Shown here: positions 1-64,000 of the stretch, one piece after another | Layout of the letters: every line of letters starts with the position of its first letter | How positions within the stretch are numbered: the first letter of the stretch is position 1 | Origin: Mucilaginibacter robiniae | Lineage (GTDB): Bacteria > Bacteroidota > Bacteroidia > Sphingobacteriales > Sphingobacteriaceae | DNA: 64,000 nt | Direction: 5' to 3' | NCBI RefSeq assembly: GCF_012849215.1 | Contig: NZ_CP051682.1 | Coordinates: 1,426,001-1,490,000, forward strand | Program-made: the position numbers and the translations under genes | Notes under the pieces: generated by a model | What the model was told of the DNA's origin: nothing | The model's input: the letters and a program-made list of their open reading frames with translations, nothing else | Database searches by the model: none

Positions 1-1956
1 GAAATGCTTTATCAAGGCGAAAACACACTTTTGTTGCGCTCTGCTTTATTAGGTAATTATTACTGTTATGCCGATGGTAATACTGATATATTGTTTACTG
101 AAAATGAAACGAACAACCGCCGTTTGTATAATGCTAACAACACTACACCTTACGTAAAAGACGGTATTAACAACCGAGTGGTGCACAATGATACCGCCGC
201 CGTAAACCCTAAGCAGGAAGGCACTAAAGCAGCTTTTTGGTATCAAATAACTGTTCCGGCGCAAGGTAGTATGGTTATACGGTTACGTTTAAGCAAAAAC
301 AAACAGGCTTCTCCTTTCCAAGATTTTGACAGCTTAATGAAGCTACGCCAAACTGAAGCGGATGAATTTTATACCGACAACCAGGCTTCAATTACCAATG
401 AAGATGAACGTTTAGTACAGCGCCAGGCTTGGGCAGGTATGTTATGGAGTAAGCAGTATTACACCTACAATGTTAAACGCTGGTTAGATGGTGATCCGGG
501 TGAGCCAATACCGCCCAACAGTCGGAAACAAAGCCGTAACAACCGATGGCAACACTTTTTGGCTGAAGATGTACTCTCTATGCCCGATAAATGGGAATAC
601 CCGTGGTTTGCCGCTTGGGATTTAGCTTTCCATTGTATTACTTTTTCGGCTATTGATGCAGGTTTTGCAAAAAAACAGCTTCGGTTACTAGTTGGTGTGA
701 ATTACATTCATCCCAACGGGCAATTGCCTGCCTATGAGTGGGATTTTAGCGATGTTAATCCACCCGTTCATGCTTTAGCCAGCTGGCATGTGTATGAAAT
801 TGATCGTGACATATCGGGTAAAGGTGATCTGGTGTTCCTGGAAGAAATCTTTCAAAAGCTACTACTAAATTTTACCTGGTGGGTAAACCGTAAGGATAGT
901 GAAGGCAACAACATTTTTGAAGGTGGCTTTTTAGGGTTAGATAATATTGGCGTGTTTAACCGTAGTGCACCGGTACCTGGCGGTGGCTTTCTGGAGCAAG
1001 CCGATGGTACCAGTTGGATGGCCATGTATGCATTAAACATGATGCGCATTGCTATGGAATTGGCTTTGTATAATCCGGCTTACGAAACTATGGCTATTAA
1101 GTTTGCAGAGCATTTTCTGTATATAGCCGGCTCTATAGCCAATATAGGTGAAGAATCATTAGGCTTGTGGGATGACCAGGATGGTTTTTATTATGATGTG
1201 TTACGAAAACCTGATTGCACTTGGGACCGTTTACGCTTGCGCACCTTGGTGGGATTAATACCGATGTTTGCCGTAAGTATTTTTGATGAGGCCCGCTGGA
1301 AAAATCTACCTAAACTAACAGCACGGCTGGACTGGTTTATGCAACAACGCCCTGACTTAGTTGAACTGGTAAGCCGCTGGAAAGATAAAAGCGGTGATGA
1401 ACAGCACTTATTTTCTTTACTGCGTGGACATCGCATGAAATTGTTGCTGCGCCGTATGCTGGACACTAATGAGTTTTTATCAGATTATGGCATTCGTTCA
1501 GTTTCTAAAATTTACGAGAAACATCCTTTTAATTATTATTTGAATGGTGCCGATTATTCCGTTAAATATACGCCTGCCGAAAGTGATACAGATATGTTTG
1601 GCGGCAATAGCAACTGGCGTGGCCCTATCTGGATGCCCATTAATTACCTGTTAATTTCCTCTCTGCAACGCTTTCATGAATATTATACTGACGATTTTAA
1701 AGTTGAATACCCAACCGGATCAGGCCAGTACAGTACATTGGCCGGCATTGCCGATGCTTTAAGCCAGCGGTTGAAAGCAATATTTTTACGGAATGACCAA
1801 GGGGAACGAGCTGTATTTGGCGGCCATCCTAAACTAAATCATGATCCGCATTTTAAAGATTACATTCTGTTTCATGAATATTTTCACGGTGATACGGGCA
1901 AAGGTTTAGGAGCCAGCCACCAAACCGGGTGGACTGGCTTGATAGCCTTACTATAA
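1..1956 (+). CDS. GH63-like alpha-glucosidase (5' partial)
   Basis: C-terminal 650+ residues of an MGH1/GH63-type (alpha/alpha)6-barrel glucosidase. The frame is open to the first base (GAA before the first ATG at 4), so the protein almost certainly starts upstream; relatives are close to 900 residues. Family hallmarks seen: AYEWDFSDVNPPVHA (probable catalytic acid region), FLEQADGTSWMA, NWRGPIWMPINYLL, and a C-terminal FHEYFHGDTGKGLGASHQTG block carrying the expected catalytic base. The family hydrolyses terminal glucose from oligosaccharides or glucosylglycerate-like compatible solutes; the substrate cannot be read from sequence. It is followed after 30 bp by an aquaporin-type channel and then a glucose-dehydrogenase-like SDR, so release, transport and oxidation of a glucose-containing solute is a reasonable inference. 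Confidence 0.88.
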   Translation, partial: EMLYQGENTLLLRSALLGNYYCYADGNTDILFTENETNNRRLYNANNTTPYVKDGINNRVVHNDTAAVNPKQEGTKAAFWYQITVPAQGSMVIRLRLSKNKQASPFQDFDSLMKLRQTEADEFYTDNQASITNEDERLVQRQAWAGMLWSKQYYTYNVKRWLDGDPGEPIPPNSRKQSRNNRWQHFLAEDVLSMPDKWEYPWFAAWDLAFHCITFSAIDAGFAKKQLRLLVGVNYIHPNGQLPAYEWDFSDVNPPVHALASWHVYEIDRDISGKGDLVFLEEIFQKLLLNFTWWVNRKDSEGNNIFEGGFLGLDNIGVFNRSAPVPGGGFLEQADGTSWMAMYALNMMRIAMELALYNPAYETMAIKFAEHFLYIAGSIANIGEESLGLWDDQDGFYYDVLRKPDCTWDRLRLRTLVGLIPMFAVSIFDEARWKNLPKLTARLDWFMQQRPDLVELVSRWKDKSGDEQHLFSLLRGHRMKLLLRRMLDTNEFLSDYGIRSVSKIYEKHPFNYYLNGADYSVKYTPAESDTDMFGGNSNWRGPIWMPINYLLISSLQRFHEYYTDDFKVEYPTGSGQYSTLAGIADALSQRLKAIFLRNDQGERAVFGGHPKLNHDPHFKDYILFHEYFHGDTGKGLGASHQTGWTGLIALL

Positions 1957-1986
1957 GTTCATTTTTCCAGCATCCTTAAAATCAAT

Positions 1987-2784
1987 ATGCAGAGCTCCTC
2001 CAAAACCTTGATGAAAATGTACCTGGCTGAATTTATAGGCACAGCCCTGCTACTTACTATCGGACTAAGCTTTGTGATATTTGATTGGGGACAAGGCACA
2101 CCCATGAACCGCTGGGTGCCCGATGCTGGCTTGCGCCGGGCTATTACCGGTTTCTTGTTTGGCAGTACCGGATGTTTAATTACGCTATCACCAGTTGGTA
2201 AAATAAGTGGTGCTCATATTAACCCATCCGTTAGCATTGCTTTTTGGCTGCGCGGTAAAATGAAAACACCAACTATGTTGGGCTACGTTAGTAGCCAAAT
2301 GCTGGGCGCAGTAGTTGGTTGTGTACCTTTGCTATTGTGGGGCAACCAGGGCAAAAGTGTAGCTTATGGCAATACGGTTCCGAGTGCAGCGGGCTTGTGG
2401 CCTGCATTTATAGGCGAAGCAATTACTACAGCCTGCCTTATTGTTCTGCTGTTTGCTTTTGTAGGTAGTCCCAAACTACGCAATTACACGCCTTTTACTA
2501 TTCCTTTCCTCTTTAGCTTTATGGTTTGGGCAGAAGCCCCCTTATCAGGTTGCAGCACCAACCCGGCACGTAGTTTCGGGCCAGCGGTTATCAGCCATGT
2601 TTATACAGCTTACTGGCTTTTCTGGCTAGCACCCTTAACTGGTGTGGTGCTGGTGGTAGGTATTTTCAGATGGTTACGCCTGCACAAGTATTATCATATT
2701 GAAGCTGCCAGAATAAGCTATCACAACCATCATTCGCATGAAAATATAAAAACTTCAGACCTGATGCAAACCTCTGGCGGTTAA
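1987..2784 (+). CDS. MIP/aquaporin-family channel
   Basis: 265-residue integral membrane protein with six hydrophobic segments and the two half-helix signatures of the MIP family: GAHINPSVSIAFW (NPA changed to NPS) in the first half and STNPARSFGPAV in the second. It would pass water or small neutral solutes such as glycerol across the inner membrane; NPS in loop B is tolerated in some members. The C terminus is unusual, with a histidine-rich tail (YHIEAARISYHNHHSHEN) predicted cytoplasmic. It lies 30 bp after the glucosidase and 34 bp before an SDR gene on the same strand, so probably one operon. Water versus glycerol selectivity is unresolved. Confidence 0.88.
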   Translation: MQSSSKTLMKMYLAEFIGTALLLTIGLSFVIFDWGQGTPMNRWVPDAGLRRAITGFLFGSTGCLITLSPVGKISGAHINPSVSIAFWLRGKMKTPTMLGYVSSQMLGAVVGCVPLLLWGNQGKSVAYGNTVPSAAGLWPAFIGEAITTACLIVLLFAFVGSPKLRNYTPFTIPFLFSFMVWAEAPLSGCSTNPARSFGPAVISHVYTAYWLFWLAPLTGVVLVVGIFRWLRLHKYYHIEAARISYHNHHSHENIKTSDLMQTSGG

Positions 2785-2818
2785 ACTGTTTTATGTTAAA
2801 GTATAAATCAACTACTAT

Positions 2819-3589
2819 ATGAATCGTTTTGAAAACAAAATAGCTTTAATTACTGGCAGTAGTCAGGGCATTGGTGCTGCATGTGCATTACGCTTAGCCA
2901 GCGAAGGTGCTGATATTATTTTAAATGGCCGCAGCTATGACGAGCGTGGCGAAGGGCTTATCAAGCAGATTAACGATATGGGCCGTCGGGCTACATTTTT
3001 AACTGCTGATGTTAGCAATCCGCAAAATGTAATTAACCTGGTTAATGATGCCATCAAAAGCTACGGGCAATTAGATATACTAGTTAACAATGCCGGGGTA
3101 GAAAAGAACCACAACTTTTGGGAAGTAACAGAACAAGAATACGATTTTGTAATGGACACCAACCTGAAGGGTATATTTTTTGGTATACAAGCCTTTGTAA
3201 AATACTGCATGGGAGCTAATCGCGGTGGTGTAGTTGTAAATATGAGTTCAGTACATGAAGAAATCATTTTCCCTCACTTTGCAGCTTACTGTGCAAGTAA
3301 AGGTGGTTTAAAAATGCTCACTAGAGATTTGGCTACTGAGCTGGCTCCGCTTAATGTTCGCATCAACAATGTGGCGCCGGGTGCTATTGCTACGCCTATC
3401 AACAAACATTTGATGGAAACGCCCGATCTGCTGAATAATGTTCTGAAAAACATTCCGATGAAAAAGCTGGGTGAACCTGAAGACGTGGCCGCTCTGGTAG
3501 CATTTTTAAGTTCAGATGATGCTAAATATGTAACTGGCTCAACCTACTTTGTTGATGGCGGATTAACTTACCATTACGAAGAACAATAA
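2819..3589 (+). CDS. SDR oxidoreductase, glucose 1-dehydrogenase-like
   Basis: 256-residue classical short-chain dehydrogenase. Rossmann motif TGSSQGIG at residues 12-19, NNAG at 90-93, catalytic Ser around 143-144, and Tyr157-x3-Lys161 in YCASK. The stretch MSSVHEEI before the catalytic Tyr and NVAPGAIATPIN after it resemble Bacillus glucose 1-dehydrogenases, which oxidise beta-D-glucose to gluconolactone with NAD(P)+. Position behind a glucosidase and a channel fits glucose oxidation, but SDR substrate calls from sequence are weak. Cytoplasmic, no signal peptide. Confidence 0.85.
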   Translation: MNRFENKIALITGSSQGIGAACALRLASEGADIILNGRSYDERGEGLIKQINDMGRRATFLTADVSNPQNVINLVNDAIKSYGQLDILVNNAGVEKNHNFWEVTEQEYDFVMDTNLKGIFFGIQAFVKYCMGANRGGVVVNMSSVHEEIIFPHFAAYCASKGGLKMLTRDLATELAPLNVRINNVAPGAIATPINKHLMETPDLLNNVLKNIPMKKLGEPEDVAALVAFLSSDDAKYVTGSTYFVDGGLTYHYEEQ

Positions 3590-3596
3590 TCAACTC

Positions 3597-3701
3597 CGGA
3601 TTTCGGGTATTCAATTCTGGCTTCATGAACAGTAACAATATATAACACTTGTTATTAACTAGTTACCAAGGATAAACCCAGAATTAAACACCCGAAATCC
3701 G
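3597..3701. repeat. Long intergenic inverted repeat (24-bp arms)
   Basis: Arms at 3597-3620 and 3678-3701 are reverse complements over 24 bp with two mismatches (core CGGATTTCGGGT / ACCCGAAATCCG), separated by 57 bp of AT-rich sequence. It lies between the SDR stop and the next start. No U-tract follows the right arm, so it is not a clean intrinsic terminator. It could be an RNA stem protecting transcript ends or a small palindromic repeat element. Confidence 0.6.
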
Positions 3702-3745
3702 AAATTTAAAAACTCACTGCTTTTTCTATTGTTGCATTAGCTAAT

Positions 3746-4627
3746 ATGAAGATACTTCTGGCAGGTGCAAACGGCTATATAGGTGCAAGGCTAATACCCG
3801 CCTTGCTTGAGCAAGGCCATGAAGTGGTATGCCTGGTGCGTGATCAGAAACTTTTCCAAAAGCAAAGTTCGCACGCCGATCAGGTAACACTTGTAACCGG
3901 TGATTTGCTGCGAAGTCGTAGCATGACACCACTGCCTGAAGATATTGAGGCTGCTTACTACTTGGTAAATGCCCTACCCCAAACTTCTGGCTTTGCAGGC
4001 TTAGAAGCTTTATCAGCCCAAAACTTTATTGAAGCCGTGGATAAAACGGCTTGCCAACAGATTATCTGTTTAAGTGAAATTGATGACCATTTAAGTGAAG
4101 CCGGACTATCCCGCTTGCACGTAGAAGAAATATTACAACAGGCTGATGCTGCACTCACCATTTTAAAATCAACCATGGTTATTGGTCCAGGTAGTATTGC
4201 GATAGAGTTATTGGAAGGTTTGACCAAGAAATCTCCTATCATCATAGCAAAAAATTGGGCTAAAGCACAAGAGCAACCTATTGCTACTTGCGATGTGATT
4301 GCTTACTTAACGGGGTGCTTGTTAAATGAAGCCACTTACAATAGTGAATTTCATATTAGCGGGCCTGATATTTTAACCTTCAAGCAGATGTTGCAAGTGT
4401 ACGGTAAATTATGCCGGAACCGTAAGGTTAGCATTGTTACTGTACCTCAAGTATCAGCAGCCTTATCTTCCTATTGGCTTAACTACTTAACACCGATTAG
4501 CTACTCTCACGCTAAAACATTGGTAGAAAATCTGAAATATGATTTGGTATCACGTGATGATGCTATTCAGCAAATTGTTCCTCATAAATGCCTTACTTTT
4601 GAAGAGGCCTTACAGGAAACTGCCTGA
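3746..4627 (+). CDS. Atypical SDR / NmrA-like NAD(P)-binding protein
   Basis: 293 residues, cytoplasmic, N-terminal Rossmann fold with GANGYIGA at residues 7-14 preceded by the beta-strand MKILLA. It lacks an evident YxxxK active site, as in NmrA-like and atypical SDRs that bind dinucleotide but often act as redox sensors, or reduce quinones or other substrates. The second half (FHISGPDILTFKQMLQ) resembles the substrate-domain start seen in this group. Gene order with a TIGR01777 epimerase-like protein and photolyase suggests a stress- or light-responsive set. Substrate unknown. Confidence 0.78.
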   Translation: MKILLAGANGYIGARLIPALLEQGHEVVCLVRDQKLFQKQSSHADQVTLVTGDLLRSRSMTPLPEDIEAAYYLVNALPQTSGFAGLEALSAQNFIEAVDKTACQQIICLSEIDDHLSEAGLSRLHVEEILQQADAALTILKSTMVIGPGSIAIELLEGLTKKSPIIIAKNWAKAQEQPIATCDVIAYLTGCLLNEATYNSEFHISGPDILTFKQMLQVYGKLCRNRKVSIVTVPQVSAALSSYWLNYLTPISYSHAKTLVENLKYDLVSRDDAIQQIVPHKCLTFEEALQETA

Positions 4628-4672
4628 ACCCAAGTGCGCAAACTAATTTTCGTTTAAACAGTTGTATGCTGA

Positions 4673-5581
4673 ATGCAACAGCACCATATTCTCATTACCG
4701 GAGGCAGCGGAATTCTTGGACAGCAACTTACACAATCACTACTCAATAAGGGATATCAGGTAAATCATTTAAGCCGTAAGCTGGGTAAACACCCACAGGT
4801 AAAAACATTTTTGTGGAATGTAGAGCAACAGCAAATTGACGAAAATTGCCTACAAGGTATAGACACCATTGTTCATTTAGCTGGTGCTGGCGTTGCCGAT
4901 AAACGCTGGACTAAAAAACGCAAACAGCAAATAATTGATAGCCGTACGCAATCTATCCGGCTAATCTATCAATTGATGCAGCGCGTTCCTCATCAGGTAA
5001 AGCAAGTAATATCAGCATCAGCTACCGGATACTACGGCGACCAGAGCGATGAGTTGCTCGTCGAAAGCAGTCCTGCGGCTCATGATTTTCTGGGTACCTG
5101 CTGTATGGCATGGGAAAAAGCAGTTGACGAAGGCCAACAATTAGGCTTAAGCATTACCAAGTTCCGTACAGGCGTAGTGTTAACCCAACAAGGAGGCGCG
5201 TTACCACAACTCGCCCGACCAATTAAATTTGGGGTAGGTGCTGCTTTAGGTAATGGCCGGCAATGGATACCTTGGATACATATACAAGATGCCGTCAATA
5301 TGTACTTGGAAGCTATTGAGGGTAGTTTATTACCTGATGTTTATAATATGGTTGCCCCTACCCCGGCAACTAACCAGCAGCTTACTATAGCCGTTGCTAA
5401 ACAGTTACGCAAACCTTTATGGCTACCTAATGTGCCTGCCTTTTTGCTTAAACTGTTGTTTGGAAAGATGAGTACCGTAGTTTTGGGCAGTACTCGTGTA
5501 TCGGCCGAAAAGGTACAACAAGCAGGCTTTACCTTCACTTACAATAACCTTACTGATGCTTTAAAAAATATTTATGGATAA
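4673..5581 (+). CDS. TIGR01777-type epimerase-like SDR (YfcH family)
   Basis: 302-residue extended SDR-like protein. GGSGILG at residues 10-16 binds the dinucleotide. The family signature SASATGYYGDQSDE and the C-terminal PNVPAFLLKLLFGKM block are characteristic of the YfcH/TIGR01777 family (C-terminal DUF1731). Enzymatic role in bacteria is unsettled; relatives are annotated as sugar-nucleotide epimerases. The stop overlaps the photolyase start by 8 bp, showing translational coupling in one operon. Confidence 0.87.
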   Translation: MQQHHILITGGSGILGQQLTQSLLNKGYQVNHLSRKLGKHPQVKTFLWNVEQQQIDENCLQGIDTIVHLAGAGVADKRWTKKRKQQIIDSRTQSIRLIYQLMQRVPHQVKQVISASATGYYGDQSDELLVESSPAAHDFLGTCCMAWEKAVDEGQQLGLSITKFRTGVVLTQQGGALPQLARPIKFGVGAALGNGRQWIPWIHIQDAVNMYLEAIEGSLLPDVYNMVAPTPATNQQLTIAVAKQLRKPLWLPNVPAFLLKLLFGKMSTVVLGSTRVSAEKVQQAGFTFTYNNLTDALKNIYG

Positions 5582-6884
5582 GAAAACACCTGTAACTGTA
5601 TTCTGGCTGCGGCGTGATTTAAGATTGCATGACAATGCTGGCTTATATTATGCATTAAAAGGCCCCAATCCTGTATTATGCCTTTTTATTTTTGATCGTG
5701 ATATATTAGATAAACTAGAAGACCATGATGATGCACGCGTAACTTTTATTTACAATACCCTGCACAAATTACGGGATGAACTTCATCAGCATAAAAGCAG
5801 CCTGCTGATTAAATATAATAAACCTGATGATGCTTGGCAGGAAGTTTTAAATGAATACCATGTAACTGCCGTATATACTAACCGTGATTATGAGCCTTAT
5901 GCCAAAGCACGTGATGGCCGTATTGGCGAAATGCTGCAACAACAAGGCATTACCTTGAAAACCTTTAAAGATCAAATAATTTTTGAACGCCAGGAGGTAG
6001 TTAAAGACAATAAAGAACCATATACTGTTTTTACACCCTACAAGAAGAAGTGGCTCAAAACAGTTAACGATTTCTACCTAAAATCTTACCCTACCGAGAA
6101 GTACTTTAAAAACCTGTATGTCACTTCGCCATTGCCAGAAATTAGTTTAGAGCAGATGGGCTTTACAGAAAGTTCTATCCAGTTCCCGGAAACAGAGTAC
6201 GAACATATTATTGATGATTATGCCAAAAACCGGGACTATCCTGCAAAGAAAGGCACTTCGCATATCGGTTTGCATTTACGGTTCGGCACAGTTAGCATTC
6301 GTGATGCTGCACGTGCATCTTTTGATAAAGAACAAACCTGGCTGGGCGAGCTGATATGGCGTGAATTTTACATGATGGTACTTGATCACTTTCCGCAAAC
6401 TGAGCATTATGCTTACCGGCCAGCGTTTGATCATATTCATTGGCGCAACAATGAGCAGGAATTTGAAGCTTGGTGCCAAGGTCAAACCGGATACCCCCTG
6501 GTTGATGCTGGTATGCGTGAATTAAATGCTACCGGATTTATGCACAACCGGGTACGCATGGTAACAGCTAGCTTTTTAGTAAAACATCTATTGATTGACT
6601 GGCGGTGGGGCGAACATTATTTTGCCCGCAAGCTGCTGGATTATGAAGGATCAACCAATGTAGGCAGCTGGCAATGGGTGGCAGGTTCGGGCACCGATGT
6701 AATGCCGTATTTTAGGATATTTAACCCGGATGCTCAACTTAAAAAGTTTGATCCTAAAATGGTGTATGTAAAACAATGGGTTCCGGAGTATGGCACCAGC
6801 CAATATCCAAAACCCATTATAGACAACCCTGAAGGTAAAGCACGTGCTTTAAAAGCATATAGAGCCGCCGTGGCTAAGCTTTAA
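5574..6884 (+). CDS. phr: Cryptochrome/deoxyribodipyrimidine photolyase
   Basis: 436-residue class I-type photolyase/cryptochrome. N-terminal DNA_photolyase domain (FWLRRDLRLHDNAGLYYAL) for the antenna chromophore, then an FAD-binding alpha-helical domain with ELIWREFYMMVL, HNRVRMVTASFLVKH and STNVGSWQWVAGSGTD. It repairs UV pyrimidine dimers using blue light and FADH-. The start overlaps the previous gene by 8 bp. It ends 3 bp before the convergent FKBP lipoprotein gene, with no room for a separate terminator. Confidence 0.93.
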   Translation: MDKKTPVTVFWLRRDLRLHDNAGLYYALKGPNPVLCLFIFDRDILDKLEDHDDARVTFIYNTLHKLRDELHQHKSSLLIKYNKPDDAWQEVLNEYHVTAVYTNRDYEPYAKARDGRIGEMLQQQGITLKTFKDQIIFERQEVVKDNKEPYTVFTPYKKKWLKTVNDFYLKSYPTEKYFKNLYVTSPLPEISLEQMGFTESSIQFPETEYEHIIDDYAKNRDYPAKKGTSHIGLHLRFGTVSIRDAARASFDKEQTWLGELIWREFYMMVLDHFPQTEHYAYRPAFDHIHWRNNEQEFEAWCQGQTGYPLVDAGMRELNATGFMHNRVRMVTASFLVKHLLIDWRWGEHYFARKLLDYEGSTNVGSWQWVAGSGTDVMPYFRIFNPDAQLKKFDPKMVYVKQWVPEYGTSQYPKPIIDNPEGKARALKAYRAAVAKL

Positions 6885-6887
6885 ATT

Positions 6888-7853
6888 TTAATAATTAGTT
6901 ACGCTTACCACGTTCATGTCATATCGTAAGCAACTGTTTACCGGTACAGTAACTGTAGCGGCTTCAGAGCCTGAAGCTGTTGAAGTACCAAAGGCCATAC
7001 GAGAAGGCATAACGATGGTAAGCTTAGCTCCAGCGGTAACTTTAGTAAGTGGCAATATCCACCCTTTAGGGAATAAACCCGTTAAATTAAACAAGTTCAC
7101 GGCTTCGCCAGTATTGGTTGCATTGGTGCCCTGATCGTTATACTGATCGAACATCGTACCGTTCAGTAGAAAGCCGCTGTATTGAAGGTACACGGTTGAG
7201 TTGCTGGTAATAGCATCAACACCAGTACCAGCCTGACTAACTTTATAATAAACCCCGTCAGGCTTATTAGTTGCTGGATCAATAACCTGGGTAAAGCCAA
7301 CCAAGCTATTGGCCGACATATATTTTTGTACAGTTAAATCATCGTAAGCAGTCTGATCATTAATTACGTTAACATAATAATCCAAACTTTCATTACCCTG
7401 CAGACGTGAACTCCCGGTACCAGATCCTGAAGAGCCATAAGCCAAATGTGAAGGAATTAGCAAGTGCGCACGAGTTCCTTTATTTTTTACCAGGTTATAC
7501 ATAGCTAGCTGCAATCCGGAGGGTGTTAATGTACCTACATAAGAATAAGAATGATTTAAAACTGTATCACTTACGGTGTACTTACCATCCAGTGATTTAA
7601 TAGTGTACACAAAAGATATATCATCAGAGTACTTCAACGTTGCACCTGTACCCTGCGATAGTATTTCATAGTAAATACCGGTAGTATCCCCACCTGTAGG
7701 GTCACGTTTCATATTAGTAAGACCGTTAGATTTGATGTATGCCTGTATTTGCTGTTCATCATACGCCTTTAGGCTAATATCGGTTTTATCTTTCCGGCAT
7801 GAATACAAGCACAGTGTGCCCAAGAGAAAAAGTGCAGTATAAAGTTGTTTCAT
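6888..7853 (-). CDS. FKBP-type peptidyl-prolyl isomerase lipoprotein (two domains)
   Basis: 321 residues. Signal peptide with lipobox ending LCLYSC predicts a lipoprotein. Two FKBP-like repeats follow: the first with GTRAHLLIPSHLAYG, the second with GWILPLTKVTAGAKLTIVMP and MAFG. FKBP proteins catalyse cis/trans isomerisation at proline; this arrangement resembles GldI-like periplasmic FKBP lipoproteins of Bacteroidota. It is encoded 5 bp after a shorter paralogue, so the two form an operon. Aromatic active-site residues are only partly conserved, so a chaperone role without full isomerase activity is possible. Confidence 0.82.
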   Translation of the reverse strand: MKQLYTALFLLGTLCLYSCRKDKTDISLKAYDEQQIQAYIKSNGLTNMKRDPTGGDTTGIYYEILSQGTGATLKYSDDISFVYTIKSLDGKYTVSDTVLNHSYSYVGTLTPSGLQLAMYNLVKNKGTRAHLLIPSHLAYGSSGSGTGSSRLQGNESLDYYVNVINDQTAYDDLTVQKYMSANSLVGFTQVIDPATNKPDGVYYKVSQAGTGVDAITSNSTVYLQYSGFLLNGTMFDQYNDQGTNATNTGEAVNLFNLTGLFPKGWILPLTKVTAGAKLTIVMPSRMAFGTSTASGSEAATVTVPVNSCLRYDMNVVSVTNY

Positions 7854-7858
7854 TTAAA

Positions 7859-8362
7859 TTAATTCGTTACATCAAAAATAGTAATGGTAAAATCGAGCAC
7901 AGTGTTGGCGGGTAAACCTAACTCTGTCTGTGCATAAGGGCCATAAGCATAGCGCGAAGGTATGAATATTCTGATAGTCCCTCCTTTATTAACTACGCCT
8001 TTTTGCAGAACCAGTTGCCAGCCTTTAATTACTTCGCCCAAAGCAAATGAGGGATGATAAGTACCTGTTTGTTGAAACGAAGTTGAACTTCCCAGCTTGT
8101 AAGCTGAATAACCCACCGTAATTTGGGTAGAGGAAGTATAAACTGAGCTGGTTGTACCTTTTTGCAATACAATGTAGCGGATACCAGTAGTATCACTAGG
8201 ACTTAACTTTTCGGCTGTTAAGTTGTTAGCTGTAATGTAATCAGTTATGAGTTGATCATCAATAGCACTTTGATTGCTGTTAACCACAGCAGGATCATCG
8301 ACTTTTTTACAGCCGGCAAAAATGCATACACACAAACTTAATATAATTAAAACCTTATTCAT
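7859..8362 (-). CDS. FKBP-type peptidyl-prolyl isomerase lipoprotein (single domain)
   Basis: 167 residues with a lipoprotein signal peptide (lipobox CIFAGC), then one FKBP-like domain containing GEVIKGWQLVLQKG and IRIFIPSRYAYGP and ending LDFTITIFDV. Probably periplasmic, membrane-anchored, assisting folding of exported proteins. First gene of a two-gene unit with the two-domain paralogue 5 bp downstream; the pair looks like a tandem duplication followed by domain doubling. Confidence 0.82.
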   Translation of the reverse strand: MNKVLIILSLCVCIFAGCKKVDDPAVVNSNQSAIDDQLITDYITANNLTAEKLSPSDTTGIRYIVLQKGTTSSVYTSSTQITVGYSAYKLGSSTSFQQTGTYHPSFALGEVIKGWQLVLQKGVVNKGGTIRIFIPSRYAYGPYAQTELGLPANTVLDFTITIFDVTN

Positions 8363-8476
8363 GCGGTTTATTCAATCGGCAAATTTACTGTTTTAAACAG
8401 CAAATAACACAGCTTAACACTTTTTAACAATTAGATACGTTAACGACACTATATTATTGTTGCTAAGGGTACTAAT

Positions 8477-8932
8477 TTACAGATTGGAGTCTGGCTTATA
8501 ATCTAAAGTAAGCTGATTGATTTTTTTAAGTGATTGTGTAAGTAGTTGTTTTTCCCGATCGCTGATGTGCTGATTGAGGTAGGCATTAAATTGTTTTACG
8601 ACCTGACGGGCCATCTGCCGCTTTTCTTTACCCATATCCGTTAGGTAAACAGTTACGGAGCGCTTGTCGCCTTTATTGTTTTGCCGGTAAATTAAACCCA
8701 TTTGTTCCAGTTGGCTTAGCATTCTGGATAAGCTTGTTGCTTTGAGGCCCAGCAAGGCCGCTACCTGCGATACGGTAGTACCTTCCTGCTCATCAATATT
8801 AATCAGCAAATAACCTATAGATTGTGTAATACCAAATTCAGATACAATCTGGTTGTAACGATAAGCCATATTTTGCCATACTATTTTGAGCAAATAGTCA
8901 ATAGTTTCCTGGCGCTTTCCATTACCCTGCAT
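8477..8932 (-). CDS. MarR-family transcriptional regulator
   Basis: 151 residues from the ATG at 8932 (MQGNGKRQETIDY...). An upstream in-frame TTG at 8941 lies inside the -7 box and is unlikely to be translated. Winged-helix DNA-binding domain with ATSLSRMLSQLEQMGLIYR (recognition helix) and a charged wing NKGDKRSVTVYLT, flanked by dimerisation helices. MarR proteins are ligand- or redox-responsive dimers, usually repressors of adjacent genes and themselves. The promoter holds a 6-3-6 dyad suited to autoregulation. Confidence 0.9.
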   Translation of the reverse strand: MQGNGKRQETIDYLLKIVWQNMAYRYNQIVSEFGITQSIGYLLINIDEQEGTTVSQVAALLGLKATSLSRMLSQLEQMGLIYRQNNKGDKRSVTVYLTDMGKEKRQMARQVVKQFNAYLNQHISDREKQLLTQSLKKINQLTLDYKPDSNL

Positions 8933-8938
8933 GTATAA

Positions 8939-8979
8939 CAAAGGTAATTTAAAATTGCAGATGCTGCAAATGATATAAC
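8939..8979 (-). promoter_or_regulatory. marR promoter with internal dyad
   Basis: On the minus strand, a TTTG -33 element (8970-8967) is followed after 20 nt by a perfect Bacteroidota -7 box TACCTTTG (8946-8939), then 6 nt to the ATG at 8932. Between the two elements sits TTGCAG-ATG-CTGCAA (8955-8969), a perfect 6-bp-arm dyad. The expected start site falls at or next to the ATG, so the mRNA may be leaderless. Confidence 0.65.
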
Positions 8980-9008
8980 TTATGCTAAATTAATTAAGTT
9001 ACTACTCT

Positions 9009-10205
9009 TTACTTAGGCATAAAAGCTACGGTACCGCCAACCCAGTCATAATCTTTATTATAGCGCACGCCAATCATTTTGCCTCGGCTTAAGCGAGCCA
9101 GGTTAACAGCTAAGGTAGGTTCAGCATCTCCATCTGGCCATAAATAAAGTAGCCTGATTTCGGCTTTTACGCCATCATCGGGTGCTTGCACTACCGGCTC
9201 ATAGTACACCTTTTCCTGCAAAATCCAGTTTTCGGGATCTTTAATATCAGCAATATCCTGCTGCGTTACATCAATAATTACCCCTTGCCCGGCAAAAGAA
9301 AAAAGCGGTTTCAATACATAATTTTCTAAGTCGGTAGGTATGGTACCTAACTCATGTAAAAAGTAGGTTTTCGGGATAGCTTCCCCTTGCAGGAAAGGCA
9401 TAGTAAACTTACTGATGCGATAAAACCAGTTAGGATGGGTAATCCATTCTACATCCAACGGTTGGCGTATATCTACGCTATTTTCAAACGGATTGCCATC
9501 GGTATCAATTTCGTCAAAAATCAACCGATTGTAAATGCGTTTAATCAGCTTATCTTCACCATCTTCTGCCGTATAAAACAGCTGATTGCCTTTTTGCTTG
9601 AGTTCGCTTAAGGATACAATAGGCGTACCCAGGTATTGTTGGGTAACTTTAAAATCAATCAATGTTTTTTGAGAATGAGCGTTTACATCCATCAACACTA
9701 CTTCTTCGGGCTGGTGGGGGCCTAAAACAGTTTTTTTAAACAAATCCAGATAATTGGCTTTGGTCATCCCATTAAAGTAAATGGTCCAGACATCAGGAAT
9801 ATCAAACACTTCGCGGTAAGCATCACCTAAAAGCACCTGAAAACCGTATAAAGACGGGAAACCCTGTAACTCAATCAACTTAGGCACAATATTACCTTCT
9901 GCATCCTGGCAAACGCCAAAATCAATAGCCATAAAATGCGGATGATCGTTCTCGTTTGCAACACGCCATTTATCTGGAATGGCACGTTCAGTTAGCTGTT
10001 TAAAATCGGGCTGCAATACTGTTTTCAGAATATCACGGCTGGCAGCCAGCAGACGATCATGAAAGTCAGCGGTTAGGAATACCGGTGTTTCAGCCACACG
10101 AAATGCTATAGGTAGCAACTGACCGGCATTAAGTTGCTTAAGTAGCTGACGGTATTTTTCAGGGCTGTAATTTTTATTATAAGCAGTTCGTATATCGTAT
10201 TGCAT
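9009..10205 (-). CDS. ATP-grasp ligase-like protein
   Basis: 398 residues, cytoplasmic. Features of an ATP-grasp ligase: YVLKPLFSFAGQGV (lysine plus glycine-rich loop over ATP), WILQEKV (adenine-contacting hinge with Glu), KAEIRLLY and the C-terminal NLARLSRGKMIG metal/phosphate region. N-terminal KLIELQGFPSLYGFQ recalls glutathionylspermidine-synthase-like and permuted ATP-grasp proteins. Such enzymes join a carboxylate to an amine through an acyl-phosphate. Neighbours are an amidotransferase, a carboxylate-amine ligase and a second ATP-grasp protein, pointing to a shared pathway making a peptide-like product. Substrates unknown. Confidence 0.72.
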   Translation of the reverse strand: MQYDIRTAYNKNYSPEKYRQLLKQLNAGQLLPIAFRVAETPVFLTADFHDRLLAASRDILKTVLQPDFKQLTERAIPDKWRVANENDHPHFMAIDFGVCQDAEGNIVPKLIELQGFPSLYGFQVLLGDAYREVFDIPDVWTIYFNGMTKANYLDLFKKTVLGPHQPEEVVLMDVNAHSQKTLIDFKVTQQYLGTPIVSLSELKQKGNQLFYTAEDGEDKLIKRIYNRLIFDEIDTDGNPFENSVDIRQPLDVEWITHPNWFYRISKFTMPFLQGEAIPKTYFLHELGTIPTDLENYVLKPLFSFAGQGVIIDVTQQDIADIKDPENWILQEKVYYEPVVQAPDDGVKAEIRLLYLWPDGDAEPTLAVNLARLSRGKMIGVRYNKDYDWVGGTVAFMPK

Positions 10206-10279
10206 GATCTTAAACTTTATAGCAATAATTAGATGCAGATGTAAAGGTCTTTGCTATTTGGAGACCTCAATCATAATCG

Positions 10280-10306
10280 TGTTCGTAGTCTAAAAGACTA
10301 CGAACA
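10280..10306 (-). terminator. Hairpin between ATP-grasp and amidotransferase genes
   Basis: Perfect 11-bp stem (TGTTCGTAGTC / GACTACGAACA) with a 5-nt loop. It lies 55 bp beyond the amidotransferase stop in the direction of transcription and is not followed by a strong U-tract. Possible terminator, attenuator or RNA-stabilising stem separating the two genes. Confidence 0.5.
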
Positions 10307-10360
10307 GCTAAAATATTTTCATTTAAAGCAGGCTTTAGCTGTGCTTCTTGAATTGACACT

Positions 10361-11203
10361 TTAAGCTTCTTGCAGGCTTAATATAGCCTGATCTAGAAAG
10401 TTGGGAATCATGGTAGTTTGCGTAAGCAATATTTTGTCCGGATCTTCCAAGCGCTCAATCATTTCATGATATTTTGCTTCGCCATGCTCATCAACCACTT
10501 GCTGCTTCTTTTCATCATTCAGCAAGTGTGCCGTCATCCCTACCGGATCGGCTTCGGGATGAAATTGGGTACCTACAAAGTATTCATTAAAACGAACGGC
10601 CATTATGGCACGAGGCAAATCAATATGCGGGCGTTCTTTTTCGATAGCCAGCAAAGTAGCTCCTGTAGCCTTGAACTGCTCTTCATTAGGATGCACCACC
10701 TGCCACGAACGTGAATCAACCGCATAGAAAGGGTCGTTAAGTCCTTCAAAAATCACATCCTGCAAACCACCCTCCACAAGATTTACCGGCAATACACCAA
10801 ATGAAGGTGAACGACGCAAGCTTACATTACCCAACTGCAAACGGCGGCACATTAATTGGAAAGAATGGCATACAAAAAACACGTGCTTTTTAGGACCATC
10901 AGTAGTTTGATTATGCTCTTCCAACTGATCAATCAGGTTAAAGTATTTAGTTTCCCAATTACTGCCTTCACTGTCAATCGGGCTGCCCGGGCCACCGCTA
11001 GATAGGTAAATATCAAACTCAGTACCGGGTACTTCTTCCTTTTTGCGCACGTCAAATATCTGGTAACTTAGGTTTACATGATTACTGATTTTATAACGTG
11101 CCACTATCTCCTGAAAACAACGCATACCCTGGTTAGGCTGCCCATCGTATAAATCCAGAATAGCTATTTTTATTTCTTGCGTGTCTTTCGTCGTCGTTGC
11201 CAT
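10361..11203 (-). CDS. Class I glutamine amidotransferase-like protein
   Basis: About 280 residues from the ATG at 11203. The longer frame begins with TTG at 11215, overlapping the upstream stop, and would add four residues. Class I GATase fold: LSSGGPGSP (oxyanion-strand region), nucleophile segment FFVCHSFQ, and FVGTQFHPEAD supplying His and Glu of the triad. The nucleophile elbow reads C-H-S-F-Q rather than the usual C-x-G-x-Q, so ammonia production is plausible but not certain. It directly follows the GCS2-type ligase gene (gap 8 bp from this ATG, or an overlap with TTG), implying co-translation and a joint reaction. Confidence 0.83.
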   Translation of the reverse strand: MATTTKDTQEIKIAILDLYDGQPNQGMRCFQEIVARYKISNHVNLSYQIFDVRKKEEVPGTEFDIYLSSGGPGSPIDSEGSNWETKYFNLIDQLEEHNQTTDGPKKHVFFVCHSFQLMCRRLQLGNVSLRRSPSFGVLPVNLVEGGLQDVIFEGLNDPFYAVDSRSWQVVHPNEEQFKATGATLLAIEKERPHIDLPRAIMAVRFNEYFVGTQFHPEADPVGMTAHLLNDEKKQQVVDEHGEAKYHEMIERLEDPDKILLTQTTMIPNFLDQAILSLQEA

Positions 11204-11211
11204 TACTCTGC

Positions 11212-12309
11212 TCAAATGCCCTTTAATGTTTGTGAGGTAATAAAATCTACCACATCTACAAAGTTACCCTTTTGCTGATAAACCGCCAATTGCCGGTCGG
11301 CGCCATTACCATGTTCCAATATCTTGTGAATGTAATTTAAATCATCTCGGCAGCCCAAATCATCTACCACATCATCAACAAAATCAAGCAGCTCCAGAAT
11401 CAATAAACGGGTATTTACTTCCTGCTGCTTGCCAAAATCAATTAGCTTGCCATCAATACCATAGCGGGCAGCGCGCCATTTGTTCTCATTGATTAAGGCA
11501 CGCGGATAGGTGATAAACTTCATGTTTTGTAACCTTAGTTTGTACAGCTTGGCACATAAAGCCTGGAACATGGCTGTAAAAGCAATAGTTTCATCTACCA
11601 GCATCGGGCAATCACATATCCTGAACTCGATGGTTTCATAAAATGGATGCACACGAATATCCCACCAGATTTTTTTGGCATTGTCAATGCAGTTGGTTTT
11701 TACCAGCAGCTTGATGTAATTATCATACTCCTCAATACTGTTAAATAAATCTGGTATACCGGTACGTGGAAACTTATCAAATACTTTGGTACGGAACGAC
11801 CGGAAGCCAGTATTACGCCCTTCCCAAAACGGTGAGTTGGCACTTAGCGCAAACACGTGCGGCAAAAAGTAGCGCACTTGGTTGGCAATATGAATAGCCA
11901 TTTCGCGAGATTGGATACCCACATGCACGTGTAAGCCAAAAATCAGGTTAGAGCGTGCAGCATCCTGCAGCTCATCTACAATTTCATTATAGCGCGGATG
12001 CTCAGTAATTAGTTGGTGTTGCCAATGTGAAAAAGGATGCGTACCTGCCGCACCTATGCGCAAGCCCATATCACCAGCTAATTGAGCTACCGTAAGGCGA
12101 AGCTTACTTACTTCTTTGCGGGCTTCTTCAGTATTGCGGCATATGTGAGTTCCTACTTCTACCACGGCCTGGTGCATTTCGGCCTTTACCTGATCTTCAT
12201 GAATGCGCTGTGCGCTATCTACAATTTTTTGCTCGTGCGATTTTAGTTCCCGGCTTACCGGATCAACCACCATAAATTCTTCTTCAACCCCTACAGTAAA
12301 CTCATTCAT
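11212..12309 (-). CDS. Carboxylate-amine ligase, GCS2/YbdK family
   Basis: 365 residues of the glutamate-cysteine ligase type 2 family (COG2170). MNEFTVGVEEEFMVVDP gives the metal-binding acidic motif, LHVHVGI and EFRICDCPM are the other conserved blocks, and WRAARYGIDGKLIDF is the C-terminal signature. The family forms amide or peptide bonds with ATP; E. coli YbdK has weak gamma-glutamylcysteine ligase activity. Its stop is next to the amidotransferase start. Together with two ATP-grasp proteins and esterases it suggests synthesis of a modified di- or oligopeptide rather than glutathione. Confidence 0.88.
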   Translation of the reverse strand: MNEFTVGVEEEFMVVDPVSRELKSHEQKIVDSAQRIHEDQVKAEMHQAVVEVGTHICRNTEEARKEVSKLRLTVAQLAGDMGLRIGAAGTHPFSHWQHQLITEHPRYNEIVDELQDAARSNLIFGLHVHVGIQSREMAIHIANQVRYFLPHVFALSANSPFWEGRNTGFRSFRTKVFDKFPRTGIPDLFNSIEEYDNYIKLLVKTNCIDNAKKIWWDIRVHPFYETIEFRICDCPMLVDETIAFTAMFQALCAKLYKLRLQNMKFITYPRALINENKWRAARYGIDGKLIDFGKQQEVNTRLLILELLDFVDDVVDDLGCRDDLNYIHKILEHGNGADRQLAVYQQKGNFVDVVDFITSQTLKGI

Positions 12310-12341
12310 AGCGCATGTATTTTGGTGTCACTAACAATCAG

Positions 12342-12387
12342 GTTACTCCGGGCCTTATCATGATTCAATGGTAATGCCCGGAGTAAC
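12342..12387 (-). terminator. Terminator-like hairpin after ATP-grasp gene
   Basis: Perfect 12-bp stem GTTACTCCGGGC / GCCCGGAGTAAC with a 22-nt loop, 13 bp beyond the stop of the second ATP-grasp gene on the minus strand. It separates that gene from the GCS2-type ligase gene, so the two may be distinct transcripts or linked by partial readthrough. Confidence 0.55.
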
Positions 12388-12399
12388 ACTGCTATCCAC

Positions 12400-13641
12400 T
12401 TATTCCTTTTTCTTTGTTGTTTTCTTAGCTTTTGGTTTGACTACCGACTCAGTTTCGGCTTTAGGTTCTTCCACTACAGGGATAGCAGTCTTGGTAGCTT
12501 TAGTTGCTTTGGCAGGCTTAGGTTTCGCTTCGGTTGTTGTGGCTGGCTGCTCAGCTTTAAGTTCTTTTACAGCCTTGGGCTTAGCTGCTTTTTTAGGCTT
12601 GTCTTCACCTGTAAGTTTACCTTCATCAGTAATGGCGTGGTCAACTTGTGTTACAGTTACATCAGTTGCCTTTACAGGTTTAGCGCTCACCAATGGGCTT
12701 TTACCTACCGAAGTTTTTACATATTCGCCCCAGGTTAAATTATCTGCATCCGGCTTTTGCTGCTTGGCGCGTTCAATAGCGTAATTAGCCGCTGTTTCAA
12801 CTACCCATTCAAAGTTTTCTTCACCTACGCTTTTGATGTCGGCATCAGGTGCCGGGTTACAGAAATCAATGGCGTAAGGTATGCCATCGCGTACGGCAAA
12901 CTCTACCGTGTTAAAATCATAGCCCAGGTACTGGTTCAATTTTAATACATACTCTTTAATGGTATCCAGCAGTTTTTGGTCGGCTGGTGCTTTACCGTGT
13001 TCGTAACGTAAGTGGTGCGGGTTGCGTGGCTCATATTGCATAATACGAACATGCTTGCCGCCTATGCAATAGCAACGGAAGTAATCTTCAAAAATAATTT
13101 CTTCCTGCAACAGCATCACTAGCTGGCCGGTACCTTCAAACTTTTTCCAAAGGTCTTCTTTGTCGCTGATTTTGTAAACATCGCGCCAGCCGCCGCCATC
13201 AAATGGTTTCATGTAAGCCGGAAAGCCTACATAATCGAATATGCCATCCCAATCCAGCGGGTAAGCCAGGTTGCGGAATGATTTTTCATTAGTATCAGTT
13301 GGGTGCTCTCTGGAAGGCAACAGTACGGTTTTAGGTACAGGTACACCTAACTTAACAGCTAGCGCATTGTTGAAAAACTTTTCATCAGCGCTCCACCAGA
13401 AAGGGTTATTAATAACGGCAGTGCCTGATATAGCTGCATTTTTAAGGGCAGCACGATAAAACGGCACATCTTGCGAAATGCGGTCAACAATAACGGCGTA
13501 GTCCAACGGCTCGCCTTGCAGCACTTTGTCAACACGTACAAATTCTGCGGTAATGTCTTTTTCGCCTTTTGCGTTGATCCGATCAACAAAGGCTTGCGGG
13601 AATGAATCTTCTTGTCCGAAAAGAATACCTATTTTTTTCAT
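12400..13641 (-). CDS. ATP-grasp protein with Lys/Ala/Pro-rich tail
   Basis: 413 residues. Residues 1 to about 290 form an ATP-grasp (RimK/D-Ala ligase-like) enzyme: YMKPFDGGGWRDVYKI (lysine and glycine loop), LLQEEIIFEDYFRCY (hinge) and FAVRDGIPYAIDFCNPAPD (metal-binding acid and Asn). From about residue 345 to the end is a low-complexity tail dominated by Lys, Ala, Pro, Thr and Glu, ending KPKAKKTTKKKE and resembling histone-H1-like tails. Such a tail is not needed for catalysis and could bind nucleic acid, polyanions or a partner. First gene of the minus-strand ligase cluster; probably joins an amino acid or peptide to an amine. Confidence 0.82.
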   Translation of the reverse strand: MKKIGILFGQEDSFPQAFVDRINAKGEKDITAEFVRVDKVLQGEPLDYAVIVDRISQDVPFYRAALKNAAISGTAVINNPFWWSADEKFFNNALAVKLGVPVPKTVLLPSREHPTDTNEKSFRNLAYPLDWDGIFDYVGFPAYMKPFDGGGWRDVYKISDKEDLWKKFEGTGQLVMLLQEEIIFEDYFRCYCIGGKHVRIMQYEPRNPHHLRYEHGKAPADQKLLDTIKEYVLKLNQYLGYDFNTVEFAVRDGIPYAIDFCNPAPDADIKSVGEENFEWVVETAANYAIERAKQQKPDADNLTWGEYVKTSVGKSPLVSAKPVKATDVTVTQVDHAITDEGKLTGEDKPKKAAKPKAVKELKAEQPATTTEAKPKPAKATKATKTAIPVVEEPKAETESVVKPKAKKTTKKKE

Positions 13642-13747
13642 AGTGATAATTGTTAGTTCTTAGCGCTAGTGTTAACAGGCTGCTATTAATGGGTATAAAT
13701 GTTTAATACTGAATTTGTTTAACTTTTATATATTTCTTGTTTAAATA

Positions 13748-14455
13748 CTACCTGATGGTTGATAAATAATGCGGAAACATTTCTTTCCAAACCGGCCAGT
13801 CATGCAGGGCTTGGCCCCGTACATCCAACCAGTGATGAATACGTTTATGATTCAGCAGGTGTGATAAATGTTCGTTGTAGCCTTTGCAGATATCCCAATC
13901 TGAGGTACCTAAAATAATGTTCATTTGCCAAAGTTCATGGCGGTGGCTGCCGGGCAGATAATCGACCGGGTTGTTGTAAAAAATCGTGTCGTTATAATAA
14001 CCATCCGTAAACATCTTAATATCAAAGGCACCACCCATGCTAAACAGGTGTGCAACCCTTTCCGGATGTTTAAAGGCATAATTGGCAGCATGGTACCCGC
14101 CAAAACTACAGCCAGCTACTGCAACCTGATGTACACCGCATTCGTGCATAGCCCAGGGCACCAGCTCATCATGCAGCATACGGTCATAAAGCTCATAATT
14201 CCAGGCCCGGTCGCCAGGGTGAATACCTTTATTGTACCAGGTAAGTCCGTCAAGCGAATCAGGGCAATAAATTTTTATCAGCCCCTCATTTACAAACCAG
14301 CGAACGCTATCAATCAAGCCATGATCTTTATTTTGATGAAAGCTACCTTGCGAGGTCGGGAACAAAATAACCGGATAGCCACGGGTACCAAATACCAGCA
14401 TTTCTAAATCTCGCCCTAAATGATGAGAGTACCAGCGATGATAATGTTCAGTCAA
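13748..14455 (-). CDS. Esterase-family alpha/beta hydrolase
   Basis: 235 residues, cytoplasmic. Putative esterase (D-family) with nucleophile elbow VAGCSFGGYHAANYA and a C-terminal His in ALHDWPVWKEMFPHYL. The N-terminal EHYHRWYSHHLGRDLEMLVFG matches the usual start of these small esterases, so the TTG at 14455 is taken as start; the next Met is 18 residues in. It belongs to the ligase cluster and is transcribed in the same direction. Likely hydrolyses an ester or thioester intermediate or product of that pathway. Confidence 0.82.
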   Translation of the reverse strand: MTEHYHRWYSHHLGRDLEMLVFGTRGYPVILFPTSQGSFHQNKDHGLIDSVRWFVNEGLIKIYCPDSLDGLTWYNKGIHPGDRAWNYELYDRMLHDELVPWAMHECGVHQVAVAGCSFGGYHAANYAFKHPERVAHLFSMGGAFDIKMFTDGYYNDTIFYNNPVDYLPGSHRHELWQMNIILGTSDWDICKGYNEHLSHLLNHKRIHHWLDVRGQALHDWPVWKEMFPHYLSTIR

Positions 14456-14627
14456 AGCAATAAATGTTTATTATAGTTGAAAAGGGGTAAGATAGCGTGT
14501 TTGTTTGAGTTGAACATCATAAAGCAGTACAATTGACCAAAAATTGCTACTTAACTGCAACAGTGGCCCATTTTTGTACGTTATAACTATGTTTTTAAAC
14601 TTATTTTAATCCGGTTGTTTAAATTAT

Positions 14628-15407
14628 ATGCTTGTAACTGAAAATACATTAACCCTATCATCGGCTTTATTGGAACGTGAGGTAACCTGCACCATACTTT
14701 TACCTGAAAATACAGAGCCCCAGAGTTTGTTATTGTTAAATGATGGACAAGAACTGGAAAATTTAAACTTAAAAACCCTGTTGGAGTACCAGTATGAGCG
14801 TAATGGTATTACACCTTTGTTGGTAGTGGCTGTTCATGCTGGTCCGGAACGCGTACAGGAATACGGAGTAGCCGGCGAACTCGACTTTAAGAAAAGAGGC
14901 TCTAAAGCTTCTGCTTATACCCAGTTTATTCTGGAAGAGCTATTGCCAGCTATTAGTAAAGAAACCGGTTTTTATAATTTTAAAACTAAAGTTTACGCCG
15001 GCTTTTCGCTGGGTGGCCTTTCAGCACTGGATATTACCTGGCATCATGCAGATGTATTTCAAAAAGCAGGTATATTTTCAGGATCACTGTGGTGGCGCAG
15101 CCGGGATTTGGCCGATGACTACACTGATAATGACCGTATTATGCACCGCGTAATACGCGATACGGCAGGCAAACCTGATGTTAAGTTATGGCTGCAAACC
15201 GGCACTAAAGATGAAGCGGCCGACCGCAACCAAAACGGCATTATTGATTCGATTGATGATACGGTTGATTTAATTAAGGAACTGGAAACTAAAGGTTACA
15301 CCCGCCCGCACGATATACAATATTTAGAAATGATAGGCGGAGAACACAACTCGGCTACCTGGGCAAAAGCCCTGCCTAAGTTCTTGTGCTGGGCTTTTGC
15401 CAGCTAA
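14628..15407 (+). CDS. Esterase-family alpha/beta hydrolase
   Basis: 259 residues, putative esterase with nucleophile elbow VYAGFSLGGLSALDIT and active-site His in IGGEHNSATWAKALP. Similar in fold to Fes/IroE-type and antigen-85-like esterases. Diverges from the other esterase across a 172-bp region. Two esterases placed back to back beside the ligase set suggests both act in the same pathway. An insertion DRNQNGIIDSIDD looks like a Ca-binding EF-hand-like loop. Confidence 0.8.
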   Translation: MLVTENTLTLSSALLEREVTCTILLPENTEPQSLLLLNDGQELENLNLKTLLEYQYERNGITPLLVVAVHAGPERVQEYGVAGELDFKKRGSKASAYTQFILEELLPAISKETGFYNFKTKVYAGFSLGGLSALDITWHHADVFQKAGIFSGSLWWRSRDLADDYTDNDRIMHRVIRDTAGKPDVKLWLQTGTKDEAADRNQNGIIDSIDDTVDLIKELETKGYTRPHDIQYLEMIGGEHNSATWAKALPKFLCWAFAS

Positions 15408-15477
15408 ATTGCTTAAAGGGTCATTATCAAACCATTGTAAAAAGCCAACAAGGTTTTTTTATGCCGTAAATTAAGCG

Positions 15478-15485
15478 TATCTTTG
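15478..15485 (+). promoter_or_regulatory. typA -7 promoter box
   Basis: TATCTTTG matches the Bacteroidota -7 consensus TAnnTTTG. A T-run precedes it by about 17 bp in place of a clear TTG. The start site expected near 15491 rules out the in-frame TTG at 15483 as translation start and supports the ATG at 15510. Confidence 0.55.
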
Positions 15486-15509
15486 CGCAAAATTAAGCGG
15501 GCATATTTC

Positions 15510-17321
15510 ATGCAAAATCAAATTCGTAATATCGCTATCATAGCACACGTTGACCACGGCAAAACTACACTGGTTGACAAAATTCTGCACAGCTGCGCCA
15601 TTTTCCGTGACAATCAGGAAACCGGCGAACTGATTCTGGACAATAACGATCTGGAACGCGAGCGGGGCATTACCATCGTATCTAAAAACGTATCGGTTAA
15701 ATACAAAGACGTTAAAATCAACATTATTGATACCCCAGGCCACGCCGACTTTGGTGGTGAGGTTGAACGGGTTTTGAAAATGGCCGATGGTGTATTGCTG
15801 TTGTGCGATGCTTTTGAAGGTGCTATGCCGCAAACACGCTTTGTTACCCAAAAGGCGCTGGCTTTAGGTTTGAAACCTATTGTGGTAGTCAACAAAGTGG
15901 ATAAAGAAAACTGCCGTCCGGAAGAGGTTTATGAACAAATATTTGAATTGTTCTTTAACCTGGACGCTACTGAAGAGCAATTAGACTTTCCGGTAATTTA
16001 CGGTTCATCTAAACAAGGCTGGATGAGTACCGACTGGAAACAAAAAACAGAAGATATTTTCCCGTTGATGGATGCCATTCTGGAAAACATTCCGGCAGCT
16101 CCATATTATGAAGGTACCCTGCAAATGCAGATTACCTCACTGGATTATTCATCTTTCGTGGGTCGTATTGCCATTGGCCGTGTAGCTCGTGGTACTATTA
16201 AAGAGAACCAGCCGGTATCTTTAGTGAAACGTGATGGCACTATCCAAAAATCAAGAATCAAAGAACTTTATACTTTTGAAGGCTTAGGTAAAGTAAAAGC
16301 CCAAGAAGTAAAAGCAGGCGATATTTGTGCTGTAGTAGGTATTGAAGGTTTTGAAATTGGTGATACCATTGCTGATTTTGAAAAACCGGAACAACTGGAG
16401 GTTATCAAAATTGATGAGCCTACTATGAACATGATGTTCACCATTAACACTTCACCGTTTTTTGGCAAAGAAGGCAAGTTTGTAACTTCACGCCACTTGC
16501 GCGACCGTTTGTACAAAGAGATGGAGAAAAACCTGGCGTTGAAAGTTATTGAAACTGAATCGCCTGATTCATACTTGGTATATGGCCGTGGTATTCTGCA
16601 CTTGTCGGTACTGATTGAGACTATGCGCCGTGAAGGTTATGAGTTACAAGTAGGTCAGCCGCAAGTAATTGTAAAAGAAATTGATGGTGTTAAATGCGAG
16701 CCTATTGAGGTTTTAACCGTTGACGTACCTGGTGATGTGGCCGGTAAAGTAATTGAGCTGGTAACCCAGCGTAAAGGCGACCTGTTGGTAATGGAACCAA
16801 AAGGTGATTTACAGCACTTGGAGTTTGAAATTCCATCACGTGGTATTATCGGTTTACGTAACAACGTATTAACTGCAACTGCTGGTGAGGCTATTATGGC
16901 ACACCGTTTTAAATCTTACGAACCTTGGAAAGGCACCATTCCTGGTCGTTCGGCTGGTGTACTAGTATCTATGGAAACAGGTAAAACTACAGCCTTTTCT
17001 ATTGATAAATTACAGGATCGTGGCCGTTTCTTTGTTGATCCGGGCGTGGATATCTACGAAGGTCAGATTTTAGGCGAGCACATTCGTGATAACGATTTAG
17101 TAGTTAACCTGGTTAAAGGTAAACAGTTAACCAACATGCGTGCATCAGGTAGTGACGATAACGTACGTATTGCACCAGCTATTAAATTCTCACTGGAAGA
17201 ATCAATGGAGTATATTCAAGCTGACGAGTACATTGAGGTTACGCCACAAAGCATGCGTATCCGTAAAATTTACTTAACTGAAAATGAGCGTAAAGTAAAC
17301 GCTAAACGTTTCCAGTCATAA
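15510..17321 (+). CDS. typA: Translational GTPase TypA/BipA
   Basis: 603 residues from the ATG at 15510. G1 motif [13 protein letters not shown], switch [11 protein letters not shown]3 [16 protein letters not shown]4 [13 protein letters not shown], then beta-barrel domain II, EF-G-like domains III and V, and the BipA-specific C-terminal domain. It binds 70S ribosomes with GTP and supports 50S assembly and growth under stress. Full family length, no anomalies. A strong bidirectional hairpin follows the stop. Confidence 0.96.
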
Positions 17322-17342
17322 TTACTCCGCATAACTAAATAT

Positions 17343-17372
17343 AAAAAGGTAGGCCTTAAAGCCTACCTTTTT
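17343..17372. terminator. Bidirectional terminator typA / FkbM
   Basis: Perfect stem GGTAGGC / GCCTACC extended by an A-run and T-run (five A-T pairs), 6-nt loop. It serves typA on the plus strand and overlaps the last codons and stop of the convergent FkbM gene, whose transcript also ends here. Confidence 0.88.
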
Positions 17373-18055
17373 TGTTTAAAAATTAAAGTTCGTAAGGTTT
17401 TGCCGGCAACTTCATAACCTTGTTCGGCTAAAAAGCTATGCGCTTCTGAGGCATCTAAATAGCTAAAATTAATATCAGCATCTTCGGCCAGTACAAAACG
17501 AGGACGGTATTTGTCCCAATTATTGGATTGCAGCACATCTACATCCAAGCCCGAAACATCTACACTCATAAAATTAATTACGATATCAGCCGGTAAATAT
17601 TGATCCAGCACCTGAGCCAACGGACGCACTTCTACTTCGGCGGTTGAAACAATGTGGTAAGGTGTATCTTCCTGATCACGGCTTTCAGATAAAGCTTTAT
17701 CAAAACTATTCAGTGCTGATTCATTAAAACAATACAGCGTTAGTTTACCGGGTTGTTCACCTATACCGATGTTTAGGTTAACATCACGTTTACGATATTG
17801 TTCAAATAACTGCATCGCAGCTGGCGTAGGTTCAATATTAATACCCTGCCAGCCTAGCTCATAAAAATGCATGGTGTTAGAAAACCGGTAAGGGTGATGA
17901 GCGCCAATATCAATATAAAAGCCGCGATAATCATTGAAGTTTGGAATGCTTTCGGCCAGTAAACTTCTTAATATCATATCCTCACCATCTTGCGAGTAAG
18001 AATGGTAGGGTTTAAAGTCGGGATGATTAAGCATCATATCTTCATTCTGAAACAT
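17363..18055 (-). CDS. FkbM-family methyltransferase
   Basis: 230 residues. Class I SAM-binding core of FkbM type: SQDGEDMILRSL, GFYIDIGAHHPYRFSNT (motif I), WQGINIEPTPAAMQLF, VNLNIGIGEQPG and FMSVDVSGLDVDVL. These enzymes O-methylate hydroxyl groups in glycans or polyketides. It sits next to, but convergent from typA and divergent to, a flippase/methyltransferase/glycosyltransferase run, so methyl decoration of a surface polysaccharide is likely. Confidence 0.87.
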   Translation of the reverse strand: MFQNEDMMLNHPDFKPYHSYSQDGEDMILRSLLAESIPNFNDYRGFYIDIGAHHPYRFSNTMHFYELGWQGINIEPTPAAMQLFEQYRKRDVNLNIGIGEQPGKLTLYCFNESALNSFDKALSESRDQEDTPYHIVSTAEVEVRPLAQVLDQYLPADIVINFMSVDVSGLDVDVLQSNNWDKYRPRFVLAEDADINFSYLDASEAHSFLAEQGYEVAGKTLRTLIFKQKR

Positions 18056-18183
18056 AAGGTAACATTATTAATGAGCGAATGTATTCGGGCAAATAAACAT
18101 AATTTAATAAATATATTTCGGGTTTACTTAAGCAACTGTACGCTGCTGATATAATTACAGCCTATAGTAGTTAATCATTTTTT

Positions 18184-18191
18184 TACCTTTG
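18184..18191 (+). promoter_or_regulatory. Flippase-operon -7 box, possibly leaderless
   Basis: TACCTTTG is a perfect TAnnTTTG box, and the ATG at 18198 begins only 6 nt after it, the same spacing as at marR. A -33 TTG is not obvious. The start site would coincide with or nearly touch the initiation codon. Confidence 0.5.
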
Positions 18192-18197
18192 CGATTT

Positions 18198-19529
18198 ATG
18201 CGCATACCCAGCATTCCAGGATTTGACCAGCAAGCCTTTGAAAAGTATTTAAAGAATACCGGCTGGCTCATGTTGGCTAAAGTTGGTGTAATGCTGGTCA
18301 AAAGTGTGGTCACTACGTTTGCCTTATCCAACTATCTGGAAGCTTCGCAATTCGGCATACTTAACTACCCCATGACGATCGTTACCTTCTCGACGGCTAT
18401 CGCTGCGCTGGGCTTGGATGGTTTTGTTACGCGTGAACTAATTAGCCGCCCGGAAAAGAAGGAAGCTTATTTAGGTACAGCTTTTATCTTACGCTTGTTA
18501 GCTGGTTTTGGCACGTTACCGCTGGTCTATCTGGCTTATCATATTATTAACAGTGCAAAGCCGTTACAAACGCCTTTTCATTATGTACTTATTGTAGCGT
18601 TTATAGCTGTGGTGCAGTCAGTTAATATTATTGATAGCTTCTTTCAATCTAAGGTGCAAGGCAAGTACATTATGTATGTACAATTGGCAGGCAACGTACT
18701 ATCTACGCTTACTAAGCTGGCTTTTATTGTGCTAAAGCTACCTTTAATATGGTTTGTGTATTCGTTGTTGCTGGATGCTGTTTTTGTAGCTGGCAGCTAC
18801 CTGGTCATGTATCAGCTTAAAGGTAACCACATACAGCGCTGGAAATTTGATAGCAGCATTGCCGGTTACTTATTAAAACATTCGTGGCCTCTAGCCTTTT
18901 CGGCTGTACTGAATACCATTTACATGAAAATAGATCAGGGCATGATTGGCACTTACCTGGAAATTAAACAACTGGGTATTTACTCTAACGTAGCCAACCT
19001 GAGCGAGAGTTATTACTTCATCCCCTTAGCGGTAGTATCATCGGTGTTCCCGGCTATTATGCATGCCCGCAACACCGACCAGGAACGTTATTACAAACGG
19101 TTACAAAACCTATACGACCTCATGGTGGTTTTAAGCGTTGGGGCTGCTATTGTATTAAGTTTTGGATCAACCTACATTTACCACTGGTTCCTGAAAAGAG
19201 AATATTGGGCTGGTGCACCAGTACTGGCTGTTTACGTATGGGCTGGTGTTTTTGCTTTTTTAGGTGTGGCTAGCGGCCAGTATCTAATTGCCGAAGGCTA
19301 CACTAAGTTAGCTATGCTGCGCACGGCTGCCGGGGCACTAGTTAACGTAATTTTAAACATATTCTGGATACCGCGGTATGGTATAATGGGCGCTGCTTAT
19401 GCCACATTGATAGCTTATGGGGTAGCTGCATTTTTTATTTTATTTATTCCTCGAACGCGTGGGCAGGGAATACAAATGTTAAAATCATTATTCTTAATTT
19501 CACTTTTTCAAAAAATAACTAACCGTTGA
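18198..19529 (+). CDS. Polysaccharide flippase (Wzx/MOP type)
   Basis: 443 residues from ATG 18198; the earlier in-frame TTG at 18189 lies in the -7 box. About 12 transmembrane segments, typical of the oligosaccharide flippase branch of the MOP superfamily. N-terminal GWLMLAKVGVMLVKSVVTTF, middle SWPLAFSAVLNTIYMKIDQGMIG and C-terminal LVNVILNIFWIPRYGIMGAA are characteristic. It moves lipid-linked oligosaccharide units across the inner membrane. First gene of a rightward run with two methyltransferases and a (broken) glycosyltransferase. Confidence 0.9.
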   Translation: MRIPSIPGFDQQAFEKYLKNTGWLMLAKVGVMLVKSVVTTFALSNYLEASQFGILNYPMTIVTFSTAIAALGLDGFVTRELISRPEKKEAYLGTAFILRLLAGFGTLPLVYLAYHIINSAKPLQTPFHYVLIVAFIAVVQSVNIIDSFFQSKVQGKYIMYVQLAGNVLSTLTKLAFIVLKLPLIWFVYSLLLDAVFVAGSYLVMYQLKGNHIQRWKFDSSIAGYLLKHSWPLAFSAVLNTIYMKIDQGMIGTYLEIKQLGIYSNVANLSESYYFIPLAVVSSVFPAIMHARNTDQERYYKRLQNLYDLMVVLSVGAAIVLSFGSTYIYHWFLKREYWAGAPVLAVYVWAGVFAFLGVASGQYLIAEGYTKLAMLRTAAGALVNVILNIFWIPRYGIMGAAYATLIAYGVAAFFILFIPRTRGQGIQMLKSLFLISLFQKITNR

Positions 19530-20173
19530 GCAATATTTCCAAATTATTAAATCTGGCTAAAAACCCGGCAAGGCTGAAGTCTTTACTCTCTTTCAATGAA
19601 AAAGGGTACCTGGATACAGTGGGTTGGTTTAATGCCTTTGACAGCCAGGCACCGGTTGACTATAATAATCGTCCTATTCCTTGGGTAACGTATTCTTTTA
19701 TTGATTTTATTAAAGATCGTTTACGCCCCGAACATGCCGTATTTGAGTTTGGCTCCGGCAACTCCACTTTATTTTATGCTCAGCGTACCGGCATTGTAGT
19801 ATCAGTTGAACATGACCAAGAGTGGTACGAAAAGATAAACAAAACTAAACCTGATAACGCTGAAATTATATTTTGCGAGCTACAAACCGATGGCGATTAC
19901 TGCCGTATGCCTACTAAACTGGGCGAAGCGTTTGACATTATTATTGTAGATGGTCGTGACCGCGTAAACTGCTGCAAGCAGGCTGTAGGAGCTTTAACAC
20001 CCAATGGCGTCATTGTTTTGGATGATTCGGAAAGGCCGGATTATAAAGAAGGCGTTAATTTTTTACTGCAACAAGGCTTTAGGCAAATTCCATTTAGTGG
20101 CATATCGCCGGGTTTGTTCTACTATAAATCAACTACCGTTTTTTACAAGAGTGATAATTGTTTAGGTATTTAA
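19526..20173 (+). CDS. Class I SAM-dependent methyltransferase-like protein
   Basis: 215 residues. Rossmann-type core with [14 protein letters not shown] (SAM glycine loop), [14 protein letters not shown] (acidic residue after strand 2), [14 protein letters not shown] and [16 protein letters not shown]. Start is TTG at 19526, overlapping the flippase TGA; no in-frame ATG occurs before the fold begins, so this non-ATG start is well supported. Translationally coupled to the flippase; probably modifies a sugar of the exported glycan. Confidence 0.8.
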
Positions 20174-20177
20174 CGAT

Positions 20178-20951
20178 ATGGCTCATGAACAGCTAAGCGG
20201 CAATGTAAAAACCGCCTACGACGAATTTTACAAAAAACATGATGAAGCCTGGCGTATGCTAGGTGCCAAATACAAAGCTCAGCACATTATGCAAGTTTGC
20301 CAAGGCCGCACTTTTAACAAGGTGCTGGAAGTTGGCGCTGGTGATGGCAGTATTCTGCAAATTTTGTCGGAACATAATTTTGCGCCGGAGTACCAGGCCG
20401 TTGAAATTTCGGAGAGTGGCGTACAGTATATACAGGCTCGTCAAATTAAAAACCTACAATCGGTACAGGTATTTGACGGTTACCATTTGCCATTTGCCGA
20501 CGATAGCTTTGATTTGATTATCCTATCGCATGTGCTGGAACATGTGGAGCACGAAAGATTGTTGCTGCGCGAAATTAAGCGGGTAGCCAAAATGTGCGTA
20601 ATTGAGGTACCACGTGATTATAAAGCAGGCGTAGATGCGCGCTTACAGCACTTTTTAGCTTACGGGCATATCAATATGTACACGCCTACCCTACTGCGTT
20701 ACCTGTTGCGCACGGAAGGCTTTGAAGTAATAACCGACTTAACTTCCATGATTGAGCCGGAAGTAACCCGTTTTAATACCTATATCAATCAAAAGAAAGC
20801 CAAAAGCTTTGTTACTGATGTAAAAATAGCTGCTGAGTTTACGGCAAAAAAAGTAATGGGCAGCTTGATGGGTAAAAAAAAGCAGGAAGAACTGGCTAAT
20901 GCCTACACGATACTTTGCAGTAAAACCGCACGGCAAACCGAAATATTTTAA
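20178..20951 (+). CDS. Class I SAM-dependent methyltransferase
   Basis: 257 residues of the UbiE/Methyltransf_11 type: [16 protein letters not shown] (motif I), [35 protein letters not shown] (motifs II-III), then [14 protein letters not shown]. Separated by 4 bp from the previous gene and 14 bp from the next, so inside the glycan operon. Likely target is a sugar or lipid-carrier intermediate; the acceptor cannot be told from sequence. Confidence 0.86.
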
Positions 20952-20965
20952 ACCAGCTATCATTC

Positions 20966-21873
20966 ATGCAAAACCTGGCTCCCATTGCACTTTTTGTTTA
21001 CAACCGGCCCGATCATACGCGCCGTACCCTCAATTACCTGCAAAAGAACCAGCTGGCTGAAGAATCGCGCTTGTTTATTTTTTCGGATGGGCCTAAAACC
21101 GAAGCCGACCAGCAAAAGGTCAAAGAGGTAAGGTTATTGGCTCAACAAGCCACTGGCTTTAAATCGGTAAAGCTGATTGAACGGGCAGAAAACATGGGGC
21201 TGGCTAATTCCATTATTAGCGGGGTATCACAATTGGTACAAGAGTATGGTAAAGTAATTGTGTTTGAAGATGATTTACTTTCCTCCCCTACACCCTTCAA
21301 TATTTTAATGAAGCGCTAGTTAAATACGCCCAACAAGAGCAGGTAATGCATATTGGCGCTTACATGTATGATTTAAAAGCACCTAACCTATCCCAAACCT
21401 TTTTTTACCGGGCTGCTACCAGCTGGGGATGGGCTACCTGGGCACGTGCCTGGCAGCATTTTGACCCCAACATTGACCACCTGCTGCAACAATTTTCCGA
21501 GCAGAAGATTCACCAGTTCTCTATCGAGAATACCATGAATTTTTGGAAGCAGATGCAGCAATTTAAAGCTGGCAAAAACAACTCGTGGGCCATACGCTGG
21601 TATGCATCTATCTTTTTACGTAATGGATTAACGCTTAATCCATCACACTCCTTAATCCAGAACATTGGGCATGATGGTAGTGGTGTACACTCTAACAATG
21701 AAGATATTTACCAAGTGCATGTAGCCCGGCAGCCTGTTACGCAGTTCCCGACCATTTTACAGGAAGATAAACATGCTTACGAAGCCATTAAGCACTTCTT
21801 GAAACACCGCAAGGGTAATTTATGGCAACGCGGCATTCGCTTTATTAAGCAATGGCGTAATAAATACTTTTAA
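20966..21873 (+). pseudogene. Glycosyltransferase family 2-like, frameshifted
   Basis: Two adjacent frames together encode one sugar transferase of about 300 residues. Part 1 (20966-21319) has the nucleotide-sugar domain IALFVYNRPDHTRRTLNYL and DxD-like VIVFEDDLLSSP. Part 2 continues as QYFNEALVKYAQQEQVMHIG, FFYRAATSWGWATWARAW and a C-terminal basic tail, ending at 21873. The frame changes near 21297 within a C/T-rich stretch (cctacacccttc), where one missing base would restore SP-x-x-L-QYF. No other damage is seen, so this is either a recent null mutation, a phase-variable frameshift or a sequencing error. Last gene of the glycan run. Confidence 0.8.
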
Positions 21874-21876
21874 AAT

Positions 21877-22605
21877 TTAAATATTCCGTTCTTCCACCAT
21901 TCGAAAAAAATCATCACGATAGGTATCGCCTATTGGAATAATCTTGTCGCCTATACTAATACGGCTACGTTCAATACTATCAATTTTATTTAGCGCTACT
22001 ATATAGGAGCGGTGCACGCGAATAAAGTGCCTTTCGGGTAAAGCATCTTCCACCTTTTTCATGTTTTGCAAGGTGATAATCCGTTCGGCAGGAGTAAATA
22101 TAGAGATGTAATCTTTTAAGCCCTCAATAAACATGATATCATGCAAATACACCTTCTGTATTTTATGCTCAGTTTTTACAAAGATAAAATCGCTTAAAAA
22201 GTCTTGCTGTTGAGGTAGAGGCTCTTCTTTCTCCAGAGGTTTAAAGGTCGGTTGTAAGGTAGCCTGCACTTTTTGAGCTGCTTTGAAAAAGCGATCGAAG
22301 GCAATAGGTTTTAGCAAATAATCAACTGCGTCTAACTCATAACCTTCTAAGGCATACTGCGGGTAAGCGGTAGTTAAAATCACTTTGGCTTTGCCATTAG
22401 CAATACGCAAAAACTGAATACCCGTTAATTCGGGCATTTGCACATCCAGAAAAATCAGGTCGATACCGCCTTGTTGTACTAAAGTAAGCGCCTCAATAGG
22501 ACTGGTGGTTGATTTCACCAGTTCCATAAAGGGTATTTTAGCAATATAATCTTCAATGATATGCAAAGCCAAAGGCTCGTCATCAACTACCAGGCAACGA
22601 ATCAT
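21877..22605 (-). CDS. LytTR-family response regulator
   Basis: 242 residues. Receiver domain with DDEP near residues 8-11 and phospho-acceptor Asp54 in LIFLDVQMPELTGI, Lys in YLLKPIAFDRF, a linker, then a LytTR DNA-binding domain (FVKTEHKIQKVYLHDIMFIE, FIRVHRSYIVALNKIDSIE). Partner kinase lies immediately upstream with a 2-bp gap. LytTR regulators commonly control surface, secretion or export genes. Target genes are not evident here. Confidence 0.94.
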   Translation of the reverse strand: MIRCLVVDDEPLALHIIEDYIAKIPFMELVKSTTSPIEALTLVQQGGIDLIFLDVQMPELTGIQFLRIANGKAKVILTTAYPQYALEGYELDAVDYLLKPIAFDRFFKAAQKVQATLQPTFKPLEKEEPLPQQQDFLSDFIFVKTEHKIQKVYLHDIMFIEGLKDYISIFTPAERIITLQNMKKVEDALPERHFIRVHRSYIVALNKIDSIERSRISIGDKIIPIGDTYRDDFFRMVEERNI

Positions 22606-22607
22606 GT

Positions 22608-23621
22608 TTATAAAATTAAGGATAATTCACAAGTATAAGTATCCACCGTGTCATTCACTTTCAGCTGGTATTGGTTAGGATACAATAAATTTAAGCGCCG
22701 TTTTACATTATTCAAGCCAATACCTCCGGCCGCATCCCGGTTATGTACATGCTTTTTATTCTGCATAAAAAAATCAAGCCGGTTGTTTTCTATGGCAATT
22801 TTAAGCTGAATAGGCGTTGCTGCATTGTTAGCAATTCCGTGTTTAAAGGCATTCTCGATAAAGGCAATAAGCAGCAGCGGCACAATACGTTGGTTATTTA
22901 CCTCGCCGGTAATTACAAAATCAACACAGGCGGTTTTACCAAGCCGTATTTTTTGCAGATCGATGTAATTTTGCAAGTATTGCAGTTCTTTAGTTAAATC
23001 TACCTTGTTATCATTACACTCATATAGCATGTAACGCATAATTTCAGATAGCTTTAGGATAGCTTCGGGTGTATTATCAGCCCGCTGGTAGGCCAGCGAA
23101 TAAATGCTGTTTAAGGAGTTAAACAAAAAATGCGGATTAATCTGAGACTTCAACAAAGCCAGTTCGGCAGTTAAACGCTGATTTTCCAAATCACGCTGCA
23201 CGCGTTCGTTCTGAAACCAATCGGTAGTAAACTGTAATGTAATACTCAGGGTGATAAAAATAACACTGGCAAAAAGGCTGCTTACAAAGTACGGCCAAAA
23301 GCGTAATGGTTCACTATCGGGCAAACCGGGCCAATAACGGTAAATAAGCACACGTACGCCATACTTGACAACGCCCGCCAGAATAATGGTTAATACTACG
23401 GCTAGTGCGTATTTACGGTAGTTATTTTTATCCAGATAAGCTGGTATCAGCACCAGATAATTAAAATAGAACAATCCAATGTTCAGGCAGCTGAAAAAGC
23501 CAATGGTAACTAATATATCAACTGTAGTAACTTTAGAGTTACTAGACACAATAAAAATAAAAAGGGATACCAAACATCCCCAAAACAGTACATGCCAGAA
23601 AATTTGCCAGCCTTTTTTCAT
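22608..23621 (-). CDS. LytS/YehU-type sensor histidine kinase
   Basis: 337 residues. Four N-terminal transmembrane helices (about residues 8-130), a short coiled linker, then a His_kinase domain with phospho-acceptor His164 in SQINPHFLFNSLNSIY and an HATPase domain with LLLIAFIENAFKHGIAN (N box) and AGGIGLNNVKRRLNLLYP (G box). Autophosphorylates and passes phosphate to the LytTR regulator encoded next. No extracytoplasmic sensory domain, so the signal is probably sensed in the membrane. Confidence 0.93.
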   Translation of the reverse strand: MKKGWQIFWHVLFWGCLVSLFIFIVSSNSKVTTVDILVTIGFFSCLNIGLFYFNYLVLIPAYLDKNNYRKYALAVVLTIILAGVVKYGVRVLIYRYWPGLPDSEPLRFWPYFVSSLFASVIFITLSITLQFTTDWFQNERVQRDLENQRLTAELALLKSQINPHFLFNSLNSIYSLAYQRADNTPEAILKLSEIMRYMLYECNDNKVDLTKELQYLQNYIDLQKIRLGKTACVDFVITGEVNNQRIVPLLLIAFIENAFKHGIANNAATPIQLKIAIENNRLDFFMQNKKHVHNRDAAGGIGLNNVKRRLNLLYPNQYQLKVNDTVDTYTCELSLIL

Positions 23622-23705
23622 CGCAACTAAATTACTGTTTAGAATGATTAGGCGTGTATTTATTTAAGCAATACCTCAAAGCAGTACTTAAAGCATCCGG
23701 CATTT

Positions 23706-24734
23706 TCACTTTGGATGATAGTGTGAGTCGTTCAGAATTTGTTGAGCATCCTGGTTAGCCATTAGTTGCGGCAAAGTTACATCAGTATGCTTATCCATGT
23801 AGGCACGTACAATTTGCCACCCGGTCCAAACTGCCAGTCGTGGTGCCGATTCGTTCTTTTCGCCTAAGCCGGGGGTAAAAGGCGCTTCACTAAAGTACTT
23901 TTGTATTTTCTCAAAATCAGTTTCGTATAGCAGGTTTTGTTCCAGAAAATATCCCCATATACTGGATTCAAAGTTTTTGCACCAGTCTGCTTGTTGGGTG
24001 GTGTACCCAATTTTAAGTGAGTCCGGTGTATCGGGCAGTACCTGATCCATAAAGTACAATATCTTACCCTCATAAATCATTTTGCTCAGCAATGATTTAT
24101 TTTGAACCGACTGCGGAAACATATTTTCACGACCCAAACTCTCAATAACACGCGGGGTAATGTATTCGGGTGTAAAACGACGAGCTATATAGTGCGGATA
24201 AGCATTAATTAAAGCCGGGTAAAACTTCGAGTTAGCGCCCAAAAACAAATCCAGCCCAATAGCAAAATAATCATTCCCGATAGAAGTTTGCGCCTGAAAG
24301 CCCGAAACATAGGCGTACATTTTAGGCAAACGCTGTTGTGGAAAGTAATATTTGATGCGCTTGAAAGCATCTGTCAACTCAGCTTCTTGTTTATCTAGGT
24401 TAGGGTAAACCGAATCTGTTTCGTGCTTTAAGTCTTGGTAAGGTTTACTGCTCAATACTTTGCGTAGGGTAGCAAAGTAAGCAGTATCACGCGTATTACC
24501 CGCTTCTAATACCTGCTCCATATAGTCGCTATAAAAACTACCATACTTTTGTTGCATTTGGGCAGCTTGCTGGCTCATAGGCTGGGTACGCATCTGGTCG
24601 AAGTCGTGATCGAACCGGGCAATATGAACTTCCAGGTGAATGTCGCTTACATCCGCCTTTTTATGGTGCGAACAGGAGGTAAGCGCCAGTGCGCTTAAAA
24701 TAAGCAGGTAAAAATGTTTTACTTTGTTTTGCAC
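23706..24734 (-). CDS. gldB: Gliding motility lipoprotein GldB
   Basis: 342 residues if started at GTG 24734, giving a compact lipoprotein signal peptide with lipobox ALTSC. The open frame extends to 24875 but would overlap nadE and put over 40 residues before the signal sequence. Conserved GldB features: VHIARFDHDFDQM near the N terminus, the FGSFYSDY-like block (KYGSFYSDYMEQV), and C-terminal WTGWQIVRAYM. GldB is needed for type IX secretion and gliding in flavobacteria. Divergent from nadE, an arrangement I recall as common in Bacteroidota. Confidence 0.86.
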   Translation of the reverse strand: MQNKVKHFYLLILSALALTSCSHHKKADVSDIHLEVHIARFDHDFDQMRTQPMSQQAAQMQQKYGSFYSDYMEQVLEAGNTRDTAYFATLRKVLSSKPYQDLKHETDSVYPNLDKQEAELTDAFKRIKYYFPQQRLPKMYAYVSGFQAQTSIGNDYFAIGLDLFLGANSKFYPALINAYPHYIARRFTPEYITPRVIESLGRENMFPQSVQNKSLLSKMIYEGKILYFMDQVLPDTPDSLKIGYTTQQADWCKNFESSIWGYFLEQNLLYETDFEKIQKYFSEAPFTPGLGEKNESAPRLAVWTGWQIVRAYMDKHTDVTLPQLMANQDAQQILNDSHYHPK

Positions 24735-24814
24735 TGGTATTGTAATTATCTTCTCAACAAAACTAAAAAATTTGAGTTGATTTAGTACTGCTACACCTAC
24801 AGAAGAATAAAACC

Positions 24815-26464
24815 ATGAAAATTGCTTTAGCTCAGCTGAATTATCATATCGGTAACTTTGACTCGAATACCGCAAAAATTATTGACACCTTAAAACAGGC
24901 CCAGCAAAATGGCGCCGACCTCGTTGTATTTTCTGAACTTTGTATTTGCGGCTATCCTGCTCGCGATTTTTTAGAATTCAAGGAGTTTATTGACCTTTGT
25001 GAGCAATCGGCACAAAAAATTGCAGCCGAGTGTACAGGTATTGCCTGCATTATTGGTATTCCAACACCCAACAACGACCCGCAAGGTAAAGATTTGCACA
25101 ACTCAGCTTACTTTATTTATGATGGTAAGGTGCAGGTGGTAGTAAATAAAGCTTTACTGCCTAACTATGATGTATTTGATGAATACCGTTATTTTGAGCC
25201 AGAAACCGAGTTTACCTGCATTGATTTTAAAGGACATAAAATAGCACTTACCATTTGCGAGGATTTGTGGAATGATATTGAAAACCCATTGTACGTAACC
25301 CGCCCAATGGATAAGCTGATTGAGCAACAACCCGATGTAATGATTAATATAGCGGCTTCGCCATTTGCTTACAACCATGATGAGGAGCGTATTGCTATAT
25401 TAAGCAGTAATGCTAAGCGTTACAACCTGCCCTTGTTTTATGTAAACCATGTTGGCGCACATACTGAATTGATTTTTGATGGCGGATCTTTAGTTTTTGA
25501 TAACACCGGTAAGCTGATTGATGAGCTGCCGTACTTTGTGGAAAAACTAACGTATTATACCCTGAATGCTGATAGCAGCATTACACCTGAACAGCCTACT
25601 ACGCTAGTGGCCGAACGCCAAAGCGATATTGAGCAAATTTATCAAAGCTTAATTTTAGGCATACGCGATTATTTTTTTAAATCCGGTTTTAACCGTGCTA
25701 CGTTGGGCTTATCAGGCGGTATTGACTCGGCAGTGGTTTGTGCATTGGCTGCCGAAGCATTGGGGCCTGAAAACGTGATGGCGATTTTATTACCTTCTAA
25801 ATTCTCTACCGACCACTCCTTAAAAGATGCGGAAGATTTAGTAGCTAACCTGGGTTGCAAATCAGAAACCATTGCTATTAAAACCATTACCGATGCTTTT
25901 GAATCAGCTTTAGAACCACAATTTCAGGGTTTGCCCTTTAACATTGCAGAAGAAAATTTACAGGCCCGTAGCCGTGCCGTGGTACTGATGGCAATGTGTA
26001 ACAAGTTTGGCTATATCTTACTTAATACTTCCAACAAAAGTGAAGCTGCCGTAGGTTATGGTACCTTATATGGTGATATGTGCGGTGGTATATCTGTACT
26101 GGGCGATGTTTACAAAACACAGGTTTATCAGCTGGCGCGATATATCAATCGTGATCGTGAAATCATTCCGGAAAACTCCATTGTAAAACCACCATCTGCC
26201 GAACTGCGTCCCGATCAGAAAGATACGGATTCACTACCTGATTATGATACGCTGGATGCTATCCTGGCACAATATGTTGAACACCGTTGTTCGTCTTCCG
26301 AATTGATTAAGCAGGGCTTTGATGAGGTTACTGTTCGCCGCGTTATTAAACTGGTTAATCTGGCTGAACACAAGCGTTACCAAACTCCGCCTATTTTACG
26401 GGTATCACCCAAAGCCTTTGGCATGGGGCGCCGGATGCCTATTGTAGGTAAGTATCTGTCTTAA
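24815..26464 (+). CDS. nadE: Glutamine-dependent NAD+ synthetase
   Basis: 549 residues, two domains. The N-terminal nitrilase-type glutaminase has Glu in VFSELCICGYPARDF, Lys in NKALLPNYDVFDEYR and nucleophile Cys in LTICEDLWNDIE. The C-terminal NAD synthetase has P-loop LGLSGGIDSAVVCALA and KSEAAVGYGTLYGDMCGG. It amidates nicotinate adenine dinucleotide using ammonia tunnelled from glutamine, the last step of NAD biosynthesis. Followed by a long hairpin. Confidence 0.96.
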   Translation: MKIALAQLNYHIGNFDSNTAKIIDTLKQAQQNGADLVVFSELCICGYPARDFLEFKEFIDLCEQSAQKIAAECTGIACIIGIPTPNNDPQGKDLHNSAYFIYDGKVQVVVNKALLPNYDVFDEYRYFEPETEFTCIDFKGHKIALTICEDLWNDIENPLYVTRPMDKLIEQQPDVMINIAASPFAYNHDEERIAILSSNAKRYNLPLFYVNHVGAHTELIFDGGSLVFDNTGKLIDELPYFVEKLTYYTLNADSSITPEQPTTLVAERQSDIEQIYQSLILGIRDYFFKSGFNRATLGLSGGIDSAVVCALAAEALGPENVMAILLPSKFSTDHSLKDAEDLVANLGCKSETIAIKTITDAFESALEPQFQGLPFNIAEENLQARSRAVVLMAMCNKFGYILLNTSNKSEAAVGYGTLYGDMCGGISVLGDVYKTQVYQLARYINRDREIIPENSIVKPPSAELRPDQKDTDSLPDYDTLDAILAQYVEHRCSSSELIKQGFDEVTVRRVIKLVNLAEHKRYQTPPILRVSPKAFGMGRRMPIVGKYLS

Positions 26465-26546
26465 AGAGTTTTTAATATTCTTTTTAGCAGGTATAATAAA
26501 ACAAATTCAGCAGTGCTGTACTTATTTCGATAAGTCCAACCAGAAC

Positions 26547-26602
26547 TTAATGCAGAATGAAAAAGATTAATAAAAAATTATTTTTTTTCATTCTGCATTA
26601 AA
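26547..26602. terminator. Perfect 18-bp hairpin after nadE
   Basis: TTAATGCAGAATGAAAAA (26547-26564) and its exact reverse complement (26585-26602) flank a 20-nt AT-only loop (apart from one G) that itself can fold. It lies 83 bp beyond the nadE stop and 46 bp before the DUF4136 start. The T-run is within the stem rather than after it. Terminator function is likely but not certain; an RNA stabiliser or regulatory stem for the next gene is possible. Confidence 0.6.
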
Positions 26603-26647
26603 CCATCGGATAGTTTCGTTATCAAAGCTAATAAGGAATATTATACC

Positions 26648-27415
26648 ATGAAAAGAACACTATATTTTGCGCTGGTGCTTTTTGCTATATCAGCACTTTC
26701 AGCCTGTTCAAGTTATCATTATTACAAAGCCGGAGACGATTACCTGAATTTAAAACAGTATCGTACGTTTGCCTGGGCAGCACCTGAAGGCCCTGGCGCT
26801 GAGGGCAACTTCCGGGGCCCGAGACAACGTCGCCCTGATGACTCTCAAGGTCAGCCACCGCGTCGTCGGGATTTTGGCAATCAGGGTCCGCGTATGCAAG
26901 GTCCAAATCGTGGTCAGGCCAGCTTAGGTGCCCGGCTTAACGAAGTAAACAACAACAAGTACTTCAACAACCCGGAAGCAGTCCGTAAAATTCAAGATGC
27001 TGCTGTAAGCAGCTTGCAAAGCAAAGGCTTGGTGATGCAACCTAACAATCCGGATTTGCTGGTACGCTACACCACTATTGTTGACCGCGGCTCACGGAAC
27101 GGCTACGCTTATACACCATACTACGGCTTAGGCTGGGGTGGTTGGGGCGGCTACGGCGGCTGGGGCTGGCGCTATCCATACTTTGGCTTAGGCTGGGGTG
27201 GTGGTTGGGGCGGCTACGGTTACGGCGGCGGCTACCCTGTACAAGAACACTTTAAAGAAGGTGTACTGGCTATTGAGCTGATTGATACGCACACCAACCA
27301 AACTGTTTGGATTGGTTATGGCGCTGGAGAATTAAGCAAAAACCGCGAGAAAGCTATTGCTCAACTACCTAAAGTAGTAAACGATATTTTTAAACAACTG
27401 CCTGTAGGTATGTAA
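26648..27415 (+). CDS. DUF4136 lipoprotein with Gly/Trp/Tyr-rich insert
   Basis: 255 residues. Lipoprotein signal peptide with lipobox SALSAC, then DUF4136: YLNLKQYRTFAWAAPE, NPDLLVRYTTIVD and EGVLAIELIDTHTNQTVW. Two low-complexity segments are inserted: a Pro/Arg/Gln/Gly-rich stretch (about residues 50-95) and a Gly/Trp/Tyr repeat (about 155-195, units like GLGWGGWGGYGG). Envelope protein of unknown function. The repeats raise local GC and form a direct DNA repeat at about 27125-27230. Confidence 0.86.
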   Translation: MKRTLYFALVLFAISALSACSSYHYYKAGDDYLNLKQYRTFAWAAPEGPGAEGNFRGPRQRRPDDSQGQPPRRRDFGNQGPRMQGPNRGQASLGARLNEVNNNKYFNNPEAVRKIQDAAVSSLQSKGLVMQPNNPDLLVRYTTIVDRGSRNGYAYTPYYGLGWGGWGGYGGWGWRYPYFGLGWGGGWGGYGYGGGYPVQEHFKEGVLAIELIDTHTNQTVWIGYGAGELSKNREKAIAQLPKVVNDIFKQLPVGM

Positions 27416-27437
27416 ACTCAGGTTGTAAAGCTTTACT

Positions 27438-27470
27438 AAAGCTTGCTTATTTTATAAGCAGGCTTTTTTT
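27438..27470. terminator. Terminator after DUF4136 gene
   Basis: Stem AAAGCTTGCTTA / TAAGCAGGCTTT (one mismatch) with a 5-nt loop and a run of T on the plus strand. It sits between the convergent DUF4136 gene and the minus-strand gene ending at 27475. Confidence 0.82.
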
Positions 27471-27474
27471 ATTT

Positions 27475-27945
27475 TCAATAAGCAGCTTGCAGGGTAACGG
27501 TGAAATCACGTCGGGTAAGTTGTTGGGTTTTCACTTCAACCGGGTTCAGGATGCCTTGACCATCTGTTTCGGCAGCAAAGTAGCTGCTATCTTGCCGGAT
27601 AAAAACAGAGTATTTTCCCACAGGCAGTTTAACTTGATAATAACCGGTACTATCTGTGTGCAAGCTAGCAACCAAATGGGTGTTAATTTGCGTAAAAAGC
27701 GGCAGGTGTCCGGTAGTGTGCGCAATAGTAGTTGCCTGGTAAATATTTATTCGGCAGTTTAATGATTTATTGGATGGTTCGATGGCTTTGCCACGCATCG
27801 GCATGTGGTTGCCGGTGGCTTGGTAAATATGACCTTCTATACCTGATGATAAATGTATTGAACCCGAAAACATGCTACTTAATGTAATAACCAGTACTGA
27901 TGCGATGCTGAAAGCCAGAAATAATTTGCTAATAAATTTAAGCAT
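27475..27945 (-). CDS. Secreted protein with carboxypeptidase-regulatory-like domain
   Basis: 156 residues. N-terminal hydrophobic helix (LFLAFSIASVLVITLSSMF) as signal peptide or anchor. The rest is a small beta-sandwich like a CarboxypepD_reg/Cna-B domain: SGIEGHIYQATGNHMP at the start and LHTDSTGYYQVKLPVGKYSV near the end. Probably extracytoplasmic; no enzyme motif. Function unknown. Codon use ordinary. Confidence 0.7.
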   Translation of the reverse strand: MLKFISKLFLAFSIASVLVITLSSMFSGSIHLSSGIEGHIYQATGNHMPMRGKAIEPSNKSLNCRINIYQATTIAHTTGHLPLFTQINTHLVASLHTDSTGYYQVKLPVGKYSVFIRQDSSYFAAETDGQGILNPVEVKTQQLTRRDFTVTLQAAY

Positions 27946-28079
27946 GGTTAAAATGATGATACTGTTTAATAAATATGGCCTGGTTAAGAATTGTTAATCA
28001 GCAATGTACTAAATGTTCAGTCAAAATATTGAACTTTACCGAACAACCGATTTGAATAGTTAGCTTACATAGCCTATAC

Positions 28080-31000
28080 ATGAATAAACTTTACTTGAAA
28101 ATTCTTTTTTCTATTGCGCTCATATTAGGTGGAACTACGATAGCTCTGGCCCAAAACCAGCCGGATAATACGGCTAAGAAAACTATACTGGAACAGCTCA
28201 CCCAGCAGTTCAATAACAACTACAACGCTAATCAGCTAAAAATACAAACGCTGGCACCGGCCCACAATTGGTTTATCCGTCGTAAAAACAGTAAAGGCGA
28301 TGTTATATCATTACAACGAGTATCTGCATTAGGCTTTCCGGTTTATTACCATACGTTCAACAATACCACAGCCGCAGCCACTACCCGAACCAATGCCGTA
28401 CAACCTGGTGGCGAACTGGGCCTGAGCTTATCAGGTTCCAGCAGTTTTTTGAACGGCAGACTAGCTATTTGGGATGAAGGTTCGGTTTATGCTGCCCACC
28501 AGGAGTTTTCCGGCAAAACAATTACTCTGAAAGATGCGGCAACAGCTACCAGCTTACACTCTACCCACGTAGCGGGCACCATGATAGCCAAAGGTGTTTA
28601 TGCACCTGCCAAAGGCATGTCTTTCAACAGCAGCACGCTCCTATCATACGATTTTGATAACGATATTACCGAAATGAGCGCCGCGGCATCTAGCTTGCTG
28701 TTATCCAACCACTCTTATGGTGTAATAGCCGGTTGGGAACAAAATGATGATGGCACCTGGAACTGGTATGGCTTACCTGGTGATACGGAAGATTATAAAT
28801 TCGGTTTTTACGATACCGATGCCCAAAACATGGATAAGATTGCCTACAATGCGCCTAGCTATTTGATTGTGGTAGCAGCAGGCAACAACCGTGTTTATAC
28901 CGGCCCGGCGGTAGGTACTACCTACTATGGCTATAAAAGCCGCACCGATCAAACTATTGTAAGTAAAGGCCCTCGTCCGGCTGGTATCAGCAGCAATAAC
29001 GGGTATGATATATTGCCCACCTTTGCCAATGCTAAAAATATTTTAACTGTTGGTGCTATACAGCAGCAACCATCAGGACCAGCCAGCCGGCAATCGGTAG
29101 CTATTTCTAACTTTAGCTCGTTAGGACCTACTGATGATGGCCGTATCAAACCCGACATTTGCGGTGATGGCGACAATGTGCTATCTACCAGCAACAGCGG
29201 AACTTCGGCTTATGCTACGTTATCAGGTACCTCAATGGCTACGCCTAACGTAACTGGCTCTTTGCAATTACTGCAAGAGTACTATGCCCAAAAGCATAAC
29301 GGCAGTTTCATGCGTTCGGCTACCTTAAAAGGCTTAGCTTGCCACACCGCTTTTGATGCCGGCAATGTCGGACCCGATTATACCTATGGCTGGGGTGTAT
29401 TAGATACGCGCAAAGCAGCACAAGCCATTACCGATCAAAATACCAAAAGTCTGATCAACGAAAACACCTTGCAACAAGGTCAAACATATACCATTAAGGC
29501 GATAGCTTCAGGTACAGGTGCTTTGATAGCTACCATAGCTTGGACTGATCCGCAAGGTACGCCCAGCACCGAAGGCACAATTAACGACCGTACCGCCAAA
29601 CTAGTTAACGATTTGGACATTCGGGTGAGTGATGGTACCAGTACGTTTTTACCTTGGGTGCTGAGCTACAGTAATCCAAGTGCAGCCGCCACCAAGGGTG
29701 ACAATAGCCGTGATAACGTAGAGCAGGTATATGTAGATGGTGCGGTACCAGGCCGCACTTACACCATTCTCGTATCGCATAAAGGTACGCTGCAATCGGG
29801 CTCACAGCCCTACTCGTTGATTGTAACAGGTGGGGGTGGTACAACTTACTGTACCTCTGCCCCTACTTCCAGTGCAGATTCGCGCATTAACAATGTTACC
29901 TTTTCCAACATCAATAATACACCGACAGCAGGCTGTACCACGTACTCAGACTATACCGCACTTACTACCCAGTTAGAAATTGGCCGTACTTACCCAATCA
30001 GCCTTACTTTAGGTACCTGCGGCGGCAATTTCAACAAAATAGCCAAAGTATTTATTGACTGGAACGCTGATGGCGTTTTTAATACTACAGATGAGTTAGT
30101 AGCCACCAGCGGTGTAATTACCGGCACGGGCACCTTTACGGCTAATGTAACCGTGCCTTCTACTGCCACTTCAGGAAACTCCAGCTTGATGCGGGTAGTA
30201 CTGCAAGAAACCAGCACAGCATCAGCAGTTACCGCCTGTGGCAGCTATGGCAAAGGTGAAACGCAGGATTACCGCGTACAGTTTACCGCACCTGCTATTG
30301 ATGCCGGTGCTACGGCCATCAGCAATAGTGCAGCCAATGGCAACTGTGCCGGTACCAATAACATTACCGTCCGGCTTAAAAATTACGGAACATCAGCCAT
30401 CAGTAATGTACCGGTTACGGTCACTGTAACTTCGGCCAATAATACGGTAGTTACTTTAAATGAAACCTATACCGGCACGTTAGCAGCAGGCACCGAAGAT
30501 AACTTTATCCTAAGTGGTACCTTTAATGCCCAAGCTGGGGCAGCTTATACATTGAGCGCCACTACCAAGTTAAGCGGTGATGCAGTAACCGGCAACGACC
30601 AAACTTTAGCTAACATCACCATCGGAGCCGCACCTGCAGCCACCAACCTGACGGCCAATTACTGTAATGATACCAACCGCTACTTACTTAACGGTACGGG
30701 TGATGGTACTTTGCTTTGGTACTCGGCAGCAACTGGCGGCGCTCCATTAACGTACGGCCAAAATGCTTTTACAACTACTGCCCCTACCAACAATACTTAC
30801 TATGCCGGGGTGAATGATTTGAACGCCTATGTAGGTCCGGCTACAAAAAGTGTGTTCTCGGGTGGTGGGTATAACCAGTTTGGACCGAATGTTACGGTAT
30901 TTACCCGTGTTCCGGTCATTATTCAGAGTGCGCGTTTATATGTGGGGAACTCGGGACATGTTACTTTTACGGTATCAAACGCTAACGGACAAGTGGTATC

Positions 31001-31829
31001 CAGCAGTACACTTGCGCTTACCGCAACACGCACCACGCCAGGTTCCGGCGCTCAATCTGATGATGCCGCCGACCAGGGGCAGGTTTACAATCTGAATCTG
31101 CAACTACCAGCAGCGGGCACTTATACCATCAGTACCAGCTTTAGCGATGATGCTACTTTATTCAGAAGTAACAGCGGGGTGAGTGGCTATCCTTACAAAA
31201 TCGGTGATGTATTCAGTATTGTATCCAACACGGCAACCACTACATCAACCACCGATACGGCAGCTTATAAATCTTTTTACTACTATTTTTATAACATGCA
31301 CGTAATTAGTGCAGGCTGCCCTTCGGCTACGCGTCAATCAGTTATAGTAACCACGCCGGTTATTATTCAAAACGGCACTACGCTGAGTTCGAACTTTGCG
31401 GCTAACAACCAGTGGTATTTAAACGGTACAGCTATTACCGCGGCAACCGGGCAAACCTACTTGCCTACGCAAAGCGGTAATTACCAGTTACAAAATGTGC
31501 TGACAACGGGTTGTACAACCATATCGCCCGTTTACACCTATATTAAGAGTGATGCGGTGCTGAATACGCCTAATGATATTAGCTTATCGGTGTTCCCGGT
31601 GCCAGCCAATACCAATTTAAACGTTGCCTTTATTGCACCTGCGGCCAGCGATTTAAATATGGCGCTCATCAGCACAGCTGGCAGAATAGTGTACACCAAC
31701 AAAAGCACAGTGCCGGCAGGGAATTACAGTACGGCAGTTAACGTATCTGCCATGCCCCCCGGCACTTACATACTTCGGTTACGACTGGGGCAAAAACAAT
31801 ATGCCACCAAGCTGATTATTGACCGCTAA
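28080..31829 (+). CDS. Secreted S8 (subtilisin) protease with type IX sorting domain
   Basis: 1249 residues. Signal peptide ends near residue 24 (TIALAQ). Peptidase S8 domain spans about residues 115-455, with catalytic Asp132 in LAIWDEG, His163 in HSTHVAGTM and Ser385 in SGTSMATPNVTGS. A P-domain-like beta region follows to about 590, then a GEVED domain (FIDWNADGVFNTTDELVA), CARDB/Ig-like repeats, and a C-terminal type A sorting domain (SVFPVPANTNLNVAFIAP ... GTYILRLRLGQKQYATKLII). Exported through Sec, then the type IX system; surface or extracellular nutrient or processing protease. Ends 2 bp before a convergent gene. Confidence 0.93.
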   Translation: MNKLYLKILFSIALILGGTTIALAQNQPDNTAKKTILEQLTQQFNNNYNANQLKIQTLAPAHNWFIRRKNSKGDVISLQRVSALGFPVYYHTFNNTTAAATTRTNAVQPGGELGLSLSGSSSFLNGRLAIWDEGSVYAAHQEFSGKTITLKDAATATSLHSTHVAGTMIAKGVYAPAKGMSFNSSTLLSYDFDNDITEMSAAASSLLLSNHSYGVIAGWEQNDDGTWNWYGLPGDTEDYKFGFYDTDAQNMDKIAYNAPSYLIVVAAGNNRVYTGPAVGTTYYGYKSRTDQTIVSKGPRPAGISSNNGYDILPTFANAKNILTVGAIQQQPSGPASRQSVAISNFSSLGPTDDGRIKPDICGDGDNVLSTSNSGTSAYATLSGTSMATPNVTGSLQLLQEYYAQKHNGSFMRSATLKGLACHTAFDAGNVGPDYTYGWGVLDTRKAAQAITDQNTKSLINENTLQQGQTYTIKAIASGTGALIATIAWTDPQGTPSTEGTINDRTAKLVNDLDIRVSDGTSTFLPWVLSYSNPSAAATKGDNSRDNVEQVYVDGAVPGRTYTILVSHKGTLQSGSQPYSLIVTGGGGTTYCTSAPTSSADSRINNVTFSNINNTPTAGCTTYSDYTALTTQLEIGRTYPISLTLGTCGGNFNKIAKVFIDWNADGVFNTTDELVATSGVITGTGTFTANVTVPSTATSGNSSLMRVVLQETSTASAVTACGSYGKGETQDYRVQFTAPAIDAGATAISNSAANGNCAGTNNITVRLKNYGTSAISNVPVTVTVTSANNTVVTLNETYTGTLAAGTEDNFILSGTFNAQAGAAYTLSATTKLSGDAVTGNDQTLANITIGAAPAATNLTANYCNDTNRYLLNGTGDGTLLWYSAATGGAPLTYGQNAFTTTAPTNNTYYAGVNDLNAYVGPATKSVFSGGGYNQFGPNVTVFTRVPVIIQSARLYVGNSGHVTFTVSNANGQVVSSSTLALTATRTTPGSGAQSDDAADQGQVYNLNLQLPAAGTYTISTSFSDDATLFRSNSGVSGYPYKIGDVFSIVSNTATTTSTTDTAAYKSFYYYFYNMHVISAGCPSATRQSVIVTTPVIIQNGTTLSSNFAANNQWYLNGTAITAATGQTYLPTQSGNYQLQNVLTTGCTTISPVYTYIKSDAVLNTPNDISLSVFPVPANTNLNVAFIAPAASDLNMALISTAGRIVYTNKSTVPAGNYSTAVNVSAMPPGTYILRLRLGQKQYATKLIIDR

Positions 31830-31831
31830 TA

Positions 31832-32347
31832 TTATTTAAAGCAGTATTTAATACCTAACCCAGGCGCAATATCAAAATACGGACCCACGGCTAATTCCAG
31901 GCGTGGGTTCAAATCTAAACTAATGGCAATAGGGCTGTTCGGAATCAGGTATTCCAGGCCCAAAACACCATCAGCACCCAGCAGTACGTGGCTGCTATCG
32001 TAATATTCATCATCGCCGGTATAGCGTTGAAAAATACCTTTACCTACCGAACCAATGTGCGCACCTGCACCATAATAAAACTTAAGCTCGTTTACCCCGA
32101 AAGCAGTTTGGTGAATTTCGTATAAGCCGGTTATAACCAAGCCGTGCTTACGAAAACCTAAAACACCTTCTACCGCGGTTGAGTTATTCATGAAGTACTT
32201 GCCGGAAATACCATTTTCATAACCATCAAACTTTAAACCAAGCGCGCCCTGGTATAAGGCCGGGTTTTGCGTGGTTTGCGCGTTAGACTTTTGCTGAAAG
32301 GCCAGCATGAAACAGCTAATAATAAAGAGTAATGTTATTTTTTTCAT
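31832..32347 (-). CDS. Small outer-membrane beta-barrel-like protein
   Basis: 171 residues with cleavable signal peptide (FMLAFQQKSNAQ). Alternating amphipathic strands, for example LGLKFDGYENGISGKYFM, EGVLGFRKHGLVITGLYE, LKFYYGAGAHIGSVGKG, ending in an aromatic residue (GIKYCFK) as in outer membrane barrels. Length fits an 8-stranded barrel. No specific function visible. Confidence 0.78.
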   Translation of the reverse strand: MKKITLLFIISCFMLAFQQKSNAQTTQNPALYQGALGLKFDGYENGISGKYFMNNSTAVEGVLGFRKHGLVITGLYEIHQTAFGVNELKFYYGAGAHIGSVGKGIFQRYTGDDEYYDSSHVLLGADGVLGLEYLIPNSPIAISLDLNPRLELAVGPYFDIAPGLGIKYCFK

Positions 32348-32531
32348 GATGTAGTTTTGTGTAAATAACGGCAGATTTAAGATTTTATGAAGATCTAACT
32401 TTAAAAAAATAGCTTTTACCGGCTTACCCGGCTAAAAGTCAGTAGCATAATTTTAAGGTATGACTACAATTAAACCCCGCTGTTTAACCGGATTTGTACT
32501 ATTTTAGACGAACGAACATCTTTTTGAACAC

Positions 32532-34241
32532 ATGAAAATTCTCTCTATAAAAACCATATTCAAACCGCAGCTGTACATCGCTTTTACTTTAGCTACCAGT
32601 ATAGCTTATGCACAAACGCCGGTAAGTCAGTCTGAACAGCCCAGTAAAAACGGCATGGTGGTTTGCGCCTACCCGGATGCGGCACAAGCAGGCTTAAGCA
32701 TATTGAAAAAAGGCGGTAATGCGGTTGATGCCGCTGTGGCTGTACAATTTGCTTTGGCTGTTACCCTGCCCGAAGCTGGTAATATTGGCGGTGGTGGCTT
32801 TATGGTTTACCGTTCGGCCAAGGGGCAAACCAACACGCTCGATTACCGGGAAAAAGCGCCTGGCAAAGCTAATGCCGATATGTACCTCGATGCTAACGGC
32901 AACGTAATCCCGAATAAAAGCTTGTACACCCACCAGGCGGTAGGCGTACCCGGTTCGGTAGATGGTATGATTGAGGCGCACCGCAAATACGGCAAACTGA
33001 AATGGGCCGAATTGGTGCAACCGGCTATTAATCTGGCTCATCAGGGTTTTAAAATTACCCAGCACCTGGCTGCCGATTTAAACCGCAACCAAGCCGATTT
33101 TAAACGACTGAACCCCAGTAAAAGCTACTTTTTGAAAGATACCCCTTGGGCTGCCGGTGATTTACTGGTGCAGGAAGATTTGGCCAAAACCCTGATGCTG
33201 ATTCGGGATCAAGGACGTGCAGGTTTCTATAACGGTACGGTTGCCACTCAACTGATTTCCGAAATGAAATCGGCCGATGGACTGATTACCCAGGCTGATC
33301 TGGACAACTACCATTCGGTGTGGCGCAAGCCGGTGATTGGGAAGTACAAGCAATATAAGGTAATTACCATGCCGCCACCATCCAGCGGGGGTATTGCTCT
33401 GTTGCAATTGCTGCACAGTGTAGAACCTTTCCCACTGCACCGCTGGGGCTATAACCAGGATTCGACCGTGCAATTGATAGTGGAGGCGGAGCGGCGTGTG
33501 TATGCCGACCGTTCTAAATACTTGGGCGACCCCGACTTTTACAAGGTTCCGGTAGATAGTTTGTTACGCCCTAGCTATGTGGATAACCGCATGAAAAGCT
33601 TTACCTGGGCACAAGCCACGCCCAGCAGCGCCATACAACCCGGTACTTTTGTCGGTTACGAAAGTGACCAAACTACCCACTACTGTATTGTTGACCGCGA
33701 AGGCAATGCAGTATCCATCACCACTACGCTGAATGGTTCATTTGGGGCTAAGATATTTGTAAAGGGTGCCGGCTTTTTGCTGAATAATGAGATGGACGAT
33801 TTCAGCTCTAAACCGGGTGTGCCCAACATGTACGGACTGGTAGGCGGCAAAGCCAACAGCATACAACCTGGCAAACGCATGTTATCGTCCATGACGCCAA
33901 CTATACTGGAAAAGAACGGTCAGCTGTTTATGGTAGTGGGTACGCCGGGGGGCTCTACCATTATTACTTCGGTTTTTCAAACCATCCTGAACGTGATTGA
34001 GTTTAACCAGACCCCACAACAGGCGGTAGCCTCTAAACGCTTCCACCATCAATGGCTGCCTGATGATATCGAAACCGAACACGAAGCACTGGACAAATCA
34101 GTAGAAGCCAAGCTGCAACAAAAAGGCTATAAAATCACCGATCGTGGTGCCATAGGCCGCGTAGAGGCCATTGTCAAAACGCCGCAAGGCTACGTAGGCG
34201 GTGCTGACCCGCGTGGGGATGATACGAAGGCAGGTTGGTAG
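32532..34241 (+). CDS. ggt: Gamma-glutamyltransferase
   Basis: 569 residues with signal peptide ending near residue 28 (TSIAYAQ), so periplasmic. Large-subunit motifs GGNAVDAAVAVQFAL, GNIGGGGFMVYR and DYREKAPGKA. The autoprocessing nucleophile Thr381 starts TTHYCIVDREGNAVSITTTL, and the substrate-binding MLSSMTPTI and GTPGGSTIITSV segments follow. Cleaves gamma-glutamyl bonds of glutathione-like compounds or transfers the glutamyl group. The gamma-glutamyl link could relate to products of the GCS2 cluster, but the genes are 20 kb apart, so that is speculation. Confidence 0.95.
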   Translation: MKILSIKTIFKPQLYIAFTLATSIAYAQTPVSQSEQPSKNGMVVCAYPDAAQAGLSILKKGGNAVDAAVAVQFALAVTLPEAGNIGGGGFMVYRSAKGQTNTLDYREKAPGKANADMYLDANGNVIPNKSLYTHQAVGVPGSVDGMIEAHRKYGKLKWAELVQPAINLAHQGFKITQHLAADLNRNQADFKRLNPSKSYFLKDTPWAAGDLLVQEDLAKTLMLIRDQGRAGFYNGTVATQLISEMKSADGLITQADLDNYHSVWRKPVIGKYKQYKVITMPPPSSGGIALLQLLHSVEPFPLHRWGYNQDSTVQLIVEAERRVYADRSKYLGDPDFYKVPVDSLLRPSYVDNRMKSFTWAQATPSSAIQPGTFVGYESDQTTHYCIVDREGNAVSITTTLNGSFGAKIFVKGAGFLLNNEMDDFSSKPGVPNMYGLVGGKANSIQPGKRMLSSMTPTILEKNGQLFMVVGTPGGSTIITSVFQTILNVIEFNQTPQQAVASKRFHHQWLPDDIETEHEALDKSVEAKLQQKGYKITDRGAIGRVEAIVKTPQGYVGGADPRGDDTKAGW

Positions 34242-34635
34242 AGTTAATTATGTGTTCTTTAGGTATTCTACTGATGATAAAGATAGCTGGTAATGTCGCT
34301 AAACCACAAGCGGGACGCTTGCGGGAGCAAGAGGGATTCCCGGTAAACGTTCGTTTATGGAACAATCTTTACCTCTGCTCAACCCTCTTCCGCTCAAGCG
34401 CAGACGCTTGAGCCCTCTGCAAGCGGCTCGGCTGCAAGTTGTTCAAGCGCAGACGCTTGAGCGGGAAATAGTATTTTTAGTAAAGATTCTTACCTGCATT
34501 GATGTTAGGCATTCTTTTTTTAGAGTATCTGCTAAAAAGAAAACATCTCACTAAAGGGTCGACAATTGGGAACTAAAAAGCTACCAGCAAAATTTTACGG
34601 CTTTATAAAAGTAAGTTGATGGATGCAGCGGTTAT
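34242..34635. other. Gene-free gap with REP-like hairpins
   Basis: 394 bp without a credible gene between ggt and the convergent lipoprotein gene. The first half holds three short hairpins of one family (listed separately); the remainder (34463-34635) shows nothing recognisable beyond AT-rich sequence. Confidence 0.6.
34307..34462. repeat. Cluster of three REP-like palindromes
   Basis: Three hairpins share the arm CAAGCG / CGCTTG. First: 34307-34321, loop GGA. Second: 34392-34413, 9-bp arms GCTCAAGCG / CGCTTGAGC, loop CAGA. Third: 34443-34460, 7-bp arms TCAAGCG / CGCTTGA, loop CAGA. The second and third are near-identical direct copies about 50 bp apart. This is the pattern of repetitive extragenic palindromes that accumulate in intergenic DNA. 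Confidence 0.65.
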
Positions 34636-35358
34636 TTAAAGTTTCGGGGACTCTATATTAAACGATCCGCTTAGCCGTAATACGCCGGGAGGCGCCCATA
34701 GGCCACTGACCCTACTCACTTCGGCATCAAACGTGCCTTTAGCGCTGGCGTACTCTTTACTGGTGTCAATAGTTGCCGAAAGCAATTTAGCATATTGAGC
34801 TCCTTGAGGTGCGCTGAAGTATACAGCAGATGCGCGGCCATAGAAATCACCATCAATTATCAGCTTACAGGATTGAAGTTGATATCGGCGCGCTATATAA
34901 AGAAACGTGATTTGCACCTTCATAAAGCCGTCTTTATCGCCGCCTTCAATAGTCATTTCGGGAATGGGTCTCATCGGCAAAAGCGCTGGTTTGGAAAACG
35001 CCACTACCGGATCATTGTGCAACGATTTACTAAGAACGAATGTCTTGCTGTTTACTTTTAATACCATGCCAGTAGGCTGACCAATGGCTACACCATTATC
35101 TCCAGTTGCATTGGGCAGACCGTAAGGCATTACACCAAAATCTGCCGGCGTGAAATGCCCGACGGGGTTTGAAATAGAGCTGAGTAAAAACGGATCTGCA
35201 ACTACGCTGGTATCACTGCTAGCAGCAACTTGCGTTTGTACTGCCTCTTTAGCAGGCATGACCTCCGAAACAGCAACGCCTTCTTTTTTACACGAACAAA
35301 CAAGCATCCCCACCCCTAAGGTCATCAGCAGCGTACTGTAAGCTTTTTTTAATATCAT
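34636..35358 (-). CDS. Putative lipoprotein, unknown function
   Basis: 240 residues. Signal peptide with lipobox MLVCSC followed by KKEG, then a 45-residue polar linker rich in Val, Ala and Ser, then a globular region with beta-type segments (TIEGGDKDGFMKVQITFLYI, CKLIIDGDFYG, GVLRLSGSFNIE). No catalytic motif recognised. Likely surface- or periplasm-exposed. Upstream of it on the same strand is a beta-barrel gene ending 27 bp before its start, so the two may be co-transcribed and cooperate at the outer membrane. Confidence 0.68.
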   Translation of the reverse strand: MILKKAYSTLLMTLGVGMLVCSCKKEGVAVSEVMPAKEAVQTQVAASSDTSVVADPFLLSSISNPVGHFTPADFGVMPYGLPNATGDNGVAIGQPTGMVLKVNSKTFVLSKSLHNDPVVAFSKPALLPMRPIPEMTIEGGDKDGFMKVQITFLYIARRYQLQSCKLIIDGDFYGRASAVYFSAPQGAQYAKLLSATIDTSKEYASAKGTFDAEVSRVSGLWAPPGVLRLSGSFNIESPKL

Positions 35359-35385
35359 GGATATGATTTGAGTTGATGAATCAAG

Positions 35386-36060
35386 CTATTTACCAAAGGA
35401 ATAATAAACCGATAAAGCTAAATTGGAAGCCAGGTTCGCGCCGAAGGCATGATCCCGCTGCTCCTGCATCAGCTGACCGCCGGATAGCTCCTTGTAATAC
35501 ACCTTCTCATATGACAGGCTGCCAATGCTTGCTGCCAGCCCGATCCTGCGGGCTGGGAAATAAACAAAGTCTAAACCAATGCCTGCATTTAACCTGTTTT
35601 CTACAGTATCCTCGTTAAAGCTCTGCGTGTTTTGGTAATTCATGGTAGCCTTGGCGTGTTGGTAGCTTACATAAGGCCCCACGCGGAAACCGACCTTGCC
35701 GTCATACAAAAAATATTTTCTTAAGAAAACACCGGAGTTGAATCCTTTCTGCTGGGTTGCATCGTTGCCCAAAGCGCTGAAGTTATTCTTAAGCGTAGAG
35801 CTGGTATAGCCTACTGAAGCCCCCAGGTCAAGGTTGTTAGCCACAAAGTAGCTGTAAGAAGGGCCAATGCCAAAGTAGTTCATTTTGTCTTTGCTCACCG
35901 TAGTAGCACCGTTATCGCTAGGATCGTGCTCAATGGTTGTGCCTTTGCCGGTACTTTCTGAGATTTGCCCGCCCAGCAGTTGGCTGCCTTTTTGCGTTTG
36001 CGCCTGAGCCGCTAATGAGGCACATAATAAAACAGCTAAAGAGTAAAGATATTTATTCAT
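35386..36060 (-). CDS. Outer-membrane beta-barrel protein (OmpA/PorT-like fold)
   Basis: 224 residues. Signal peptide ends LAAQAQ near residue 21. Contains repeated amphipathic strands (MNYFGIGPSYSYFVANNLDL, VGFRVGPYVSYQHAKATM, LNAGIGLDFVYFPARRIGLA) and a terminal aromatic strand LALSVYYSFGK. Size suits an 8- to 10-stranded outer membrane barrel. Role unknown; adjacent lipoprotein may be a partner. Confidence 0.82.
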   Translation of the reverse strand: MNKYLYSLAVLLCASLAAQAQTQKGSQLLGGQISESTGKGTTIEHDPSDNGATTVSKDKMNYFGIGPSYSYFVANNLDLGASVGYTSSTLKNNFSALGNDATQQKGFNSGVFLRKYFLYDGKVGFRVGPYVSYQHAKATMNYQNTQSFNEDTVENRLNAGIGLDFVYFPARRIGLAASIGSLSYEKVYYKELSGGQLMQEQRDHAFGANLASNLALSVYYSFGK

Positions 36061-36215
36061 GAAACTAGATAAAGCGTTGGATTGTAAGCGCTAAGGTAAG
36101 TTTATTTTATTGAAATACTCAGTTGTGGCTATTTCTTCTCTCGAAAGGGTCGTTTTATGAGAGTGCAATTGTATAAGCGAAACCCTACTGTAACGAATAT
36201 TACAATTGAGCTTAT

Positions 36216-36412
36216 TTATTTTGGTAACTCGATGTAGAAGGTAGTACCCTCGTGCTCTTTGCTGCGAAACCAAATTTCACCCTTGTGCCATTCTACAAGG
36301 GTTTTAATGATAGACATGCCCAGCCCGATAGAAACCTGGCCTTTCAACCCTGGCCTGCCTGCCTTGCTAAATTTATTGAACAAGGTGGCATGATATTTCC
36401 CCGGAATGCCTA
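36216..36412 (-). pseudogene. Sensor histidine kinase remnant (C-terminal HATPase)
   Basis: The minus-strand frame reads from the G1 box (GVGIPGKYHATLFNKFSKAG) through the G2 box (GLGMSIIKTLVEWHKGEIWF) to GTTFYIELPK and stop, about 65 residues of the end of a PAS-type hybrid or classical histidine kinase. Upstream codons of the same frame come from the palindromic element at 36413-36529, and no H box, N box or sensor domain follows beyond it. The gene is therefore truncated exactly at the element and cannot bind ATP properly. Confidence 0.75.
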
Positions 36413-36529
36413 CCCCAATTCTGGCGCGAGTATATCGGGCTGACTGCAGCAAGGGATACCCATTCCTTAACAGGCACGAGTAGCTTTTGCCCACTTACCA
36501 CCCCGACATACTCGCGCCAGAAATTGGGG
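36413..36529 (+). repeat. Palindromic intergenic element, copy 1
   Basis: Terminal arms CCCCAATT + CTGGCGCGAGTATATCGGG (36413-36439) pair with CCCGACATACTCGCGCCAG + AAATTGGGG (36502-36529), with one substitution and one indel. The interior (TGCAGCA, CAGGCACGAGTAGC, TGCCCACTTACC) matches the reverse complement of copy 2 but lacks one side of copy 2's inner hairpin, so copy 1 is about 13 bp shorter (core 36421-36520, 100 bp). Confidence 0.8.
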
Positions 36530-36601
36530 ATCTTAGTTTCTATGTACCTGCCGCTCTTTGAAATGAGTAATAGCTTTCAGTAGAGTTCTTATGTGTAATT
36601 A

Positions 36602-36640
36602 ACAGCAAAGCCCGGCAGTGGATCGACCGGGCTTTGCTGT
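36602..36640. terminator. Orphan perfect hairpin
   Basis: ACAGCAAAGCCCGG and its exact reverse complement flank an 11-nt loop. It resembles a strong terminator stem but has no gene ending beside it and no T-run; the nearest gene end is the truncated kinase on the other side of copy 1. It may be left over from a gene lost during rearrangement, or end transcripts of the orphan gene at 36782. Confidence 0.5.
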
Positions 36641-36781
36641 GTTTGATTAGCTAAAGTATACGTGACACACGTGCATCAGAACTAAAGGGACAGGTTCCCA
36701 ACTATATTTGTTTTCTACATCATAAATCACTTATCGATGTACATTGAAAATTGTAGCTGCTTTTTTATCTCAAAGATAGAA

Positions 36782-37282
36782 TCACTTCAAAATGTACCAT
36801 TGATCATTATATAATTTGAAATTGCTAATATCTTTAGGCAATGATCCTTTAGCCTTTCTCAACAATAATGTTTTTTGGGAAGAGTACGGATTGATATAAA
36901 TATTGCCTTCTTGGTCAACTTTAAGGTAATAACATTTAATCTTTAAGAATGCTTTCATTAAGCTCTTTATTTTGGTTGCGCTTAAAGAATCATTAAAGCA
37001 ATTTTTCACAAACTTAGTATTCACATTTAACATCGAGTCTTTGTTGTCTAAATAAGTAATAATATAAGGTCCACAATTATGCTTATATAGCATGTATACA
37101 TTTTTATTATAGCTTACTCGACTGCGATGAAATATCACGAACCCTTTGAAAATATTGAATTCAGCTTTACCATAATGTGCAATAGATTCCTGTAAACACT
37201 CCTGGCGACATCTCCCGAAAGTTAACATTAAGAAGAATCCTAACAATAAAACAGCAAATTTTTTTGTTTTTTTTATACTCAT
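36782..37282 (-). CDS. Orphan AT-rich gene, putative exported protein
   Basis: 166 residues from ATG 37282 (MSIKKTKKFAVLLLGFFLML); the open frame reaches 37315 with 11 more residues ahead of an evident signal sequence. Signal peptide is followed by RCRQEC, possibly a lipoprotein Cys. The mature part is rich in Asn, Lys, Tyr and Ile, and its codons are clearly more AT-rich than neighbouring genes. No family recognised. It lies alone between two inverted copies of a palindromic element, which together with composition suggests foreign origin. Confidence 0.65.
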   Translation of the reverse strand: MSIKKTKKFAVLLLGFFLMLTFGRCRQECLQESIAHYGKAEFNIFKGFVIFHRSRVSYNKNVYMLYKHNCGPYIITYLDNKDSMLNVNTKFVKNCFNDSLSATKIKSLMKAFLKIKCYYLKVDQEGNIYINPYSSQKTLLLRKAKGSLPKDISNFKLYNDQWYILK

Positions 37283-37385
37283 AAAGGTAAAGATAAGCCG
37301 AAACGAGGTGACCAACCCCTGTATCTAAAAGAATACTTTTGCGCATAATTTGCTCCTCTACTTATAGACAATTGATCCCCCTGTT

Positions 37386-37498
37386 CTGGCGCGAGTATGT
37401 CGGGGCGGTAAGTGGGCAATGGCTACTCGTGCCTGTTTAGCAGTAGTTTTCAGGCACGAGTAGCCACTGCTGCAACCAGCCCGACATACTCGCGCCAG
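37386..37498 (-). repeat. Palindromic intergenic element, copy 2
   Basis: 113-bp double hairpin. Outer arms CTGGCGCGAGTATGTCGGG (37386-37404) and its exact reverse complement (37480-37498); inner arms GGCTACTCGTGCCTG (37421-37435) and exact complement (37451-37465), 15-nt loop. Reverse-complement orientation relative to copy 1. The submotif GGC(A/G)CGAGTA recurs in all four arms, suggesting the element arose by duplication of a smaller palindrome. Confidence 0.85.
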
Positions 37499-37625
37499 AG
37501 TAAAGGGATATATAAGCCTCTTATAGCTTTTATGCTAGCTTAAGCATACCACGTATACTTCAATTAGCTACCAAAACCCAATATCCTACTGACAAAACAG
37601 TGCCACCACTGCCAATGGTTTGTCA

Positions 37626-37670
37626 GTGTTACAAGGTGTTACAGATCTTACACACTGAAACATGTAACAC
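37626..37670. promoter_or_regulatory. Three GTGTTACA sites upstream of aminotransferase gene
   Basis: GTGTTACA occurs at 37626-37633 and 37636-37643 as direct repeats one helical turn apart, and inverted as TGTAACAC at 37663-37670. They lie 55-100 bp upstream of the -7 box, fitting an activator or repressor binding region. Confidence 0.4.
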
Positions 37671-37724
37671 TAAAATCACAACTAAACTTAGCCTCACCTT
37701 TTCTGCTATGCGTGACTAAAATAC

Positions 37725-37732
37725 TATCTTTA
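37725..37732 (+). promoter_or_regulatory. Aminotransferase -7 box
   Basis: TATCTTTA matches seven of eight positions of the Bacteroidota -7 box and ends 3 nt before the ATG at 37736, so the GTG at 37712 is not the start and the message may be leaderless. Confidence 0.4.
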
Positions 37733-37735
37733 CGC

Positions 37736-38815
37736 ATGACTTTTACTGAGCAGTTTCCTGTTCTGAACAACTATACGTATGTCAATACGGCGAGTTCGGG
37801 TATCCTGTCGCAATCGTTACTGAACTGGCGCAGGCAGCATGATATGGATTTCATGGAACAAGGCAGCAATTTCCGTCTGCCACAAGCTGATTTTTTACAG
37901 CAGGTAAAAAACAGCGTAGCCCGGCTGTTCCATTCCAATGTAGAAAACACCTTCCTGGTGCCCAACTTTTCGTATGGCTTTAACATTCTGCTGGATGGCT
38001 TACCAGGCAAGCAACGAGTATTGCTGGTACAGGAAGATTACCCTTCTATTAATTACCCGGTAAAAAGTCGCGGTTATGCATATGAACACGTAGTGGCAGA
38101 CGAACTGCTGGAACAAAACCTGCTGGCTCGTATCGAGCAGTTTAAGCCTACCCTGCTGGCCTTTAGTTTGGTACAGTACATCAGCGGCATCAAAATAGAC
38201 CCGGCGTTTATCAAAACCCTGAAACATACCTACCCTGAACTACTGCTGGTAGCCGATGGTACCCAATATTGCGGCACCGAACCTTTCAACTTTGTTGAAT
38301 CAGGGCTGGATGCGCTCATGGCCAGCGGCTATAAATGGATGCTAAGCGGCTATGGCAATGGCTTTGCCCTATTGAACGAGAACTTAGCTAGTCAGCTTTA
38401 CGCAGGTAACCAGCAAAAGACATTCCCTTCGGAACCTTTTCTACAAGGCCGCAGTCCGTTATCATTTTACTTTGAACCCGGCCATCAGGACACCCTAACC
38501 TTCGGTAGCCTGAAACAAGCTATTGCTGATCTGGAACAAACCGGTTTGGCTAACATAGCCAGCCACATTCAACAACTCAGCCAGCAAGCCCTAAACGCCT
38601 TTGCTGACCGTGGTTTACTAGCTGAAGCTATACTGAAACGTAAGCAGCATTCCTCTATATTCAACCTTAATTTGACTGAACAGGTATTCAATCAGCTACA
38701 GCAAGCCGGCGTGCTGACCTCCTTACGCGGACCAGGTATTCGAGTATCCTTCCACTTCTACAACACGGAACAAGACTTGGAACGATTGCTGGAAGTAATT
38801 GACCAGCATCGGTAA
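37736..38815 (+). CDS. Class V aminotransferase (cysteine-desulfurase-like)
   Basis: 359 residues from ATG 37736 (MTFTEQFPVLNNYTYVNTAS). Fold type I PLP enzyme: NTASSGILSQSLLNW at the N terminus, VAFS/LLVADGTQYCG for the PLP-contacting Asp, and Schiff-base Lys in ALMASGYKWMLSGYGNG. The family includes cysteine desulfurases, isopenicillin-N-epimerase-like and kynureninase-like enzymes; no active-site Cys loop typical of IscS is seen, so amino-acid transamination, epimerisation or lyase activity is possible. Monocistronic, with a promoter region carrying repeated GTGTTACA sites. Confidence 0.87.
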   Translation: MTFTEQFPVLNNYTYVNTASSGILSQSLLNWRRQHDMDFMEQGSNFRLPQADFLQQVKNSVARLFHSNVENTFLVPNFSYGFNILLDGLPGKQRVLLVQEDYPSINYPVKSRGYAYEHVVADELLEQNLLARIEQFKPTLLAFSLVQYISGIKIDPAFIKTLKHTYPELLLVADGTQYCGTEPFNFVESGLDALMASGYKWMLSGYGNGFALLNENLASQLYAGNQQKTFPSEPFLQGRSPLSFYFEPGHQDTLTFGSLKQAIADLEQTGLANIASHIQQLSQQALNAFADRGLLAEAILKRKQHSSIFNLNLTEQVFNQLQQAGVLTSLRGPGIRVSFHFYNTEQDLERLLEVIDQHR

Positions 38816-38862
38816 TTTACGCTACTACTGCCCTTTCTGTATCAATACCCTAACCCGCTTTA

Positions 38863-39732
38863 CTAAAAAACAGGGAGCTTAGGTACCGGGTAAGGGAACA
38901 CCAGTAAAGGTATGCTGATTTGTTCGGCCACTTTCAAGGTATTGCTCCGGTTTAAAAGTTGATCAAGCCAGCCTTTGTTGCGGTGTACCATCACCAGCAA
39001 ATCGGCCGCGGCCTGATTAGCCAACCAGTTTAAACCATCATGCAGGTCGGCATCGCAAACGTTGCGGTAATAAATATGGGCGTAATCAATTTTATTGGTT
39101 ACCTCTTCCAGAAACTTCTTAACAGGTATTTGCGCCTCCTCGCTAGCCGGGCAAATATGCGCTAGCAACAAGCTTGCGCCAAACGGTTTAGCCAGGTGGG
39201 CTACTGCATGTACCAAATCAATATCGGCTGGCATTAAATCAGTCGGGAAAGTAATTTTATGGATACTTTTAAAACTACAGTTTTCGGGCACCATCAATAC
39301 CGGTACTGTTACATTATCAATTACGCTCCGCATGTGGTTACCCATCAGCCAGGCAGATAGCCCCTTTTTATGGCTGCCAATTACCAGCATCACTATATCG
39401 CGGTTATTTAATAGCTCATCCAGGTGCAGGTTCAATGCACCATCATGGCAGCGGCAATCAATAACTGGTTTAAAAGCATAAGCTGGTGAAGCAGTAAGCT
39501 CCACCTCTAACTTTTTAACCAGCAAATTTAACTCGTTTTCGGTATCGTTTTGTAATTCATCAAAATCTTCCATCGGCCATGCAATCTGGGCAGCCATGGG
39601 GTCGGCAGAAGGCACGGTAAAGGCATTGTACAATAAAATATTAGCATGAAGATGCTGAGCCAGATGCAAAGCATAAAAGGCAGCATGCTCTCCTTTTGCA
39701 GTCAAATCGGTTAATACAGCTATAGTTTTCAT
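38863..39732 (-). CDS. Tandem universal stress protein (UspA family)
   Basis: 289 residues from ATG 39732 (MKTIAVLTDLTAKGEHA); the frame extends 16 codons upstream without a Usp-like beginning. Two Usp domains: the first ends with VIGSHKKGLSAWLMGN followed by SVIDNVTVPVLMVPE, close to the G-2x-G-9x-G nucleotide motif; the second has LLVMVHRNKGWLDQLLNRS, where the glycine motif has decayed. Cytoplasmic stress-response protein, probably ATP-binding only in domain 1. Confidence 0.9.
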   Translation of the reverse strand: MKTIAVLTDLTAKGEHAAFYALHLAQHLHANILLYNAFTVPSADPMAAQIAWPMEDFDELQNDTENELNLLVKKLEVELTASPAYAFKPVIDCRCHDGALNLHLDELLNNRDIVMLVIGSHKKGLSAWLMGNHMRSVIDNVTVPVLMVPENCSFKSIHKITFPTDLMPADIDLVHAVAHLAKPFGASLLLAHICPASEEAQIPVKKFLEEVTNKIDYAHIYYRNVCDADLHDGLNWLANQAAADLLVMVHRNKGWLDQLLNRSNTLKVAEQISIPLLVFPYPVPKLPVF

Positions 39733-39974
39733 ACGCTTGAATTTTAATGAGTTTGATGATTTTGCTGTTACAAAGCTCATTAAAAAAGTTGCGCAGTAAG
39801 ATGATGATTCTCAGTTGGCAATGTGATTATAATCACGATTTAGCAGGAAATACCACAACTAATAGGAATAATCAATAAGATGGATTCTAATACCATCTCC
39901 ATCATTCAAAGTATTCAGGAATGTTCACACATTAAAAATGAACACCGAAATACAATGCTACAAAGTATGTTTAA

Positions 39975-40010
39975 CAAATGCCGTAAGTAAAGCTTTACTT
40001 ATGGCATTTG
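39975..40010. terminator. Loopless 36-bp palindrome after threonine aldolase gene
   Basis: CAAATGCCGTAAGTAAAG (39975-39992) is followed immediately by its reverse complement with one mismatch (39993-40010). It sits 12 bp past the aldolase stop on the minus strand, and a TTTT run follows on the plus strand. Acts best as a terminator hairpin. Confidence 0.6.
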
Positions 40011-40022
40011 TTTTGAAATTAT

Positions 40023-41060
40023 TTACTTGCCGGTAATCTTTGTTAATACTTCAATAAACTGATCCACCGCCTCATCAGGCGTAGCCCAACTGGTTACCAA
40101 GCGGATGGCGGTTTGCTGTGCATCTATCTTTTGCCAACGATAAAAATCAAACTGCTGCAACAACTGCTCAATTACATCGGCAGGCAGAATTGGAAAAATC
40201 TGGTTGGTATAAGATACCGTTAACAACGGAAAACCCAACTGCTGAATAGCCGCCGATAGTTTAGCGGCTGCTTGGTTAGCATGGCGAGCCATTTCAAAAA
40301 ACAAATCGCTCCTGAACATTTCGGCAAACTGAACACCCAATAAGCGACCTTTAGCCATCAAAGCGCCACGCTGCTTTAAATGGTACTGAAAATCATTTTG
40401 CAGTTCGCGATGGTTAATCACAATGGCTTCACCCAGCAAAGCACCGTTTTTGGTACCGCCAATGTAGAATACATCGGTATAACGGGCTAAATCAGCAAAG
40501 GTAATATCATTAGTTTCAGCACACAAAGCTGAACCGAGGCGAGCGCCATCCATAAACAAATACAAATGATGCTCACGGCAACAGGCTGATAAATCTACCA
40601 GTTCCTGTCGGCTGTACATAGTGCCAATTTCGGTAGCATTTGAAATATACACCAACCGCGGGCGGGTCATGTGCACTTCTTCAAACTTGCCCAGTACCCC
40701 AAAAATATCTTCAGGACGCAGTTTACCATCAGGCGTAGGCACCGCCTCAATACGATGCCCAGTAGCTTCAATAGCTCCAGCTTCGTGTACATTAATATGC
40801 CCAGTAGTAGCCGCTATCACGGACTCATGCGGGCGAAGTATAGAAGCAATTACAATCAAATTAGCCTGCGTACCACCCGAAACCAGGAACACACCAGCTT
40901 CGGGGTTTTCAATACGTTGTTTAATGAGTTGTACGGCTTCTTGTGTATATTCATCATCGCCGTAACCACTTTGCTGGGCCAGGTTACTGCTTACTAAGGC
41001 ATTTAAAATGGCTGGGTGTGCGCCTTCACTATAATCGTTTTTAAAGCTAAATTTTTTCAT
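40023..41060 (-). CDS. Low-specificity threonine aldolase (beta-eliminating lyase family)
   Basis: 345 residues, fold type I PLP enzyme. N-terminal FKNDYSEGAHPAILNALVSS and GYGDDEYTQEA, PLP-contacting LFMDGARLGSAL, and Schiff-base Lys in FYIGGTKNGALLGEA. Interconverts L-threonine or allo-threonine with glycine and acetaldehyde. Family-typical length. Separate transcription unit ending in a perfect palindrome. Confidence 0.92.
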   Translation of the reverse strand: MKKFSFKNDYSEGAHPAILNALVSSNLAQQSGYGDDEYTQEAVQLIKQRIENPEAGVFLVSGGTQANLIVIASILRPHESVIAATTGHINVHEAGAIEATGHRIEAVPTPDGKLRPEDIFGVLGKFEEVHMTRPRLVYISNATEIGTMYSRQELVDLSACCREHHLYLFMDGARLGSALCAETNDITFADLARYTDVFYIGGTKNGALLGEAIVINHRELQNDFQYHLKQRGALMAKGRLLGVQFAEMFRSDLFFEMARHANQAAAKLSAAIQQLGFPLLTVSYTNQIFPILPADVIEQLLQQFDFYRWQKIDAQQTAIRLVTSWATPDEAVDQFIEVLTKITGK

Positions 41061-41278
41061 CTATGAACAGCTATTCTACAATCAGCCTGCAATATATTAA
41101 GCCCTGTACATTTTTGATTCAAATGGCAGCTAGTTTTTAGTATTATAACAAAACTGTTGCCCTTTTATGAAAGAATTAAAGGGAACAATCAAGATGATTT
41201 AAGCATTTATTAACAAACTTATCCGTCAATTACCACAAAAAAGAACAATATTTAACCTTCCTGAAAGCTAAAATCAGT

Positions 41279-41286
41279 TAAATTCG
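41279..41286 (+). promoter_or_regulatory. yitT -7 box candidate
   Basis: TAAATTCG matches seven of eight positions of TAnnTTTG and is separated by 4 nt from the ATG at 41291. No good -33 element is seen. A short or absent leader is implied if real. Confidence 0.35.
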
Positions 41287-41290
41287 TGGC

Positions 41291-42160
41291 ATGAAAGGTT
41301 TTCATCTGCCTCATGCCGTGCAGGATTTTGTTTACACGGTGCTGGGTATCCTATTTTGTAGTTTCGCCCTTAAAAGCTTTTTGATCCCCAATCAGTTTTT
41401 TGATGGCGGCGTTACCGGTATCTCTCTGCTCATTCATGAGCTGTATGAACTTAATATTGCCTACGTCATTGTGCTGGCTAATATCCCGCTCATTATTATG
41501 GGTGCCTTTCAGGTTAACCGTACTTTCGCCATTAAAACCCTGGCTGCGGTTATTGGATTAGGACTATGCCTTCAATTTATCCACTACCCGCAAATTACCT
41601 CTGATAAATTGCTGGTATCCATTTTCGGCGGTGTTTTTATGGGCATAGGCGTGGGTTTAGCCATACGTGGCGGCTGCGCATTGGATGGTATTGAGGTACT
41701 AGCCCTATACACCGGTAAACGCATCAGTTTTACCATCAGCGAGATTATTTTGGGCATTAATATTGTGATTTTTCTGATTGCGGCTATTGATTTAGGATTG
41801 CCTACAGCTTTATACTCCATTCTGACTTACTATACCGCATCGCGTACGATTAATTTTGTGATAGAAGGTTTGGAAGAATACACTGGCGTCACCATTATAT
41901 CAGGCCAAAGCCAAATGATCAAAGAAAAACTAGTAATGGAACTAGGCCGGGGTATTACGGTTTACAAAGGCGAACGCGGCTTTTTGAAAGAAAGCTTTGA
42001 TATTAGTCAGCCGGTAGATATTGTTTTTACCGTAGTTACCCGCTTGGAGGTACGCCGTTTACGCAATATGGTAGAAGAAGTGGATGAAAAAGCCTTTGTA
42101 TTTACCAGCACTATTAAAGAAGCTGCCGGCGGCGTATTAAAACGCCGGGCACGACATTAA
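41291..42160 (+). CDS. YitT-family membrane protein with DUF2179
   Basis: 289 residues. Five to six transmembrane helices in the first 190 residues (LKSFLIPNQFFDGGVTGISL is the family's opening signature, GVFMGIGVGLAIRGGCALDG the second), then a soluble C-terminal DUF2179 domain (YTGVTIISGQSQMIKEKLV, RGITVYKGERGFLKE). Inner membrane protein; transport role suspected but not shown. Ends at a strong bidirectional terminator. Confidence 0.92.
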   Translation: MKGFHLPHAVQDFVYTVLGILFCSFALKSFLIPNQFFDGGVTGISLLIHELYELNIAYVIVLANIPLIIMGAFQVNRTFAIKTLAAVIGLGLCLQFIHYPQITSDKLLVSIFGGVFMGIGVGLAIRGGCALDGIEVLALYTGKRISFTISEIILGINIVIFLIAAIDLGLPTALYSILTYYTASRTINFVIEGLEEYTGVTIISGQSQMIKEKLVMELGRGITVYKGERGFLKESFDISQPVDIVFTVVTRLEVRRLRNMVEEVDEKAFVFTSTIKEAAGGVLKRRARH

Positions 42161-42176
42161 TATCACTACTCACTTC

Positions 42177-42223
42177 AAACAGAAACAGGCTGAAAGGATA
42201 TTCCTCTCAGCCTGTTTCTGTTT
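42177..42223. terminator. Bidirectional terminator yitT / FAH gene
   Basis: Perfect 17-bp stem (AAACAGAAACAGGCTGA and exact complement) with a 13-nt loop, ending in T-rich sequence on both strands, between convergent genes. Confidence 0.9.
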
Positions 42224-42241
42224 AAGTGTAACTGTAGCCAA

Positions 42242-43099
42242 TTAGCTTTTTGTGTATGCAACTACCTGCTGTTTTTGCGTACCTAAACCATCAATGCCTA
42301 GCTCTACTACATCACCAGGTTTTAAATACACTGGCGGATTAAAGCCTAAACCTACACCAGCCGGAGTGCCGGTGGAGATTACATCACCAGGCAGCAAAGT
42401 CATGAACTGGCTTACATAGGACACCAAGTAAGGAATTTTAAAAATCAGGTTAGCCGTTGTACCATCCTGCATTTTCTTACCATTAACAGTAAGCCATAAA
42501 CGCAGATTATCCAAATCACCCAGCTCATCAGCGGTTGCTAGAACAGGGCCTAGTGGTGCAAAGGTATCGCACCCCTTGCCTTTATCCCAAGTACCATTAC
42601 GCTCCAGCTGAAACTCACGTTCTGAAACATCATTATGCAGTACATAGCCGGCTATATAGTCGTTCGCTTCGGCTTCTTCTATGTAGGATGCTTTTTTGCC
42701 AATTACAATAGCCAGCTCTACCTCCCAATCGGTTTTAACCGAGTTTTTAGGAATCATAATATTATCATTCGGTCCGGTCAATGAAGTGGTGCTCTTCATG
42801 AAAATCACTGGCTCGGGCGGCAGTGCAGCACCAGTTTCTTTAGCATGGTCGGCATAGTTTAAGCCAATACAAACAATTTTTGAAGGGCGGGCAATTGGAC
42901 TGGCCAGTCGTTCGTCATCACCAATGGTTTGCAGTTCTTGCCGATGTGCAGCTACGTAAGCTTCTAAAGAAGCTAAGCCACCACGTTCAAAAAACTGTTC
43001 GTTATAATCGCTTCCAAAAGCCGAAGTATCATAATTAACACCATCCAACTGTACGCCAGTGCGCTCCTGGCCGGGTTGGCCATACCTGATTAATTTCAT
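42242..43099 (-). CDS. Fumarylacetoacetate hydrolase family protein
   Basis: 285 residues. FAH C-terminal domain with ICIGLNYADHAKETG, PVIFMKSTTSLTGP, the metal-binding VELAIVIGKKA, FAPLGPV and GDVISTGTPAGVG. Members cleave C-C bonds or decarboxylate 2-keto compounds (acylpyruvases, ureidoglycolate-lyase-like, hydroxyhepta-dienedioate isomerases). Short N-terminal domain typical of single-chain forms. Substrate unknown; possibly linked to the aldo/keto reductase upstream on the same strand, although 189 bp separates them. Confidence 0.91.
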   Translation of the reverse strand: MKLIRYGQPGQERTGVQLDGVNYDTSAFGSDYNEQFFERGGLASLEAYVAAHRQELQTIGDDERLASPIARPSKIVCIGLNYADHAKETGAALPPEPVIFMKSTTSLTGPNDNIMIPKNSVKTDWEVELAIVIGKKASYIEEAEANDYIAGYVLHNDVSEREFQLERNGTWDKGKGCDTFAPLGPVLATADELGDLDNLRLWLTVNGKKMQDGTTANLIFKIPYLVSYVSQFMTLLPGDVISTGTPAGVGLGFNPPVYLKPGDVVELGIDGLGTQKQQVVAYTKS

Positions 43100-43288
43100 A
43101 ACTAGATTAGAATTAGATTTTCACTATCAATCGTTAAAGTTAATAACATCAGCATTACTACACCTATAAATTATAAAAGCAAGAAAATATTATTTAGTAG
43201 TAGAGCAAAAAACAATCTTGTATACCACAAAAAAGCTTTCACGTACTTTGAATACATGGAAGCTTTTTTAGATATTTTTTTAGCAGCT

Positions 43289-44299
43289 TTATTGATTTAC
43301 AAATTTCATTTGTTGTTCATCGTAACGGCTACCCGCAGCAACACCAACCGGAACAATAGATTCTAGCTGAGCTTTTTCTTCAGGCGTAAATGTTATTTGA
43401 GCAGCTGCGGCATTTTCCTCAATATACTTAATCCGCTTAGTACCCGGAATAGCCACCACGTTATTTTGTAACACCCAAGCTAAAGCTAATTGCGTAGCAG
43501 TTATACCTTTGCTAGCAGCTATAGCTTGTATCTGTTTAACCAGTTCTAAATTCTTATAAAAGTTTTCGCCTTGGTAGCGCGGAATTTGCCGGCGAAAATC
43601 ATTTTCAGCAAAATCGTCTGGGCTTTGTATAGCACCCGTTAAAAAGCCACGACCTACAGGCGAGTAAGCCACAAAACCAATACCCAGTTCTTGCAAAGTA
43701 GTTAATACGCCGTTTACTTCCGGGTCACGCTCAAAAATGGAGTATTCGGTTTGTACGGCTGTAATTGGGTGAATGGCATGTGCCTTCCGGATGGTATCGG
43801 CAGCCACTTCAGATAAGCCGATGTATTTAACTTTTCCTGATTGAACCAATTGACTCATAGCACCTACGGTATCTTCAATAGGCGTGTTAGGATCTACACG
43901 GTGCAGATAATACAAATCAATATAATCTGTACCTAAATTTTTCAGCGAACGGTTGATAGCTTTGTGTACATATTCTGGTCGACCATTAATAGCCCAGGTG
44001 AGCTGCTCATCATCATCAACCTCATAACCGAACTTGGTAGCAATAATATATTTGTCGCGGTTACCTTGTATGGCTTTAGCTACCAGGCGTTCGTTCAGCA
44101 AAGGGCCATATAAATCGGCGGTGTCTAAAAAGTTCACGCCTAACTCCAGTGCCCGATGTATAGTAGCTATTGATTCTCCCTCATCGGCCTTACCATAGAT
44201 ATCGCCACCTGCTATAGGAGTCATCCCCATACAGCCTAATCCTTCAACCGATACCTGCAACCCTTGGCTCCCTAAGTTTATGCTTTTCATTGTGTTCAT
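43289..44299 (-). CDS. Aldo/keto reductase
   Basis: 336 residues (or 333 from the second Met at 44290). AKR barrel with tetrad Asp and Tyr in LDTADLYGP, Lys in IIATKFGY, His in [11 protein letters not shown]-terminal [18 protein letters not shown] binds NADP. Of the AKR11/YajO-PA1127 type that reduces small aldehydes and ketones. An AraC regulator gene lies directly upstream on the same strand (about 90 bp), the usual arrangement for AraC-controlled reductases. Confidence 0.94.
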
Positions 44300-44330
44300 C
44301 AGTGTGTGCTTTTATGATTTTAGTATAAAG

Positions 44331-44338
44331 CAAAACTA
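44331..44338 (-). promoter_or_regulatory. Aldo/keto reductase -7 box
   Basis: TAGTTTTG on the minus strand fits TAnnTTTG exactly and lies 31 bp before the ATG at 44299, giving a leader of about 25 nt. No convincing -33 TTG at normal spacing, consistent with dependence on an activator such as the adjacent AraC protein. Confidence 0.5.
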
Positions 44339-44390
44339 CCAAGCTCACTTGGTAGAGCCGCTAAACGTTTCAAAGCAATACTTATACTTT

Positions 44391-45290
44391 TCAAAGTGCC
44401 CTTCGAAAAGCCATAGGTGTGCTACTAGTATGTTTCTTAAAGAAGCTGTTAAAGTATGAGGCATATTCAAAACCTAGGCTATATGCTATTTCGGCTACGC
44501 TCCATTTGGTATGCATTAGTAATGATTTGGCCTCAGTTAATATACGCTCATTAATATGCGTAGTGGTTGATTTGCCGGTTATCTCATGTACGGCAGCATT
44601 TAAATGATTTACATGAACCGATAGGTTGTTAGCATAATCGCCTGCCTTTTTAAGCTTTAAAGCATCTTGTGCCGACATGATGGGAAACTGCCGATCTAGT
44701 AAATCCAGAAACAAATTAGCTATACGTGCGGCTGCATTAGGTGGAGTAAAGTAAGACACCGCCGGTTGCATTTTTATAGCTTCGTGAATAATCAAGTTTA
44801 ACTGACTTCGTACCAGTTCATGTTTATACAAGTACTCTGTATCTACCTCATAGCGCATTCTTACAAAAAGCTGCGTTATGTACTCGGTTTGTGCTTCATT
44901 TAAAAAATACACCGGAGTTCCGCCAGCTTTAAACAAAGATGAATCCTGCAAACTATCCATACGGCCACCTTGCTGCAAAAAGTCTTCGGTAAATACACAA
45001 AAGTATCCTTCTGGCTCTATGGCCTGGTCGCTTTCCCAGGCATATGGCACTAGTGGATTGGTAAATACTAAAGCAGGCCCGTTTACTTTTATAGCACGAT
45101 TGGCATAAAAAAGCTCACTATTACCATTTAAAAGTAGCGTTATTTTATAAAAATTGCGCCGGTTGTAAGCATCAAAAGTTACTGCTCCACACAATCCTTC
45201 ATTTATGGAAGCCACCCTGAACTGCGATGATTCTAATAACGCGCTTTTAGTATAATCTGCTTTGTTTTTTTGGATACTTAACTGAGGCAT
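44391..45290 (-). CDS. AraC-family transcriptional regulator
   Basis: 299 residues from ATG 45290; an in-frame TTG at 45296 lies inside the -7 box. N-terminal cupin-like sensing domain (FYKITLLLNGNSELFYANRA) and C-terminal double HTH (YANNLSVHVNHLNAAVHEIT, then LLMHTKWSVAEIAYSLGFEY and FFKKHTSSTPMAFR). Most likely controls the aldo/keto reductase gene downstream on the same strand. Confidence 0.92.
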   Translation of the reverse strand: MPQLSIQKNKADYTKSALLESSQFRVASINEGLCGAVTFDAYNRRNFYKITLLLNGNSELFYANRAIKVNGPALVFTNPLVPYAWESDQAIEPEGYFCVFTEDFLQQGGRMDSLQDSSLFKAGGTPVYFLNEAQTEYITQLFVRMRYEVDTEYLYKHELVRSQLNLIIHEAIKMQPAVSYFTPPNAAARIANLFLDLLDRQFPIMSAQDALKLKKAGDYANNLSVHVNHLNAAVHEITGKSTTTHINERILTEAKSLLMHTKWSVAEIAYSLGFEYASYFNSFFKKHTSSTPMAFRRAL

Positions 45291-45293
45291 ACA

Positions 45294-45322
45294 CAAACTT
45301 AGCTATTTCAAAATAAACCAAT
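45294..45322 (-). promoter_or_regulatory. araC-type gene promoter, possibly leaderless
   Basis: Minus strand: TTG at about 45321-45319, 17 nt, then perfect TAAGTTTG (45301-45294), then only 3 nt before the ATG at 45290. The transcript start would fall at or inside the first codons. Confidence 0.5.
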
Positions 45323-45478
45323 TATCTATTCAGCATTGCTTTAGCCTGTTGTTCACATATCTGCAAACTACAACTACCGTACTATTCTTAGGCGTATGCT
45401 GTAAAAGAATGGTTCAGTAAAACATTTGTCATATTTTAAAAGTTATTTTTTTTACCTTGTAAAGAAAGCTAAGTACTT

Positions 45479-45976
45479 ATGGCAAAGAAACTTTTACTCA
45501 GCTGCTTCCTGATCGTTGCAGCTACGTTAACTATAGATGCTTCCAAATTGTCTGCATTAGCGAGCGATCGTATATGCGGCAAATGGATGTCGGAAAAAAA
45601 GAACTGTATTGTACAGGTATATCGTGATGGAAATGATTTTAAAGCCAAGCTGGTTTGGTTTGATGATTCTGATGAACCCACCAAGCCTATGGAAGCCCGT
45701 CTGGATATACACAATCCATCAAAACAGCTTCGCTCACGGCATCTTGTTGGCATGAATGTATTAGAGAATCTGGAATATCATCCTAAAACAGACAGTTGGG
45801 AAAACGGTATGATTTACGATGCACAAACCGGGCGTAAATGGAATTCATCAGCCAGCATGACGTCTGATAATGTGTTAAAGGTAACCGGTTACTGGCACTT
45901 TAAATTTATAGGCCGTACCATGACCTTTAACCGGGTGGATGATGCCGATGTTGCTAAATTTATCGCGAAAAACTAA
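45479..45976 (+). CDS. DUF2147 secreted protein
   Basis: 165 residues. Signal peptide (LLLSCFLIVAATLTIDA), then the DUF2147 lipocalin-like fold: ICGKWMSEKKNCIVQVYRDG, KQLRSRHLVGMNVLENL, WENGMIYDAQTGRKWNSSAS and a closing FIGRTMTFNRVD. Periplasmic protein of unknown function; relatives are small beta-barrels. Converges on thioredoxin with a palindrome between them. Confidence 0.88.
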   Translation: MAKKLLLSCFLIVAATLTIDASKLSALASDRICGKWMSEKKNCIVQVYRDGNDFKAKLVWFDDSDEPTKPMEARLDIHNPSKQLRSRHLVGMNVLENLEYHPKTDSWENGMIYDAQTGRKWNSSASMTSDNVLKVTGYWHFKFIGRTMTFNRVDDADVAKFIAKN

Positions 45977-45997
45977 GAGCTATTTATAAATAGCTCT
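45976..45997. terminator. Palindrome between DUF2147 gene and trxA
   Basis: Perfect 11-bp arms (AGAGCTATTTA and its complement, no loop) that include the DUF2147 stop's last base and the last codons of trxA. Likely a shared terminator hairpin. Confidence 0.5.
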
Positions 45998-46280
45998 CAA
46001 TAATCTGCTTAATCTGTCCGGCTTGCATTACGCCGCTCTGCCGCCATTTATTTTCGCCATTTTTAAATAAAATTAGGGTAGGCACCCCCTGTATGCGGTA
46101 AGCATCAGCTACCGCCGGATTTTTGTCGATATCAATTTTTACAATTTTCACGCGATCGCCCATTGCATCTTTTACCTGCTTCAGTATAGGAGCCATCATT
46201 TTACATGGTCCACACCATTCAGCCGAAAAGTCGACCAATACAGGTTGCGGCGTATTGATAATATCTGAAAAGCTTGCCAT
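45984..46280 (-). CDS. trxA: Thioredoxin
   Basis: 98 residues, cytoplasmic, active site [12 protein letters not shown], cis-Pro in [12 protein letters not shown]. Reduces protein disulphides with electrons from thioredoxin reductase. Full length, typical of Bacteroidota single-domain thioredoxins. Confidence 0.95.
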
Positions 46281-46360
46281 AATCTTTAATCTTTTAGTTT
46301 AGCAACAGCCCAATGCAAAATCCGTTTGTGAAAAGTAATCTTGATAGCTGTAACTGCTTA

Positions 46361-46407
46361 AATAAAAACAGCCGCTTCAAATCAAGTTTGCAGCGGCTGT
46401 TTTTATT
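46361..46407 (-). terminator. Terminator of GH51 gene
   Basis: Perfect 16-bp stem AATAAAAACAGCCGCT and exact complement, 15-nt loop, T-rich ends on both strands, 16 bp past the GH51 stop. Confidence 0.88.
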
Positions 46408-46423
46408 AGTTATGATAGCTTAT

Positions 46424-47965
46424 TTAATTCAGTTCTAATTCTACCACAGCTTTAGCTGGCATATTAATTACTAACTTATCCCCTTCTTTACGGGCACCTG
46501 TAAAAGTTTTAGGGATTAAAGTGTAAGGTTTTTCGAACGTGTTAATATCATCCACTTTGGCTGAAGTTAAAACCCGGCCAGTTACTGCTTGCCAAGCTAT
46601 ATCTTTAAACTCTGTACTTACAGCAATAGTGTTGTGTGCATCTAAGTTAGCCAGCGTTAAATGCACCTTACCGGCAGCATCCTGCGAAGCCGTTACATTT
46701 ACTGCCAGAATCTTTTTGCCTTCATACTCATACTCGGGTGCATTTAGTTTGACAGGCAGGTATCTAGCATCCTGATGTACTTTGTACATATCAAAAACGT
46801 AGTAAGTAGGCGTCAGCAGCATTTTCTCCTTATCGGTGATAATCAGCGCCTGCAATACGTTTATACATTGTGCCAAGGCAGCCATTTTTACACGATCACA
46901 GTGGTTATTAAAAATATTCAATGTGGTAGCTGCTACTAAGGCATCGCGTAAGCTATTCTGCTGAAACAGGAAACCCGGATTAGTACCCGGCATCACGTTG
47001 GTCCATACGCCCCATTCGTCCACTACTAAAGCTACTTTCTTTTGCGGATCGTACTTATCCATAATAGCTGAGTGCTTGGTTACCAGTTCTTCCATTTGCA
47101 AGCAGTTTTTCATAGTATTGAAATAAGCTGCTTCGCCAAAGTTGGTAGATGAACCTTTATCACTCCAGTTGCCGGTAGGCAACGTATAATAATGAAGAGA
47201 TAAGCCCCACATACGTCCCGGACCAATATTCTTCATACAAGTTTCCGTCCAGTTATAATCACTTGCATTGGGCCCGCAGGCTATTTTTTTAAGCTTGGCA
47301 TTGTTATAGTTTTTGGCAAAAGAGGCATATCTGCGGTATTCATCGCTATAATGTTCTGGCGTCATATTACCACCGCAACCCCAACTTTCATTACCCACTC
47401 CCCAAAAGTGCACGTTAAAGGGTTTCGGGTGCCCGTTCTGTGTACGCAGGTTGGTAAGCGGACTTTCACCATCGAAATTCAGATACTCTACCCAGTTCGA
47501 CATTTCCTGTACGGTACCACTACCCACATTAGCCGATATGTACGGCTCACAACCCAATAATTGGCATAGCTCCAGAAATTCGTGTGTACCAAAGCTATTA
47601 TCTTCTACTACTCCGCCCCAGTTGGTATTAATCATTTTAGGGCGTTGTGGGCGTGGGCCAATGCCATCACGCCAATGGTACTCATCAGCAAAGCATCCGC
47701 CGGGCCAGCGTAGGTTCGGAATTTTGATTTTCTTCAAGGCATTAACCACATCCAGCCGGATACGATCTTGCTTAGCTACTGGTAAGGTTTTATCCACCCA
47801 AAAACCACCATAGATGCCACGCCCCAGATGTTCGGCAAACTGGCCGTAAATATTACGGCTAATGGTATCTTTTGAATTATTGCTTACCGTTAAAGTTGCG
47901 GTATTTTGGGCATAGCTTTTCAGGCCCAGTCCCGCAGTTAGCAGGAATAAAATACGTTTTTTCAA
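46424..47965 (-). CDS. GH51 alpha-L-arabinofuranosidase
   Basis: 513 residues. Signal peptide ends GLKSYAQ near residue 20, so periplasmic. GH51 TIM barrel with acid/base Glu193 in [13 protein letters not shown] and nucleophile Glu317 in VVDEWGVW, plus the C-terminal beta-sandwich ([17 protein letters not shown]). Removes arabinofuranose side chains from arabinoxylan or arabinan. Start codon is TTG at 47965; an in-frame TAA lies four codons further upstream and no ATG lies between. Separated by 4.5 kb from the xylan locus but functionally part of it. Confidence 0.94.
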
Positions 47966-48184
47966 GTGCAGTAGGTTTTAAATGTTGGTTATACAATTAT
48001 AATTAATCTATTGCATTTTAAGGAATTGCTTTATTGAAAATGTATCCCTATATCTCTGATAGTGAAGATTGATCTACTCAGCTCCTTTATCAGCACTATA
48101 CTTTCCTGCAAACAGAATAAAATAATTACAGTTCTTATAGTTCAGGCTGCGGTAAGCCCTGAGTTTGATTTTTTTTATAACGAT

Positions 48185-48922
48185 ATGGTAATTAATGAAG
48201 ACGAAGAAGCAATTGCTTTTTACAAAGAGGCACTTGATCATTTAAATGATAGTGGAATTGATTATATGCTAGGGGGTGCCTTTGCCATATTTCATTATAC
48301 CGGTTTGTACCGTGATACCAAAGATTTGGATGTATATTGCCGTTCAACCGATTGCCCACGCATTTTAAAGTACTTCGCAGAGCAAGGTTATACCACTGAA
48401 TTTACTGATGCCCGCTGGTTAGCCAAAATATTCAAAGGCGAGTACTTTATTGACTTGATTTTTGATACAGTAAACAACATTTGCCGGGTAGATGATAGTT
48501 GGTTTGAACGCGCAGTAGATGCCAACTTCTTTGATCACGATTTGAAACTCCTTTCGGCCGAAGAAGTAGTATGGAGCAAAATATACGTACAAAACCGCGA
48601 ACGTTTTGATGGCGCTGATTTAAATCACTTACTGCTGCAATACGGTGCTAACCTGGATTGGAAACATTTACTATTCAGGATTGACCCGCATTGGCAGTTG
48701 TTGTTAGCGCAGTTGCTCTCGTTCCAATTTGTGTACCCGGCCGATTACCAGAACATTGTACCCCGCTGGTTATATGATGAACTGCTGCGCCGCGCCGGCG
48801 AACAATACGACTTACCATCTCCTACTGAAAAGGTATGCCGCGGACCCATGATTGATCAAACTCAGTATTGTATAGATATTAAAGAATGGGATTACAAATC
48901 CTATACGATTAAAACTGTATAA
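48185..48922 (+). CDS. Nucleotidyltransferase-fold protein
   Basis: 245 residues from ATG 48185 (MVINEDEEAIAFYKEALDHL). The frame runs back to a GTG at 48062, but that extension has no domain character. Minimal nucleotidyltransferase motif GGAFAIFHYTG followed by KDLDVYC (metal Asp pair) and YFIDLIFDT (third Asp), as in AbiEii/MNT-like proteins. C-terminal part helical. Could add NMP to RNA or protein, or be an inactive fold. Lies 5 bp before a metallophosphoesterase gene, so co-expressed with it. Confidence 0.78.
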   Translation: MVINEDEEAIAFYKEALDHLNDSGIDYMLGGAFAIFHYTGLYRDTKDLDVYCRSTDCPRILKYFAEQGYTTEFTDARWLAKIFKGEYFIDLIFDTVNNICRVDDSWFERAVDANFFDHDLKLLSAEEVVWSKIYVQNRERFDGADLNHLLLQYGANLDWKHLLFRIDPHWQLLLAQLLSFQFVYPADYQNIVPRWLYDELLRRAGEQYDLPSPTEKVCRGPMIDQTQYCIDIKEWDYKSYTIKTV

Positions 48923-48927
48923 CAACT

Positions 48928-49662
48928 ATGGAAGAGAAAAAAGTAACCCGCATTGCTGCCGTTGGCGATATACATGTTCGAGAAACAGACCGCGGCAAAT
49001 GGGTAGATTATTTTCGTGAAATATCGGCTCGTGCTGATGTATTACTGATTTGTGGCGACTTAACTGATACCGGTGATGAAGACGAAGCTAAAGTATTAGC
49101 TGAAGAACTACGCGCTTGCACTATACCAGTAGTTTGCGTACTGGGTAACCATGATTACGAAAAAGGGCGTCACAAATTAATCAGGCAAGTGCTGCAAAAC
49201 TCTAACGTGCATATACTGGATGGTGAGGCTATAGTAATTGGTGATGTTGGCTTTGCCGGTGTAAAAGGCTTTGGCGGCGGTTTTGACCGTTACCTGCTTA
49301 CCATGTTTGGCGAAGATGCTAATAAAGCTTTTGTTCAGGAAGCCGTTGATGAAAGCCTGCATTTGGAACGGGCCTTAAATGTGCTGGATGGCAGCCAAAT
49401 TACCAAGAAAATAGCTGTATTACACTATGCCCCTATCAAAGCTACTGTAGTAGGCGAGCCACCTGAAATTTATCCTTTTCTAGGTTCATCACGTTTAGCT
49501 GAACCGCTAATCCGGAATAAAGTAATTGCTGCTTTTCATGGACATGCCCATGCTGGCACACTGGAAGGCACCCTCAATAGCGACATTAAAATATTCAATG
49601 TAGCCAAACCTATTTTGGTTAAAGCGGGTTATGATTATCCATATTATTTACTGGAAGTTTAA
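48928..49662 (+). CDS. Calcineurin-like metallophosphoesterase
   Basis: 244 residues, cytoplasmic. Metallophosphatase motifs in order: AVGDIHVRE (DxH), LLICGDLTDTGDED (GDxxD), CVLGNHDYEKG (GNHD), VLHYAPIK (H) and AAFHGHAHAG (GHxH). Binuclear metal hydrolase of phosphomono- or diesters, substrate unknown. Second gene of a tight pair with a nucleotidyltransferase, hinting at opposed add/remove chemistry. Confidence 0.9.
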   Translation: MEEKKVTRIAAVGDIHVRETDRGKWVDYFREISARADVLLICGDLTDTGDEDEAKVLAEELRACTIPVVCVLGNHDYEKGRHKLIRQVLQNSNVHILDGEAIVIGDVGFAGVKGFGGGFDRYLLTMFGEDANKAFVQEAVDESLHLERALNVLDGSQITKKIAVLHYAPIKATVVGEPPEIYPFLGSSRLAEPLIRNKVIAAFHGHAHAGTLEGTLNSDIKIFNVAKPILVKAGYDYPYYLLEV

Positions 49663-49766
49663 AAATATATCATACCATAAAACAGTTTATTAACAAATAT
49701 TGTTAAATACACGTTAAACCATTAAGTCATATTTGCATCTACTTAAATATATAAATACACAATTCT

Positions 49767-50066
49767 ATGAAAAAGATCATTTTGTTAATTACGCTGATTA
49801 GTTCAGTGATACTGGCCAGCAGCAATTATACACTTGCACAACACAGAAGAATGAGCGGCCAAGCTAAAGGTGCTTTAATTGGCGGTGCTGGTGGTGCCAT
49901 TGCTGGCGGTTTAATTGGCCACGGTGTTAAAGGTGCTTTAATTGGTGGTGCTATTGGTGCCGGTGGTGGTTACATTATTGGTAACGAACATCGCAGAAAC
50001 GTACATAAAAGACATGCTGCTTATTACCGTGCACATCATACTTATTACAGCCGTCGCCGTCATTAA
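49767..50066 (+). CDS. Glycine-zipper exported protein
   Basis: 99 residues. Signal peptide ends NYTLAQ near residue 24. Central glycine-zipper, two repeats of GALIGGAxGAIAGG-type helix (about residues 36-73), then a His/Arg/Tyr-rich C terminus (HKRHAAYYRAHHTYYSRRRH). Glycine zippers pack into membranes or oligomerise, as in YmgG/OmpA-like small envelope proteins. Own promoter (a near-consensus CATATTTG at 49728) and terminator. Confidence 0.85.
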   Translation: MKKIILLITLISSVILASSNYTLAQHRRMSGQAKGALIGGAGGAIAGGLIGHGVKGALIGGAIGAGGGYIIGNEHRRNVHKRHAAYYRAHHTYYSRRRH

Positions 50067-50103
50067 TAATAAATTTAATATTCCTGTTATCTAAAGTTTG
50101 TAT

Positions 50104-50137
50104 AAAGCCTGTATTTCACAATACGGGCTTTATTGTT
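50104..50137 (+). terminator. Terminator of glycine-zipper gene
   Basis: Stem AAAGCCTGTAT / ATACGGGCTTT (one G-U pair) with a 6-nt loop followed by ATTGTTTT. Confidence 0.82.
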
Positions 50138-50209
50138 TTATATTAAGTTATAATCTAACGCTTCTTTAAACTTAACTCTTGCCTCGTTGTTGCTTTCGTA
50201 AAGCACGTT

Positions 50210-50785
50210 ATGGCTGAGATACAAATTACCAATTGTGAAACTTTGTCTGATCGGAAATTTCCACTTAAATATTATACCTTCCAGAAACCGGATACCAAAG
50301 GGGCAATGCACCCTCAGGAAAATGAAGTTTACTTCCGCCCTGATGCAGTAGCTGTATTATTGTACAATGCTGAACTAAAAACTTTTCTATTCACCCGCCA
50401 ATTCAGATTACCTACTTACCTAAACGGCAACGATGAAGGCTACCTTGTTGAAACCTGCGCAGGCTTGATTGATGAAGGAGAAACACCCGACCAAGCTGCT
50501 ATACGCGAAGTTAATGAAGAGCTGGGTTATAAAATAGCTGACCTGAACAAAGTGGGTGCAGTATATACATCGGGTGGCGGTATTACTGAGTATATACATC
50601 TATTTATAGCTCCTTACAATGATACCATGAAGCAGGGTGAAGGCGGCGGCGCAAAAGGCGAAGGAGAAGATATAACCATACTCGAGATAGGTTTTGATGA
50701 AGCTTACGAAAAGTTAAAACAAGGTGCCGTTAATGATGCAAAAACGGTAATAGTACTACAACATTACTTTTTATATTATAAATAA
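50210..50785 (+). CDS. Nudix hydrolase, NudK/ADP-ribose pyrophosphatase-like
   Basis: 191 residues. Nudix box GLIDEGETPDQAAIREV followed by NEELGY matches G-x5-E-x7-REUxEExGU. N-terminal strands FPLKYYTFQKPDTKGAMH and FLFTRQFRLPTYLNG resemble GDP-mannose/ADP-ribose pyrophosphatases (NudK type), which split nucleotide sugars to NMP and sugar phosphate. Single-gene unit. Confidence 0.9.
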   Translation: MAEIQITNCETLSDRKFPLKYYTFQKPDTKGAMHPQENEVYFRPDAVAVLLYNAELKTFLFTRQFRLPTYLNGNDEGYLVETCAGLIDEGETPDQAAIREVNEELGYKIADLNKVGAVYTSGGGITEYIHLFIAPYNDTMKQGEGGGAKGEGEDITILEIGFDEAYEKLKQGAVNDAKTVIVLQHYFLYYK

Positions 50786-50890
50786 AAATTGTAAAACTTT
50801 TGTAATATTTTTTACGTTTTATCAGCACAGTTATTTAGATTTACAAAACACCTGTAAACCAATTGTTAACTGAAGTTTGATAAACTATTT

Positions 50891-52159
50891 GTGCGCTGGA
50901 TTAACTATAGCCTTTTAAGCAAAGGTCTTTTTTTTATCTTTCTCTTAGGCTTAGTTCCTGTAAGTTTACAGGCTCAGGATGCTGATTCCAACTACTCCGG
51001 AGCAGGCTATCCGACTATACGCAGAGATAGCGTACCACAAAAAGATTTGATTGACGTATTTAAAACGTTCTTTATGCCGGGTTATAGCACAAGGCCGGCT
51101 CAAATCAGCAACGACAAAATTTATTTTTCCTTTTTACCTGCAGCCAGTGGATCAATGGGCCCTGGGCAAGCGTTTGTAACTTCAACTACTGCTGGCTTTT
51201 ACTTAGGCGATCCTGACAACACGAAATTATCCAGCATTTCCTTTACGCCGTATTTTAACTTTAGAGGCCGGTATGGCCTGCCTTTTCGGTCTAACATCTG
51301 GTTTGCTAATAATAAATGGTTACTTACGGGCGACACCCGCTTGATGGTTTATCCGCAAGATACCTGGGGTTTAGGCGGCAACCAGCCTTCCAGTAACCGT
51401 ACGCGTATAGATTATAAATACTTGCGCTTTTATCAAGGTTTTTTACGCCGTATTAAACCTTACTTCTTTGCAGGGGTAGGTTATGCCATGGATTATCATT
51501 TTGGTGTTTCTGCCGATTTGGAAAATACAGGTTTACCTAAATCACAATTCAACAAATTGGATGCAGCCTTAGATGACCGGTCATTTTCATCAGGCCCCAA
51601 CCTTAATTTATTATACGATACCCGCAACAACTCCATCAACCCTATGCCGGGTTGCTATGCTAATTTAATTTACCGCATGAGTTCGACGGTATTTGGGGGC
51701 AATAACCTATGGCAATCCGTTTATCTGGATATGCGCAAGTATGTAGCCTTAAGCCACAATACCGCACAAAAGCAAAATACATTAGCCTTCTGGACTTATT
51801 ACTGGACTACACTAAATAAAGGTACACCCTACTTAAGCTTACCCAGTATAGGTTGGGATGTATTTAACCGTTCAGGCCGGGGTATTGAACAAAATAGGTA
51901 TCGTGGACAAGGCTTGATTTATGCCGAAGCCGAATACCGTAGAGGAATTACCAACAACGGCCTACTCGGCTTTGTGGTATTTGCCAATGCTACTTCTGTT
52001 ACCGAGCCTGATACCCGTCAGTTTAGCTATATCCATCCAGCGGGTGGCGCTGGTTTGCGTATCAAGTTCAATAAAAAATCAAACACCAACATTGCACTTG
52101 ATTATGGCTTTAGCAGCGGTTACCGTACCTTCCGTTTAGCTTTAGGCGAAGCTTTTTAA
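50891..52159 (+). CDS. BamA/TamA-family surface antigen barrel
   Basis: 422 residues starting at GTG 50891, with signal peptide ending SLQAQ near residue 29. The mature protein is a C-terminal Omp85-like (bacterial surface antigen, D15) barrel with strands such as RTRIDYKYLRFYQGFLRR, FAGVGYAMDYHFGV and GLRIKFNKKSNTNIALDYGF, and a terminal aromatic strand FRLALGEAF. No POTRA domains, as in short Bacteroidota Omp85-related proteins. Probably outer membrane transport or lipid-related; no partner nearby. Confidence 0.85.
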   Translation: MRWINYSLLSKGLFFIFLLGLVPVSLQAQDADSNYSGAGYPTIRRDSVPQKDLIDVFKTFFMPGYSTRPAQISNDKIYFSFLPAASGSMGPGQAFVTSTTAGFYLGDPDNTKLSSISFTPYFNFRGRYGLPFRSNIWFANNKWLLTGDTRLMVYPQDTWGLGGNQPSSNRTRIDYKYLRFYQGFLRRIKPYFFAGVGYAMDYHFGVSADLENTGLPKSQFNKLDAALDDRSFSSGPNLNLLYDTRNNSINPMPGCYANLIYRMSSTVFGGNNLWQSVYLDMRKYVALSHNTAQKQNTLAFWTYYWTTLNKGTPYLSLPSIGWDVFNRSGRGIEQNRYRGQGLIYAEAEYRRGITNNGLLGFVVFANATSVTEPDTRQFSYIHPAGGAGLRIKFNKKSNTNIALDYGFSSGYRTFRLALGEAF

Positions 52160-52535
52160 ATATTGCTATTTACAATTGCTTAAATCTGCTATATCCTCCT
52201 CTACCTAATACTTTTCACTTGTTCAGACCAATCCTTAACTAAACTCTTCTGCTGTTTAAATAGCCTTGTATTCCTTTGTTTCCTGTGTCTATATAGTTAC
52301 ATTGATAAATCTATAATATTTAAATAACCATGTCGGTCCTTTTAAATACCAGCCATTTTCCATGTATATAGGAAGAAAACATGAAACAGACTTATTGTGC
52401 AGAACTACTAATCACACCTTGTACTTACTTATCATCAAACCTAACTCGATATCTGTAGAGTTTACTACTAAGCTTAAGCAACAAAAGCTGCCATTTTATG
52501 GCAGCTTTTGTTAGAAAACAGTTAATTCAATAATA
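52160..52535. other. Gap between convergent genes
   Basis: 376 bp with no credible frame. Apart from the terminator at 52480-52512 I see only AT-rich, unstructured sequence. Confidence 0.55.
52480..52512 (-). terminator. Terminator of xylan locus left arm
   Basis: Perfect 14-bp stem AACAAAAGCTGCCA and exact complement, 5-nt loop, 24 bp past the GH10 stop; ends susC-susD-xylanase transcription on the minus strand. Confidence 0.88.
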
Positions 52536-54221
52536 CTATTGAACAGATCCTGGAGTTAAGCCTGCTTTGAAGCCGGCATAGGCTGGCTTTTTAACATAAT
52601 TAGCATCAAATAGCAGAGGCGCATCAGGAGATGCCTTGGTGTTAAGCCAACTATCGGTATCTGAAACGCCCCAAACAGTTACGCCATAACGTTGTGAGGC
52701 CGGAACATTAGTGATATAAGAATTAATAGCATATTTTATCATAGCTGCCTGGTAAGATAATAAGGTAGCTGTAGGCACAAACGGGCTGGTTTTAGCACCA
52801 TTAATTACAACATCCAATTCTGAAACCCTGATTTTTAAACCAGTTGAAGCCAGCTTTTTGAACATATAATCAATGTTGTTTAAGTTTTGGCCTAAAGTAA
52901 TGTGCATTTGCGTACCAATACCATCAATAGTTGCACCATATTTATTTAAAGCTGTAACCATAGCTACCAGAGAATCTGTTTTTACAGTAGCATATTCCAA
53001 GTTATAATCGTTAATAAATAAAATATCATTCGGTGCTGCTGCTCTAGCTGCTTTGAATGCTTTTGTGATATAGCTGTCCTGATATTTATTGCCTAAGTAT
53101 TGCGCATACAAAAACTGAGTAGCAGAAGCTGTAAAGTTAGTATTAGTACGAACCTGACCATTATCCAGCAATGGCTCATTTACTACATCCCAAGCTTTAA
53201 TGTTAGGATAGCGTTGCAATGTTGTAGTAATGTACTTAGTCATTTCAGGCTGAATTACAGCTGCAATCTGAGCAGTAGTAGGTTGTGTTGCACCTGTTGC
53301 CGACATACCCTGACTAGGATCTTGAATAATTATATTATCAATAGTGTAATTGCCAGAAGAAGGAAAATTTAAGCGGATGCTTGGTGCAGCATCTGATACT
53401 CCGGTAAAAGTAGCCGTATAAGTAGCAAATGAAGTTGATGTAGGGCTTATAACTTGTTGTGAATAGTAACCAGTAGTTGTATTCTGCAAAACAATATTAA
53501 CCTTCCCACTGGTGTTGGTAGTTTTAATATCAACGGTAACAGTAAGGTTGTGACCTGCAGTTACAGCAAAAGTTGGCCCTATTGATTGTACATCATAAGC
53601 ATTAGCTCCTGCTGTAGCTACGTTAACCTGTAAAGCCCGATTAGAGTTGTTACCTGAAACTGCTGTGTATGTAGCTGACGATGAATTGCCTGCCAGATTA
53701 CTCCAACCCGTAAAGTTATTGCCGCTACCAGTTTCAAAATCACCATTTAAATTAGCCAGTAAATTAGGAGCAGGTGTTCCGCCTTTTCCCGGAATTACAA
53801 GCGCACTAATCAAGCTGTTTAAGTAAGTAACATTTTGTTGCGAGTACCACACTAGGTTATGGCCAAACACACTTAAGCCATTATCAGTACAGATTTTGTA
53901 CAAAGCGTCGGCTGTAGCGTAATTATAAGTTCCATCATTTTGTACTACCGAGCCTTCTTTTAGTTCATTACCAAAAGTTACGTTGTTACACTCCCTTTTT
54001 ACTGTAGCCAAATATGCTGGTATAGTTGACATAGGAGTATAAGTTACAGCCATACCCATATTAGGAAAAGCTGATGCCGTAAGTGCTTTTAAAGTACCGC
54101 TGGTATCAGTATAATTACCAGTACTTAGGCTATTAAAATCAGCATTCTTTTTACAGGAAGTACTTAACATAGCCGTAGTAGCCAGTAAAGCTAATCCTGC
54201 GTTTTGTAAATATCTTTTCAT
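52536..54221 (-). CDS. GH10 endo-1,4-beta-xylanase with inserted CBM (lipoprotein)
   Basis: 561 residues. Lipoprotein signal peptide with lipobox MLSTSC at residues 18-23. The GH10 barrel starts near residue 52 (MGMAVTYTP, NELKEG, GHNLVWYSQQN), is interrupted at about 150-302 by a CBM4/CBM22-like beta-sandwich (LNGDFETGSGNNFTGW ... YTIDNIIIQDPS), and resumes with acid/base Glu349 in WDVVNEPLLD and nucleophile Glu469 in IRVSELDVVI. Likely on the cell surface, making the first cuts in xylan. CBM insertion in the catalytic barrel is known from Bacteroidota xylanases. Follows susD after about 70 bp. Confidence 0.93.
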   Translation of the reverse strand: MKRYLQNAGLALLATTAMLSTSCKKNADFNSLSTGNYTDTSGTLKALTASAFPNMGMAVTYTPMSTIPAYLATVKRECNNVTFGNELKEGSVVQNDGTYNYATADALYKICTDNGLSVFGHNLVWYSQQNVTYLNSLISALVIPGKGGTPAPNLLANLNGDFETGSGNNFTGWSNLAGNSSSATYTAVSGNNSNRALQVNVATAGANAYDVQSIGPTFAVTAGHNLTVTVDIKTTNTSGKVNIVLQNTTTGYYSQQVISPTSTSFATYTATFTGVSDAAPSIRLNFPSSGNYTIDNIIIQDPSQGMSATGATQPTTAQIAAVIQPEMTKYITTTLQRYPNIKAWDVVNEPLLDNGQVRTNTNFTASATQFLYAQYLGNKYQDSYITKAFKAARAAAPNDILFINDYNLEYATVKTDSLVAMVTALNKYGATIDGIGTQMHITLGQNLNNIDYMFKKLASTGLKIRVSELDVVINGAKTSPFVPTATLLSYQAAMIKYAINSYITNVPASQRYGVTVWGVSDTDSWLNTKASPDAPLLFDANYVKKPAYAGFKAGLTPGSVQ

Positions 54222-54290
54222 CTTTTATTTAATTTTCATTTCAGGCTACGCTGTAATATTAGCATAGCCTGTATAGGTTAATATATAAAA

Positions 54291-56114
54291 TTAAAAGCCA
54301 GGGTTTTGCGGAAATTTTGGCCCTATAGTAACTAAGTCAATTTCAGTTTGAGGTATTGGGCGCAACACTTCAAAGTCTTGAACATTGTTAGCAGCTTCAG
54401 TATTATATAGTTTTACGCGGCGCACTAATGATTGGGTACGTACTAAATCCCACCATCTTAATGATTCACCATACAATTCACGGCTACGCTCATCCAGAAT
54501 GAAATCAATAGTAACTTGTGCTGGTGTAATCTGCATATTAGTAACTGCATTAGACGGAGCAGCAGGAGCACCTGCAGGACGAGCAGCCGCACGTGTTCTT
54601 AACACATTTATCATGGCAGCCGCAGTAGCATTATCTCCCATTTTGAAAGCTGCTTCAGCAGCAATCAAATACACCTCAGAAAAACGGAACAGCACATTAG
54701 GACGCTGTGAAGCATCATTTACGTTAGGACGATTAGGGTCATCAAACTTTTTAATTGACGGAAAGAATGATGTTGTAAAAGGGTTAGCATTAGTGCCTTG
54801 AGCAGCAGTAGCCAGACTAGGGCGCATAAAGATAACACCTTTAAATGCGGCACGCTTGGTTGCACCCGGATCATAAGGAGGCATCCATATAGCCGTATCG
54901 GTACCTACAGTAAGTGTGCCTCGTGGTGTAGTTACACCAGTATTATTAGCAATCCATGTAGTTTGGAAAGTATTCCAGTATCGAAAATCGTTGGTTTTAT
55001 CTGCAAAAGCTATATTATCAACATATTCAAAGTTAGGACGACAACGGAAGAATGGACGGCCATTAGTCAAATCACGTGTCATAACAGGAGACCCGTTAGC
55101 ACTTGACGGATAACTTGCGTTTACAGTTGGATAGTTAGGTCGGAAAAACCATGCCCATCCGTTTACCTTACCGCTTGATGGAGAAGCTGAATAATCACCA
55201 TATTTTGGATCAGTACTATGCTCTACAGCAAATAAGTCTTCTGTATTATTTGCATCATTAGCGGGATTATAAGCATCCGCATAGTTTGCATATAAACCAA
55301 TATTACCATTAGGAAAACCATAATTGGCCCTATTGTTAATTAAGCTTTGTGCAGTTGTTAAAGCATTCTGAAAATCATTGGGCTGTGCAGCACTTGACCA
55401 ACCACGAGTTAAATACACCTTAGACAACAAATATAATGCAGTAGCCTTTGTAGCAGCATGTCCACTAAAAGGTGAAACTGCACCCGTTGAAGCAATAGTT
55501 TCACCCGGTCTGCTTTGCAGTTCAGTAGAAGCCTCTGTTAAATCTTTGATGATTAGAGCATATACATCAGCGATAGGCGCACGTGAATCTGAAAGTGTCG
55601 GCTCTGTAATAAATGTGGTGTGTAGTGGTACTGCACCAAAGGTTTCAACTAAATGATAGTAATAAAACGCCCGCAGAAATTTGGCTTGTGCTAAATAAGC
55701 AGTACGGGTAGGTACATCAGTAAAGGCAGTAGGCCCATATTGCAGCACACCATTCAGCGTATTAATATCTTGGTAAGCAATACTGAATAAGCCGTATAAA
55801 GCATTATAAACGTCAGTATAATTGCGTACATAATTATTGTAAGTGGCGAAAGCATTACCTCCTGTACTTGAACCACCGGCTACAATATTTTCATCAACAC
55901 CGAACTGGCAATAATAAAGAAAACCTTCAGTACCCCACAAGTTACGTAAATCAGAATAAACACCTGTAATACCACCTAATACGCCACCTGATGTTGTAAA
56001 AAACTGAGGAGTTATGTTGGCCTTAGGGCTTTGTTCGAGTAGTTTTTTACAGCTAGATACACTTAATGTACCCAAAGCAGTAAGTAAAATCGCTATTTTT
56101 TTATATGATTTCAT
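54291..56114 (-). CDS. SusD/RagB-family glycan-binding lipoprotein
   Basis: 607 residues, lipoprotein signal (SVSSC near residue 22). TPR-rich SusD fold: FLRAFYYYHLVETFGAVPL, YLLSKVYLTRGW, RFSEVYLIAAEAAFKMG, and C-terminal DERSRELYGESLRWWDLVRT. Caps the SusC channel and captures xylo-oligosaccharides at the surface. Lies 18 bp after susC. Confidence 0.96.
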   Translation of the reverse strand: MKSYKKIAILLTALGTLSVSSCKKLLEQSPKANITPQFFTTSGGVLGGITGVYSDLRNLWGTEGFLYYCQFGVDENIVAGGSSTGGNAFATYNNYVRNYTDVYNALYGLFSIAYQDINTLNGVLQYGPTAFTDVPTRTAYLAQAKFLRAFYYYHLVETFGAVPLHTTFITEPTLSDSRAPIADVYALIIKDLTEASTELQSRPGETIASTGAVSPFSGHAATKATALYLLSKVYLTRGWSSAAQPNDFQNALTTAQSLINNRANYGFPNGNIGLYANYADAYNPANDANNTEDLFAVEHSTDPKYGDYSASPSSGKVNGWAWFFRPNYPTVNASYPSSANGSPVMTRDLTNGRPFFRCRPNFEYVDNIAFADKTNDFRYWNTFQTTWIANNTGVTTPRGTLTVGTDTAIWMPPYDPGATKRAAFKGVIFMRPSLATAAQGTNANPFTTSFFPSIKKFDDPNRPNVNDASQRPNVLFRFSEVYLIAAEAAFKMGDNATAAAMINVLRTRAAARPAGAPAAPSNAVTNMQITPAQVTIDFILDERSRELYGESLRWWDLVRTQSLVRRVKLYNTEAANNVQDFEVLRPIPQTEIDLVTIGPKFPQNPGF

Positions 56115-56132
56115 GTCTTTTATTTTATACTG

Positions 56133-59100
56133 TTAAAATCTTGCATTTACACCGATTGACCAGGTACGTGCTGTTGGATTAGCTAAACCAACAGTAATAG
56201 CACGGCCTAAAGCATTAGAGCTAAAGCCTGATGCACCTGCCAATTGGTTACCATAACCGTTACCTTCGGGATCGATGCCTAAGCCACTTTTAACCAGTGG
56301 AGAATAAATAATAAATGGATTATTTACAGTTGCGTAAACTCTTAATGAGCTCAGACCTGCATGTTTAAGTACTGTACCCGGGATGGTGTAACCTAAATTG
56401 ATACTACGCATTTTGATAAATGAACCATTACGGTATTGCAACGTACTGCCGTTAATTGGCGTACCACCATCAGGCTGTGGAAAATCGTTGGTTGGATTAG
56501 TTGGAGTCCAATAATTAGTTTTAATCTGGTTTACACGACCTACGTCAAAAAATGGAAAACCTGAACCACCTGAATCACCGGTAAGGTAAGTTACCGCTAC
56601 TTTTTGACCAATACGGGCAAAAGTTACAAACGACAAATCAACACCTTTGTAGCTAAAACGGTTAGTTAAGCCTGCTGTAAACTTTGGTTGATAACTTCCC
56701 AGTATCTGGCGGTCATTATTATCAATCTTATTGTCGTGGTTCACATCCTCTATTTTGATTTGCCCCGGGCGTGCGCCATATACAGCAGCTTGTCCTGCTT
56801 CACTTTGTTGCCAGATGCCAATCTTTTTGTAATCATAAATTACGTTGAAAGGTTGACCTACAAACCAGCCATTGTTAATGTCTGATAGCAAATTGTCATG
56901 TAAAGCAGTAATAGAGTTACGTTGAAAAGCAATATTGAAGTCGGTGGTCCAGTTTAAGCCAGTTTTGCTTCTCAGGTTAACTGAACTTAAGCTAATTTCC
57001 AGGCCATTACCTTTTGAATTACCGGCATTAACCGTAGTATTACCGGCACCATTACTGGCTGGCAGTGATTCTACCTGCAAAATATCATAAGTTTTTTGGC
57101 TGTAAACATCAATGCTACCGGTGATACGACTATTTAGTACGCCAAAATCAATACCGATATTAATATTGTTGGTATGCTCAAATTTCAAGTTAGGGTTAGG
57201 TAAACTGTTTACCAGGTAACCAGTTTGGCCATTAGCACCGAAGTTATAGGCGTTTGAACCTAAAGTACCTAGAATTTGGTAAGGGTTGATATTCTGGTCA
57301 GCAGTAACACCATAACCAGCTCTTAACTTTAAGGTATTAATCCAGGTTAAACCTTTCATAAAGTCTTCACGGTCAATATTCCAGCCTAGGGCAAATGCAG
57401 GATAAGTAAAATACTGATGGCCTGAGCCCAGCACTGATGAACCATCACGACGTACAGTAGCTGTTAACAAATATTTATCATTAAAGCCGTAAAACAAACG
57501 TGCCATGTAAGAAATCAAACCTCTTTCAGAGTAGCTGAATGCACTGTTTGTAACAGATACCGTATTCGCATAAAACAGGTTATAGCTTTGCAGATAATCA
57601 GCTGCCAAACCAGTGCCGGTTATACCTGAACCCTGGTTATGATCTTTTTCGGTACTGTATAAACCAGTAAAGGTAATATGATGCTTTTGCGAAAATACTT
57701 TATCATAAGTGATTATATTTTCAAGCAACCAAGTATAGTTTTCACTATTAGTTACTGATTCACCAGTTGCGGTGTTACTTGTATTAGTATTAACAACTGT
57801 ACTAACCGGTGAGTATCCGTTATATTGATTTTGCCCATAGGCTAAACTGGCATTTAAACGATATTTAAAGCCATCAAAAATGTTGGCTTCACCATAAACC
57901 AAGTTATTGGTAGTTAATCTACGGTTAAGCGATTGTATGTAAGGGTTTCTTAAAGTTAACGGGTTAATGCGGTTTGGCTGGTCTACCGAACCAGTCATGG
58001 GCAGTAAGTTTATAGAACCATCAGCATTATAAGGAGAAGTAAGTGGGCTTATAGCTGCTGCATTGTATAAAATACCTGTAGTATTATTAGAATGTGTTAA
58101 AGCTTGAAAAGAAGTTACACCTACTTTGAACACTTTACTAATAGTATGATCTAAGTTAATACGCAATGAACCACGATCAAACTTGGTTGCATATTGGACG
58201 CCCTTTTCATAGTGATAACCACCACTGATAGAGAACTGCGTTTTTTCGTTACCACCTGATATATTGAGTTGGTTATCGGTTACAAAGCCTGTTCTGTAAA
58301 GCAGCTTTTGCCAGTCGGTATTGGTACCGGCAGCCAAACCTGCCTGTTCAGCAGGGGTTAATGGGTACGATGTAGATTGACTTGGGCTACCTACAATGGT
58401 TTGCTCTTTGAATGCAGCATATTCAGAAGCATTCATGAATGGATACTCACCAATAATTTTGCTAAAGCCATAATTACCACTATAGGCAACCTGAGTGCGG
58501 CCAGCTTTACCACGTTTAGTAGTAATTAATACTACACCGCCCGATGCTCTTGAGCCATAGATAGCTGAAGCTGAAGCATCTTTTAATACATCAATACTAG
58601 CAATATCATCCTGATTAATATCGTTTAAGCTACCCCCAATAAAAGGTACACCATCCACCACAAACAGTGGTCCATTGGTTTGATCGGCAGCACCTTGCGA
58701 AGTAGCAAATGAACGCTCACCGCGCAAACGGATTTGACCTTGTGAACCCGGTGTACTGCCATTACTTTGAATATCTAAACCAGCAATACGACCTTGTAAC
58801 TGGTTAACTACGTTAGCTGCTGCGGGTACTTCTGCTAAATCATTACCACTAATAGAAGATACCGCACCAGTTACGTCTTTTTTACGTTGTGTACCATAAC
58901 CAATTACCACTACATCATTCAGGTTACGGGCACTGGTAGACAGTCTAACTCTAAGATTATTGCTTTGTGCATTGATAGCTACCTCCTGATCAATATATCC
59001 TACATAAGACACATTCAATGCGGTTTCATTATTAGGCACATTCAAGGTAAACTGCCCGTTGATATTGGTTGAGGTAGTTAACCCACCAGACTTTAACTTT

Positions 59101-59249
59101 ACTGTAGCGCCAATCAGGGGCTCTCCCTTCTCATCGGTTACAGTACCGCTAACGCTTCTAGATTGAGCGTACACTGATATGGAAAACATGCTGATACTGA
59201 GTAGTAAAAGCAATGCTTTCCAACATTTAAAAAGTCTAATTTTTTCCAT
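56133..59249 (-). CDS. SusC/RagA-family TonB-dependent transporter
   Basis: 1038 residues. Signal peptide to about residue 28 (SISVYAQ), carboxypeptidase-D-like domain (VSGTVTDEKGEPLIGATVKL), TonB-box/plug (LNDVVVIGYGTQRKKDVTGA, RLRGERSFATSQGA, IDVLKDASASAIYGSRASGG), and a 22-strand barrel ending WSIGVNARF. Imports oligosaccharides with energy from TonB. First gene of the leftward arm of the xylan locus; its upstream region carries LacI-type operators. Confidence 0.97.
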   Translation of the reverse strand: MEKIRLFKCWKALLLLLSISMFSISVYAQSRSVSGTVTDEKGEPLIGATVKLKSGGLTTSTNINGQFTLNVPNNETALNVSYVGYIDQEVAINAQSNNLRVRLSTSARNLNDVVVIGYGTQRKKDVTGAVSSISGNDLAEVPAAANVVNQLQGRIAGLDIQSNGSTPGSQGQIRLRGERSFATSQGAADQTNGPLFVVDGVPFIGGSLNDINQDDIASIDVLKDASASAIYGSRASGGVVLITTKRGKAGRTQVAYSGNYGFSKIIGEYPFMNASEYAAFKEQTIVGSPSQSTSYPLTPAEQAGLAAGTNTDWQKLLYRTGFVTDNQLNISGGNEKTQFSISGGYHYEKGVQYATKFDRGSLRINLDHTISKVFKVGVTSFQALTHSNNTTGILYNAAAISPLTSPYNADGSINLLPMTGSVDQPNRINPLTLRNPYIQSLNRRLTTNNLVYGEANIFDGFKYRLNASLAYGQNQYNGYSPVSTVVNTNTSNTATGESVTNSENYTWLLENIITYDKVFSQKHHITFTGLYSTEKDHNQGSGITGTGLAADYLQSYNLFYANTVSVTNSAFSYSERGLISYMARLFYGFNDKYLLTATVRRDGSSVLGSGHQYFTYPAFALGWNIDREDFMKGLTWINTLKLRAGYGVTADQNINPYQILGTLGSNAYNFGANGQTGYLVNSLPNPNLKFEHTNNINIGIDFGVLNSRITGSIDVYSQKTYDILQVESLPASNGAGNTTVNAGNSKGNGLEISLSSVNLRSKTGLNWTTDFNIAFQRNSITALHDNLLSDINNGWFVGQPFNVIYDYKKIGIWQQSEAGQAAVYGARPGQIKIEDVNHDNKIDNNDRQILGSYQPKFTAGLTNRFSYKGVDLSFVTFARIGQKVAVTYLTGDSGGSGFPFFDVGRVNQIKTNYWTPTNPTNDFPQPDGGTPINGSTLQYRNGSFIKMRSINLGYTIPGTVLKHAGLSSLRVYATVNNPFIIYSPLVKSGLGIDPEGNGYGNQLAGASGFSSNALGRAITVGLANPTARTWSIGVNARF

Positions 59250-59600
59250 AATTAATTAAAAGTTATTGGTTCTTAGTGGCTTGCGTAGTTATTCTATACT
59301 TTGTTCGGGGCATAGTTATCCCAGTAAGTAAAATTTGGATTACCTATAAAGAAAATTGTGTACTACCTAGATAAGTGAGATTCGGCAGTTACTGGATTGG
59401 CGTGAATGCAAAAAGTGTCGATGTTTAATCATAATTATTCCTTTATATAGTTAGCAGTTGTGTTTATTAATTGGTTAATCAAAGTCCAGTAATCCTTCTT
59501 TAGGTATCAGCACTTATCTCGCTACACCAGTAGCAATAAACTATGAATCAAAAGGACTTATAATGGTTTCTACAGGCTAAAAGTAGAAAGAAAAATTAAA

Positions 59601-59640
59601 TTTGCAATCGATTGCAAATAATTCTTTGCAATCGATTACT
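59601..59640. promoter_or_regulatory. LacI-type operators O1 and O2
   Basis: O1 (59601-59618) is the perfect 18-bp palindrome TTTGCAATCGATTGCAAA with central CG, typical of LacI/GalR-family sites. O2 (59625-59640) repeats the left 13 bases then diverges; centres are 24 bp apart, so two dimers could bind on roughly the same helical face. They lie about 350 bp upstream of susC. Confidence 0.75.
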
Positions 59641-59875
59641 TTTTTGAAAAAACAGTTTTCATGTTAAATCATCTACTTTACCGATATACTCACAATCAAT
59701 TTTAAATCTTTTTAAAAATCTTATAAATTTTAATTAGCCTTATTTGAATTATAATAAAAATGCGCCTTATCACTTTTTTATTGATAGCGCAATAGCAGCA
59801 TTTCACTTAAATGTTTAACCACATAATAACCAGCACATACCAACATCTTTTTTCATTATTAAAGCATTGTTTTTG

Positions 59876-59919
59876 TTGCTTCCTATCAATATAATGATAT
59901 ATTTGCAATCGATTGCAAA
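59876..59919 (+). promoter_or_regulatory. Xylanase promoter with overlapping LacI-type operator O3
   Basis: TTG (59876-59878), 19 bp, then perfect -7 box TATATTTG (59898-59905). The perfect palindrome TTTGCAATCGATTGCAAA at 59902-59919 overlaps the -7 box and covers the expected start site, so a bound repressor would block transcription. The leader to the ATG at 60048 is about 135 nt. Confidence 0.78.
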
Positions 59920-60047
59920 CAAGAATTTATTTGCAGTATAAACGCCATTATAAAACCTCCTACTAAATTAAATAAGGCTGTAGCTTTTAGCATTGAGTTG
60001 CTATACCGGCTTATGGCATGATGTAAAATTATTTACCAATTACCATT

Positions 60048-61178
60048 ATGTACACCTTTTATCTACCTAAAAAAAAGCTTCAGAATTGGCTACGAAAAAC
60101 CTGCATGGCAGCATGCATGGGTTTAACAGGCTGGCAGCATGCAGCAGCACAAAAAGCTCCGCACAATTCAGATATGGGCTTAAAGGATTACTATAAGAAC
60201 TACTTCCCTGTTGGGGTAGCCGTAGGTCCACGTAACCTTGCCGGGCCAGAAGCTGAGTTTATTATTAAGCAATTTAACAGCCTAACACCTGAAAATGCCA
60301 TGAAGATGGGGCCTATACATCCGCAGGAAAACCAGTATTTCTGGCGTGATGCTGATTCCATAGTCAATTTTGCACAACACCATGGTTTACGTGTACGTGG
60401 TCATAACTTGTGCTGGCACGAACAAACGCCCAACTGGATTTTTAAAGACAGCTTAGGTCATCAGGTAACTAAAGCTGTTTTATTAAAGCGTTTGCATGAT
60501 CATATCCAAACGGTAGTAAGCCGCTATAAAGGCAAAATATATGCTTGGGATGTGGTTAATGAAGCTATTGCTGATGACAAGACACAGTTTTTACGTAACA
60601 GTCCATGGTACCAAATCTGCGGTGAAGACTTTATTGCCAAAGCTTTTGAATATGCCCACGAAGCCGACCCTAAAGCGGTTCTCTTTTATAATGATTATAA
60701 TACCGAACGTCCTGAAAAACTGGAACGCATTTACCGACTGCTTAAAAAGCTGATCGATGCTAAAGTTCCCATCAATGCGGTAGGCTTACAGGCACATTGG
60801 TCGGTTTACGAGCCATCAGCAACCGAGTTACGTAACACTATTGAAAAATTTGCCTCACTGGGCCTTAAAGTGCAAATTACAGAACTGGATGTTTCTATTT
60901 ACCCTTGGGAGAAAGAACGACGTGAGCTACGCCCCGGTGAAAAAGGCGAATACACCCCTGAACTAGAGCAAAAACAAACAGCCAAATACAAAGAGGTATT
61001 TGATGTTTTCAGGCAGTATAAAAAAGATATTACCGGTGTTACTTTCTGGAACATATCCGACCGTTATACCTGGTTAGATACCTATCCGGTAGCTGGCCGC
61101 AAAAACTTCCCGTTGTTGTTTGATACTAACCTCCAACCTAAAAAGGCCTTTTATGAGGTAACTAATTTCAAAAAGTAA
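60048..61178 (+). CDS. GH10 endo-1,4-beta-xylanase
   Basis: 376 residues. Long basic N region then hydrophobic segment ending QHAAAQK (about residue 36), signal peptide. Uninterrupted GH10 barrel: FNSLTPENAMKMGPIHP, RVRGHNLCWHEQTPNW, acid/base Glu172 in WDVVNEAIADD, nucleophile Glu279 in VQITELDVSIYPWE, and VTFWNISDRYTWLD. Probably periplasmic, degrading imported xylo-oligosaccharides. First gene of the rightward arm, 15 bp before GH115. Confidence 0.96.
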   Translation: MYTFYLPKKKLQNWLRKTCMAACMGLTGWQHAAAQKAPHNSDMGLKDYYKNYFPVGVAVGPRNLAGPEAEFIIKQFNSLTPENAMKMGPIHPQENQYFWRDADSIVNFAQHHGLRVRGHNLCWHEQTPNWIFKDSLGHQVTKAVLLKRLHDHIQTVVSRYKGKIYAWDVVNEAIADDKTQFLRNSPWYQICGEDFIAKAFEYAHEADPKAVLFYNDYNTERPEKLERIYRLLKKLIDAKVPINAVGLQAHWSVYEPSATELRNTIEKFASLGLKVQITELDVSIYPWEKERRELRPGEKGEYTPELEQKQTAKYKEVFDVFRQYKKDITGVTFWNISDRYTWLDTYPVAGRKNFPLLFDTNLQPKKAFYEVTNFKK

Positions 61179-61193
61179 CTTAAAACCTTTACC

Positions 61194-64000
61194 ATGAATA
61201 AAAAATATAGTTTATGGCTTAAAGCTACAGCTATGGCACTGGTGGGCGTACTAACCAGCCACCAATATGCACTGGCTGTTGATACCGATGTTTATGTAAC
61301 TTCTCAAAGCAGCGCAGGTAGTTTCCGCCTGTCGGGAGGAGGGAAATCTGCATCCCTATATCTGAACAGTACAGATTATAAAGGTGTAATCCGTGCAGCA
61401 CACGATTTGCAAAAAGATATTGCTTCGGTAACTCACGCAGAGCCTTCCTTTTTCACAGATGCCGCTAAACCAGCCAAGCAAGCCGTAATTATTGGTACCA
61501 TTGGTAAAAGTGTATTAATTGACCGGCTCATTCAACAACATAAGTTAAACGTAAGTGGCATTGCCGGTAAGTGGGAAACTTTCGTTCTGCAGAATGTTAG
61601 CCATCCCCTACCCGGTGTTGACCAGGCGCTGGTGATAGCCGGTAGTGACAAACGCGGTACTATTTATGGCATCTATGATTTATCGGCACAGATTGGCATA
61701 TCCCCTTGGTACTGGTGGGCTGATGTACCGGTTAAGGAGCAAAAGAACTTGTACGTGCTGCCTGGCCGTCATACGCAAGGTACACCAGCCGTTAAGTATC
61801 GAGGCATATTTATCAATGATGAGGCCCCTGCTTTTTCAGGCTGGACACGTGAAAAATTTGGCGGCGTGAACCACCAAATGTATGCTCGTATGTTCGAACT
61901 CATTTTGCGCATGAAGGGTAACTACCTATGGCCTGCCATGTGGGGTAATGCCTTTAATGATGACGACCCATTAAACCGGGCTACGGCTGATGAATACGGT
62001 ATTGTAATGGGCACCTCGCATCATGAACCGATGGACCGTGCCCAGCAAGAATGGAAACGTTATGGCAAAGGTGAATGGGATTACAACAAAAACGGCGAAG
62101 TACTGCGTGATTTTTGGCGAAAGGGCATCCAGAACATGGGTAATACAGAAACCATTGTTACAGTAGGTATGCGCGGCGATGGTGATATGGCCATGGAAGC
62201 GGGTACCAACATTGCACTATTGGAAAAAATAGTAGCCGATCAGCGTAAAATCATCAGTGATGTAACGGGCAAAAAGCCTGAAGCAACACCGCAAATGTGG
62301 GCTTTGTATAAAGAAGTACAAGACTACTATGATAAAGGTATGCGTGTACCCGATGATGTTACTCTGCTACTATGTGATGATAACTGGGGCAACATTCGCA
62401 AACTGCCTAAATTAGGCGAAAAGCCACGTAAGGGTGGTTACGGTATTTACTATCATTTTGATTATGTAGGCGGGCCGCGTAATTACAAGTGGCTGAACAC
62501 GAACCCAATTAGTAAAACCTGGGAGCAAATGCATATGGCTTATGAGCATAACGTACGCCAGGTTTGGATTGTAAACGTGGGCGACTTGAAACCTATGGAG
62601 TTCCCCATCAACTTCTTTTTGGATTATGCCTGGAACCCTGATAAATGGCCGGCTACAAAGCTACAGCAATACACGCAACTATGGGCACAAAAACAGTTTG
62701 GTCCGCAATATGCAACACAAATTGCCGACATCTTGTCTAAGTATACCAAATACAATGGCCGGCGCAAACCCGAACTATTGGATCAGAACACTTACAGCTT
62801 AACCAACTACCGTGAGTTTGAAACCGTAGTAGCTGATTACAACAAACTGGAAGCAGAGGCGGAACAGCTTTATCAGCAAATGCCAGCAAATTACAAAGAT
62901 GCTTTTTTTGAACTCGTACTGCATCCGGTGAAAGCTTGTGCCAACCTAAACGAGTTGTATTACGCTGCCGCAAAAAACCGATGGTATGCAGAGCAAGGTC
63001 GGGCAGCTACTAACGATATGGCCAGCAAAGTAACCGAGCTGTTTAACAAAGATTCGGAAATAGCTAACCAGTACAACCATGAAATAGCTGGCGGCAAATG
63101 GAACCACATGATGGACCAAACGCATATTGGCTACACTTACTGGCAGGAACCACGTGCACAGAAAGCACCCGAAACTAAACAAATTGATTTGCCTGCCACT
63201 GCCGATTTAGGCGTAGCTGTAGAAGGCTCAACCGACTGGTGGCCTCATGCAACTAGCGAAGCGGTATTGCCACAGTTTAATCCTCTCGATCAACAGGCAC
63301 ACTATTTAGAGTTATTCAACCGCGGCAAGTCGCCTTTTACTTACAACGTAACTGCTGCACCTTGGGTTAAAGTTACACCAGCCAGTGGTAGTGTTGATAA
63401 ACAAGATCGCCTTTGGGTAAGCATAGACTGGAGTAAGGTACCTGCAGGCACACAAAGCACACCGATTACCATTACCTCATCTGACGGTAAAACAGTAATG
63501 GTCAAAGCCATTTTAAACTCGTTAGGTAAAAATGGCACACTTAAGGGCTTTGTAGAAAACAATGGATACGTAGCCATAGAAGCTCCACATTACAACAAAG
63601 CCGTAGCCCCAGCTTCTATACAATGGCTAACCTTGCCCGATTATGGCCGTACTTCATCAGCAGTAAGTATGTATCCGCTTACTGCGCCACGGCAAACACC
63701 TGGCGGTAATAGTCCGCATCTGGAATATCAGGTTAATCTGGCTGATACGGGTTTGGTGAATGTTAACGTCTATGTATCACCCAGCATTGATATTGCAGGT
63801 ACCGATAAGCTTCAGTATGCCATTTCGATTGACAATGAGCAACCCAAATTAGTAACCGTAAATGCTGAAGAAACGCAGCCACTGTGGAACAAATCAGTAG
63901 CGGATAATATCATGGTACAAGCTTCATCGCACCACATTACACAGCCCGGTTTACATACGGTTAAATTTTGGATGGTAACACCAGGAGTAGTGTTGCAGAA
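61194..64000 (+). CDS. GH115 xylan alpha-1,2-glucuronidase (3' partial)
   Basis: Open from ATG 61194 to the window edge (935 residues read, no stop). Signal peptide MNKKYSLWLKATAMALVG to about residue 28. GH115 features: QALVIAGSDKRGTIYGIYD (N-terminal hexosaminidase-like domain), SPWYWWADVPV, KYRGIFINDEAPAFSGW, MKGNYLWPAMWGNAFNDDDP, TSHHEPMDRAQQEW, GMRGDGDMAM, LLLCDDNWGNIRKLP and VWIVNVGDLKPMEFP; the C-terminal beta domains begin after about residue 660. Removes (4-O-methyl)glucuronic acid from xylan, complementing the two xylanases. Confidence 0.94.
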   Translation, partial: MNKKYSLWLKATAMALVGVLTSHQYALAVDTDVYVTSQSSAGSFRLSGGGKSASLYLNSTDYKGVIRAAHDLQKDIASVTHAEPSFFTDAAKPAKQAVIIGTIGKSVLIDRLIQQHKLNVSGIAGKWETFVLQNVSHPLPGVDQALVIAGSDKRGTIYGIYDLSAQIGISPWYWWADVPVKEQKNLYVLPGRHTQGTPAVKYRGIFINDEAPAFSGWTREKFGGVNHQMYARMFELILRMKGNYLWPAMWGNAFNDDDPLNRATADEYGIVMGTSHHEPMDRAQQEWKRYGKGEWDYNKNGEVLRDFWRKGIQNMGNTETIVTVGMRGDGDMAMEAGTNIALLEKIVADQRKIISDVTGKKPEATPQMWALYKEVQDYYDKGMRVPDDVTLLLCDDNWGNIRKLPKLGEKPRKGGYGIYYHFDYVGGPRNYKWLNTNPISKTWEQMHMAYEHNVRQVWIVNVGDLKPMEFPINFFLDYAWNPDKWPATKLQQYTQLWAQKQFGPQYATQIADILSKYTKYNGRRKPELLDQNTYSLTNYREFETVVADYNKLEAEAEQLYQQMPANYKDAFFELVLHPVKACANLNELYYAAAKNRWYAEQGRAATNDMASKVTELFNKDSEIANQYNHEIAGGKWNHMMDQTHIGYTYWQEPRAQKAPETKQIDLPATADLGVAVEGSTDWWPHATSEAVLPQFNPLDQQAHYLELFNRGKSPFTYNVTAAPWVKVTPASGSVDKQDRLWVSIDWSKVPAGTQSTPITITSSDGKTVMVKAILNSLGKNGTLKGFVENNGYVAIEAPHYNKAVAPASIQWLTLPDYGRTSSAVSMYPLTAPRQTPGGNSPHLEYQVNLADTGLVNVNVYVSPSIDIAGTDKLQYAISIDNEQPKLVTVNAEETQPLWNKSVADNIMVQASSHHITQPGLHTVKFWMVTPGVVLQ

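Follow-up and report, generated by a model that had tools for sequence, protein, structure and literature searches.

Several described enzymes and pathways lie close to the gene set considered here. A survey by Iyer et al. from 2009 is said to cover operons with several amide ligases of different folds. RimK adds residues to ribosomal protein S6, and the Puu and Ipu pathways are gamma-glutamyl cycles for amines. Escherichia coli YgiC and YjfC have been reported as peptide-spermidine ligases (Pederick 2023, as cited in an excerpt of PMC12568646). That paper also describes the fungal E-64 pathway, in which pseudodipeptides are made by a fold that is also that of one of our ligases (GSPS, below), and in which the ATP-grasp enzyme Cp1B acts with Cp1D in NRPS-independent, stepwise amide synthesis of the kind that we propose. 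Other work has noted operons in which amide ligases of more than one fold stand side by side (PMC4431377, excerpt); they mix ATP-grasp enzymes with other carboxylate-amine ligases, as does the six-gene set described below. We found no description of this set in the literature searched, partly on broad terms and with most subscription papers and the whole Iyer survey outside the search, and the excerpts of PMC4431377, PMC2922099 and PMC12568646 do not describe it.

The set lies in a stretch of 64,000 nucleotides of the Mucilaginibacter robiniae genome (NZ_CP051682.1, positions 1,426,001 to 1,490,000), which is referred to as the window. At window positions 9009-15407, the first-pass annotation had placed three ligase types, a class I amidotransferase and two esterases within 6.4 kb. 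All six open reading frames were found there, and their Pfam and NCBIfam matches and predicted folds agree with this description:

9009..10205, minus strand: GSPS, permuted ATP-grasp protein with a predicted YgiC/YjfC/glutathionylspermidine synthetase fold, 398 aa (open reading frame, predicted model and PDB matches)
10361..11215, minus strand: GAT, stand-alone class I glutamine amidotransferase-fold protein, 284 aa (PF00117)
11212..12309, minus strand: GCS2, carboxylate-amine ligase of the YbdK/PRK13515 family, 365 aa (PF04107, NF010039)
12400..13641, minus strand: RIMK, ATP-grasp ligase with a predicted RimK/LysX/ArgX fold, 413 aa (predicted model and PDB match)
13748..14455, minus strand: EST1, PF00756 esterase, 235 aa, presumed first gene of the operon (Pfam)
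14456..14627, no strand: divergent intergenic region between EST1 and EST2, 172 bases, presumed to be a promoter region (open reading frame coordinates; the divergent EST2 recurs)
14628..15407, plus strand: EST2, PF00756 esterase, 259 aa, divergent gene (Pfam)

The ligase and amidotransferase genes had also been said to touch: with the listed TTG start, GAT and GCS2 overlap by 4 bases, whereas an alternative in-frame ATG at 11203 leaves a gap of 8 bases.

Four of the proteins can be placed by profile matches. GCS2 matches PF04107 (1.3e-64) and the YbdK structure 1r8g (5.8e-66), its profile aligning with YbdK at positions 5-338 of 369, and it scores above the NCBIfam equivalog cut-off of the YbdK-type family NF010039/PRK13515 (537.5 vs. 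371 bits); it is, however, a dispensable member of the set (see below). The family name PRK13515 gives no physiological product. GAT exceeds the PF00117 cut-off (33.3 vs. 22.8 bits), and its residues C116, H219 and E221, which we take to be the Cys-His-Glu catalytic triad of class I amidotransferases, are invariant in 21 of 21 aligned rows, together with G74-G75-P76-G77; by its sequence, GAT is a probable class I glutamine amidotransferase. Both esterases belong to PF00756 (EST1, 33.8 bits; EST2, 95.1 bits; cut-off, 22). EST1 of the window has the serine of the G-x-S-x-G motif, as do 16 of 18 aligned rows; the other two have lost it.

No Pfam family matches the two ATP-grasp proteins, GSPS and RIMK, at E<=0.01, and their assignment comes from predicted structures. 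The GSPS model (pLDDT 92.2) resembles YgiC best in the PDB comparison (Z 25.7, rmsd 3.5, 342 aligned residues), followed by YjfC (Z 25.0) and GspS (Z 24.1); it also matches Cp1B (9cjn, Z 22.7), trypanothione synthetase and eukaryotic glutathione synthetase. The whole chain is therefore predicted to have the GspS/glutathione-synthetase-type fold. The sequences are far apart: identity to YgiC, YjfC and GspS is 13-15% over the aligned residues, and YgiC is only a weak sequence match (E 0.034, 16.2 bits). GSPS also lacks an NCBIfam match, and no Pfam family of the GspS group, such as GSP_synth, reaches E<=0.01. It further differs from these three enzymes in lying in a multi-ligase operon and in having E-x-Q (E112, Q114; 27 of 27 aligned rows), whereas the metal-binding motif of GspS is E-x-N. 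We file GSPS as probably working like the YgiC/GspS-type permuted ATP-grasps, as judged from the model, and not as a member of their family.

For RIMK, the fold shared with RimK, LysX and ArgX (Z 21.0-21.8) covers residues 1-294, the best match being RimK (Z 21.8, rmsd 2.7, 257 aligned residues); the model thus points to a RimK/LysX fold, and the protein stays far below the RimK subfamily cut-off (TIGR00768, 33.9 vs. 143.4 bits). Unlike RimK, LysX and ArgX, RIMK has D-x-x-N (D259, N262; 31 of 31 rows) in place of E-x-N, which D-Ala ligase also has there, and in some lineages it carries a long basic tail. In the window protein, the tail starts after about residue 319, is rich in Lys, Ala and Pro, and is predicted to be disordered (pLDDT <50 over residues 319-402). 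The labels "GSP-synthase-like" and "RimK-like with tail" that the annotation had used thus appear correct as descriptions of fold.

A RimK fold raises the possibility that the set tags proteins or peptides, RIMK adding residues to a protein and the GSPS-type ligase or GCS2 elaborating the tag. The predicted fold is consistent with this reading, and the basic, disordered tail, which exceeds 30 residues in 52 of 134 RIMK proteins, could dock or accept a tag; however, it is 15 residues or shorter in 68 of the 134 (six of the 140 RIMK open reading frames had no anchor motif and were excluded). The top 30 clusters of recurrent neighbours (open reading frames of >=90 aa) include no prominent gene for a carrier or tag, which argues weakly against tagging. 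In addition, YbdK-type and GspS-type ligases act, to our knowledge, on small molecules. We consider tagging unlikely.

The arrangement of the genes was compared among loci centred on RIMK. One set comprised 71 loci, with three divergent RIMK loci included and the window excluded, and the other was limited to the 80 best of 594 or more named loci and is biased to close relatives; the best match per gene per locus was counted. In both sets, the best match of each partner within 7 kb of RIMK has a constant side and strand. EST1 is upstream of RIMK and co-directional with it in 33 loci of the first set and 56 of the second, EST2 is upstream and opposite in 14 and 70, respectively, and neither was found otherwise within 7 kb. 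The full complement of six genes is present in 9 loci of the first set and 42 of the second. It should be noted that open reading frames were called by a simple longest-frame rule, by which genes may be missed or misplaced. The neighbouring MarR and FKBP genes had no match at E<=1e-8 in the 71 loci and were rejected as members of the set. No plasmid-borne copies of RIMK or GSPS were detected by tblastn at E<=1e-5.

Co-occurrence was analysed in 198 genomes drawn from the phylum Bacteroidota, 43 of which belong to one family (f16) without the set. RIMK is found in 72 genomes, or in 69 genomes from 24 families after three divergent matches (G007, G087 and G160; 34-43% identity) were dropped, a choice made after the data were seen. 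Relatives of GSPS occur in 60 of the 198 genomes. Another permuted ATP-grasp, c7, occupies the operon slot of GSPS in some genomes: the 69 RIMK genomes comprise 57 with GSPS only, 11 with c7 only and one with both. In all 11 c7-only genomes, c7 lies between RIMK and GAT, and the replacement of GSPS by c7 extends over five families. Six genomes with only weak partial matches to c7 were dropped, reducing their number from 18 to 12. The structure 3n6x is common to the matches of c7 and GSPS (sequence E 1.5e-7; fold Z 23.4); profile comparison by hhalign gave no clear support for sequence homology of GSPS (probability 7.3 against c7 and 0.1 against RIMK), and we therefore regard c7 as a replacement that is similar in fold class but very distantly related.

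GSPS, c7 or both accompany RIMK in 69 of 69 genomes, compared to 2 of the 129 others; with all 72 RIMK genomes kept, 58 have GSPS and 69 have GSPS or c7. Two genomes, G144 and G154, have GSPS and GCS2 without RIMK. Within the 13 families of mixed presence, a GSPS-type ligase is found in 42 of 42 genomes with RIMK vs. 2 of 39 without it, and none of 20000 within-family shuffles equalled this association. Co-occurrence holds even where the genes are far apart (e.g., families f21, f23, f26 and f27). Mantel correlations are between 0.69 and 0.80, with the species tree not accounted for. RIMK and the GSPS-type ligase are thereby shown to be linked, and they probably act in one pathway.

These results bear on the possibility that the genes are unrelated housekeeping genes that are neighbours by accident. 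In favour of that reading, the genes are dispersed in some lineages, and within the window's own genus GCS2 is missing from 3 of the 13 genomes. However, constant side and strand, co-occurrence within families and the exchange of GSPS and c7 in one slot contradict it; chance neighbourhood is ruled out, the housekeeping reading is refuted at the level of linkage, and we give it next to no credence. The annotation had named lack of co-occurrence outside the genus as the observation that would count against its proposal, and the opposite was found: complete six-gene loci are spread over several genera and families, and joint presence of the ligases extends through the phylum.

The set is modular. 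GCS2 is present in 62 of 198 genomes (all retained, including two at 33-38% identity) and in 58 of the 69 RIMK genomes, being missing from 11; GAT is present in 50 of 198 (51 before a match in G010, E 6e-4, was dropped) and in 49 of the 69, being missing from 20. Therefore, neither is counted as core, and the core consists of RIMK and the GSPS-type ligase. EST1, found in 90 of 198 genomes, was left out of the statistics because it has paralogues.

The independent losses also weigh on an amine cycle of the Puu or Ipu type, in which GCS2 would glutamylate an amine and GAT would later hydrolyse the bond, with the ATP-grasp steps in between. The near contact of GCS2 and GAT in the window fits such a cycle; however, 11 of the 50 genomes with GAT lack GCS2, and 23 of the 62 with GCS2 lack GAT, so that each is lost independently of the other. 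GAT follows the GSPS-type ligase (50 of 50 genomes) better than GCS2 (39 of 50), and the cycle leaves two obligate ATP-grasps unexplained. The annotation's suggestion that GAT trims a glutamyl unit added by GCS2 is thus a poor fit, at least as a strict cycle.

Accessory neighbours, chosen after inspection and without a control, could fit a catabolic amine pathway equally well where aminotransferases and gamma-glutamyltransferases are concerned. Five named loci of one lineage have a class III aminotransferase directly 3' of GSPS and co-directional with it, an ornithine transaminase (TIGR01885) lies upstream of EST2 in three other loci, and a gamma-glutamyltransferase lies 184 to 6321 bases from three loci. 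With both sides considered, the amine cycle appears decidedly unlikely. Among other neighbours, a third ATP-grasp, c9, is present in 42 of 69 RIMK genomes and in none of the 129 others, after seven of 49 genomes with weak partial matches were dropped; its distance from the set is one or two genes in families f3, f5 and f17, and it is absent from the M. robiniae genome. An amidohydrolase (PF07969; 5 of 10 scanned) adjoins a co-directional gene of the set, at -28 to +18 bases, in all 10 loci that have it, and an S10 carboxypeptidase adjoins GCS2 in 6 of 7.

The fold of GSPS, shared with GspS, trypanothione synthetase and eukaryotic glutathione synthetase, and the YbdK-type membership of GCS2 are also consistent with a thiol like glutathione or trypanothione. 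GCS2 would make gamma-Glu-Cys, an ATP-grasp would extend it, the GSPS-type ligase would add an amine, and the esterases would act like S-formylglutathione hydrolase, which is a PF00756 enzyme. However, GCS2 is missing in the 11 RIMK genomes mentioned above, and the bacillithiol family BshC (PF10079) is present in 196 of 198 genomes with or without the set; since BshC is present regardless, a thiol product would not be a replacement thiol, and a bacillithiol substitute is rejected. We regard a thiol product as very unlikely.

We lean slightly towards the reading that the six genes form one Bacteroidota module that makes a small peptide-like amide independently of ribosome and NRPS. Successive ATP-dependent condensations would proceed via acyl phosphates. 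GCS2, where present, may join an amino acid and an amine into a gamma-glutamyl-type amide, RIMK would join an amino acid to a carboxylate, and the GSPS-type ligase would cap the remaining carboxylate with an amine (compare YgiC and YjfC with spermidine) or with ammonia. GAT may supply ammonia or remove a gamma-glutamyl unit, most likely for the GSPS-type step, to which we assign it because every genome with GAT has a GSPS-type ligase. The esterases may act on the product or on a substrate, hydrolysing an ester or thioester, and c9 and hydrolases such as the operonic amidohydrolase may add lineage-specific steps. Given D-x-x-N in RIMK and E-x-Q in GSPS, the chemistry could differ from that of known ligases. 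The E-64 pathway differs in being fungal and in its other partner enzymes and starting acid, and no oxygenase was identified in the set. Unlike the linkage of the genes, the product, its substrates and the role of GAT are what we infer. The ATP-driven peptide or amide pathway of the annotation accordingly survives in part, as the best though still putative reading of a set whose ligases are linked, in a modular form in which GCS2 and GAT are dispensable.

It is possible, if rather doubtful, that a conserved small metabolite still to be discovered is made in much of the phylum Bacteroidota by an obligate ATP-grasp pair. It would be a peptide or gamma-glutamyl amide whose cap is ammonia, a polyamine or some other amine, and one member of the pair would have given way to a very distantly related ligase, similar in fold class, with the pathway intact. 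The set has been gained, lost and rearranged jointly in 24 families, and its product is probably used by those bacteria. RIMK and GSPS make up a short gene list that could lead to the metabolite, and families that are now unnamed in databases, or named only "carboxylate-amine ligase" or "glutamine amidotransferase", could gain a function.

The set consists of six ORFs encoding an ATP-grasp protein of the GspS/YgiC fold (GSPS), an ATP-grasp protein of the RimK fold (RIMK), a YbdK-type ligase (GCS2), a class I GATase (GAT) and two esterases (EST1, EST2), arranged in the window as follows.

9009-15407: six-gene set, five genes on the minus strand and EST2 on the plus strand
Minus strand, in order of transcription: EST1, RIMK, GCS2, GAT, GSPS
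Plus strand: EST2, divergent, with 172 bases separating it from EST1
12400-12687, minus strand: C-terminal tail of RIMK, rich in Lys, Ala and Pro, predicted to be disordered

Family scans assigned GCS2 to YbdK/PRK13515, GAT to PF00117 and both esterases to PF00756, and returned no Pfam match at E<=0.01 for either ATP-grasp. In structure comparisons, the predicted GSPS model matched, over its whole chain, YgiC (Z 25.7), YjfC (25.0) and the synthetase part of GspS (24.1), and the predicted RIMK model matched RimK, LysX and ArgX (Z 21.0-21.8). The first-pass annotation had described the former protein as GSP-synthase-like and the latter as RimK-like with a tail, and both descriptions agree with these predictions. 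The E-x-N of D-Ala ligase corresponds to an invariant D-x-x-N in RIMK, and E-x-Q is invariant in the aligned members of GSPS; therefore, the metal sites are not the textbook ones. The RimK fold and the tail make it possible that RIMK and the set tag proteins; the tail exceeds 30 residues in 52 of 134 RIMK proteins, from several families, but is 15 residues or shorter in 68 of them, and no tag gene is prominent among neighbouring ORFs of at least 90 aa.

Of 198 Bacteroidota genomes, 72 contained relatives of RIMK, and 71 loci outside the window were taken for analysis. A second set of 80 named loci comprised the best 80 of at least 594 matches and is biased toward relatives.

Genes within 7 kb of RIMK (best match per gene) in the 71 and the 80 loci, with their position relative to RIMK, which is invariable in both sets.
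GCS2: 37 and 79 loci; downstream, same strand
GSPS: 34 and 53 loci; downstream, same strand
GAT: 32 and 54 loci; downstream, same strand
EST1: 33 and 56 loci; upstream, same strand
EST2: 14 and 70 loci; upstream, opposite strand

The complete set occurs in 9/71 and 42/80 loci, the latter including loci of Mucilaginibacter and also of Pedobacter, Pontibacter, Dyadobacter, Arundinibacter and Telluribacter, so that the clustering pointed out in the first-pass annotation reaches beyond the genus. The reading that these are unrelated genes that merely adjoin is refuted by the linkage data.

Two other parts of the window were noted. Two FKBP-type peptidyl-prolyl isomerases lie side by side at 6888-8362, with scores under the BamJ family cut-off and no match beside the ligase set in the 71 loci. 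Past TypA, an FkbM-type methyltransferase, a polysaccharide export protein and another methyltransferase (17363-20951) may form a surface polysaccharide locus.

The phylum-wide search detected GSPS in 60 of the 198 genomes, GCS2 in 62 and GAT in 51 (50 for GAT once one weak match is dropped); several families carry all three of RIMK, GCS2 and GSPS, but at distant positions in the genome. GSPS is missing from 14 RIMK genomes, in 11 of which another permuted ATP-grasp ligase, c7, lies between RIMK and GAT; the remaining three have divergent RIMK matches (34-43% identity) and were set aside. Strong c7 matches are confined to these 11 genomes and one more (G137). By sequence, c7 matches 3n6x, a putative glutathionylspermidine synthase structure (E 1.5e-7) that the GSPS model also matches by fold (Z 23.4), and it has sub-threshold matches to circularly permuted ATP-grasp families. 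GSPS and/or c7 are present in 69/69 RIMK genomes versus 2/129 others (69/72 if the three divergent RIMK matches are kept). A further ATP-grasp, c9 (an ATP-grasp_4 protein, two members scanned), has strong matches in 42/198 genomes, every one a RIMK genome, and in families f3, f5 and f17 it is located one or two genes away from the set; it was not found in the genome of the window.

Such a pattern could be mimicked by shared ancestry alone. Within the 13 families mixed for RIMK, a GSPS-type ligase is present in 42/42 genomes with RIMK and in 2/39 without it, and none of 20000 within-family presence shuffles reached the observed joint count of RIMK with GSPS/c7, GCS2, GAT or c9, each taken separately. 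Mantel correlations of distances over 44 genomes (RIMK-GCS2 0.77, RIMK-GSPS 0.69, GCS2-GSPS 0.80) are uncorrected for the species tree and add little. RIMK is linked to a GSPS-type ligase, and its frequent partners are GCS2, GAT, the esterases and c9. Two observations concern gene absence: G154 has a same-strand run of GSPS, GAT and GCS2 without RIMK at a locus (L199) where the contig continues, and RIMK was not found in this genome; GCS2 of this family is absent from 3/13 genomes of the window's genus (G198, G199, G203).

Accessory neighbours were picked by inspection, with no control set.

Accessory genes and altered esterases, by locus.
PF07969 amidohydrolase beside GSPS: L184, L185, L186, L188, L189, L190, L191, L194
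PF07969 amidohydrolase beside GAT and GCS2: L049, L145
S10 serine carboxypeptidase, same strand as GCS2, -3 to +58 bases away: L204, L206, L208, L209, L210, L213
EST1 of family f15 without nucleophile serine and conserved histidine: L043 10061-10789; L058 10055-10771

The amidohydrolase (5/10 cluster members scanned) is on the same strand as the adjoining GSPS, GAT or GCS2 in 10/10 loci with the cluster (families f2, f23, f26 and one Flavihumibacter), with -28 to +18 bases between, as if translationally coupled. The S10 carboxypeptidase (PF00450, 2/7 scanned) adjoins GCS2 in 6/7 loci, all of f23; in f18 and f29, GCS2 and GSPS are separated by an M29 peptidase, and an Asparaginase_2 protein is near the set in f3 and f17. 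EST1 of the RIMK operon has lost both the serine and the histidine listed above in 2/18 aligned rows, which suggests an esterase that is degenerate or repurposed there and perhaps no longer an enzyme.

At L157, L162, L166, L170 and L175, all of one lineage (Arundinibacter, Dyadobacter, Telluribacter), GSPS is followed immediately on the same strand by a class III aminotransferase-like gene; at E<=1e-150 none of the five fits a named NCBIfam family, and the encoded protein might supply a substrate or act as a catabolic partner. At three other loci, an ornithine transaminase lies upstream of EST2, at a distance of 633-1418 bases. Aminotransferases, together with gamma-glutamyltransferases near some loci, recall a Puu-like glutamyl cycle, which is nevertheless a poor fit, since GCS2 and GAT have each been lost independently of the other.

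We infer that each ligase would form an acyl phosphate and then an amide bond, and that two bonds of one small product would be made by RIMK and the GSPS-type ligase. An amine or ammonia would be used at the GSPS-type step, since a GSPS-type ligase is present in 50/50 GAT genomes, GCS2 in only 39, and since YgiC and YjfC, whose folds come closest, are peptide-spermidine ligases according to Pederick et al. (2023, as cited in a passage of PMC12568646). Alternatively, GAT might remove a gamma-glutamyl group. That the product is a thiol of the trypanothione kind seems improbable; BshC is found in 196/198 genomes, and therefore such a thiol would not replace bacillithiol.

Operons linking several amide ligases were reportedly noted by Iyer et al. 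in 2009. Operons that join several such ligases are also described in a section of PMC4431377, and no description of the present ligase set was found in the literature searched. What seems new in this set is a phylum-wide, modular system with an obligate ligase pair, the second ligase of which has been replaced in some genomes.
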